A stretch of 39,633 nt of DNA from assembly GCA_040754395.1 (NCBI GenBank), contig JBFMCL010000001.1, positions 1-39,633 of the forward strand. The letters are read 5' to 3'. This DNA comes from Nitrospirota bacterium (GTDB lineage Bacteria; Nitrospirota; Thermodesulfovibrionia; Thermodesulfovibrionales; SM23-35). This document shows, piece after piece, positions 1-39,633 of the stretch. Numbering within the stretch: position 1 is the stretch's first letter; every line of letters begins with the position of its first letter. Position numbers and translations under genes: made by a program. Under the pieces are notes generated by a model. That model was not told the DNA's origin. It made no database searches and worked only from the letters and a program-made list of their open reading frames with translations.

Positions 1-15
1 GTTAGGATGTCTCAT

Positions 16-43
16 TATATATTACGTAATTACGTAATATATA
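16..43. repeat. 28-bp perfect palindrome
   Basis: The 14 bases at 16-29 are the exact reverse complement of 30-43. The element is built from two tandem TTACGTAA units inside alternating TA sequence. It lies outside the inverted repeats of the neighbouring insertion sequence. Such a dyad could be a protein-binding site or a cruciform, but nothing in the sequence shows which. A third partial unit (ATTACGTAT) occurs near 99-107. Confidence 0.6.
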
Positions 44-53
44 GAATATAAAA

Positions 54-83
54 AATAAGCAGGAAAGTCAATCCCTGCTTATT
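54..83 (-). terminator. Probable intrinsic terminator, minus strand
   Basis: The 10-nt arm at 54-63 (AATAAGCAGG) pairs perfectly with 74-83 around a 10-nt loop. Read on the minus strand the hairpin is followed by a run of T. It lies about 120 nt past the transposase stop codon and would end minus-strand transcription leaving the insertion sequence. The stem has only four G-C pairs, so strength is uncertain. Confidence 0.5.
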
Positions 84-199
84 ACCCACCAAGTCCTATT
101 ACGTATTTAAGGCGGAGTTACGGGTTAATGTGAAACGGGACACAGGAGTTTAAGGGGAAACGTCTTTGTATGGGTCACAAACCCAATACTGGATTGGCT

Positions 200-1924
200 T
201 TAGCGATTCTTATGGCATAAGACCCCACCGGAGTCTACTAAGAAGCCAAAGGCTGATAGGACTTCAGCTTGGGTCTTCGTTGGTATCTCTATTTGACGGT
301 TTGCTTTTCTTCCGCCGTCTTTCATAACCAACACTGAATGCAGGTGTCGCATGTCCTTCATAACGTCTTCCGCAGTGCGACGGATGCCGGCTGCATTGAG
401 TCGCAGCTCGATCTGGCGCAGATATGTCATAGCAACAACACAACTAAAGAGATGACACCGTATTTTGCTGTCTGTCCAATGTCTGATGGGTTGCATGGCA
501 ACCAGATCATCCTCCTTGCTTAGCCGGAATCGGTTTTCTACTTGCCATCGGTCGAGACTGGCTTCTACGATCTCCGTCGTAGTCCAATCCGTATTGTCAG
601 TGATTATGATATTCTTTCCAAACATCAAGCGCTTTCGCTCCACAGCGATCACATCTTTGCGGAAGCTCATGGCCAGACCGTCCGCCGTCTGTGAGAACTC
701 CAGGGCATAGAGATTACTATGCACGTGGAAACGTTCACAGAGGCGCAAGTATCGCTCTATGATTGCTGCCTGTTTGCGCCAGTGAGGCTCTTTATTACGC
801 ACCTTTGATCTCATTGCAAGCAGTTCCTGTCGTATTGCTTCCAGCTTGCTGTCAAGCGTATAGGATTGCTTTCTTTCTGTTACAGGGTTGTACGTTATTA
901 CAACCGCCCGTTGCTTGCCCCAATATTCACCCTTAGTGCGATAAACCAGCATCCGATCGTCTTCTTTTCCCTTCTCTGCCAGTCGCCGGTTCTTTTCAGT
1001 ATCGGCCGGCTCAAAAGCATCCAGAGGCGTTGTCGCCAAATCTTCGGCAAAGTAGGTTGAATAGGACGTCACAAAGTGAATCCGGGAATGTTCGTCTATC
1101 CAAGCGAAATTGTTCTCAGAGTTCATTCCCTTATCTACAATTACGGTAAGCTTCTGTTTGGTCTTATCAAGCCCACAGACAACACCGAACATCTCGTCCA
1201 TTACTGTCTCGAACTGCATACTGTCGTGGATATTGCCTGGATAGGCGCAATAATATAAAGGCAGGCGGCTGTCCCGCGACACCAAGAGGCCCAGTCCGAT
1301 CTGCCGCAGATTATGTCGCCCCTCCTTGTTCTTCCCCCTCTTAGCGAGATCAGAGGGCATATCGCTTGCCATAAAGGTGTAGTAGTTTGTGGTATCAAAC
1401 AGAAGACAATCTGCATTAGGAGATTCAAGCTCCCAAATCCGCTCAAAGAACCGCCGGGCGATTTTCTTAAGTGCCGGTTCCGATACTCTGTCCCATTTAT
1501 CCCAATAACGCTGGCTTGTAAGCTCTCTAATATCCACAGGACGAATCTGCTGTATTGCCGTTCGTTCATACCATTGGACGAGCTTATTCTTGCTCGTAGT
1601 CTCACACATCCGGTTCCATGCGCAATACAGAAAGTACTCTCCGACTGAAGGACCTTTTTCGTTAGCTCCTACGGGGATCACTGAATCGACAATGCCCACC
1701 AAATCGATGTCTCGACTAATCTGATCAGCAAGCCACAGTGAGCCGAACTCTTCTACCCTGAGCTTTATTGCCGATTCTCCGGTGCCCGATACGAGGCCCG
1801 CGACTTTCTCCGGCGATCCTATATAGACCTGAGAAACCACAGTGGGCTTCCCGCCGACCCTAGCAATCTCGCGGACATAGAGGTAGGGTCTTCCTTTTTT
1901 TGTTTTAATATGGAAATGCGCCAT
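200..1924 (-). CDS. IS1634-family DDE transposase
   Basis: This 574-residue protein would cut and join the ends of the surrounding insertion sequence. The catalytic acidic triad of the IS4-like RNase H fold is visible. The first Asp is in CLLFDTTNYYTF, the second in TVIVDKGMNSENN, and the Glu in the SLDRWQVENRFRLSKE segment near the C-terminus. A basic N-terminal stretch (HFHIKTKKGRPYLYV) opens the protein, as is common in this family. Length is normal and there is no frameshift, so the copy may still be active. The start is the ATG at 1924, only five bases after a consensus -10 box, so no Shine-Dalgarno can be present on that transcript. It is encoded on the opposite strand to any read-through from the left edge of the window. 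Confidence 0.93.
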   Translation of the reverse strand: MAHFHIKTKKGRPYLYVREIARVGGKPTVVSQVYIGSPEKVAGLVSGTGESAIKLRVEEFGSLWLADQISRDIDLVGIVDSVIPVGANEKGPSVGEYFLYCAWNRMCETTSKNKLVQWYERTAIQQIRPVDIRELTSQRYWDKWDRVSEPALKKIARRFFERIWELESPNADCLLFDTTNYYTFMASDMPSDLAKRGKNKEGRHNLRQIGLGLLVSRDSRLPLYYCAYPGNIHDSMQFETVMDEMFGVVCGLDKTKQKLTVIVDKGMNSENNFAWIDEHSRIHFVTSYSTYFAEDLATTPLDAFEPADTEKNRRLAEKGKEDDRMLVYRTKGEYWGKQRAVVITYNPVTERKQSYTLDSKLEAIRQELLAMRSKVRNKEPHWRKQAAIIERYLRLCERFHVHSNLYALEFSQTADGLAMSFRKDVIAVERKRLMFGKNIIITDNTDWTTTEIVEASLDRWQVENRFRLSKEDDLVAMQPIRHWTDSKIRCHLFSCVVAMTYLRQIELRLNAAGIRRTAEDVMKDMRHLHSVLVMKDGGRKANRQIEIPTKTQAEVLSAFGFLVDSGGVLCHKNR

Positions 1925-1929
1925 GTTGA

Positions 1930-1958
1930 ATTATATATAGTAGGGTCTTACTTGTCAA
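1930..1958 (-). promoter_or_regulatory. Consensus sigma-70 promoter of the transposase, leaderless arrangement
   Basis: On the minus strand TTGACA (1958-1953) and TATAAT (1935-1930) are separated by exactly 17 bases: both hexamers and the spacing are consensus. The ATG begins five bases after the -10 box, so transcription should begin at or within the start codon. Confidence 0.75.
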
Positions 1959-2171
1959 GCTAAAAATACTACTTAGTCGCACAGTTATTAAGGTTCTTTG
2001 ATAAAAAAGAGGGGTCTTACAGGAGTTCGCTTAAAAAACCCCTATTTTTCAGCAGGTTCAAAATGCCACGGCAGGTTATCTCTTAAACTCCTGTCTAAAA
2101 AAAGACAGTTTTTTAAAAAGCTAAGCCAAAAAATCCCTCAGCGGGGGGACAACTATAACAAAAGCATATTG

Positions 2172-2561
2172 TCATTTTCGAACCACAAGAAGCGGCATAA
2201 GGGCAAACACTCCGAGCAGAATGCAGTAAACTGTTCCCGACACAGGATCTCGGCTTGCAAGATAGTCTCTGATCGACAAACCCTGAAGCCACAACACGAG
2301 CGTAAATTCTGCTACCAGCAGAAGGCCAAGCGCAACGCAACCAATACCAAGCCGGATAGGTATTCTGTAAGGCACTGTCAGACGACGCATTATCCACCGC
2401 GCTGCAACAATGATGACCACGAACATGACAGGCGCCTCTATAAGTTCAGCTATTCTTGTGCCCAATCGTGGAACGACCCATAGTATACGAATGGGGCCAA
2501 GAACAAATCCCGCTCCAAATACGAGTGCGAAGTAAAGCACGCCAGCTTTTATAATCCGCAT
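2172..2561 (-). CDS. Small conserved membrane protein, function unknown
   Basis: This 129-residue protein is mostly hydrophobic with about four membrane segments (roughly residues 3-25, 38-58, 70-95 and 105-127), separated by short Arg-rich turns such as ARWIMRRL. I recognise the general type, a short membrane protein opening MRIIKAGVLYFALVFGAGFVLGP, as widespread in Gram-negative genomes, but know no function for it. A GGAG lies about 10 bases before the ATG. It stands alone between an insertion sequence and the large surface-protein gene and has no obvious partner. No catalytic motif is visible. Confidence 0.75.
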   Translation of the reverse strand: MRIIKAGVLYFALVFGAGFVLGPIRILWVVPRLGTRIAELIEAPVMFVVIIVAARWIMRRLTVPYRIPIRLGIGCVALGLLLVAEFTLVLWLQGLSIRDYLASRDPVSGTVYCILLGVFALMPLLVVRK

Positions 2562-2720
2562 AATGTATCGTTCTCCAGTGGGCCGGATTTCGTTTTTTTA
2601 TTGAGGGATTTCCCGCGCTACTCGGCACAATTATATCAGGTTTAAGTAAGAAGTGTTTCGCAAAGTTATCTGTCAAAAGGGTTTGATGTGTGAAAGAATA
2701 CAGAACGGAGAAAAATGTCC

Positions 2721-2772
2721 TGCCGGACATGACAGGCGGAACATTGCAACCGCTCCGCCTGTTTTTCCGGCA
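2721..2772 (-). terminator. Nested hairpin terminator after the surface-protein gene
   Basis: An inner 8-bp stem, CAGGCGGA (2733-2740) with TCCGCCTG (2754-2761), sits inside an outer 7-bp stem, TGCCGGA (2721-2727) with TCCGGCA (2766-2772). It lies just past the stop of the minus-strand gene at 2785. The inner hairpin is followed by T5 on the plus strand and the full structure by ATTTTT on the minus strand, so it may work in both directions. Confidence 0.6.
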
Positions 2773-2784
2773 GACTAATGTAAG

Positions 2785-4998
2785 CTAATGAACTGTCTGA
2801 CCTGTTCCGGCAGAGCGTACTGGCCAGACATATAAGATAGTGCTTTTCTTTGTGGAGGATGTCGTTGCTCTTTTCATATCAACTATCCATCCCTGGGTAT
2901 TCGACAACAAGGCCGAGGTAGACGTCCAGTAAGAAGAAGCCTTGATGTTCCTGAAGCTGCTTGCATTCAGCCAGGCAGAAGAATCGAGGACTCCGAAGTT
3001 GATAAGGCTGTCAAGTTCCCTGACATTCGGCATTCTCCAGTCGGTATAGTTTCCGTGATAATCAGCGCAGGGGTACCTTCCCGGGTTTGCGTTCAGGTCC
3101 GCTATGGTATTCAGGGCACCATTCCAGTTCTTCCTGTTTAAACATGATCCGTCCTTTAACCACATGAGCCCGGTCAGGGTATCCGTGACTGTACCGCCCC
3201 CGTTATCAAGGAATCTCGGCTCAGGCCATACAGCTCCTGCCTGTACAGAACCGTCGTCACCAGGGAAATAGCTTACAGTCTGACCTGTTACGGGAACATC
3301 ATAGCGATTCCCCTGAGATATACTGCGCACAGCCATGATGTGGTTGGTTTTTGACTTCAGACCCGGAGACTCCATTCCATTATACAGGTTAATCAGCCAT
3401 GCCTGGGTTGTTCCTGAAGCAGTTGTCGATGACCAGTAGTTAGCGCCTTTCACGTTGGTGAATCCGTTTACATTCATCCATGAAGAGGAATTAAGAACCC
3501 CATAGTTGACAAGGCTGTCAAGTTCCCTGACATTCGGCATTCTCCAGTCGGTATAGTTTCCGTTGTAACCTTTACACAAGTATTTCCCCGGGTTTGCGTT
3601 CAGATCCGCTATGGTATTCAGGGCACCGTTCCAATTCTTTTTGTTTAAACATGATCCGTCCTTTAACCACATGAGCCCGGTCAGGGTATCCGTGACTGTA
3701 CCATCCCCGTTATCAAAAATTCTCGGCTCAGGCCATACAGCTCCTGCCTGTACAGAACCGTCGTCACCAGGGAAATAGCTTACTGACTGGCCTGTCCTCG
3801 GCAGATTGACACTATCTGTTAGATCCAGCCTTCCCGACCCTTCCAATGGAATTACAGTTTTCGGGGTATCAGGATCGTTTGAGGGGACAACAAGCCATGC
3901 ACTCTTAATGCCTCCTGTCGCAGGTGAGAAATAGACGCTCACAGAGCATCTGTCCCCGGGTGCCACCGACCGTCCAGAGCAGTTATCATCCAGCAGAAGG
4001 AACTCAGCGGAACCGGTTATCACACTGGAACCGATAACAAGATTCTCTGTCCCCATATTCGTTACGATAAACACCTGAAAAACAGAATCTTTTCCGACCA
4101 GCACATTCCCGTAGCTATAAGAGGAAGGAGTGACCGAGATATCAGGATAAGTGACAGTTGCGAAACTTGCAGTAATGGTATGGTGACCTGTCACATTCGT
4201 AAATGTATACGTTGTAACCGCACCCTTTGAACTGCCGTCCACTTTCACATCTGCAATGGCATACCCGGTGTTCGGGGTGATGGTATATGTCTGGGATGCG
4301 CCGTGGTTCACCGTTACTGTCCCGGAAGGGCTGATGCTCCCGCCTGCCCCTGCCGTCGCCGTAAGGGTAAATGTCTTTATGGCAAATGTCGCAGTTACAC
4401 TCTTTGCAGCATCCATAGTCAATGCACATGCCCCCGTCCCTGCACATGCCCCGGACCAGCCGCTGAAGAGAGAATTCCCATCCGGCGATGCCGATAAAGT
4501 GACTGACGTCCCTGCAGTGTAGGCCTCTGTACAGTCAGTGCCGCAGGAGACGCCCGCAGGAGCAGAGATAACTGTCCCTGTGCCTGTCCCGCCCTTGCCT
4601 ACTGTAAGAATATACTGCGGGAGGGGGGGAGGGGACATTGCTCTGCTGATTTCGTTGGAGTATTGGCTCTCTTTTTGTGCGGTATTGTATGCAGTAGCAG
4701 CAAAGTAGTAGGTAACCCCATCGGATAGATTTGGAACTGTATAGGTCGTAACATTTCCGACATCGATGCTTTGGGTATAGTTACGCGAGACCGTTCCATA
4801 ATACACCTTATACCCTGCAAGACCGGTAAGGGGTGTGCCGTCCTCGTTTGCTATGGGGGGATTCCATATAAGTGTTGTTTGGGCAGCATTTCCCTCCCCG
4901 GCATGAAGGAATATGCTGAAAACTGAAACAATAAGTGTGAATGCTAGGAAAAAGTGTTTCCATCGGTATGCTCCGGTTATTGCATACGATCTTTTCAT
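2785..4998 (-). CDS. Secreted multidomain surface protein with FN3, repeat, ASH-like and two DUF1566 domains
   Basis: This 737-residue exported protein probably acts at the cell surface in adhesion or ligand binding, by inference from its domains. A signal peptide occupies about residues 1-39 (basic start, hydrophobic FFLAFTLIVSVFSIF, cleavage near GNAA). It is followed by a fibronectin type III domain (about 40-122), two bacterial repeat domains of the GWSGAC...VTATF and SISPSG...ITASF kind (about 128-282), and a choice-of-anchor D/ASH-like domain (about 286-388). Two DUF1566 domains (about 395-565 and 566-737) carry the typical GLMWLKDGS and DWRMPNVREL motifs. The DUF1566 copies are nearly identical, also at DNA level, with a 507-bp offset. 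A strong GGAGG precedes the ATG. The long leader holds two c-di-GMP riboswitches, so expression should follow the second messenger. The gene ends at a strong hairpin and appears monocistronic. Confidence 0.88.
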   Translation of the reverse strand: MKRSYAITGAYRWKHFFLAFTLIVSVFSIFLHAGEGNAAQTTLIWNPPIANEDGTPLTGLAGYKVYYGTVSRNYTQSIDVGNVTTYTVPNLSDGVTYYFAATAYNTAQKESQYSNEISRAMSPPPLPQYILTVGKGGTGTGTVISAPAGVSCGTDCTEAYTAGTSVTLSASPDGNSLFSGWSGACAGTGACALTMDAAKSVTATFAIKTFTLTATAGAGGSISPSGTVTVNHGASQTYTITPNTGYAIADVKVDGSSKGAVTTYTFTNVTGHHTITASFATVTYPDISVTPSSYSYGNVLVGKDSVFQVFIVTNMGTENLVIGSSVITGSAEFLLLDDNCSGRSVAPGDRCSVSVYFSPATGGIKSAWLVVPSNDPDTPKTVIPLEGSGRLDLTDSVNLPRTGQSVSYFPGDDGSVQAGAVWPEPRIFDNGDGTVTDTLTGLMWLKDGSCLNKKNWNGALNTIADLNANPGKYLCKGYNGNYTDWRMPNVRELDSLVNYGVLNSSSWMNVNGFTNVKGANYWSSTTASGTTQAWLINLYNGMESPGLKSKTNHIMAVRSISQGNRYDVPVTGQTVSYFPGDDGSVQAGAVWPEPRFLDNGGGTVTDTLTGLMWLKDGSCLNRKNWNGALNTIADLNANPGRYPCADYHGNYTDWRMPNVRELDSLINFGVLDSSAWLNASSFRNIKASSYWTSTSALLSNTQGWIVDMKRATTSSTKKSTILYVWPVRSAGTGQTVH

Positions 4999-5001
4999 TG
5001 T

Positions 5002-5057
5002 AGTACCTCCCTCGGTTTTGTTCTCCAGCCGTGCGAGATGCAGCGTAAGGAAGTACT
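5002..5057 (-). promoter_or_regulatory. Shine-Dalgarno sequestering helix downstream of riboswitch 2
   Basis: Directly after the second aptamer, AGUACUUCC (minus strand, 5057-5049) can pair over nine bases, including one G-U, with GGAGGUACU (5010-5002), which contains the Shine-Dalgarno of the surface-protein gene. This is a plausible translational expression platform. How ligand binding would switch the pairing is not evident from the sequence. Confidence 0.55.
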
Positions 5058-5061
5058 GAAT

Positions 5062-5142
5062 CCGTCCGGCAGCCCTGCGACCATATCCCCCAGGGACTTA
5101 GGCCAGTAGCTTTGCGTCCAACCCTTTCGGATTGTTTGCCTT
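5062..5142 (-). promoter_or_regulatory. c-di-GMP-I (GEMM-I) riboswitch aptamer 2
   Basis: Read on the minus strand this shows the GEMM-I hallmarks in order. They are GGCAAAC; a 6-bp P2 stem capped by a GAAA tetraloop (CAAUCC/GGGUUG); GGACGCAAAGC; and GGCCUAAG. A P3 hairpin (UCCC/GGGA) follows, then UAUGG and the 3' strand GCUGCCGG. CCUAAG with UAUGG is the classic 11-nt GAAA tetraloop receptor, so the P2-P3 docking expected of the fold is present. Aligned with the Vibrio Vc2 aptamer, the position equal to G20 is G, which favours c-di-GMP over cGAMP. A clear P1 helix could not be drawn. Confidence 0.85.
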
Positions 5143-5154
5143 TTTCGTTTTTTC

Positions 5155-5198
5155 CACAAAAAAGCCTGTTTCCTCCAAGGGAAACAGGCTTTTTTGTG
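5155..5198 (-). terminator. Strong intrinsic terminator between the two riboswitch aptamers
   Basis: A perfect 19-bp stem (5155-5173 with 5180-5198) with a 6-nt loop begins and ends in A/T tracts, so on the minus strand the 3' arm ends in U6. It lies just downstream of aptamer 1 and about 15 nt upstream of aptamer 2, where it is best explained as the transcriptional expression platform of aptamer 1. A leader segment (GUUUCC, 5306-5301) could pair with the 3' arm as an antiterminator, but this is speculative. Confidence 0.75.
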
Positions 5199-5215
5199 CA
5201 GACAAAGCTCTGCTT

Positions 5216-5300
5216 CTTCGGCAACCCGGCTATCCTGATCTTGCGCCCCCCGCAGGACCCGTGGCTTTGTGCCCCCTGGTTACCCAGGGGTTACCTTTTC
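5216..5300 (-). promoter_or_regulatory. c-di-GMP-I (GEMM-I) riboswitch aptamer 1
   Basis: On the minus strand this reads GGUAA; a 7-bp P2 stem CCCCUGG/CCAGGGG capped by the GNRA loop GUAA; GCACAAAGCCACGGG; a P3 stem UCCUG/CAGGA; and the highly conserved 3' strand AUAGCCGGGUUGCCGAAG. Most GEMM-I landmarks are present in order. It differs from aptamer 2 in having GUAA rather than GAAA, no 11-nt receptor, and CACAAAGCC in place of CGCAAAGCC. The G20-equivalent is G. No convincing promoter was seen upstream in the AT-rich 5300-5420 stretch. Confidence 0.78.
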
Positions 5301-5544
5301 GGAAACCTTACTGCTCTTATGTATCTTTAAAAAATCTGCTGAGCTTATTATTCTTTGCTCTTGATTATTATTTTAATGAGATGTTTGCCGGATTTCTGTG
5401 ACTGCCGTCACGCAGAAAAAATTTTTTTATGCCATGAAAATTTGCCTGCCGGGGAACGAAAAGAAGTCCCTGTGAAGCATTCAGGGGATGTGGGAGAGGA
5501 AAGACACTATGCGGGACAAAAAACTGTAGGTCGGGTAATACACC

Positions 5545-5709
5545 TCAGACTACTTTTTTGAATTTTCGTTTTACCACACCGCATACCGGACACACCCAGT
5601 CTTCGGGCAGTTGTTCGAAAGGTGTTCCGAAATGGATACCTCCATTAGGATCTCCCTTATGCGGGTCATATACGTAGCCACAGGCAGAAATGCACTGGTA
5701 TTTTGACAT
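5545..5709 (-). CDS. Rubredoxin with a CX3C first metal knuckle
   Basis: This 54-residue one-iron electron-transfer protein carries the rubredoxin signatures [26 protein letters not shown] and WVCPVCG. The iron ligands would be C6, C10, C40 and C43. The first pair is spaced CISAC (three residues between) instead of the usual CX2C, while the second is normal. The codons were read twice and the reading frame is clean on both sides, so this is a one-codon insertion and not a frameshift. An AGGAAGG Shine-Dalgarno lies 9 bases before the ATG. Rubredoxins usually pass electrons to oxygen- or peroxide-reducing enzymes in anaerobes. No such partner is adjacent here. The next gene upstream on this strand is the PilZ protein. 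Confidence 0.88.
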
Positions 5710-5935
5710 TACTCTTCACCTTCCTCTTTCAGGCAATGAGGGAGCAGGACATAACTGGACGTTGTGTCAGTCCGGCTCAGAGTGCTATTTTACCATGTCT
5801 GTTCTCTGAAACACTATCCGAGTCTTGCATCGCCTGTTCATGAAAGATTAAGAGTGATGGCACATAGTATGATAACTGTCATACTCCTTGGAAGTTGTGA
5901 AGACGGCAAGACTTTTTCAGGAGATAGGAAGAGGA

Positions 5936-6244
5936 CTACGCAGACTTTTTCTCCGCACTGCTCAGCAATTCCTTCAGGATCGTTCTCTGCTCACTGTTCA
6001 TGTCGACAAACATGACGCCCATTCCGATTCCCGGCTGACAGTAACGAACACGTCCCCTGAAGGTGATATTTTCCCCCTTGAATGGTATGGTCACCTTAAT
6101 GATGCTGTTTATATCAAAATGCTGGATTGCAGAAACATAAAGGCCTCCCTCACTGATATCCATGCACGAGCATACGGTCGTTCCATCTATCAGGATATCT
6201 TCCCTGTAAGGAAATCTCTCGTATTTCCTGCGTTCTTCCGTCAT
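5936..6244 (-). CDS. PilZ-domain protein, c-di-GMP binding
   Basis: This is a 102-residue single-domain PilZ protein. The c-di-GMP contact motifs are visible: an N-terminal Arg cluster (RRKYERFPYR), which supplies the RxxxR element, and DISEGG, which matches the D/NxSxxG element. The remainder (GLYVSAIQHFDINSIIKVTIPF...FRGRVRYCQPGIGMGVMF) follows the six-strand barrel pattern. It likely acts as a cytoplasmic receptor passing c-di-GMP signals to a partner protein that cannot be named from this window. It has its own consensus-like promoter. Together with the riboswitches about 600 bp away and the HD-GYP gene near 37 kb it marks this stretch as c-di-GMP rich. Confidence 0.88.
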   Translation of the reverse strand: MTEERRKYERFPYREDILIDGTTVCSCMDISEGGLYVSAIQHFDINSIIKVTIPFKGENITFRGRVRYCQPGIGMGVMFVDMNSEQRTILKELLSSAEKKSA

Positions 6245-6261
6245 TGCCCCGTTTTGGAAAA

Positions 6262-6290
6262 ATTATACTAAGATGCTTCCGGGAATGCAA
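6262..6290 (-). promoter_or_regulatory. Sigma-70 promoter of the PilZ gene
   Basis: On the minus strand TTGCAT (6290-6285), a 17-base spacer and TATAAT (6267-6262) lie about 20 bases upstream of the PilZ start codon. The -10 box is consensus. Confidence 0.6.
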
Positions 6291-6326
6291 ATCAAGCAGG
6301 AAAACCCGGAGCATGAACGACGGATA

Positions 6327-6362
6327 TGGAGCCGGTGGGGAGAGTCGAACTCCCGGCCAGCT
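6327..6362 (-). repeat. 36-bp duplicate of the tRNA-Thr 3' end (attachment-site-like)
   Basis: These 36 bases are identical to 8451-8486 and in the same orientation. They cover CCA, the discriminator base, the 3' acceptor strand, the whole T arm, the variable loop and the end of the anticodon stem. The sequence then diverges and no D arm or 5' acceptor strand follows, so it is not a functional tRNA. A direct copy of a tRNA 3' end some 2.1 kb away is the usual trace of an element integrated at that tRNA. The alternative is the stump of a second tRNA-Thr gene: the adjoining bases could form a weak anticodon loop reading UGU. Confidence 0.75.
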
Positions 6363-6542
6363 TACAAAGCAGAATCCCAGGATAAAAAAATAACTATTTC
6401 AACAAGTTATAGTCAAAAAAGTGTCTACGTGAAAATCTGACATGCTATCTCTGTGTATCAGTTGAATCTTTCAATAACTGCGAGGTTCTGCTGCTGAGAT
6501 ACCTGGCAGGCATCGGCATCCGGGCAAGCGCTTCCGGGAGCG

Positions 6543-6767
6543 TCACACCCGGTCCTCTCTCAGACTATTAACGTAGTCCTGAGCATCTTCACCCTTCCAG
6601 AGCCCTTTGCCAAGACCGTAGAGGTTCTTCCAATCGAGTTCTTTCTTAACAGCAATCCCAGTCTTTCTCAACTGGTGAGCGAGTTTCTCCACCAGCTTGA
6701 GCTGGTCTTTCGGGGAAAGCCTTTCGATCTCCTTTTCGATTCTTTCAAGCGAGCCTGCTCTTGGCAT
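6543..6767 (-). CDS. Orphan antitoxin-like protein
   Basis: This 74-residue, highly charged protein has an N-terminal helical segment (SLERIEKEIERLSPKDQLKLVEKLAHQLRK) and a C-terminal tail DWKNLYGLGKGLWKGEDAQDYVNSLREDR. That LYG.GKGLWKGEDAQ.YVN.LREDR ending is what I know from small antitoxins that are normally encoded just upstream of a PIN-domain toxin. Here no PIN reading frame follows. The roughly 180 bp downstream contain only short open stretches without a recognisable domain, so the toxin seems to have been lost. An AAGGAGT Shine-Dalgarno sits 4 bases before the ATG. The family call is by motif memory and is moderate in confidence. Confidence 0.65.
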   Translation of the reverse strand: MPRAGSLERIEKEIERLSPKDQLKLVEKLAHQLRKTGIAVKKELDWKNLYGLGKGLWKGEDAQDYVNSLREDRV

Positions 6768-6896
6768 ATTAACTCCTTCTTTTATATATCACCATCATAC
6801 CACAAATATTTTATCAGTCCTGAAGTTATCTCTTTTTGCCGGTGATAGAATCCATTGCGAACGGACTGTGAACGCAAGATTTTTTTATTAGGAAAG

Positions 6897-6925
6897 TTGA
6901 CACTATGTACCAATTAAGGTACATT
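6897..6925 (+). promoter_or_regulatory. Promoter with overlapping operator palindrome
   Basis: TTGACA (6897-6902), a 17-base spacer and TACATT (6920-6925) form a good promoter. A 7-bp-arm palindrome ATGTACC-N6-GGTACAT (6905-6924) fills the spacer and reaches into the -10 box. A dyad in that position is the usual operator of a self-repressing HTH protein, here the gene starting at 6940. Confidence 0.65.
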
Positions 6926-6939
6926 ACTTCGAGTTAATT

Positions 6940-7221
6940 ATGAAAAGAAAACGTCTCGGCAGCAATTTTGACGATTTTCTTCGGGAACAGGACATGTTCG
7001 CCGGAGCGGAAGCAGTTGCGGCAAAACGTGTGCTCTCCTTTCAGATCGAAAAGGAGATGAAAAGAAAGGGCTTAACGAAGGTTCAAATGGCGACCAAGAT
7101 GCGGACGAGCCGGACAGCCGTGGATCGTCTGCTTGACCCGGAGAATGGCTCGGTCACGTTAAATACGCTGGAGAAGGCCGCACTTGTACTCGGCAAGAAA
7201 TTGAGTATCAGGATAGGATAG
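6940..7221 (+). CDS. XRE-type helix-turn-helix protein, probable orphan antitoxin
   Basis: This 93-residue protein has a C-terminal Cro/CI-type helix-turn-helix (about residues 38-85). It contains the pattern MKRKGLTKVQMATKMRTSRTAVDRLLDPENGSVTLNTLEKAALVLG, in which TKVQMATKM and TSRTAVDRLL are the two helices. The N-terminus resembles antitoxin-type regulators found next to RelE/HigB-like toxins. No toxin gene is present: the 170 bp upstream carries only the promoter and the bases downstream run straight to the PIN gene on the other strand. The palindrome over its promoter suggests negative autoregulation. It could instead be a stand-alone regulator of the island. Confidence 0.75.
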   Translation: MKRKRLGSNFDDFLREQDMFAGAEAVAAKRVLSFQIEKEMKRKGLTKVQMATKMRTSRTAVDRLLDPENGSVTLNTLEKAALVLGKKLSIRIG

Positions 7222-7271
7222 AAAATCCCCTTGCCCGTTCTTTCTATTTTTTTTCATATTGAGGGATGAAG

Positions 7272-7694
7272 TCAGTATTTTTCAATGAATTCCCGCGGTG
7301 TGACGATCTCAAGGGCAAAGGGTAATTCCTCTATTTCAAGCAGATCCTTATCGCTGGTTATCAGAAGCCCTGCTTTTGCAGCAATACAGCATTCAAGCAG
7401 AATGTCATCCTCAGGATCTCTGCAGACCGATACTTTTTCTGTAGGGTAGACCATCTTTGCGTTTGTAACAAAGGCAGCTATGCCGGCAATAAGAACCTTC
7501 AACTGTTGATGGTTGATCTTCCCCTGTTCTACAAGTTTTAAAGGAGTATCGCGATATTCTTCGAGGAGGACTGGTGATACATAGATGTCTGCCTCTTTAA
7601 ACACCTTTTTGACTGCCTTTTCCGGAATGCCGCCAAAAGCGAACGCCGAGACAAGGACACCGGTATCAATAACTACTCTATTTCTTTTTTCCGT
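7272..7694 (-). CDS. PIN-domain toxin (putative toxin family COG1569), start codon abnormal
   Basis: The reading frame encodes a complete PIN-domain RNase. It runs from VVIDTGVLVSAFAFGG (first catalytic Asp, 7667-7665) through SPVLLEEY (Glu) and CRDPEDDILLECCIAAKAG to LLITSDKDLL (further Asp residues), about 140 residues in all, the usual length. No ATG, GTG or TTG precedes the catalytic Asp: the frame is closed by TAA at 7709-7707, and the first standard start is a GTG at 7604, which would remove the first acidic residue. A GGAG about 8 bases before an ACG (7694) makes non-standard initiation, coupled to the antitoxin, one option. A lost ATG and a dead gene is the other. The frame overlaps the antitoxin end by 17 bases. 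Confidence 0.7.
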   Translation of the reverse strand, partial: TEKRNRVVIDTGVLVSAFAFGGIPEKAVKKVFKEADIYVSPVLLEEYRDTPLKLVEQGKINHQQLKVLIAGIAAFVTNAKMVYPTEKVSVCRDPEDDILLECCIAAKAGLLITSDKDLLEIEELPFALEIVTPREFIEKY

Positions 7695-7866
7695 AAGCCT
7701 TTCTCCTTACAGCCTTCACGGCATTTTCAACGTCTTTCACTGTCAGCTTTGTCTTTTTAAAAGCCTCACCCGCTACCCTGAAAGCAGCATCAAGCCTATC
7801 CTCAGGAGACAGGACCGAAAGAATATAATCTTCAGGATTAATCTTTTTTACCGTACTTACAGACAT
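7678..7866 (-). CDS. Antitoxin partner of the PIN toxin
   Basis: This 62-residue basic protein (SVSTVKKINPEDYILSVLSPED...ENAVKAVRRKAYGKKK) is encoded immediately upstream of, and overlapping, the PIN toxin frame on the same strand, the standard order for such modules. The start is the ATG at 7866, because GGAGGT lies 6 bases before it. An ATG at 7884 lies upstream of that Shine-Dalgarno and would place it inside the coding region. The lysine-rich C-terminal end fits an antitoxin that wraps the toxin. The DNA-binding part is not obvious. The family assignment rests mainly on context. Confidence 0.75.
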   Translation of the reverse strand: MSVSTVKKINPEDYILSVLSPEDRLDAAFRVAGEAFKKTKLTVKDVENAVKAVRRKAYGKKK

Positions 7867-8088
7867 ACAAACACCTCCGTTCACGATGTTATGATTTATT
7901 CTATATCAAATATCTATTAAAGTCAGCATCAGATATGGTAAAGGGAAAGGTGTGCCCGCTCACCCGCCCGCCACTCACAGTCACAGGGTTAATCATATTC
8001 CCCCATCGCGCGGGCATTCAGCTTGATATCCTGTCATACCCCTTTGCACTACAAGCACCATAGTGCCAAAGTCAGAAGTGCAAAAAGG

Positions 8089-8370
8089 TCAGAGAGAACG
8101 ATGGAAACTCCACAGGAGTTTCCCAACCTCAGATAAAAGATTTTCAATGTGGTCTGAATCGGTTTTGAAATAGCCGAGGCGTTTTGAGAAATTAAAGAGA
8201 TACTCAGTCTCCGCATGAGACCCGAGGGCAATGCTGATGAAATGTTGCAGCTCTTTTTTACTTTTGCGTGCGTAGCCCTCCACTACATTTGTCGGTATAG
8301 ACAGAGCCGCCCTTCTCATCTGTGAAGTAAGACCAAACATCTCAAAGATGTCATGGGGGGAGGTGGACAC
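8089..8370 (-). CDS. Four-helix-bundle protein (23S rRNA-intervening-sequence type), 5'-truncated
   Basis: The 93 residues contain the family core EMFGLTSQMRRAALSIPTN, VVEGYARKSKKELQHFISIALGS and a normal C-terminus. The usual first 25 or so residues (the FKDLxVWQKA-type first helix) are missing. The reading frame opens with GTG in a repeated GTGTCCAC sequence and an in-frame TAG lies just before it, so the gene was cut at its 5' side. A shortened product could still be made from the GTG, but no Shine-Dalgarno is apparent. Family members are found in 23S rRNA intervening sequences and scattered in many genomes; their function is unknown. Its position next to the tRNA-Thr end of the micro-island agrees with a rearranged region. 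Confidence 0.75.
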   Translation of the reverse strand: MSTSPHDIFEMFGLTSQMRRAALSIPTNVVEGYARKSKKELQHFISIALGSHAETEYLFNFSKRLGYFKTDSDHIENLLSEVGKLLWSFHRSL

Positions 8371-8450
8371 TATGTGGACACTTTTTCACCGGTTTCAAAA
8401 AAGAAGAAAACTTCGATACCTCCAAAACCTGCTGTTATCAAAGGAAAAAG

Positions 8451-8525
8451 TGGAGCCGGTGGGGAGAGTCGAACTCCCGGCCAGCTGATTACGAATCAGC
8501 TGCTCTGCCTCTGAGCTACACCGGC
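8451..8525 (-). tRNA. tRNA-Thr(CGU)
   Basis: A full cloverleaf folds on the minus strand. The 7-bp acceptor is GCCGGTG/CACCGGC, the D arm GCTC/GAGC, and the anticodon arm GCTGA/TCAGC with loop TTCGTAA, giving anticodon CGU. A 5-nt variable loop and the T arm GGGAG/CTCCC with TTCGACT follow. The CCA end is encoded after a U discriminator. The 3' half is duplicated at 6327-6362, so the gene looks like the integration site of the neighbouring island. Confidence 0.95.
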
Positions 8526-8686
8526 ATATGATAGGTCACTGCGGAACCGGGAAACCGGGTACGGAATTATTTGCGGAACGCAGGGTTCTTCGTCCGTCAT
8601 TGATTCTAATGCATTTCACGGACACCTTGCAAGCAGCCCATACATGCAATGCACACTATGACATATTAACCTCCGTGGAAAAAAAG

Positions 8687-8709
8687 AAGGCCGCCTGGCT
8701 GGCGGCCTT
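8687..8709 (-). terminator. Intrinsic terminator downstream of the porin
   Basis: A 9-bp G-C-rich stem (AAGGCCGCC at 8687-8695 with GGCGGCCTT at 8701-8709) has a 5-nt loop. On the minus strand it is followed by CTTTTTTTCC, so it should stop porin transcription. Confidence 0.8.
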
Positions 8710-8758
8710 TGCAGAAAAAAACCCAGGAGATGCGTCTTTCGTGAGAGGAGGGTTAACC

Positions 8759-8780
8759 GGGACCGCTTTGCAGCGGTCCC
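8759..8780 (-). other. Stable hairpin in the porin 3' untranslated region
   Basis: A 9-bp stem (GGGACCGCT/AGCGGTCCC) closes on a 4-nt loop that reads GCAA on the minus strand, a stable GNRA tetraloop. No U-run follows, so it is more likely a 3'-end stabilising structure than a terminator. Confidence 0.5.
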
Positions 8781-8830
8781 TTCACGAAAAACATCTTCAG
8801 ATTCCGGGAAAGATTTTTCTCATGCTGTGC

Positions 8831-10387
8831 TTAGAAACTGACATTCACCTCGAAATACGGCCATGAATGGTGCTGGTATCGGGAGCTTCCCAGAACAGAG
8901 AAACTCTGTCCGCTTTCCCTGTCATGTTTGGCATACAGGAAATCCATATAGCCGACCCGGAAGCGCACATTCGGCTTGAAATAGTAGTCATAGTAAATAT
9001 CCCAGATCTGGGCGTTGAACGGATAAAAGCCCACGGTGCCCTTGCCGGAAGGATCATAGAAGTAGTTTCCAGCCGGCGACAATACTGTTCCCTTTCTTCT
9101 GAACCCGCGGTAGTTGAACGGATTTATCCATGCATCGCTGCCGTCGGCAAACTCGACAGTCAGCTGCTGGGTAGGAGTGATAAGATCACCGGTATTGAAG
9201 CCTGCAAACCAAATATGTCCCGAGTAATCCTTGCCATTCACAATCTGCACATTGCCGGTGCCGCCTGGCCTAAAGCTGTGCCCGGGAACTCTGAATTCAC
9301 TGTGGTAATAGGCACCATACAGCTGGAAGCCCAGGAGCTGTGTATCCACATATGCGCCGGTCAGCATATAGTTGGTATTCAGGTCAGGAACATAACTCAG
9401 TTTGGATGTGTTGGGCATATGCCAGTCGGATATGGATAGTGCATTCAGAATAATCTCGGTATCCTTGCCCACTTTGACCTGTGCCTGTGCAAGGATTGCA
9501 TCGGCATCAGTCTTTGTCTTTTTATCATCTGTGTTGACCAGTTTGTATTCATCGTATTTCAGATACCCGATAATGATTGCCGTCGTATCTTTTACCTTAG
9601 ACTCGTATGTCTTGAGTGTCGGGGCTTTTCCCGGTTCACTCTGTTTTCCCCAAAGCCTTGTCGATGTCCAAGGGAGGGTTACGGTATCAAAAGGCGTCTC
9701 CGGAGCGCTCCATACGAGTAATGTTCCATCAATCTCGGAATCAATAAACAGTCTCGGGAAAAGGGTGCGCGCCTGACGCTGTGGTGCTCCATCCATACCG
9801 GGGAGACGTCCGACATACCAGGTGCTGTTGATCCAGGGGAGTTTCAGTGTCATGTATGCCTGCTCAAACCGTGCATTCATATCATGTCCGATGCTGGATT
9901 CGAACGAGTTCGGCTTGTTAAACGGATCAGTGGCAGAGGTATCATATGAACCCCACCTTTTGTTCATGGTCAGACGGGCATACACATCAACCCAGTCTTG
10001 TACAGCCTCGACGTGAGCATTTAACCTGATTCGGAGAGGAAATGATGTATCATCTCTGAATTTGAGGTCACGATTCGGCTGTCCGGCTCCATAGAAATTT
10101 CTGTCTGTTGACGCATTTTCATGTACAATACGGAACCGTGATTCTCCCCCGAATGCAATACGGTCTTTCAGTGTTTTCTTCTCAACCTTTTCAACCTTCT
10201 TTTCAGTCTCGGCAGCCTTTGTCGCTGTCTCGGTCTGCTTTTTCTCCAGCTCGTCGATTCTCTGCATCAGTCTCTCGACCTCTTTCTTCAGCTGTTCCAG
10301 TTCCGGTTTTGGGCCAGCCAGGGCTGGAAATGCTGAGAGGCACAAGAGAAAGATGAAGGCTAACATTACTACCCCTGCTTTTTTCAT
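8831..10387 (-). CDS. DUF3373-type outer-membrane beta-barrel porin
   Basis: This 518-residue exported protein has a signal peptide (MKKAGVVMLAFIFLLCLSAFPALA, cleavage after ALA) and a coiled coil at about residues 25-70 (ELEQLKKEVERLMQRIDELEKKQ and an EKKVEKVEKK run). A long beta-barrel rich in alternating aromatic strands follows and ends EVNVSF with a C-terminal Phe, as needed for BAM-dependent outer-membrane insertion. It resembles the DUF3373 porins of Nitrospirota and related anaerobes; the solute is unknown. The start is the ATG at 10387, because AGGAGG lies 7 bases before it; a GTG one codon upstream is the alternative. The gene has its own sigma-54 promoter about 110 bp upstream and ends at a strong terminator, so it is a single-gene unit under activator control. 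Confidence 0.85.
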   Translation of the reverse strand: MKKAGVVMLAFIFLLCLSAFPALAGPKPELEQLKKEVERLMQRIDELEKKQTETATKAAETEKKVEKVEKKTLKDRIAFGGESRFRIVHENASTDRNFYGAGQPNRDLKFRDDTSFPLRIRLNAHVEAVQDWVDVYARLTMNKRWGSYDTSATDPFNKPNSFESSIGHDMNARFEQAYMTLKLPWINSTWYVGRLPGMDGAPQRQARTLFPRLFIDSEIDGTLLVWSAPETPFDTVTLPWTSTRLWGKQSEPGKAPTLKTYESKVKDTTAIIIGYLKYDEYKLVNTDDKKTKTDADAILAQAQVKVGKDTEIILNALSISDWHMPNTSKLSYVPDLNTNYMLTGAYVDTQLLGFQLYGAYYHSEFRVPGHSFRPGGTGNVQIVNGKDYSGHIWFAGFNTGDLITPTQQLTVEFADGSDAWINPFNYRGFRRKGTVLSPAGNYFYDPSGKGTVGFYPFNAQIWDIYYDYYFKPNVRFRVGYMDFLYAKHDRESGQSFSVLGSSRYQHHSWPYFEVNVSF

Positions 10388-10500
10388 CACACATCCTCCT
10401 TTTTTGAAATAGATTTAATAAAAACAACTAATTATGAGACATACTGTGGTATCATGCGTAAATGCTTAGAATCTCATATCATTATGATCTTTTCATTTTA

Positions 10501-10516
10501 AGCAACGATTGTGCCA
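10501..10516 (-). promoter_or_regulatory. Sigma-54 (RpoN) promoter of the porin
   Basis: On the minus strand TGGCAC (10516-10511), five bases, then TTGCT (10505-10501) match the -24/-12 consensus with exact spacing. The predicted start of transcription is near 10490, giving a leader of about 100 nt before the porin ATG. Confidence 0.8.
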
Positions 10517-10570
10517 AGTTTATAAGTTACTGAAATAAAGAAACAAATTGGTTTTTTCACTGTGATTAAA

Positions 10571-10587
10571 TGCAATGAAATGATGCA
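10571..10587. promoter_or_regulatory. Candidate enhancer site A for the sigma-54 promoter
   Basis: A 17-bp imperfect dyad reads TGCA-N9-TGCA; its reverse complement matches site B at 14 of 17 positions. It lies about 55-85 bp upstream of the -24/-12 element. Confidence 0.55.
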
Positions 10588-10630
10588 CATAAAATGATAA
10601 ATATACATAAATATTATCAAAACTGGACAT

Positions 10631-10647
10631 AGCAACATTTCAATGCA
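10631..10647. promoter_or_regulatory. Candidate enhancer site B for the sigma-54 promoter
   Basis: AGCAACATTTCAATGCA is the second copy of the dyad seen at 10571-10587, with starts exactly 60 bp apart (about 5.7 turns). It lies 115-145 bp upstream of the promoter, a usual place for an enhancer-binding activator. Confidence 0.55.
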
Positions 10648-10668
10648 AGGCAACTTATTCTTGCGGGC

Positions 10669-11982
10669 CTAATATCCCGTGCGGAATCCGGTCTCGGAAA
10701 TCAGGTCTGGCGGCAGACCTTTTTCTAAAACTGCAGCAACCGGAGTTGAAGCCCGCAGAGACCGCGCCACCGCGATAAAAATCCCTTCGTACGCGATGCC
10801 GATATCAGCGATATATTCCCTTGCAGGATCAACGTCCATATACGTGCTTCCGATCCGTTCATGCACAGGAATTTCTGTGCAGCCGGCTGCCTCTGTCCTG
10901 TGAAGGTCAATTCCGGTAACATCATATAACCTGATCACAATGTCTCCGGGGAATATCCGTAATGTTTCCTCCCGCACCTCCCAATAGACAAAAAGCTTAT
11001 GCGGATCAACTGTCATGAGGGTAATGCTGTTTTCCCCGTACTCTGCCGGAAGGGTGCCGACGGGTATAGGCTGATACCCTGTCTCAACCTCATAAGGCAC
11101 TTCCTGTTCCGCTTTGATTTCATACGGTCTCGCCATTCCCATTGGTACAGAGGGTGGCTGCACCATCTGCTCAGGCATTTTCTTTATCGTTTCTGCAACC
11201 GGCACCTTTTTCACTTTTCCCACTTTTCTGTCAGAAATCTTTTTCTCAACCCCGGGCAGAACCTTTTCTTTTACAGTTTTTTTTGCTATTTTCTTTTTCT
11301 CAGGTTTCGGCGGCACGGCGATTCCCATGTCCGGCTTCTTAATCTGTGCTGCTTTCTTTTCAATGACGGGCTTTGTCGGTACTATCTTCTCTTCTTTTTT
11401 TACCGCAGTCTTCGGGGTAGTACCCCGCTTTGGTGCACGCTCTATCCGTGCCTTTGGCTTCTCTTTTTTTCGTACCTTTGCTTTCGTCCTTGCCTCAGCA
11501 TCTTTCTTCGCCTTAATCACCGCCGTACCCTTTGTCACAGCCCTGACCCGGCCCTCTTCCCTGACCTTTGTCGTTTTCTTTATTTTTACCTGCGTCTTTG
11601 CCTTTACTGTAGGAAGCGGCGTTTTTGCCTTTATTCCTGAAACCGGCTTTTGCGGTTTCTTCACCCGTGCTTTTTTCGCAGAAGCTGCTGTCTTTGCTGT
11701 GATCTTCCGCGAGATTTTTGAAACACTCTTCTTCTTTCTGCCTTTGTCCTTGTCTGTTTTCTTTACCTCTGTTTTTTTTCTGGCTGGCCCGGTCTTGCCG
11801 AACGATTTGCTTTTCCGTTTTTCCTCTGACGCATATTTTCCTTTTGCCTTTGCCTTGTCTTTGGTCTCTTTCTTTTTCGCCACTGCTTTTCGGGGAGCGC
11901 TCAGGGCCTGTCGTACCTGTTTCTCAAATTGTTTCCTTTTCTCCTTTTCACTCGCTTTTTTTGCAGATGTTTTTTTCTTCAT
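10669..11982 (-). CDS. DUF4912 protein with long histone-H1-like Lys/Ala-rich N-terminal region
   Basis: The 437-residue protein splits in two. Residues 1 to about 290 are an unstructured, extremely basic Lys/Ala/Pro/Thr repeat region (KKxxKAK, PKAR, TVKAKT runs), like bacterial histone-H1 analogues. The last 140 or so residues form a DUF4912 domain with ITLMTVDPHKLFVYWEV, DIVIRLYDVTG and YIADIGIAYEGIFIAVARS. DUF4912 has a beta-sandwich look and no known reaction. The basic region suggests nucleic acid or polyanion binding (inference). The start is the ATG at 11982, which follows GGGAGGGAGGGG; the upstream extension to 12087 would cross the promoter. It is flanked downstream by the sigma-54 porin control region. 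Confidence 0.8.
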   Translation of the reverse strand: MKKKTSAKKASEKEKRKQFEKQVRQALSAPRKAVAKKKETKDKAKAKGKYASEEKRKSKSFGKTGPARKKTEVKKTDKDKGRKKKSVSKISRKITAKTAASAKKARVKKPQKPVSGIKAKTPLPTVKAKTQVKIKKTTKVREEGRVRAVTKGTAVIKAKKDAEARTKAKVRKKEKPKARIERAPKRGTTPKTAVKKEEKIVPTKPVIEKKAAQIKKPDMGIAVPPKPEKKKIAKKTVKEKVLPGVEKKISDRKVGKVKKVPVAETIKKMPEQMVQPPSVPMGMARPYEIKAEQEVPYEVETGYQPIPVGTLPAEYGENSITLMTVDPHKLFVYWEVREETLRIFPGDIVIRLYDVTGIDLHRTEAAGCTEIPVHERIGSTYMDVDPAREYIADIGIAYEGIFIAVARSLRASTPVAAVLEKGLPPDLISETGFRTGY

Positions 11983-12010
11983 AGCCCCTCCCTCCCTGCA
12001 TTCTGCGGAT

Positions 12011-12039
12011 ATTGTACCTAAAATCTGAGGTAAAGTTAA
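12011..12039 (-). promoter_or_regulatory. Sigma-70 promoter of the DUF4912 gene
   Basis: On the minus strand TTAACT (12039-12034), a 17-base spacer and TACAAT (12016-12011) lie about 30 bases upstream of the ATG at 11982. This supports that start over the longer frame. Confidence 0.55.
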
Positions 12040-12124
12040 GGTATAAAACCAAAATTTAGCATACGTCGCGTGAACGGGACATTTCAATCTTCATGGTTGG
12101 TGCGTGACGGCTTTCAGTGTATGG

Positions 12125-14779
12125 TCATCCGTGAACCTCTGCCCAGTTCTTTCCGAACCTGATATCTACCTTTAAGGGCACAGGGACTGCAAGAACTCCC
12201 TCCATCTTTTCTTTCACAATATTCTGTACAGTTGCGAGCTCTTCTTCAGGAAGCTCGAAGAGAAGCTCATCATGAACCTGGAGAATCATCCTTGCTCTCA
12301 GATCCCTTTCCCTGAATGCGTTCCATATATTGATCATGGCGATTTTAATGACATCTGCTGCGGTTCCCTGGACCGGGGAATTGACCGCAAGCCTTTCTCC
12401 CTGCTGCCTTACTGTAGTATTCTTGCTGCTGGCCTCAGGGATAGCCCTTTTCCTTCCGAATAGCGTTGCTACATACCCGTCGCTTCGTGCCCCGGCGATA
12501 CATTTCTCGATATAGCCCTTGACCCCCGGATGCCTGTTGAAATACTGCGCTATATATGTTTTCGCTTCCTCCCTGGAAATATTCAATGTTTCCGACAATC
12601 CGTAGGGTGATATCCCGTAGATAACCCCGAAATTCACCGTCTTGGCAACCCTCCTGGCATCGGGGGATACCCTGTCCAGAGGGATTCCGAAGATTTCAGA
12701 CGCAGTCCTTGCATGGACATCGAGGTTCTCTCTGAATGCATTAACAAGTCCTTCATCACCGCTCAAATGCGCGAGTATGCGCAGTTCGATCTGGGAATAA
12801 TCTGCCGAGAGCAGGAGATTGTGTGCTTCAGCGATAAAGGTCTCCCGTATCCTCCTGCCCCATTCCCCTTTCACAGGGATGTTCTGCAGGTTTGGATCGC
12901 TGCTGCTGAGTCTGCCGGTAGCGGTAGACGCCTGATTGAACGAGGTATGTATGCGGTTTGTTTTCGGGTTGATAAGCCCGGGCAGGACATCGATGTAGGT
13001 TGTTTTCAGTTTGTTCATACTCCGGTAATTCAGTACCTCACGGGGAAATTCATGCGCCAGCGAAAGTTCTTCAAGCACATTCATGCCTGTGGAAAACCCG
13101 GTCTTTGTCTTTTTCCCCGGTTGAAATCCGAGGGTATGAAAGAGGATCTGGCTGAGCTGCTTCGGGGAATTGATGTTGAATTCCTCACCTGCCAGGAAAT
13201 AAATCCTCCTTTTCAGGCCGTCGAGTTCCTTTTCCAGTTCCGCTGATATTTCTGCAAGTCGATCGGGATCAATCTTCACCCCCGACATCTCCATATCGGC
13301 AAGCACCCGTATCAGCGGCATTTCGATGTTGGAATAGAGTGCTTCAAGGCCGTTCTCGCACAGCTTCCTGAATAATATCTCTTTCAATTCATAACTGAGG
13401 TTCGCATCATCACACGCATAGGCTGAAGCTTCCTCCAGCGGGACTTCGGAAAACGAACCCCTGTCTTTGAGCACTTCAGGAAAAGACTTCTTCCGGTACG
13501 AAAGGTGTTCAAGCGCCACTTCCTCAAGGCTGTGATTCGGCTTGTTGGGATTTAACAGATAGGACGCGAGCATGGTATCAAACAAAGGTCCGTTGACAGG
13601 TATTTTTTCGTTGCGCAGGACGATCATATCGTACTTGATGTTATGCCCTATCTTTGCCGTTTCTTCATCCATGAAGACAGGGGAAAGAATTCCCTGCACG
13701 TCCCCCTTTGCGATCTGTGCAGGCGCCCCCGGATATGCATGAAGGACAGGCACGTAAAATGCCTTGTGTGTGTTCATGCACAGGGATATGCCCACAAGTT
13801 CCGCACTCACCGGATTCTTTCCCGTTGTCTCGGTATCAAAAGCACATTCACCCCGTATCAGCGACGCGACATCCCTGAGCCGTGCCTCTGACAATACAGT
13901 CTCACGGTCCGTTTCCCTGACCGCATCCGACGGTATCATCTTCATTATTAAGCTACCAAACTCGAATTCCCGGAAAAGGGAAAGCAGCGCCTGCCAGTCC
14001 GGGTCCCTCAGGGAGAATTCCTGAACGGATGCGTCAACGGGAACCGACGTGTTGAGGGTTGCGAGTGTTCTGCTCAGCCTTGCCATATCTGCGTACTCAT
14101 GTACCAGTCTTTTCAGTCTGTCTTTTTTTATTTTCTCCGCATTGTACAGGATATCATCGAGGCTTCCGAATTCCGCCAGGAGTTCTCGCGCAGTCTTCTC
14201 CCCTACCCCCTTAATACCGGGGATATTGTCAACAGCATCACCGGTAAGCGCCAGGAAATCGGTAATTCTCTCCGGGCCCACGCCGTATCGTTCCCTGACA
14301 AATGCTTCATCAAGAACCCTGTCTTTCATCGGATCATAGATCCTCACACGGTTATCAACGAGCTGAAGCATGTCCTTGTCCCCGGTGACAATGAAAACAT
14401 TTGCTCCTTCGGATTCTGCCCTTCGGGCGATGGTGCCAAGGATATCATCAGCCTCATATCCCGGCATTTCAAAGATCCTTATGTTGAAGGCCGAGATTAT
14501 CCTTCTTATATGCGGGATCTGCTGAATGAGGTCTGCAGGGGTTTCAGGACGGTGTGCCTTGTAGTCTTCGAACAGCCGGTGCCTCTCTGTGGGAACCGGA
14601 GAATCGAACGATATCGCTATTCCGTCGGGCTTCTTTTCTCTGATGATCTTCATGAGCATGTTTGTAAAGCCAAAGATCGCATTTGTCGGCAGGCCCCCGG
14701 ATGTCGAGAGTCTCCTGATGGCATAGTACGCGCGGTAGAAGTAGGAATTTCCGTCGATAAGATAAAGGTTCACGGTCAA
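12125..14779 (-). CDS. polA: DNA polymerase I
   Basis: This 884-residue polymerase serves Okazaki-fragment maturation and repair. The 5' nuclease domain fills about residues 1-290 (YLIDGNSYFYRAYYA, MPGYEADDILGT, VTGDKDMLQLV, GVGEKTA). The 3'-5' proofreading domain keeps its acidic residues (CAFDTETTG, IGHNIKYDM, YACDDANLSYEL), so it should be exonuclease-proficient. The polymerase domain shows motif A LLSADYSQIELRILAH, motif B RRVAKTVNFGVIYGIS and motif C VHDELLFEL. Length is close to the family norm. It is transcribed away from tig; the two genes share a roughly 110-bp divergent control region. Confidence 0.97.
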   Translation of the reverse strand: MTVNLYLIDGNSYFYRAYYAIRRLSTSGGLPTNAIFGFTNMLMKIIREKKPDGIAISFDSPVPTERHRLFEDYKAHRPETPADLIQQIPHIRRIISAFNIRIFEMPGYEADDILGTIARRAESEGANVFIVTGDKDMLQLVDNRVRIYDPMKDRVLDEAFVRERYGVGPERITDFLALTGDAVDNIPGIKGVGEKTARELLAEFGSLDDILYNAEKIKKDRLKRLVHEYADMARLSRTLATLNTSVPVDASVQEFSLRDPDWQALLSLFREFEFGSLIMKMIPSDAVRETDRETVLSEARLRDVASLIRGECAFDTETTGKNPVSAELVGISLCMNTHKAFYVPVLHAYPGAPAQIAKGDVQGILSPVFMDEETAKIGHNIKYDMIVLRNEKIPVNGPLFDTMLASYLLNPNKPNHSLEEVALEHLSYRKKSFPEVLKDRGSFSEVPLEEASAYACDDANLSYELKEILFRKLCENGLEALYSNIEMPLIRVLADMEMSGVKIDPDRLAEISAELEKELDGLKRRIYFLAGEEFNINSPKQLSQILFHTLGFQPGKKTKTGFSTGMNVLEELSLAHEFPREVLNYRSMNKLKTTYIDVLPGLINPKTNRIHTSFNQASTATGRLSSSDPNLQNIPVKGEWGRRIRETFIAEAHNLLLSADYSQIELRILAHLSGDEGLVNAFRENLDVHARTASEIFGIPLDRVSPDARRVAKTVNFGVIYGISPYGLSETLNISREEAKTYIAQYFNRHPGVKGYIEKCIAGARSDGYVATLFGRKRAIPEASSKNTTVRQQGERLAVNSPVQGTAADVIKIAMINIWNAFRERDLRARMILQVHDELLFELPEEELATVQNIVKEKMEGVLAVPVPLKVDIRFGKNWAEVHG

Positions 14780-14833
14780 TTATACCCCAAAACATCCGAT
14801 ACTGCAGAATACCCCGGATTGCTCGCGATTAAA

Positions 14834-14863
14834 TTGACAAAGCTTTCATGCCTATTTTACAGT
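14834..14863 (+). promoter_or_regulatory. Sigma-70 promoter of tig-clpP-clpX
   Basis: A consensus TTGACA (14834-14839), an 18-base spacer and TACAGT (14858-14863) lie about 25 bases upstream of the trigger-factor start. Confidence 0.55.
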
Positions 14864-14888
14864 AAATAAATCATTGAGGAGGTTGACT

Positions 14889-16220
14889 TTGCTCAAGACA
14901 GTAGAAGATATATCCACAACGAAAAAGCGGCTCAAGATAGAAATCCCCTCTGACGCCATTGAACATGAGATTAAGGATTCTCTTGAAAAGGTGAGGCAGC
15001 GCGCAAAAATACCCGGTTTCAGACAGGGCAAAGCGCCGGTCAGTCTGATCGAAAAACGGTTCGGGAAAGAGATCGAGGCAGAGGTGCTCGAAAAAGTGAT
15101 CCCTGAAACTTATAACGCTGCGCTCAGGGAAGCCTCTCTCAGCCCGGTGGGAATGCCGGAACTCGAGGAAAAATTCGAATTCAAAAGGAATACTCCGCTC
15201 AGTCTGTCTTTTATCATTGAGGTATTGCCGGATATCGGAAACCTTGATTACGAGAACATCACAATAAAGGACATCCCTTTTTCTGTCGAGGATAAGGACA
15301 TCGATGACATGATCGAGCGGCTCCGGCACCAGAAGGCGGTATTTGAGACTGTTGACAGGGAAGCAGAAATGGACGACCTCGTCACGTTCGAATTTTCGGA
15401 CTGTGAAATAGTCGGGGAGGAGACCCCCCCGTCGGTGAAGGAGACGATTTCGAAGATGGGCAACGAGATTTTTCCCAAAGATACAATGCACAGGGTATTG
15501 GGGAAAAAGAAGGGTGATTTCATCGAATTCACCACAGTGTTCAATGAGATCATGTCCAGAGAACTCGACGGCAAGACCGTCAATATTAAGGTGAAGATCA
15601 GCGAGGTCAAAAAGAAGAATCTGCCACCGCTTGATGACGAATTCGCAAAGGACATCGGATTCGACAGTCTTGAGGCATTGCGGGAAAAACTGCAGGAAAA
15701 AATTCACGATGCGAAGAAGTCGCAGATTCAGAAATTCCAGAAAGCCGAAATCATCAACAGGATAATGGAAACCACCGAGTTCGAGATTCCGGAAACCCTT
15801 CTGAAAAGAGAAATGGAAGCGATAATTGCCGAAAAAAGTTTATCAGAGTCAAAAGATGATACGGTATATGCTGATACAATGACCGAGATCCTGGACAAGG
15901 CTGAAGCTGAAGAAAACCCGGAAGAGAAAAAAGACGCAAAGGAAGACCCCGAGGCAAAGCTGACACGCAAGGCAACAAAAAACGTTCAGGCGTCCCTGAT
16001 TATCGATGCGATCGGGAAAAAGGAAGGCATCCTTGTATCGGAACAGGAAGTGGACGACCGGATCGCAACCATCGCAAAGAGACTTTCTGCTGCCCCTGAA
16101 GTGGTCAGGAACTTCTATATGTATAAGGAAGGTTCCCTGGAAAGCCTCAAGCATTCAATCTTTGAAGAAAAGGTTCTGGAGATGCTTCTGTCCAGGGCGA
16201 TAATTGAAAAAGGAGAGTAA
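14889..16220 (+). CDS. tig: Trigger factor
   Basis: This ribosome-bound chaperone and peptidyl-prolyl isomerase meets nascent chains at the exit tunnel. The ribosome-binding signature is clear (IPGFRQGKAP, about residue 45). It is followed by a diverged FKBP-like isomerase domain (about 155-240) and a long helical C-terminal chaperone domain with an acidic/lysine-rich insert (EEKKDAKEDPEAK). The start is a TTG at 14889 (MLKTVEDIST), because GAGGAGG lies 6 bases before it. A TTG at 14874 would overlap that Shine-Dalgarno. The stop codon is directly followed by the clpP ATG, so the genes are coupled. The tig-clpP-clpX order is the classic one. Confidence 0.95.
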   Translation: MLKTVEDISTTKKRLKIEIPSDAIEHEIKDSLEKVRQRAKIPGFRQGKAPVSLIEKRFGKEIEAEVLEKVIPETYNAALREASLSPVGMPELEEKFEFKRNTPLSLSFIIEVLPDIGNLDYENITIKDIPFSVEDKDIDDMIERLRHQKAVFETVDREAEMDDLVTFEFSDCEIVGEETPPSVKETISKMGNEIFPKDTMHRVLGKKKGDFIEFTTVFNEIMSRELDGKTVNIKVKISEVKKKNLPPLDDEFAKDIGFDSLEALREKLQEKIHDAKKSQIQKFQKAEIINRIMETTEFEIPETLLKREMEAIIAEKSLSESKDDTVYADTMTEILDKAEAEENPEEKKDAKEDPEAKLTRKATKNVQASLIIDAIGKKEGILVSEQEVDDRIATIAKRLSAAPEVVRNFYMYKEGSLESLKHSIFEEKVLEMLLSRAIIEKGE

Positions 16221-16823
16221 ATGAGCATCATTCCCATAGTAATTGAGCAGACGGGGCGTTCCGAGAGGGCTTATGATATTTATTCAAGGCTTCTCAAGGA
16301 CAGGATCATATTTGTAGGAACTGCGATAGACGACAACATTGCCAATATTGTAATCGCGCAACTCCTGTTTCTGCAGACGGAAGACCCTGAGAAGGATATC
16401 CACCTGTACATCAACTCCCCCGGGGGAATCGTCTCCTCCGGCCTTGCGATATATGATACGATGCAGTATGTAAAGCCCGACATCGCCACATACTGTATCG
16501 GACAGGCAGCAAGCATGGGGGCGCTCCTCCTTTCATCCGGAACAAAAGGGAAGAGGTTTGCCCTGCCTCATTCAAGGATCATGCTGCATCAGCCAATGGG
16601 AGGGTTCCATGGTCAGGCTACCGACATCGAAATCCATGCCCGGGAAATCCTGAAAATGAAGGAAACCCTGAACAGGATAATCTCAACCCATACGGGGCAA
16701 TCACTCGAAAAAATACAGAATGATACTGACAGGGATTTCTTTATGTCAGGGAAAGAAGCAAAGGAATACGGGATAGTCGATGAGGTAATCGGCAGCATGA
16801 AGGACAGGAGGGCAAATGGCTAA
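16221..16823 (+). CDS. clpP: ATP-dependent Clp protease proteolytic subunit
   Basis: This is the 200-residue serine peptidase subunit that forms the tetradecameric ClpP chamber. The triad is visible: S98 in GQAASMGA, H123 in MLHQPMGG and D172 in TDRDFFMS. The oxyanion-side NSPGG loop (65-69) is intact. The N-terminal propeptide is short, with the mature region starting around [22 protein letters not shown]. Its start abuts the tig stop and its end overlaps the clpX start by 8 bases, so ClpP and ClpX should be co-translated and work together as the ClpXP protease. Confidence 0.97.
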
Positions 16824-18057
16824 GAAGGATGAAACTGCCCTGAAATGTTCATTCTGCGGAAAAGGGCATGACGAAGTAAAGAAACTCATTGCAGGGCCTA
16901 CGGTATACATCTGCAACGAGTGCGTTGAACTCTGCAATGAGATCATCGCTGATACGCTCCATGACGAGATAAAAATACCGTCCCTTCCGAAACTTCCCAC
17001 GCCGAAAGAGATTCACCACTTCCTGAACGACTATGTTGTGGGACAGGAAATGGCAAAAAAGATTCTTTCAGTTGCGGTTCATAACCATTACAAAAGGATA
17101 TACAGTCCTCAGGAGTCAGACGTCGAATTGCAGAAAAGCAATATACTTCTGATCGGTCCTACCGGGACCGGGAAGACACTTTTTGCCCAGACACTGGCGA
17201 AGATACTCGATGTGCCGTTTGCCATCACGGATGCCACCACACTCACTGAAGCGGGGTATGTCGGGGAAGATGTGGAGAATATCATCCTGAAATTGCTGCA
17301 GGCATCAGATTATGATACGGAAAGAGCACAGAGAGGGATAGTCTACATTGATGAAATCGACAAGATCAGCAGGAAGGCGGACAACCCGTCCATTACGAGG
17401 GACGTCTCCGGCGAAGGGGTTCAGCAGGCGCTTCTGAAACTGATCGAAGGAACGACCGCAAATATCCCTCCCCAGGGCGGACGCAAACATCCGCAGCAGG
17501 AATACATCCAGGTGGACACAACAAATATCCTTTTCATATGCGGAGGTGCGTTTATCGGACTGGACGGCATGATCGAGCAGCGGATCGGGCAGAAAAAGGT
17601 AGGATTCACCTCAGGACTCATCCCCAGAACCGAGAAAAAGATCGGAATAGTTCTCAGCATGGTAGAACCCGAAGATCTGATAAAATACGGCCTGATACCG
17701 GAGTTCGTCGGAAGAATGCCCGTTGTTGCAGCCCTCGATGAACTTGACGAACCGGCGCTGATAAAAATTCTTACAGAACCGAAGAACGCCCTTATGAGGC
17801 AATATCAGAAACTCCTGTCATTCGATGATGTCAGGCTCAAATTCACAGACGGCGCGCTCGCGGCAATTGCAAAGAAGGCAATCCAGAGAAAAACAGGTGC
17901 GCGCGGCCTGAGGTCGATCCTCGAAGAGATAATGCTTGACGTGATGTATGAGATCCCCTCACAAAAAGGGATCAAGGATTGTCTGATAACCGAGGAAACC
18001 ATCACAAAGAACGAAAAGCCTATTCTGATATACGAAAAGCAGGCTGAATCAGCGTAA
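16816..18057 (+). CDS. clpX: ClpXP ATPase subunit
   Basis: This 413-residue AAA+ unfoldase feeds substrates into ClpP. The N-terminal zinc-binding domain has C11/C14 and C33/C36 (CSFCGKG and CNECVELC). The AAA+ module has Walker A GPTGTGKT (about 115-122), Walker [11 protein letters not shown], the pore-loop region after [18 protein letters not shown], sensor motifs and [10 protein letters not shown]. The ClpP-docking loop (IGF type) corresponds to KVGFTS in the [12 protein letters not shown] segment. Length is standard. It is the last gene of the tig operon and converges on the DUF721 gene with about 60 bp between. Confidence 0.97.
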
Positions 18058-18116
18058 GGTTCTTCAGGTACAGATATGGTTTCCGGCCGGCAGGAATGTG
18101 CTGAGGGATTTGACGG

Positions 18117-18572
18117 TCACGATATTTTCGTCCTGCCAGAGGCAATTGCCTTCTGCATGGCAACTTTCACTGCAGCCTTCAGAGAAGCGTCATGGATATC
18201 AGAGACTGAACTGTCAACAAACTCCTGCTCACTTTCGTGAAGATGCTTTCTTACCCTTACCGACCTCCCCTGACGGGCCGTTGACCTTTCATTGCCGGGA
18301 TTCCTTCCAAGCCTGAAACGAACCTCCCTGACTCCGTAAGAATTCAGTTTTCTGACTATTTCATGTTTGAAAAAATTCAGTTCCTGCAGCCAGACCGGAG
18401 AATCAACGTACAGGAGGAGTTCGCCTTCTGACAAATGCGCCGGTGTAATATGATGCACAAGGGGCTTTTGAAAAAGTACGTGCCACTCCTTTTTCATCCT
18501 GGCCAGCGCAACACCTTCCTGCAGACCCAAATCCCTTATGAGATGCGCTAATAAGGAATCTGCCCTTTTCAC
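18117..18572 (-). CDS. DUF721 (DciA-like) protein
   Basis: This protein of about 151 residues belongs to the DUF721 family, whose best-known member DciA loads the replicative helicase in bacteria lacking DnaC. The domain shows LAHLIRDLGL, MKKEWHVLFQ and HLSEGELLLYVDSPVWLQELNFFK. It continues with EIVRKLNSYGVREVRFRLG and a basic C-terminal tail of low complexity. I chose the GTG at 18572, whose G is also the last base of the rpmB stop (TAGTG), implying translational coupling. An ATG at 18608 would overlap rpmB by 37 bases. Neither start has a clear Shine-Dalgarno. It follows rpmB on the same strand. Confidence 0.8.
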   Translation of the reverse strand: MKRADSLLAHLIRDLGLQEGVALARMKKEWHVLFQKPLVHHITPAHLSEGELLLYVDSPVWLQELNFFKHEIVRKLNSYGVREVRFRLGRNPGNERSTARQGRSVRVRKHLHESEQEFVDSSVSDIHDASLKAAVKVAMQKAIASGRTKIS

Positions 18573-18760
18573 TACACCGCTTTTTTGACCAAACCGGAGC
18601 GGAGGCATCTTGTACAGACATACACTTTCCTGATGCCCTTTTGGGTTACTGCGCGGATCCTCTGGAGATTCGGCAGTATCAGCTTCTTTGTTTTATTGTT
18701 TGCATGGCTGACATTATTGCCGATTGTTCTCTGCTTCCCACATACACTGCAACTTGCCAT
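18572..18760 (-). CDS. rpmB: 50S ribosomal protein L28, zinc-ribbon form
   Basis: This is a 62-residue large-subunit ribosomal protein. The signature [20 protein letters not shown] and the C-terminal VCTRCLRSG are typical. It keeps both cysteine pairs (C4/C7 in CSVCGK and C49/C52), so it is the zinc-binding version rather than the Cys-free paralogue. GGAGG lies 8 bases before the ATG. A good promoter is seen upstream. The stop codon overlaps the probable GTG start of the DUF721 gene. Confidence 0.96.
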
Positions 18761-18802
18761 AGTATTTATCCTCCGTCAATCATTGCATTAATAAGGTTTA
18801 GT

Positions 18803-18831
18803 ATGATAACATTTAAATGCCGCTGTGACAA
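18803..18831 (-). promoter_or_regulatory. Sigma-70 promoter of rpmB
   Basis: On the minus strand TTGTCA (18831-18826), a 17-base spacer and TATCAT (18808-18803) lie about 45 bases upstream of the rpmB ATG. Confidence 0.55.
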
Positions 18832-18972
18832 GAGTTGCGGGTTACGCGGGGGTAGATGCGCCTGCCTGTTGTCCTGAATGAACACGATTACCAAGCGCAG
18901 CAGGCGGAACACGTCTGGTTCTTACGTATACGACAAATCGCACAAAAGATCATATAGTTAAAGGCAGAATAT

Positions 18973-21318
18973 ATGCAAAAGATAAGAATTTACGAATTGG
19001 CAAAAACAATGGGAGTCCCCAATAAGGTGATTCTCGCTGAACTTTCCAGGATCGGGATAAAAGGGAAAACGCATTCCTCCAGTATCGAGCAGGAGATCGC
19101 TCAAAAGATAGAGGCAATTCTCCGGCAGAAGCACGCAGCGCCTGCAGCAAAACCTGCGCAACCGAAGCAACAGCCAAAGGCAGAACCTGTCAGGCAACAG
19201 GTCAGGAAAACTGCGGAACAGCCTCCGGCTGCCGAGAAACCTCCCGAAAAGCCGAAAGTCAAGGAACCTGCAGCACCGGCAGAAGAAGAAACAGTCCCCA
19301 AACCCGGGGAAACGCCAACTGCAGCTGCACCTGCGGCAGCAGAGGAAGAAGAAGAGGTAAAGATCCCCGAAAGGTACAGGAAGGAAATTGAGGTAGAAAA
19401 AATAGAGAAATTCAAGACAAAGCCCGGGATGCAGAGGGCGTTTCAGACGATCAGAAAAATAGAGCCGAAACGATGGCAGGAGCAGCGTACTGTAAAGAGG
19501 GGCGGAAGAACAAGAACATATCATGCAGAGGACCGAAAACCCCAGATTCAGCCCGCAGCACCGAGAAAAAAGACATTAAAGCTCCAGGAAGGCACCACCG
19601 TAAAGGAATTTTCCGAACTGATAAGCGTGAAGCTTTCCGATGTTATCAAGAAATTCATGGAGATGGGCTATATGCCTACCATAAACCAGCCTGTTGACAC
19701 TGATGCAGCATTATTAATCGCGGAAAACTTCGGGGTTAAACTTGAACTCGCGGCGATCGAAGAGGATACGGTTGATCAGGAAACCCCTGAAGACCTTACC
19801 AACCTGATACCGCGACCACCGGTAATCACTATCATGGGTCATGTTGATCACGGGAAAACTTCTCTCCTTGACGCAATCCGGGAGACGAAGGTAACCGAAT
19901 CTGAAGCCGGCGGCATCACCCAGCATATCGGCGCGTACAAAGTCAACCTTGCCAGCAAGGATATTGTATTTCTTGACACGCCCGGCCATGAAGCATTCAC
20001 CTCAATGAGGGCACGGGGGGCAAAAGTCACCGACATCGTCGTGCTGGTCGTTGCTGCTGACGACGGAGTCATGCCGCAGACTGTCGAGGCGATCAACCAT
20101 GCAAAGGCAGCCAGCGTCCCGATCATCGTTGCAGTCAACAAGATCGACAAGCCCGAAGCAAATCCTTCAAAAGTCAAGAACGAACTTTCTGAACGCGGCG
20201 TCATCTCGGAAGAATGGGGCGGCCAGAATATATTCGTTGAAGTCTCCGCAAAAAAACGGTTGGGGATAGAACACCTTCTGGAGATGATACTTCTCCAGGC
20301 AGACGTAATGGAACTGAAGGCAAACCCTGACAAACATGCAAGAGGTACCATCATAGAGGCAAAGCTGGACAGGGGGAGAGGTCCTGTCGCAACGGTCCTT
20401 GTGCAGTCCGGTTCGCTCAGGATCGGCGATGCCTTTATCGCAGGGAGCCATGCGGGAAAAGTGAGGGCGTTAATTGACGATACCGGCAGAAGGATATCTG
20501 AAGCCGGCCCTTCAACTCCTGTCGAGGTCATCGGATTTTCGGACGTCCCTTCATCAGGAGACATTTTTACGGTGGTCGAGGATGAAAAGAGGGCAAGACA
20601 AATCGCTCTGTCACGGCAACAGAAACTCAAACTCGCCGAGATTGCACGCTCGCGCAAACTCACCCTTGATGAACTTTATGCAAAGATCAAAGAAGGAGAA
20701 ATACGGGAACTGTTCATCATCATTAAGGGAGATGTCCAGGGGTCTGTCGAAGCGCTCAAGGATGCCCTTGAAAACATCACTCATCCCCAGGTGAAAGTGA
20801 AGGTTATTCATTCATCTGTCGGCGGCATCAATGAATCGGATGTGATGCTTGCAACCGCGTCGAGCGCGATCATCATCGGGTTCAACGTACGCCCGGAACT
20901 GAAAGCATCCCAGGTTGCCGAGAAGGAAGGCGTTGACATCCGGCTTTACAATGTCATTTATGAAGCCATAGAAGATGTGAAAAAGGCGCTCGAAGGACTG
21001 CTTGAGCCAACTCTCAGAGAAAAGGCGCTCGGGAGGGCAGAAGTGCGCCAGATCTTCCCTATATCAAGAATCGGCACAGTTGCCGGATGCTATGTGATTG
21101 ACGGTTATATGAGCAGATCCTGCGACGGCATCAGGGTTATCCGCGACAACATTGTAGTCTATGAGGGGAAGATAGGCTCCCTGAAGCGTTTCAAGGATGA
21201 CGTAAAGGAAGTGCAGACCGGATATGAATGCGGCATTATGGTAGAAAATTTCAATGACATTAAGGTCGGCGATATCCTTGAAAACTACATTATCGAGAAG
21301 ATAGCGACAAAACTCTAA
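18973..21318 (+). CDS. infB: Translation initiation factor IF-2
   Basis: This 781-residue GTPase places initiator tRNA on the small subunit. The N-terminal IF2N-type helical domain (about residues 1-50, [28 protein letters not shown]) is followed by a Pro/Ala/Glu/Lys-rich linker (about 55-130). A second N-domain carries [24 protein letters not shown]. The G domain starts near residue 288 with GHVDHGKT, then DTPGHEAF and NKIDK. Domains II to IV follow, with [10 protein letters not shown] and the conserved C-terminus binding fMet. It begins an infB-rbfA-nrnA cluster; nusA, normally upstream, is not present in this window. Confidence 0.97.
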
Positions 21319-21419
21319 CGCGCGAAGAGTCAAGACGCGGTCGGTATCCGGAACGAAGATGGCAGCAGCCTCTTCCAGCTTTCGACATTACACAATTGGC
21401 CTTTGATTTTTAACTGAAC

Positions 21420-21779
21420 ATGCTTCCTTATAAAAGATCCCAGAGAGTCAGCGATCTTCTCAGAGAAGAGGTGGCTGACATCATCATATACAAGCTGAAA
21501 GACCCGAGAATCGGTTTTGTGACGGTCACCGGTGTTGATGTGACGGATGACCTGAAAATGGCGTTCATTTATATCAGTATCTTCAAAGAAGAAGCAAAGG
21601 AGGCCACTCTCGGTATTCTGAACGCAGCCAAAAGCTTTGTCAGGTCAGAGCTTGCAAAAAGGCTCAGGATGAAAACCATCCCCAGCATCGAGTTCAGGCT
21701 CGATACCTCAATCGATTACGGGAACAGGATAGAAGAGCTCCTGAACGAGATAAGGAAAAAAGATGAAGGTTCCTCCTGA
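21420..21779 (+). CDS. rbfA: 30S ribosome-binding factor A
   Basis: This 119-residue KH-fold protein is needed for late maturation of the 30S subunit and 16S rRNA 5'-end processing. It carries the family patterns YKRSQRVSDLLREEVADII, DPRIGFVTVTGVDVTDDLKMAFIYISI and RMKTIPSIEFRLDTSIDYGNRIEELL. It lies about 100 bp after infB, the common neighbour, and overlaps nrnA by 17 bases. No strong Shine-Dalgarno is visible before the ATG. Confidence 0.95.
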   Translation: MLPYKRSQRVSDLLREEVADIIIYKLKDPRIGFVTVTGVDVTDDLKMAFIYISIFKEEAKEATLGILNAAKSFVRSELAKRLRMKTIPSIEFRLDTSIDYGNRIEELLNEIRKKDEGSS

Positions 21780-22710
21780 ACTCATCGCGTTCCTGAAAGA
21801 ACAGGACAACTTCTTTATCGCAACCCATATTAATCCGGAGGCTGATGCGCTTGGGTCAGCAATCGCGCTTTCAATGGCGCTGGATTCTCTCGGGAAATCA
21901 ACCCTCGTATATGACCGGGATACGGTGCCCGAGTTTTACCGTTTTTTGCCCGGCAATGCACGGTTCATCCACACAACCAGTGATATTCAGACATCTGCAT
22001 GTAACCTTGTGCTGCTCGACTGCAATACCCCTGAACGGGCAGGAATCGATGGGATACCTTTTAAGTATTCTGCGGTCATAGACCATCACGAAACAGAAGC
22101 AGACTTCGGGGATTTAAAATGGGTGGCGCCTGACGTTGCCGCCACAGGGATTATGATATTTCATCTTCTGAAAGAGATGGGAATACCGTTTTCGCGGGAC
22201 ATTGCGGTCAACCTCTACTCCGCCATTGCCATTGATACGGGCACATTCAGATATGACAACACAACCGCCGGTGTTCTGAGGGTTGCAGCAGAGCTCATAG
22301 ATGCAGGAGCAGATCCTTCGCTTGTGGCATGCAGCCTGTATGAAACCTGGTCTGAAAGAAGATTCCGTCTGCTGATATCAGCGCTGAACACACTCGAAAT
22401 ACGGGACGGAATTGCCTTCACCTGTGTGACACAGGACATGTTCAGGGCAACCGGCACGAATGCTGAAGACACCGAGAATTTTCCCGGCTTTCCGCGGATG
22501 ATGAAGGATGTCAGGATATCCGCGTTCTTCAGGGAAATCGGGGAGAATTACTGGAAAGTAAGTCTGCGTTCACGGGGGAAGGTGAATGTTGCGGCGGTCG
22601 CCCTCCATTTCGGCGGGGGAGGACATAAGAACGCTGCAGGGTTCAGAATAAAGGCGGATTTGGAATCCGCCAAACGATCTCTGCTGGACCAGGCAGAGAA
22701 CCTCGCGTAA
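21763..22710 (+). CDS. nrnA: DHH-family phosphoesterase, nanoRNase / pAp phosphatase
   Basis: This 315-residue protein degrades short oligoribonucleotides and may dephosphorylate pAp, as known for NrnA. The DHH domain shows THINPEADALGSAIAL, LVLLDCNTPERAG and VIDHHETEADFG, supplying the metal-binding Asp and His residues. The C-terminal DHHA1 domain has the substrate-binding FGGGGHKNAAGF loop. The ATG lies inside the rbfA end (17-base overlap), so translation is probably coupled. The infB-rbfA-nrnA order is widely conserved; truB, often next, is absent here. Confidence 0.93.
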   Translation: MKVPPELIAFLKEQDNFFIATHINPEADALGSAIALSMALDSLGKSTLVYDRDTVPEFYRFLPGNARFIHTTSDIQTSACNLVLLDCNTPERAGIDGIPFKYSAVIDHHETEADFGDLKWVAPDVAATGIMIFHLLKEMGIPFSRDIAVNLYSAIAIDTGTFRYDNTTAGVLRVAAELIDAGADPSLVACSLYETWSERRFRLLISALNTLEIRDGIAFTCVTQDMFRATGTNAEDTENFPGFPRMMKDVRISAFFREIGENYWKVSLRSRGKVNVAAVALHFGGGGHKNAAGFRIKADLESAKRSLLDQAENLA

Positions 22711-22755
22711 CCTGTTCCGTACCATGCACTTTGATATTTTGAAGAAATCAGTGCC

Positions 22756-23205
22756 TTATTGCTCGGGATGTTTTGGGGGAGCTTCGTTCAGGACAAGCCA
22801 GTACAATCCGAGTTGTCCCACGGTTTCCACAAACTCATCGAATTTCACCGGCTTGCGGATATAGCTGTTGGCACCCAGCTTATATCCTGCAATCAGATCG
22901 CTTTCTTCCTTTGATGATGTCAGGATCACCACCGGCAGGAGCTGTGTCCTTTCATCCTCACGGATGCGTTTTAACACCTCAAGCTCATCGATTTTCGGCA
23001 GTTTCAGGTCAAGAAGTATGAGCTCAGGCAAAATGCTCGTGTCACGCCCCTGAAAAGCGCCTGTGCCGAAAAGATAATCAAGGGCTTCAACGCCATCGGT
23101 TGCAACTATGAGTTCATTCAGGATATTGTTTTTCTTGAAGGCACGGAGCGTTAAATCGACATCGTCAGGGTTGTCTTCAACCAGTAAAATAATCCTTTGG
23201 TACAT
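22756..23205 (-). CDS. Single-domain response regulator, Rcp1-like
   Basis: This 149-residue receiver domain has no output module. Phosphorylation residues are in place: the acidic pair in LLVEDNPDDVDL, the phospho-acceptor Asp in ILLDLKLPK, the Thr in VVILTSS and the Lys in YIRKPVKF. The LTLRAFKKNNILNEL...GVEALDYLFGTGAF pattern is that of the Rcp1 subgroup that partners with PAS or phytochrome-type kinases. It follows the histidine kinase at 23275 on the same strand after 69 bp and is very probably its target. With no DNA-binding domain it must act by protein contact. Confidence 0.9.
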   Translation of the reverse strand: MYQRIILLVEDNPDDVDLTLRAFKKNNILNELIVATDGVEALDYLFGTGAFQGRDTSILPELILLDLKLPKIDELEVLKRIREDERTQLLPVVILTSSKEESDLIAGYKLGANSYIRKPVKFDEFVETVGQLGLYWLVLNEAPPKHPEQ

Positions 23206-23274
23206 GGTATCCCCCTCCCCGGAAACCTCCGCCTATCAACGGTTATGGAGAATTTTTGCACAAATTATACCTCA

Positions 23275-25767
23275 TTACAGTGCAAAATAAAATGTTGCTC
23301 CCCTTCCCTCCTCGCTTTCAGCCCACACCTGTCCTCCGTGACGCTGGATAATCCGGTAAACAATCGCAAGGCCGACCCCTGTCCCCGGAAATTCTGCCTG
23401 GGTATGGAGACGCTGAAACGGATCGAACAGTTTCACGGCATACTTCATGTTAAACCCTGCACCGTTGTCGCGAATGAAGCAGACTTTTCTCTCTTTGTAC
23501 TCTGTGGTACCGAACTGAATCAACGGTTCCGTGTTCCTGGCCGAAAACTTCCAGGCATTATTCAGCAGATTTTCGAGCATGATCCGCAGCAAACGGAAAT
23601 CACCGTTTACTATCACACCATCCTCGATGACACACTTCATGTCACGCCCGGGATGTGCTGCCATAAGGTCAGCGGTGATGGCTCTGACGAGCGCACTGAG
23701 GTCAACTTCCTCATGTTTCATTTCATACCGGGCAACCCTGGACAGGTTCAGCATGTCGTCAATCAGTTGTCCCATGTGCTGGCTTGCCCTGCGGATGCGC
23801 TGAAGGTAGTCAATGCCCTCCGTGTCCAGCCTGTCAGCAAAGTCTTCCTGGATTGCCTGGCTAAAGCCGTCTATGCTCCTCAGGGGAGCACGGAGGTCGT
23901 GGGATACGGAATAACTGAACGCCTCCAGTTCTCTGTTTGCTGTCTCAAGCTGTCTCGTCCGGAGTGCAACACGCTGCTCCAGTTCCTCATTCAGGGCATG
24001 GAGTTCCTCCTCTGTCTTTTTTCGTTTGCTGATATCTATTCCTGTCCCGATCAGGTAGCTGTGGGTACTGGAAACAAAACGCAGCCCTGTGAAGAAATAA
24101 GGAGTCCTGCTTCCGTCCTTTGACACCAAATTCGCTTCAATTACTGATTCACCCTGGGCAAAGACTTCTTCGACAGCCTTCCCAATCAGAATATTTTCCT
24201 CACCGGCAAAAAATTCCAGGGGACTCATGCGTGATATCTCTTCAGATGAATACCCGGAGACTGCCTCCAGATTCCGGTTCCATCGAAGGAACCGATTGTT
24301 CTCGTCAAAAAGATAAAAGACTCCCGGCAGGCTGTTGATCACTGAGTCAGAGAGTTTCTTTTCTTCAAGGATCCTGAATTCAGCCTCTTTGCGCTCGCTG
24401 ATTTCGCGTATGATGCTCTGGAAATATTTTTTCCCCTCGATCTCGATCAGCCGGGCACTGACTTCCACAGGAAATACCGTCTTATCCTTTTTCTGATGGT
24501 ACGTCTCATATACAAGACCACCAGACTCATGCAGTTCCCTTAGGCGGTAGTCCAGATCCGATAACGCCTCCGAGGCCCGTATATCCTGTATATTCATCTG
24601 CAGCAGTTCATCCCGGGAATACCCGTAGGCTGAGACCGCCCGTTCGTTTACCTCAGTAAGGCGTCCGTTTGTATCCATAAGCAGGATGATGTCATTGGCA
24701 TATTTGGTCAGGTACTCATAGTGCTGTATGAGCGCAACCCTTTCCAGTTCCGCCTCATACTGCTGACGATAAAAACTTGCCCGCTGGTTTCTCCAGATAA
24801 ACCCGAGCACCGCTCCTGCACTAATAATAAACACGTTTACCAGCACGAGCGTAAACCAGAAATGTTCGCGGACCGTTGCAAAGACCTCATCCTGATCAAC
24901 CTTGGCTATCAGAAACCATGGAGAATCCGGGATCATCCTCGTTGCTACGAGCACGGGGACTCCCCGGTAGTCAATGCCCTCTGCCACTCCTTCAATCCCT
25001 CCCCTGACCATGGCCAGCACGTGATCCTTTCCAGGGTCAGATACACGGAGATCCAACGCCGTGTTCTTCCTGTGCCTGAGTTCATTCAGATAGACGATTT
25101 CATTGTCTTCCCTGCGGACCATTATTGTCTCGGCAGTGGCACTGCCCGTTGGCCATGATTGGATAAGCGCATAAAGGAACTCCTGCGGATCAATCCGCAG
25201 CAGGAAGGCCCCGATTGGAACATTCTTCTGTCTATGGGAAGCTACAACCGGCACCACAAGAGTAAGCCTGATAAGATTCGTGGTCTTGCTCCTGTACAGG
25301 TCTGAGAAGACCACCTGCCTCTTTTGGAGCGCCTCCGCTGCCAGCCGTTTTGCATCAGGGCCAAGCATTTCCTTTTCGCCAGTCGCCGATATCCGGATAT
25401 TTCCCGTTCCATCAAGAAGCAGGATATTATGATATGAATACTGTTGCTTAAAGCACTGCAGCCAGTTCAGTATTTCCCGTTCATGCAACGCTGTCCCGGG
25501 GCGCTCAAGAAATTCCCTCACATAGTCGTTCATTAACCGGTTGCCAAAGATAATTCCTGCATCACCCAGCCGCTCCTTCCGCCAGTTTGCGATCTGGTTA
25601 ACCTTCAGGTCAGCGATTGCCGCAAGTTCATCCTGTTTCCCCAGCCTGATATGTTCCCTCTGGTGGACATAATACTGATATCCGGCAAGACAGAAACTGA
25701 CAGAGAGAATACAAAAGATGAGAATCAGATGATACGGGATAGCCTGATATCGGGTTTTCTGCGACAT
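23275..25767 (-). CDS. Membrane sensor histidine kinase with two PAS domains
   Basis: This is an 830-residue hybrid of sensing and kinase parts. Membrane segments at about residues 11-30 and 308-332 frame an extracytoplasmic sensor of about 275 residues (Cache-like by length and pattern; not certain). Two PAS domains follow (about 350-470, with DIILLMDTNGRLTEVNERAV and a PAC-like SIIREISERKEAE; about 480-595, with GVFYLFDENNRFLRWNRNLE). After a coiled coil comes the HisKA H-box FSYSVSHDLRAPLRSIDGF. The ATPase domain has N box ENLLNNAWKFSA, G1 DNGAGFNM and G2 GTGVGLAIV. It precedes its likely response regulator on the same strand. The signal is unknown. Confidence 0.92.
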   Translation of the reverse strand: MSQKTRYQAIPYHLILIFCILSVSFCLAGYQYYVHQREHIRLGKQDELAAIADLKVNQIANWRKERLGDAGIIFGNRLMNDYVREFLERPGTALHEREILNWLQCFKQQYSYHNILLLDGTGNIRISATGEKEMLGPDAKRLAAEALQKRQVVFSDLYRSKTTNLIRLTLVVPVVASHRQKNVPIGAFLLRIDPQEFLYALIQSWPTGSATAETIMVRREDNEIVYLNELRHRKNTALDLRVSDPGKDHVLAMVRGGIEGVAEGIDYRGVPVLVATRMIPDSPWFLIAKVDQDEVFATVREHFWFTLVLVNVFIISAGAVLGFIWRNQRASFYRQQYEAELERVALIQHYEYLTKYANDIILLMDTNGRLTEVNERAVSAYGYSRDELLQMNIQDIRASEALSDLDYRLRELHESGGLVYETYHQKKDKTVFPVEVSARLIEIEGKKYFQSIIREISERKEAEFRILEEKKLSDSVINSLPGVFYLFDENNRFLRWNRNLEAVSGYSSEEISRMSPLEFFAGEENILIGKAVEEVFAQGESVIEANLVSKDGSRTPYFFTGLRFVSSTHSYLIGTGIDISKRKKTEEELHALNEELEQRVALRTRQLETANRELEAFSYSVSHDLRAPLRSIDGFSQAIQEDFADRLDTEGIDYLQRIRRASQHMGQLIDDMLNLSRVARYEMKHEEVDLSALVRAITADLMAAHPGRDMKCVIEDGVIVNGDFRLLRIMLENLLNNAWKFSARNTEPLIQFGTTEYKERKVCFIRDNGAGFNMKYAVKLFDPFQRLHTQAEFPGTGVGLAIVYRIIQRHGGQVWAESEEGRGATFYFAL

Positions 25768-25872
25768 AGTATAATTGTAGCAGAGACTACTGTTCCGTGA
25801 GTGACGATGCTTAAAAAAATTGTTTAGTCAACGCGATCAATCAGGAGCTATCCATCAATAGCTGCGGACCGG

Positions 25873-28509
25873 CTATGCCCGGACTTCTACAGCTGACTCT
25901 TTGGAGAAGGTGAGCCGCTCCTCGTCAAAGCCGACCACAACCGTATCCCCTTCCCTGAATGTCCGGTCAAGGATCTTCATTGCAAGGGGATTAAGGATTT
26001 CCTTCTGCAACGCCCTCTTCAGCGGTCTTGCCCCGAAAATGGGATCAAACCCGATATCCGCAAAATATTCCTTTGCACTGTCTGTTAGCTGCACTTCCAC
26101 ATTCTTCTCCCTGATGAACCGCTTCATCCTGTCGACCTGTATTGCGACAATCTGCTTGAGAATATCCCTGGTCAACGGATTGAATACCAGGACCTCATCG
26201 ACCCTGTTCAGGAATTCAGGCCTGAAAAACATCTTCAGGTCTGCCATGATTTTCTCCTTCAATTCCTCGTTGTTGATAACCCAGTAGGCATCAGGTCTCT
26301 TTGCCCTTTCTTCGAGCATTTCCTGTATATGTCCACTGCCGATATTCGATGTCATGATCACCACACTGTTCCTGAAGTCGACCGTCCTGCCGTGGCTGTC
26401 CGTAAGCCTTCCGTCATCAAGAAGCTGCAGCAGGAGATTGAATACCTCCGGATGCGCCTTTTCAACCTCATCGAACAGGACTACTGAATACGGTTTCCTT
26501 CGCACAGCCTCTGTGAGTTGTCCTCCCTCTTCGTAGCCCACATATCCGGGAGGTGCTCCGATAAGCCGTGAGACCGTATGCCGTTCCTGATATTCAGACA
26601 TGTCTATCCTGACCATCGCATTTTCATCATCGAATAAAAATTCCGCAAGGGCCCGCGCCAGTTCGGTCTTCCCTACGCCGGTCGGCCCGAGGAATATGAA
26701 TGATCCGATAGGTCTGTTGGGATCCTGTATTCCCGCACGCGCCCTTCTCACGGCATTTGATACGGCTTCAACCGCTTCATCCTGTCCTACAACTCTCTGC
26801 CTGAGGCGCTCGTCCATGTGAATGAGTTTCTGTACCTCGCCCTCAAGCATACGGCTGACCGGTATCCCGGTCCATTTGGAAACAACCTCTGCAATATCCT
26901 CTTCGTCAACTTCTTCCTTGAGCATCTTCCTTCTCGTTTGGGCATCAAGAAGCTTCCTGTTGTCGTCATCAAGCGCTTTCTGGAGCTCAGGCAGTTTCCC
27001 GTATTTCAGCTCTGCTGCCTTTGCAAGGTCCCCTTCGCGTTCAGCCCTCTCGGTCTCTGTCTTCGTCTTTTCGATCTGCTCCTTGTGTCCCCTGATACCG
27101 GCAATGATTTCCTTCTCGCTCATCCACTGCGCCCTCAACTCATTACGTTTCACCTGGAGCTCAGCTATTTCCCTTTTTATCTTGTCGAGTTTCTCCCTTG
27201 ATTCCTTTGAATCCTCCTTCATCACCGCCTGTTTCTCGATCTCGTACTGCCGCAGTTTTCTTTCTATCTCATCCAGCTCGATCGGCATGCTGTCAATCTC
27301 CATCCTGAGTTTCGATGCAGACTCATCAATAAGGTCGATCGCCTTGTCCGGAAGGAACCGGTCGGTAATATAGCGGTTCGAAAGAACTGCAGCAGCGATC
27401 AGCGCGGCATCTTTTATCTTGACCCCGTGGTGGACCTCATAGCGCTCTTTCAGTCCCCGCAGGATAGAAATCGTATCCTCAACACCCGGCTCCTTAATCA
27501 GGATGGGCTGGAACCTTCTCTCGAGTGCAGGGTCTTTTTCGATATGCTTCCTGTACTCATCAATTGTCGTCGCGCCGACGCACCTGAGATCGCCCCTTGC
27601 GAGTGCAGGCTTGAGCATGTTTGATGCATCAATCGCACCCTCTGCTGCACCGGCTCCCACAAGGGTATGCAGTTCATCGATAAAAAGGATGACCCTGCCC
27701 TCTGCCTGTTCAATATCCTTGAGTACAGCCTTCAGCCTGTCCTCGAACTCGCCCCTGAATTTTGACCCCGCGACAATAGCGCCCATGTCGAGGGCTACCA
27801 CTTTCTTCTGCTTCAGTGTTTCAGGTACGTCTCCTGCAACGATTCGCTGCGCAAGCCCCTCAGCGATGGCGGTCTTCCCGACGCCCGGTTCCCCGATCAG
27901 AACAGGGTTATTTTTTGTCCTCCGGGAAAGCACCTGGATGATTCTTCTTATTTCGTCATCCCTCCCTATGACCGGGTCGAGCTTTCCTTTTTGCGCGAGT
28001 TCGGTAAGATCACGGCTGAACCGTTTCAGCGCCTGATATTTGTCTTCCGGATTTGGGTCTATAACACGCTGAGCCCCTCTGATCTCTCTCATTGCAGCAC
28101 GCGCCTTATCTGCTGTTGCGCCATACCGTGTTAACAGGTCAGAGCATGGTCCGCCTATTGAAATAAGCGCGATAAGAAGATGTTCTACGCTGACATATTC
28201 ATCCTGCAGATGGCCTGCGCTTTTTCGGGCATTCTCGAAAACTTCCTTCAGTCTCGGTGAAATATACATCTGCCCTACAGGTGTCGCCCCGACTACCTTG
28301 GGAAATCTGTCAACCGCCCCTTCAGAATCCTTGCGGAGCATTTCGATATTGACCCCGATCTGTCTCAGTATCTGAGAGGCAACTCCTTCCTCATCTGCAA
28401 GGAGAGCCCAAAGGAGATGCTCAGCGTCTATCTGCTGGTTCCCTTTTCTCTCGGCAAACTGCTTCGCCTCCTGTACCGCCTCCTGGCTCTTTATGGTAAA
28501 TTTTTCCAT
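25873..28509 (-). CDS. clpB: Disaggregase ClpB
   Basis: This 878-residue Hsp100 disaggregase rescues aggregated proteins together with DnaK/DnaJ. The N domain (about 1-150) begins [22 protein letters not shown]1 has Walker A GEPGVGKT (about 205) and Walker [10 protein letters not shown]. The coiled-coil middle domain that marks ClpB rather than ClpA/C spans about 410-530 ([17 protein letters not shown]). NBD2 has GPTGVGKTE and [12 protein letters not shown]. It is downstream of dnaJ and hspR on the same strand with a gap of about 145 bp, so it is likely in the HspR regulon by read-through. No separate HAIR element was seen in the gap. GGAGG precedes the ATG. Confidence 0.97.
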
Positions 28510-28652
28510 ACAAATCCTCCTTTATCTGAACTGCTTCCTATCCTTTCGGGACTGCAGAAACAATTTCTTTCTGTACTGCATGCATTTCTACTGCATACGG
28601 TATTCAATTGCATAGTCTCCGGGTTCGTGCGGTCGCCAGATGCAGGACCACG

Positions 28653-29003
28653 TTATTCCTCACGAAAAATCCTTTTTACCCTTTTAACAAACTCTCTTCT
28701 TGTATCGTCTTCAAGATAATGCAACATCTCTTCCATTTCTCTCTGGAAGGCCTCAAGCCTGTGTCTGAGCCTCAGGATAATCTCCACCCCTGACCTGTTT
28801 ACGCCGAGTTCCCGTGTCAGCCGGAGAATCATTGCGAGTTTTTCAACATCCTCCTGGGAATAGAGTCTTGACCTCTTTGTCCTGTGAGGGGTTATCAGGC
28901 CTTCCCGCTCATACAGCCTGAGGGTCTGGGGATGCACCTTGAGCATCCTCGATACCACGCTGATCATATAAACAGGCTGTTTTTTGTCTCTGGAATCAAT
29001 CAT
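28653..29003 (-). CDS. hspR: MerR-family heat-shock repressor HspR
   Basis: This 116-residue MerR-type winged-helix protein has the HspR start [33 protein letters not shown] and [35 protein letters not shown] short coiled C-terminal tail ([16 protein letters not shown]) follows. HspR represses chaperone operons by binding HAIR inverted repeats, usually with DnaK as corepressor. Its start overlaps the dnaJ stop by 4 bases (ATGA), and a HAIR-like element lies over the dnaJ promoter, so it should regulate its own operon. Confidence 0.92.
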
Positions 29004-30091
29004 CGTCTCAACAGCCCCTTTCTTGGATCCTCTTTATATAGCGCTGCAACCTGTTTGATCGCATCTTTTGCGCCGCTGTCCAAATCCTTCGGAACAACGA
29101 TTTTTATATCCACATACTGGTTTCCCCTCACGCCGGTCTTCGGGTTCGGGAAACCCTTTCCTGAAAGCTTCAACCGTTGTCCTCCCTGCACTCCTGCGGG
29201 CAATGTCATCGCGGCGATACCATCGATAGTCGGGACTTCGATCCTTGCACCGAGCACCGCCTCGCCGAAGGTAACCGGAAGGTCAAGGAAAATATCCTCC
29301 CCCTTCCGTTTAAAGGTGGGATGCGGCCTTACGGTTATCTCTATCAACAGGTCTCCTGCAGGGCCGCCGCCTTCTCCTGCCCCCCCTTTTCCCCGTATTT
29401 TGACCCTTGATCCGGTGTCCGCACCTCTCGGTATCTTGACCTTCAGGGTTTCAGCCTGAATTGTTTTTCCCTGCCCGCCACATGCTCCGCAGACCCTGGT
29501 TATTTTCCTTCCTGTGCCTCCGCATGCACTGCACGCCTGGGACATCTTGAAAAACCCTTTTGAGGTCTGTGTGCTCCCAGTCCCCTTGCATGCACTGCAC
29601 GCCTGGGACGATTCAGCACCGGTGCCGCCGCATTTTGGGCAGGGAACATGACGATTGAACACAATCTGCTTCGTTACTCCGGAAAATGCCTCTTCAAGTG
29701 TGAGTTCAAGTCCCATAAGCAAGTCCGAACCTTTGCCAAAATGCGTTTCTGTCCTCCCCCGGGCCCCGAAGAGGTCGGAAAAAACGTCCCCAAAGCTCCC
29801 GAAGTCAAAGGTCTCGCGCTGACCATATGTCCTGAAGCCTTCAAATCCCGGCCCTCCGGCCCCGAACGGTGAACTGCCGAACTGGTCATACTCTGCCCTC
29901 TTTTTCGCATCTCTTAGCACCTCATACGCCTCATTCACTTCCTTGAATTTCTGTTCAGCCACCTTGTCACCGGGATTGAGGTCGGGATGATACTTGCGGG
30001 CGAGTTTTCTGAATGCCTTTTTTATCTCATCCTGCGAGGAATTCTTGTCCACCCCGAGGACCCTGTAAAAGTCTTTCACATCAGAAGCCAT
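29000..30091 (-). CDS. dnaJ: Chaperone DnaJ
   Basis: This 363-residue Hsp40 co-chaperone stimulates the DnaK ATPase. The J domain (about 1-70) has the HPD loop in [12 protein letters not shown] Gly/Phe region follows. The zinc-finger region carries four motifs, [24 protein letters not shown] and CGACGGQG, so it is type I. The C-terminal substrate-binding domains end normally. The start is the ATG at 30091 ([13 protein letters not shown]), because GGAGGA lies 3 bases before it; an ATG at 30106 is upstream of that ribosome site. It is the first gene of dnaJ-hspR-clpB. dnaK and grpE are not in the window. Confidence 0.95.
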
Positions 30092-30113
30092 TGTTCCTCC
30101 AATCAACTATCAT

Positions 30114-30142
30114 ATAATATAAGTTGAGTAACTTTTTGTCAA
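30114..30142 (-). promoter_or_regulatory. Sigma-70 promoter of dnaJ-hspR-clpB
   Basis: On the minus strand TTGACA (30142-30137), a 17-base spacer and TATTAT (30119-30114) lie about 20 bases before the dnaJ ATG. Confidence 0.65.
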
Positions 30143-30143
30143 G
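30123..30143 (-). promoter_or_regulatory. HAIR-like HspR operator over the dnaJ promoter
   Basis: On the minus strand CTTGACA-N7-ACTCAAC matches the HspR operator consensus CTTGAGT-N7-ACTCAAG at 11 of 14 arm positions with the exact 7-base spacing. It covers the -35 box and most of the spacer, so a bound HspR would block RNA polymerase. Confidence 0.6.
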
Positions 30144-30290
30144 TTAACTATAATGGTGTTAGTTATATCAGCGGAATACCTCTGCGGAAAAGAATTTGTT
30201 TTTTTGGGGTATATTCTGTGATAAACTTTAAACAGATTTGCTGCGGACTGCAGTATTTATCTCGTTCTGCAGTCGGCAAGAGGAGTCGCT

Positions 30291-30740
30291 TTGGACAGCA
30301 TCGGTAATACAGGAAACCTGAACAGCCGCAGAGGGCATGGAATGCACACTGAACATGCCTTGAACATCCTCATCATGGATGATGATGAGATATTCTGCAA
30401 CTTTATCAGCCGGGCATTGAACCGCCTGGGATACTATGTGCGTTTTGCCCCTGAAGGAGCAGAAGCGCTGCGTATGTATGAAAAAGCGCGGAAAGATGGC
30501 GAGGCATTTGATGTGGTGATCCTGGATTTGAAAATACAGCAGGGGATGGATGGCAGTGAAGCTATCGGGAAATTCCTTGAATCCGATCCTGATGTGCGGG
30601 CGATTGTTTCGAGCGGTTACTCGAATGACCCGATGATGCTCAATTACCGTGAGTATGGATTCCGCGGAGTCCTCGCAAAACCATACAGCATTGATGACCT
30701 GTGCACCACAGTTGCAAATGTGCTCCAGGTCAAACCATAA
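30291..30740 (+). CDS. Single-domain response regulator
   Basis: This 149-residue receiver protein has ILIMDDDEIF (acidic pocket), VVILDLKIQQGMDG (phospho-Asp), IVSSGYSNDP (Ser in the Thr/Ser switch position) and LAKPYSIDDL (Lys). No output domain follows. The SSGYS and KPYS pattern resembles receivers found in hybrid kinases. The start is taken as the TTG at 30291 because GAGGAG lies 5 bases upstream; an ATG at about 30342 (MHTEHALNIL) is the alternative and loses nothing of the domain. An 8-bp inverted repeat (30246-30253 and 30267-30274) sits just before the ribosome site. An HD-domain gene follows 94 bp later. Confidence 0.85.
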   Translation: MDSIGNTGNLNSRRGHGMHTEHALNILIMDDDEIFCNFISRALNRLGYYVRFAPEGAEALRMYEKARKDGEAFDVVILDLKIQQGMDGSEAIGKFLESDPDVRAIVSSGYSNDPMMLNYREYGFRGVLAKPYSIDDLCTTVANVLQVKP

Positions 30741-30834
30741 GTTTGAGGGATAGATACTGCAGCATAAGTTGCAGCGTGCGTCATTTCCCTCCAGAATTGC
30801 GGATGCGAATTGATCCACGTATCTCTGTAAGCGC

Positions 30835-31401
30835 ATGGACCCGATACACATCATAAACAAATACTACCGTCCCGAATCAAATGCCTACAATTTTCTTGTA
30901 CAGCACAGCAGGATGGTTGCAGAAAAAGCCTCACTGATCGCCGGGAGACTGAAGCAACCTGCTCCTGATATGGAGTTTATCAGGGAGGCTTCCATGCTGC
31001 ATGATATCGGGATAGTGCTGACTGATGAACCCCGTATCGGATGTTTTGGCACAAAACCCTATATCTGCCATGGATACCTCGGCAGGGAAATCCTCGAAAA
31101 AGAAGGGCTGCCCAGACACGCCCTGGTCTGTGAGAGACACATCGGAACAGGATTATCACTTGCGGATATCGAAGAGCACGGTCTGCCTGTTCCGAAACGG
31201 GATATGAGACCTGTATCGGTTGAGGAGCAGATCATCTGTTTTGCCGACAAGTTTTTTTCGAAGAGCCCGGAATTCCTGCGCGCAGAAAAGCCGCTTGAAA
31301 GGGTAAAGCAGGATATCGCAAAATTCGGGGAAATGCACCTCCGCCAGTTTGAAGATTGGCTGAATATCTTTTGTGGTATGGAGGATGAAACCCGGGGATA
31401 A
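30835..31401 (+). CDS. HD-domain metal-dependent phosphohydrolase
   Basis: This 188-residue HD-superfamily protein has His in FLVQHSRMVAEKA, the HD pair in SMLHDIGIV, further His residues in YICHGYLG and CERHIGTG, and Asp in ICFADKFFSK. The arrangement is that of small HDIG-type hydrolases acting on nucleotides, but the substrate cannot be told from sequence. It lacks the GYP signature, so it is not an HD-GYP c-di-GMP phosphodiesterase. It lies downstream of a receiver gene in the same direction and may be part of the same unit. Confidence 0.85.
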   Translation: MDPIHIINKYYRPESNAYNFLVQHSRMVAEKASLIAGRLKQPAPDMEFIREASMLHDIGIVLTDEPRIGCFGTKPYICHGYLGREILEKEGLPRHALVCERHIGTGLSLADIEEHGLPVPKRDMRPVSVEEQIICFADKFFSKSPEFLRAEKPLERVKQDIAKFGEMHLRQFEDWLNIFCGMEDETRG

Positions 31402-31471
31402 GAGATGATACTGTATTTGTCCTGCTGCTTCCGCACATCATGAAAATCGGGGGCAAACAGGAAAAGAGAAA

Positions 31472-31999
31472 CTACCCCGGAGTTTTCCTAAAAAGAGAAA
31501 ACAGTACCACAAGGAATACCACCTGGATAATCCATCCTATGATACAGACGACAACTGCCCGAAGGGTGCTCTGATAATCAAGGGCCTGCCTGACCGCGAT
31601 GACCATGGCAACAAACATCCATACAGAGGCACCAAACATGATGATTTCCGCAATACCGGGAATAATGCCCAGCACCCGGATAATGCCGGGCGAGCTTGAA
31701 AAACCCGTAGTGCGGAGCAGTTCGGCGGGTGTCGCACTGGTCTGCCGCTCAGGGAGTATTTTTGTGCCGACGAAATATGTGAGATAGGCCCACACAAACC
31801 ATCCGGTCACCGCTCCCATGGTGCCGACCAGCATTCCGCTGAAGCCACCATAATGAAACGTCCCGATACCGGCTGCAATGCCGGAAAGAACCACGACCGC
31901 CATTGCCTGACCAAGCGCGCCTGCATCAGCTTCAACTTCTTCATACAGGCCTGCATCCAATCTGGCTGCCCTGATAATCCGGTTTCTGAATACCGTCAT
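31472..31999 (-). CDS. Yip1-like membrane protein
   Basis: This 175-residue protein has about five membrane segments starting near residue 30 (ALGQAMAVVVLSGIAAGIG, a Gly-rich MLVGTMGAVTGWFVWAYLTYF, then three more). The N-terminal FRNRIIRAARLDAGLYEEVEAD stretch preceding the membrane part is typical of bacterial Yip1-domain proteins. The function in bacteria is unknown. It is transcribed toward the HD gene and stands alone. Confidence 0.75.
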   Translation of the reverse strand: MTVFRNRIIRAARLDAGLYEEVEADAGALGQAMAVVVLSGIAAGIGTFHYGGFSGMLVGTMGAVTGWFVWAYLTYFVGTKILPERQTSATPAELLRTTGFSSSPGIIRVLGIIPGIAEIIMFGASVWMFVAMVIAVRQALDYQSTLRAVVVCIIGWIIQVVFLVVLFSLFRKTPG

Positions 32000-32074
32000 T
32001 GAATCACTTTATCCTGGAACAGGCCCCTGTATCATATGAAGATATCGCTATAAAACCTGTCATGCCGGAGGTCT

Positions 32075-34753
32075 TCATTTCACCATCTTTTTCAGAATCT
32101 GGCCGAGTTTCCTGAGTTCTTCCCCATATCCTGCCCAATTACCCTGTCGCAGCATTTCATTCAGTCGTTCATATGTGCTGACAGCATCCCTGGCAAGATT
32201 ATGAAACGACGTTTTTTCATCCGGAAGTCCTGTCTCTCTGGAAACCGGTGCAACCCTCCCCCCGAAAAGCCTCTGAAGGCCGAGTTCCAGATTTTCTTCC
32301 ATGACCACATTGTTCTCAAAGGCAAGAATAACCCTCCTGAGCTCGGGCAGCCCCCCTTTATCTTCAGCCGCGAGGTACAGGGGCTGCACATACAGAAGGG
32401 AACTCTCTATGGGAATGATGAGAAGACTCCCGCGAATAACCTGTGAACCCCGCTGCCCCCACAAGGTCAGCTGCTGGGAAATATAGGAATCCTGATCAAT
32501 ACGGGCATCGATCTGCCGGGGACCGAATACGAGTCTGTCCCTCGGAAACGTATATACAATGAGATTGCCGTAATTCGGCTCATCACATCGTCCCGCGATC
32601 CAGGCGGCCAGGTTGTCCCTCTTTGAAGGCGTGTAAGGTAAAAGCAGGATATATTCTTCCTTTTTCTCTCCGGGAAGCTTCATGATGGTATAATAAGGCT
32701 CTATCGCCTCATCGCCATACGCAGGGATTTCCCACAGATCCTCTTTGTTATAAAAGACCTTCGGGTCAGTCATGTGGTACGTGGAGAACATGGAAGCCTG
32801 TATCTGGAGAAAACCCTTCGGATATCTGATATGCGTCCTGAGGTCGCTGTCCAGTTCCGACAGGGGAAGAAAGACCTTCGGGAAAATCGCACTGTAGACT
32901 TTGATAAGAATGTCATTCGGGTCACTCACGTAAAAATTGACCGTCCCGTTGTAGGCATCGACAACGACCTTTACGGAATTTCTTATATAATTGATCTTTG
33001 AATTCAGCGGCTTTGAATAGGGAACCATGTGCGAAACAGTATACGCATCGATAATCCAGAACAGTCTGCCGTCCTGAGAAACCACGACGTAGGGGTCTGA
33101 ATCATACATGAGAAAAGGAGCAATCTTCCGGGCGCGATCAATGATATTCCTGTAATATAAGATCCTGCTTCCGGAGATGATATCGGAGGAAAGAAGGATT
33201 TTTTCAGACTGGAAGTTCATGGCAAAAACAGCCTTTTTCATGACAGAGGAGAGTTCTACCCCTCCTTTGCCTTCATAAGAGGTGTAAATGTTTCCTTCTG
33301 ATGTCGGATAATTGAATTCGGGAGCTTTCGTCTTTACCACTACATAGTCGCTGGACAATTCGCCGTAATATATTTCCGGCCTTGTAATTTTCAGATCAGA
33401 TGCAGATACAGGCGGGATGTCCTTGATGATGAACTCCGGCAGACCTTCCCTCGATATCCTGCTGACCGGTCCCATCGATATCCCGAATCCGTGAGTAAAC
33501 ACGATCTTTTCATTGATCCATGATCTGCTGGGAAGGTTGTCGTAAGAGAGTTCCCTCGGAGACAGCATTACCTGCATATACTCGCCGTTGATCGTATACC
33601 GGTCATTATCCACGTCCTTGAAACTGTAATACGTCCTTATCTGCTGAAGCTGGCTGTATGTCCTCAGGATCGGGGTATCATCCCAAAGCCGGATGTTCTT
33701 GATCGTGGCGTTATTCCGTACGATGTCCTGTGCCGTCAGATTATATGAGACATCGAAGGGACTGACCATTATCCCCTCGAGGTCATAGCCGAACCGGGTA
33801 AATTTAATATGGTTTTCGATAAACTGTTTCTCGAGTTCGAGTTCGTTCGGTGTGACTTTGAGATTCTGCAGCAGCGCCGGATATCCGAGGAATCCCGCGA
33901 TATAGACGAGAACCGTAATCACTGAAGGTACGAACATCATTTTCCATGAGCCCTTGTATGCACCGATGATCAAAAGAATCCCGCTCAGTGCTGTCAGGAC
34001 GGTCAGCATTTTCAGGACAAACAGCCGCGCATGAATGTCTGCATAGCCTGCGCCGAAAATAATGCCGTGCGGGGAATAAAGAAGGTTGAACTGATCAAGG
34101 TAGAATCCGAACGCAATGTTGAAAAGAAACAGTCCGCCGAGGATTCCTGCGTGGAGCTTCACCCTCCTGTCAATCGAGACCTGCCTCTCCTGCAGAATTA
34201 TCCCGCCTCTGAGGATATAGTTAAAGGAGACAAGAAAAAACGTCATGAAGATGACGAGGCTGAGGAAATTCTTTATGGAAGCATACCAGGGGAACGAAAA
34301 AAGATAAAACCCGATATCCTTTCCGAAGACCGGGTCATTGAGCCCCACACCTGTACGGTTCTGAAAAAGCAAGAACTCATTCCAGAGAGAGCTTCCCAGA
34401 GCGCCTGCATATACACTGGCTAACCCCCCGAGGATGAAGGTGAGCGGCTTTATCCATTTTGCCAGCGACGCAAGATCGAACGCCACTCTTGTCTGCCCGT
34501 CGAAAAAAAGCTCGACAGGAGCAAATTGTGCTCTGTTTACATAGGTAATATTGACCATGATGAACGCAAGGGCAAAAACCCCGCATATCAGCCCCAGCGC
34601 GACCCTGGCCGAGATGACTTTCATGAATATGCTCTCATAGCCGACCTCCTGAAAAAAAAGCCAGTCGGTATAAAGGCCGACTACTGCTCCTCCGAAAAGA
34701 AAAAGCAGAAAAGACAAGCCTGCAATCAGATAAAAGGTTCTTCTTTGTTTCAT
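32075..34753 (-). CDS. UPF0182 family membrane protein
   Basis: This 892-residue member of the UPF0182 family has about seven transmembrane segments in the first 300 residues. A large extracytoplasmic domain follows with the characteristic NIRLWDDTPILRTYSQLQQIRTYYSF and FTHGFGISMGPVSRI motifs, then ITRPEIYYGEL and GNLIVYTFPRDRLVFGP. The length is normal for the family. GGAGG lies 5 bases before the ATG. The function is not established; distribution in actinobacteria, cyanobacteria and anaerobes and the domain plan suggest an envelope role. It is upstream of the Yip1-like gene on the same strand. Confidence 0.92.
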   Translation of the reverse strand: MKQRRTFYLIAGLSFLLFLFGGAVVGLYTDWLFFQEVGYESIFMKVISARVALGLICGVFALAFIMVNITYVNRAQFAPVELFFDGQTRVAFDLASLAKWIKPLTFILGGLASVYAGALGSSLWNEFLLFQNRTGVGLNDPVFGKDIGFYLFSFPWYASIKNFLSLVIFMTFFLVSFNYILRGGIILQERQVSIDRRVKLHAGILGGLFLFNIAFGFYLDQFNLLYSPHGIIFGAGYADIHARLFVLKMLTVLTALSGILLIIGAYKGSWKMMFVPSVITVLVYIAGFLGYPALLQNLKVTPNELELEKQFIENHIKFTRFGYDLEGIMVSPFDVSYNLTAQDIVRNNATIKNIRLWDDTPILRTYSQLQQIRTYYSFKDVDNDRYTINGEYMQVMLSPRELSYDNLPSRSWINEKIVFTHGFGISMGPVSRISREGLPEFIIKDIPPVSASDLKITRPEIYYGELSSDYVVVKTKAPEFNYPTSEGNIYTSYEGKGGVELSSVMKKAVFAMNFQSEKILLSSDIISGSRILYYRNIIDRARKIAPFLMYDSDPYVVVSQDGRLFWIIDAYTVSHMVPYSKPLNSKINYIRNSVKVVVDAYNGTVNFYVSDPNDILIKVYSAIFPKVFLPLSELDSDLRTHIRYPKGFLQIQASMFSTYHMTDPKVFYNKEDLWEIPAYGDEAIEPYYTIMKLPGEKKEEYILLLPYTPSKRDNLAAWIAGRCDEPNYGNLIVYTFPRDRLVFGPRQIDARIDQDSYISQQLTLWGQRGSQVIRGSLLIIPIESSLLYVQPLYLAAEDKGGLPELRRVILAFENNVVMEENLELGLQRLFGGRVAPVSRETGLPDEKTSFHNLARDAVSTYERLNEMLRQGNWAGYGEELRKLGQILKKMVK

Positions 34754-34921
34754 TTTTCCTCCACTAGACTGTCTAATACATGCAATTGAACAAAAACAGG
34801 AAGAATGCGAAATGGTTTTCAGGATTTTTCACATATGCAAGAACACTTACATTATATCTGAATCCTGCAAATCTTGCCAGCCTTTCACGACATCTCTTTG
34901 ATAACCTTTTTTACGATACGT

Positions 34922-35689
34922 TCAATAGTCGATCCTTTCCAGAAAAAGCCCGTGAGCGGGAGCGGTTTGTCCCGCACGCCTTCTGTCTCCGGATATAAGG
35001 ATTTCCCTGATCCTTTCAGTCCGGATTCTTCCCCTTCCGACCTCAACAAGCGTCCCGACAATATTCCTTACCATGTGCCTGAGAAATCCGTTCGCTTCGA
35101 TACTGATTTTAATAAAGTTGCCTCTCATCACCGCGGTCATGAAGTCCATCGTCTCGAGACGCTCAATGTGCAATGAAAAGATCTTCCTTACCGGGTTTCT
35201 GACATCACTCCCTGCCCCCATGAATGAGGAAAAATCATGCTCTCCGAGAAGCATCAGGGAAGCATCGGTCATCGCTCCGACATCAATATGCTGCCTGACA
35301 AGCCATGAATATCGTGAGAGAAAGGCGGACGATGTGTACTGGTTTGTGATGAGGTAAAAATAGCTTTTCTGCTTTGCGTCTTCCCGCGGATGGAATGAAG
35401 CGTCTGTCTCGGATGCATCGAGAATTCTGATATCCTGAGGGAGAACAGCATTCATTGCTTTTTTTATCGTTGCAGGCTCAAGGAGTGAACCTGTTTTGAA
35501 CGCAGCAACCTGTCCGAGGGCATGTACTCCCGCATCCGTTCTGCTGGCACCGGTTATCCTTGATTGCTCTCCGGTGACTCTGAAAATCCTGTCTTCAAGA
35601 ATCCCCTGGAGAGTGACGCCTTCCTCCTGTATCTGCCAGCCGTGATATGCTGAGCCGTCGTACTCAATCAGCATTCTGATTCTTTTCAT
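34922..35689 (-). CDS. truA: tRNA pseudouridine(38-40) synthase
   Basis: This 255-residue enzyme isomerises uridines 38-40 in the tRNA anticodon stem. The catalytic Asp is D52 in SRTDAGVHALGQVAAF. Other conserved parts are IEYDGSAYHGWQ at the N-terminus, FHPREDAKQKSYFY, HDFSSF and the C-terminal GFLRHMVRNIVGTLVEVGRGR. I use the ATG at 35689 (MKRIRMLIEYDG), which fits the family start; a GTG at 35707 would add six residues. It lies after about 170 bp without a gene beyond UPF0182. Confidence 0.94.
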   Translation of the reverse strand: MKRIRMLIEYDGSAYHGWQIQEEGVTLQGILEDRIFRVTGEQSRITGASRTDAGVHALGQVAAFKTGSLLEPATIKKAMNAVLPQDIRILDASETDASFHPREDAKQKSYFYLITNQYTSSAFLSRYSWLVRQHIDVGAMTDASLMLLGEHDFSSFMGAGSDVRNPVRKIFSLHIERLETMDFMTAVMRGNFIKISIEANGFLRHMVRNIVGTLVEVGRGRIRTERIREILISGDRRRAGQTAPAHGLFLERIDY

Positions 35690-35796
35690 GATCTGAAATA
35701 TTACCACTCCATCTCCATTCCCGCAATCTCCTGACTGCGCACCAATAGATGCAACGCAAATGATTTCTTCTGCTACAATAATGAGAGAGGGTCACA

Positions 35797-36867
35797 ATGA
35801 TCAATATCGATACGCTCGCCGCACAGATAAAAGCCAACTGCAACATTTCCGATGCCCGGCACTGGGGATCATATTCTCTGTGCGGTCTACTCCTGAGATT
35901 GCGGGAGCTTTACCGTTCAGAAATGGGCATACAGTTGTGGGAACAGATTCATCCTGAGGATGTCGGGAGATGGATTACCGACAGGGAGGCTCTCTGGAAA
36001 ACGCTCGAAAACAAGGATTTTGGGAAGATCTCGTTTAACGGGAACGTATACGACCCTTTCGAGGTCGAAGCGATCAATGCGGAACTGGAAAGAGACAGGC
36101 TGATATACGGCGCGGGGTTCGGCATACACATGAAACCCGTGTTCTTTCTTGCAGACCTTGTGGCCAAAGATCGCGCCGACGGGCTTACTGTCTATAAAGC
36201 GGGCAGGGAGTATGCGAGGGATCTATCCGATCACCCCGCCATGCTGCAGGACATGTCCATATTTGCGAGGGGAGAACCGATCAGGCATCTCATTTGGGGG
36301 AAATTCGAGGAAATGAGATGCAGGGGGTCACATGGGGCACTCGCGTACGCATTCCTCAAATACGGCATCACGCCAGCAGAGGAACCCTCAGAGGATACCG
36401 ACAGGAAGATATCCCGGGTTGCACGGTCTGAGCTGGAAACATATATTCATCATGAACTGGGTGAGGCTTCTGAAGGAAAAAGAATCGGAGGAGACTGGAA
36501 GAACCTGCTGTTCCTCATCCAGAATACAAAAACAGAAATCTTTGCACGGGCGGTTAAGGACATCCTTGCAGATACGTCCGAAAACGGGATGATGCATTAC
36601 ATTATCCGCAAAAAGAAGGAAGGATCACTCGGCTTTTATATCGTGTTCCTTGGCGGAGCCAGAAAAATCATATTTCCGGAAATACTTCCGGCATTCCGTC
36701 AATTCGCTGAAACAGGAGACTGGGAACTTATTGAAAGCGCCAGAAGAGCCGGGTACAGCAACGCATACGAGTATGTTGACAAACTGCTCTGTGCATACAG
36801 AACCAGGAAGGATGACGTGTCCCTGCAACAGGCAATCGAGCGGGAAATATTCGGCGGGTTACTCTAG
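35797..36867 (+). CDS. Conserved hypothetical protein, function unknown
   Basis: This 356-residue soluble protein has no signal peptide or membrane segment. I do not recognise a named domain. It is rich in charged and aromatic residues. Distinct stretches are ISDARHWGSYSLCGLLLRLR near the start, GFGIHMKPVFFLADL near residue 109 and GREYARDLSDHPAM near 146. Others are HLIWGKFEEMRCRGSHGALAYAFLKYG near 167 and GGARKIIFPEILPAFRQF near 290. Conserved His and Glu residues could be metal ligands, but this is a guess. The gene has normal codon use, starts at ATG 35797 and overlaps the 3' end of the convergent HD-GYP gene by 9 bases, so it is a real, tightly packed gene. Confidence 0.75.
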   Translation: MINIDTLAAQIKANCNISDARHWGSYSLCGLLLRLRELYRSEMGIQLWEQIHPEDVGRWITDREALWKTLENKDFGKISFNGNVYDPFEVEAINAELERDRLIYGAGFGIHMKPVFFLADLVAKDRADGLTVYKAGREYARDLSDHPAMLQDMSIFARGEPIRHLIWGKFEEMRCRGSHGALAYAFLKYGITPAEEPSEDTDRKISRVARSELETYIHHELGEASEGKRIGGDWKNLLFLIQNTKTEIFARAVKDILADTSENGMMHYIIRKKKEGSLGFYIVFLGGARKIIFPEILPAFRQFAETGDWELIESARRAGYSNAYEYVDKLLCAYRTRKDDVSLQQAIEREIFGGLL

Positions 36868-38166
36868 ATGCTCGGGAGAGATGTTGTTGACAAATACTTC
36901 GACCAGCCAGAAATCGAACTGCGTACCGGCATTGCGACTCAGTTCCTTTATCGCATCGTCGAAGCTGAGCGGGATCTTGTAGGATTCCTCGCTTATCATC
37001 GCGTCAAACGCCTCTGCAATCGCAATGATTCGTGCCTCGAGCGGAATGGCCTCTCCTTTGAGTCCCTTCGGATACCCTGAACCGTCATACCGCTCATGAT
37101 GGTAAAGAATCAGGGGCGCAATGTCTGCATAGAAATTGATCGGCCGAATCATTTCATATCCGATGACCGGATGTCTTATATAATATTCTCCCTGATAATT
37201 TTCGTCTGCCCGGATTTTCAGAAATCCGACATCATGGAGAAGGCCGGCAAAATAGAGTCGCTTCTGATCTTCTTCAGACATGTTGATGGCCTTTGCCATA
37301 ATGCTGCAGTACTTTGCCACACGCTTGGAATGTCCCGTCTTTTCGGGGATCTGGAAGTCTATCGCTTCAAGAAGAATGTCAGTGACGTGTATCTCATAAT
37401 TTTTCTGATCCTCATAAAATTTTGCCTTTCCTATTGATACCGCAGCCTGGTCAGCCAGATAGGTAATCATTTCCTCGTCCCGGCTGCTGTAGGTGCCGGA
37501 TTTTTTATTCAGGAGCTCTATGACACCGATAACGCCCGACCGTATTCTGAAGGGAACCGCAAGGACAGATCGTGTCTCATAGCCGGTTATTGCATCTACC
37601 GCAGGGTTATACCGGTCGTCTTTTCTTGCATTGGCTAAGCGGACAGGCATGCCCTTTTCCGCAACCCATCCTGCAATGCCCTCCCCCTTCGATATGGACT
37701 TCTCGATAAGTTCGCCTGACCTCGCACCCTTCACAATCTTGAATACGAGACTGTCGCTTTCGACCATCAGAATTGCCCCTGCGTCGGAATTCGTCATTGC
37801 AAGGGAATATTCCATTATTTTGTCGAGAATGATATCACTGTATGTTTCTTCCCTGAGTTCCCGGGTGATGTGAAGAATACTGTTCAGCCTGTTTCTGTAT
37901 CGTTCTATGCTGTGCAGGATCTGCCGCGATACCACCCTCCACAGATAAAAGCCGATTGCTGTCAGAACGAGCACTATCACGACTATAAGGGTCACGGACA
38001 CATCAGGCAGGAAATCCATAAATTCACTCGCCGGCTTGTAAAGGTACCTCATGATCACCGCAAGCAGGGTGACCACGATAAACGCAGCGATGCTGTTGAG
38101 AAGGCGTATCTTCTTTCTTACTTCAATGACAAACGGGATTTTCTCTTTATCAGCCTGTTCTGACAT
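36859..38166 (-). CDS. GAF/HD-GYP protein, likely c-di-GMP phosphodiesterase
   Basis: This is a 435-residue membrane-anchored signalling enzyme. Two transmembrane segments (about 22-42 and 55-77) are followed by a GAF domain (about 105-250, with GEGIAGWVAEKGMP and GVIELLNKKSGTYSSRDEEMI). A C-terminal HD-GYP domain (about 258-425) has GHSKRVAKYC, LLHDVGF (metal ligands), HPVIGYEMI and HHERYDGSGYPKGLKGE, so both HD and GYP motifs are intact. HD-GYP enzymes hydrolyse c-di-GMP, so it should lower the signal that the PilZ protein and riboswitches in this window read. The GAF ligand is unknown. Confidence 0.92.
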   Translation of the reverse strand: MSEQADKEKIPFVIEVRKKIRLLNSIAAFIVVTLLAVIMRYLYKPASEFMDFLPDVSVTLIVVIVLVLTAIGFYLWRVVSRQILHSIERYRNRLNSILHITRELREETYSDIILDKIMEYSLAMTNSDAGAILMVESDSLVFKIVKGARSGELIEKSISKGEGIAGWVAEKGMPVRLANARKDDRYNPAVDAITGYETRSVLAVPFRIRSGVIGVIELLNKKSGTYSSRDEEMITYLADQAAVSIGKAKFYEDQKNYEIHVTDILLEAIDFQIPEKTGHSKRVAKYCSIMAKAINMSEEDQKRLYFAGLLHDVGFLKIRADENYQGEYYIRHPVIGYEMIRPINFYADIAPLILYHHERYDGSGYPKGLKGEAIPLEARIIAIAEAFDAMISEESYKIPLSFDDAIKELSRNAGTQFDFWLVEVFVNNISPEHLE

Positions 38167-38261
38167 ATAGTGAACTTTAATCGAAACATCTGAGGAATGT
38201 CAAACCTTCCGGATGAAAGAAGCCTTGAATAATCGCTTCCCAAACGTTAGAATTATCATCA

Positions 38262-39539
38262 ATGAAAGTCATCAAGAAACGCAGAGAACTGCTGGCTTTT
38301 CTGAAGCGTCTCGGGGAACGCGCATCCGGCAGCAGCCGGGACATTGAACAGAAGGTAAAGGCGATTCTCGACGATGTCAGAAAAAACGGGGACAGCGCGG
38401 TACTGAGCTACACAAAAAAGTTCGATAAAATCAAGAACAGCCGCCTGAAGATTACACAGGGAGAGATTTCACGAATTGCCGGAAAAGCAGAGAAAAAAAC
38501 TGTCCGGGCACTTCAGCTCTCTGCGAAGCGGATAAGGGCGTTTCATGAGAGACAGAAAGAATATTCCTGGTATTTCTCCGATGAAGGCACTGTACTCGGC
38601 CAGGTAATCAGACCGCTTGATCGCGTAGGGGTATATATCCCGGGAGGGAAGGCTTCATATCCTTCAACGGTCTTAATGAATGTCATTCCAGCACAGGTTG
38701 CAGGAGTGAAAGAAATAGCACTTTGCGTTCCGACGCCGGGAGGAGACGCGAACCCTTATGTAATGGCAGCAATTCAGCTGCTCGGGGTCAAGGAAGTCTA
38801 CAGGATCGGCGGAGCCCAAGCAATCGGTGCTTTGGCATACGGCACAAGGACAATAAAAAAGGTTGACAAGATCACAGGGCCGGGTAACATCTATGTGGCA
38901 ACCGCAAAGAAGATGGTCTTCGGAGAGGTTGATATCGACATGATCGCAGGGCCGAGCGAAATTCTGATCATCGCTGACAGTTCCGCAAACCCGGTTTTTG
39001 TTGCAGCAGACCTTCTGGGACAGGCAGAGCATGATGAACTGGCCTCATCTATCCTGATTACGGATTCTGCGGGACTTGCGTCTGCGGTGATGAAAGAGAT
39101 CGGCATGCAGCTCACGATGCTGAAGAGAAAAGAGATTGCGCAAAGCTCTCTTCTTGCCTATGGCGCCATCATCATCTCAAAAGACATCAGGTCTGCAGCA
39201 GAAATCTCAAACTCCATCGCCCCTGAGCATCTTGAGATCATGACGAAGTCGCCCGGTCGCGTGCTGCCCATGATAAGAAACGCAGGCGCAATTTTTCTTG
39301 GAGAGTGGACACCCGAAGCCCTAGGTGACTATTCTGCGGGACCGAATCACACCCTTCCGACAGGCGGCACCGCCAGGTTTTCATCGCCGCTTGGCGTCTA
39401 CGATTTCATCAAGCGTTCAAGCCTGTTGAGTTTTTCAAGAAAAGGGTTCAGAAAGCTTGCGGGGAGTGTAAAAGCAATCGCTGATGCCGAGGGACTCGAG
39501 GCGCACGGGAAAACCATATCGCTAAGGGAAGAACGCTGA
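38262..39539 (+). CDS. hisD: Histidinol dehydrogenase
   Basis: This 425-residue enzyme carries out the last two oxidations of histidine biosynthesis (L-histidinol to L-histidine, two NAD+). Conserved parts are RVGVYIPGGKASYPSTVLMNVIPA, RIGGAQAIGALAYGT, KITGPGNIYVATAKK and MIAGPSEILIIAD. It continues with GQAEHDELASS (zinc-ligand region), SIAPEHLEI and GDYSAGPNHTLPT. Length is normal. The rest of the his pathway is not in the window, though the gene may head a unit running past its right edge. No good Shine-Dalgarno is seen before the ATG. Confidence 0.96.
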   Translation: MKVIKKRRELLAFLKRLGERASGSSRDIEQKVKAILDDVRKNGDSAVLSYTKKFDKIKNSRLKITQGEISRIAGKAEKKTVRALQLSAKRIRAFHERQKEYSWYFSDEGTVLGQVIRPLDRVGVYIPGGKASYPSTVLMNVIPAQVAGVKEIALCVPTPGGDANPYVMAAIQLLGVKEVYRIGGAQAIGALAYGTRTIKKVDKITGPGNIYVATAKKMVFGEVDIDMIAGPSEILIIADSSANPVFVAADLLGQAEHDELASSILITDSAGLASAVMKEIGMQLTMLKRKEIAQSSLLAYGAIIISKDIRSAAEISNSIAPEHLEIMTKSPGRVLPMIRNAGAIFLGEWTPEALGDYSAGPNHTLPTGGTARFSSPLGVYDFIKRSSLLSFSRKGFRKLAGSVKAIADAEGLEAHGKTISLREER

Positions 39540-39604
39540 AACCTGCACATCCTGCAGGAAAGACAGAAGGAGGATACCGGCGCAGGACAGAAGTATCTCT
39601 CTGT

Positions 39605-39633
39605 CTATAACCTCTTGATCCTCTCGATAATGG
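39605..39633 (-). CDS. Possible C-terminal end of a gene running in from the right
   Basis: On the minus strand a frame reads IIERIKRL then TAG at 39607-39605. Only eight codons are in the window, so the coding status is a guess. Confidence 0.25.

Follow-up and report, generated by a model that had tools for sequence, protein, structure and literature searches.

Two c-di-GMP-I aptamers in series, each with its own predicted expression platform, before a surface-type protein gene in Thermodesulfovibrionales

The locus and its genomic context

The analyzed stretch of DNA, hereafter the window, comprises 39,633 nucleotides from a Nitrospirota bacterium of the order Thermodesulfovibrionales. On its minus strand, a leader with two c-di-GMP-I aptamers precedes a gene for a surface-type protein. 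The features of the locus are as follows.

2785..4998, minus strand: target gene, encoding a 737-aa secreted-looking protein (Pfam scan)
5002..5010, minus strand: Shine-Dalgarno (SD) sequence GGAGGUACU of the target gene (sequence, pairing test)
5028..5070, minus strand: alternative hairpin Y, pairing the pocket strand GCCG 5070-5067 with CGGC 5031-5028 and enclosing the anti-SD
5049..5057, minus strand: anti-Shine-Dalgarno (anti-SD) AGUACUUCC, covarying in paralogues
5065..5150, minus strand: aptamer 2, c-di-GMP-I (RF01051, cmscan)
5155..5198, minus strand: intrinsic terminator, a perfect 19-bp hairpin (sequence; hairpin -22.3 kcal/mol)
5204..5216, minus strand: switch strand GAAGCAG-A-GCUUU, either the P1 3' strand or an antiterminator with 5192-5181
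5216..5304, minus strand: aptamer 1, c-di-GMP-I (GEMM-I; RF01051 and RF03167, pocket bases from the alignment)
5302..5306, minus strand: P1 5' strand GUUUC of aptamer 1 (sequence), pairing with GAAGC 5216-5212 in the ligand-bound form
5936..6244, minus strand: PilZ-domain protein (PF07238, E 1.7e-13)

The start of the target ORF agrees with the gene start at 4998 given in a first-pass annotation of this DNA. The Pfam scan assigns to the protein an fn3 domain, two InlB-type repeats, an Ig-like stretch, and two Lcl_C (DUF1566) domains, and a hydrophobic N-terminal stretch suggests that it is secreted. Downstream of the target, a 574-aa ORF (200-1924, minus strand) looks transposase-like by eye. 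The PilZ gene lies directly upstream of the leader, not in it. Since PilZ is a c-di-GMP receptor family and the genome contains 24 GGDEF matches, c-di-GMP signaling is present in this organism.

The genome (2.98 Mb, 75 contigs) contains seven c-di-GMP-I aptamers, arranged as three tandem pairs and one single aptamer. The pairs are located in the window and on contig C12 (72258-72492 and 75160-75398), and all three precede genes of paralogous secreted-looking proteins that combine fn3 with InlB-type repeats and end in Lcl_C or Golvesin_C. In one paralogue (L015 4737-7094, minus strand), fn3 is separated from the repeats by a run of more than 40 prolines. A fourth fn3/Lcl_C paralogue (L015 7517-9400, minus strand) lies beside both tandem cassettes of contig C12 and has no detectable aptamer. 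The single aptamer, on contig C35 (L016 3783-3863, plus strand), has a terminator-like hairpin behind it; since the 5' arm of this hairpin and the aptamer overlap, the layout is of the ON type.

Two aptamers with ordinary c-di-GMP-I pockets

The presence of two GEMM-I-like aptamers in series, proposed at first from the sequence by eye, is borne out by covariance models, both aptamers scoring above the RF01051 cut-off of 35 bits. Aptamer 2 is a full-length match (5150-5065, minus strand) with 83.9 bits and E 2.7e-15; aptamer 1 scores 62.6 bits. The pocket contacts G20, A47, and C92, named in PMC4744006, are retained in both: they correspond to 5295, 5268, and 5221 in aptamer 1 and to 5140, 5113, and 5069 in aptamer 2 (cmscan alignment; we placed the Vc2 numbers on the Rfam alignment). 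The loops and receptors are also as described, with a GAAA loop (5128-5125) and the 11-nt receptor CCUAAG/UAUGG in aptamer 2 and a GUAA loop (5283-5280) in aptamer 1.

One could suppose that the two aptamers sense different ligands, aptamer 1 being a variant of the c-di-GMP-I-GGC class or a cGAMP sensor, so that the leader would act as a two-input gate. Indeed, cmscan names aptamer 1 (5304-5216, minus strand) RF03167, c-di-GMP-I-GGC, a family of the same clan as c-di-GMP-I. The two models are tied on it, however, at 62.4 bits for RF03167 and 62.6 for RF01051, and the RF03167 cut-off of 59 is also passed by all seven aptamers of the genome, including every aptamer 2. Because canonical aptamers pass too, the RF03167 score of aptamer 1 reflects clan similarity. 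The GGC consensus of Rfam has G at the position of A47, whereas the corresponding base of aptamer 1, at 5268, is A; hence its pocket is that of an ordinary c-di-GMP-I aptamer. The A47 base and the tied scores rule out the GGC variant ligand, and sensing of cGAMP (GEMM-Ib) is ruled out by G20 in both aptamers, as cGAMP sensors have A at position 20 (PMC9481103). A two-ligand gate thus seems very improbable.

The aptamers are separated by 65 nt. The scan of the minus strand detected no promoter-like site between them; the sole weak match lies upstream, at 5376-5347, and is at chance level. A transcript start between the aptamers would place them on separate RNAs; in the bi-mechanism reading, both would reside on one RNA and serve one ligand. 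They share 60% identity with each other, versus 77-93% (aptamer 1) and 88-90% (aptamer 2) with their counterparts in the closest tandem leaders. By these values, one aptamer cannot be a recent copy of the other; the two are old and distinct, in line with the earlier view that they are no recent duplication.

A termination platform followed by a translation platform

Aptamer 1 is followed by the intrinsic terminator. The first-pass annotation had described a perfect 19-bp hairpin with U6. The 19 bp are exact (arms 5198-5180/5173-5155), but U6 (5163-5158) sits inside the stem, where it pairs with A6. The effective terminator is the 10-bp stem GCCUGUUUCC/GGAAACAGGC (5189-5180/5173-5164) followed by this U-run. 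It could not be assigned to the PilZ gene, as that gene ends at 5936, leaving more than 600 nt before aptamer 1, and the aptamer precedes the terminator.

The 3' strand of P1 can pair either within the aptamer or with the 5' arm of the terminator. In the window, the latter, antiterminator duplex has an energy of -14.1 kcal/mol, equaled or surpassed by 0.4% of shuffles. Among 24 loci with aptamer-1-type leaders and a terminator, this pairing beats 95% of shuffles in 19, which argues for the proposed transcription-type platform. The antiterminator helix is formed by GAARCAG, a single bulged base, and GCUU against AAGC-CUGUUUC, and the P1 5' strand GUUUC is found in all 23 tabulated leaders. The core of the helix is conserved, not covarying, and its outer part shows a few compensatory changes (GCUU/AAGC, ACUU/AGGU, GCUC/GGGC); common ancestry of the terminator could account for a part of this conservation. 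By equilibrium energy, the window terminator is more stable than the antiterminator at every length tested, so control at the first stage would have to be kinetic. In three close copies (C12a, C12b, and G008), the antiterminator leads the terminator until the U-run is made. The U-run of the G008 terminator (L017) is broken, CUUUCUG.

Aptamer 2 is followed by the anti-SD. Its nine-base pairing with the SD, also noted in the first reading, is exact (5057-5049 with 5010-5002), and none of 300 dinucleotide shuffles matches it. The pairing covaries in the paralogues, as GCACUUCC/GGAGGUGC and GUAUUUCC/GGAGAUAC. Over the gene family, the best pairing of the SD with the leader falls below 0.05 against dinucleotide shuffles in 20 of 25 leaders; the anti-SD/SD helix is not significant in this test in the tandem relatives L080 and L050. 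The competing structure is hairpin Y. When the segment bounded by the pocket strand and the SD is folded, z averages -2.6 over 25 loci and is a modest -1.28 for the window alone, and in structures read by eye the pocket CC is paired in a hairpin-Y-type fold at about 21 of the 25. Hairpin Y uses C92 and is therefore incompatible with ligand-bound aptamer 2. These observations point to a translation-type platform at the second stage. Blocking the pocket of aptamer 2 costs 4.5 kcal/mol in the window. Enforcing aptamer 2 raises the predicted pairing of the SD from 0.27 to 1.00 in the paralogue C12a and from 0.48 to 0.85 in G008.

Covariance models, together with the comparison of up to 25 loci, thus support the two-stage reading, a termination platform and then a translation platform. 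We interpret the leader as a bi-mechanism tandem riboswitch in which two c-di-GMP-I aptamers have one platform each, both most likely OFF (probability of about 0.6). The aptamers, the terminator, the anti-SD, and the mutually exclusive pairings are present in the sequence and recur in relatives; binding of the ligand, the sign and kinetics of the response, and its biological role are predicted from them. The probable direction, judging from the mutually exclusive pairings, is repression at both levels. In the absence of the ligand, the 3' strand of P1 in aptamer 1 (GAAGCAG.GCUUU) would hold the terminator's 5' arm (AAAGC.CUGUUUC), and RNA polymerase would read through. Binding of c-di-GMP would fix P1 (GUUUC/GAAGC), release the 5' arm, and allow the terminator to form. 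In transcripts that have passed the first stage, unliganded aptamer 2 would leave GCCG free to pair with the downstream CGGC, burying the anti-SD and permitting the ribosome to bind; with c-di-GMP, the pocket strand would be claimed by the ligand, and the released anti-SD would cover the SD. As a net result, the fn3/Lcl_C surface-type protein would be shut off sharply, at two levels, at high c-di-GMP. A steeper response from the series assumes similar affinities of both aptamers.

Another scenario is that only one of the stages responds in cells and that the other sets the basal level, acting as a constitutive terminator or as an SD hairpin formed by default. Folding of the window leader at equilibrium is consistent with it: the terminator is favored and the SD closed with or without ligand, the SD being 98% paired in the ligand-free prediction, so that almost no switching is seen. 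For the window, such folding was accordingly not accepted as a demonstration of switching, and comparative pairing was used as evidence instead. A precedent is provided by Bc1 of B. thuringiensis, which binds c-di-GMP while downstream expression is unresponsive (PMC11218506). However, the pockets of both aptamers are intact, and each alternative pairing is seen again in other genera. This speaks for selection on both stages and makes a single responsive stage rather unlikely.

Recurrence, response sign, and relation to known systems

The order of a terminator-linked aptamer followed by an SD-linked one is shared by all three cassettes of the window's genome and by five further genomes from the order (G008, L080 of G067, G063, G155, and L050), always before genes of fn3-type secreted proteins. 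G008 (contig JAVHLL010000003, Thermodesulfovibrionales bacterium Ess09-11) belongs to the same family and another genus. In these eight tandem leaders, the first aptamers are 72-93% identical to each other and the second ones 73-91%, except the divergent L050 (60-70%), whereas the two aptamers of one leader share 46-63%. The higher identity within types than between them indicates that the cassette is old and is inherited or duplicated as a unit; with three cassettes in one genome, the pair has been copied as a whole.

Several leaders show further features. In eight (L060, L080, L112 of G063, L036, L147, L024, L030, and L050), a segment located after P1 and before the terminator can pair, along as many as about 20 bases, with the aptamer's 5' half. 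It changes together with the aptamer (CUCUG/CAGAG, CUCCGG/CCGGAG), scores at or below 0.025 of shuffles in all eight, and could unfold the unliganded aptamer. The window has no such unfolding strand; 0.27 of shuffles are as good there. Four single aptamer-1-type leaders (L134, L136, L020, and L140) have no terminator of the usual type and a long anti-SD/SD pairing, and in the last three the P1 3' strand can pair with the downstream strand around the anti-SD; all four resemble translational OFF switches. A plain doublet is found in G148:C388 (L152), with the same terminator after each of two near-identical c-di-GMP-I riboswitches in series.

A series of this kind, but differing in its first platform, is present in Oryzomonas L059 and Geobacteraceae L051. 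L051 (D180_maxbin.001, 2181-2895, plus strand) carries four consecutive c-di-GMP-I aptamers upstream of an fn3 gene; ON-type terminators accompany the first three, which are near-identical, and the fourth has an SD-type platform. In both leaders, the 5' arm of the first-stage terminator lies within the aptamer (AGCCGGGUCG/CGACCCGGCU), and in G042 this arm overlaps the 3' strand of P1. By sequence reading, these three loci (L059, aptamers 1-3 of L051, and aptamer 1 of G042) have the ON layout in front of a last stage that keeps the anti-SD.

These relatives bear on the possibility that the window leader is itself of mixed sign, with one ON stage and one OFF stage, which would make expression peak at intermediate c-di-GMP or depend on timing. 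Incoherent control of transcription and translation by the single c-di-GMP riboswitch Bc1 of B. thuringiensis (PMC11218506) is a further example of this kind. In the window, however, the first stage has the OFF layout, since P1 comes before the terminator and the 3' strand of P1 is complementary to the terminator's 5' arm, and the same layout is seen in the two paralogue cassettes and in G008. Mixed sign is thus unlikely for the window leader, and repression at both stages is the preferred reading. For the gene family, we tentatively suggest, as a possibility well below even odds, that its tandem leaders form a signal-shaping set: OFF/OFF in Thermodesulfovibrionales, and ON-type antitermination followed by an OFF-type SD stage in the Geobacterales relatives L059 and L051 (three ON stages) and in G042, the latter group being band-pass. 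If both stages work, such sign-mixed leaders would pass only intermediate c-di-GMP.

The closest precedent is provided by the SAM-II/SAM-V bi-mechanism tandems (PMC9481103). There, too, a riboswitch before an intrinsic terminator comes first and control of the ribosome-binding site (RBS) second, with one ligand and control predicted at both levels. Unlike the SAM tandems, the window has two aptamers of one class, c-di-GMP-I, another ligand, and a surface-type protein as the target. Among the tandem riboswitches surveyed in PMC9481103, c-di-GMP-I doublets form the largest group (347 doublets, besides 12 triplets). They are classed there as pseudo-cooperative and explained only as sharper, digital switches; the bi-mechanism list of the same survey consists of SAM systems alone. 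As in these doublets and triplets, and in the c-di-GMP-I triplet Bc3-5 of B. thuringiensis (PMC4759541), at least two complete riboswitches stand before one gene, but the window leader has two different platforms. The first stage resembles Cd1 of C. difficile (PMC9262584), an experimentally demonstrated transcriptional OFF switch in which the P1 3' strand (A) and the terminator 5' arm (T) form an antiterminator that is only transiently stable, and the ligand frees T. Cd1, in contrast, is a single riboswitch, before flagellar genes. Bc1 likewise combines c-di-GMP-I control of transcription and translation, but through a single aptamer, which has a long platform and two terminators, and its control is reported as incoherent and unresponsive in vivo, whereas in the window each of the two aptamers has one platform. 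No c-di-GMP-I bi-mechanism tandem was found in the literature searched, mostly non-subscription journals. The combination is apparently undescribed for c-di-GMP sensors, both types of parts being known, and some of the 347 doublets may share the layout.

The locus offers separate identified sites for disabling each stage, together with natural relatives whose first stage is apparently of the opposite sign. With a conserved cassette of termination followed by RBS control, bi-mechanism control would reach beyond SAM to a second messenger behind lifestyle changes.
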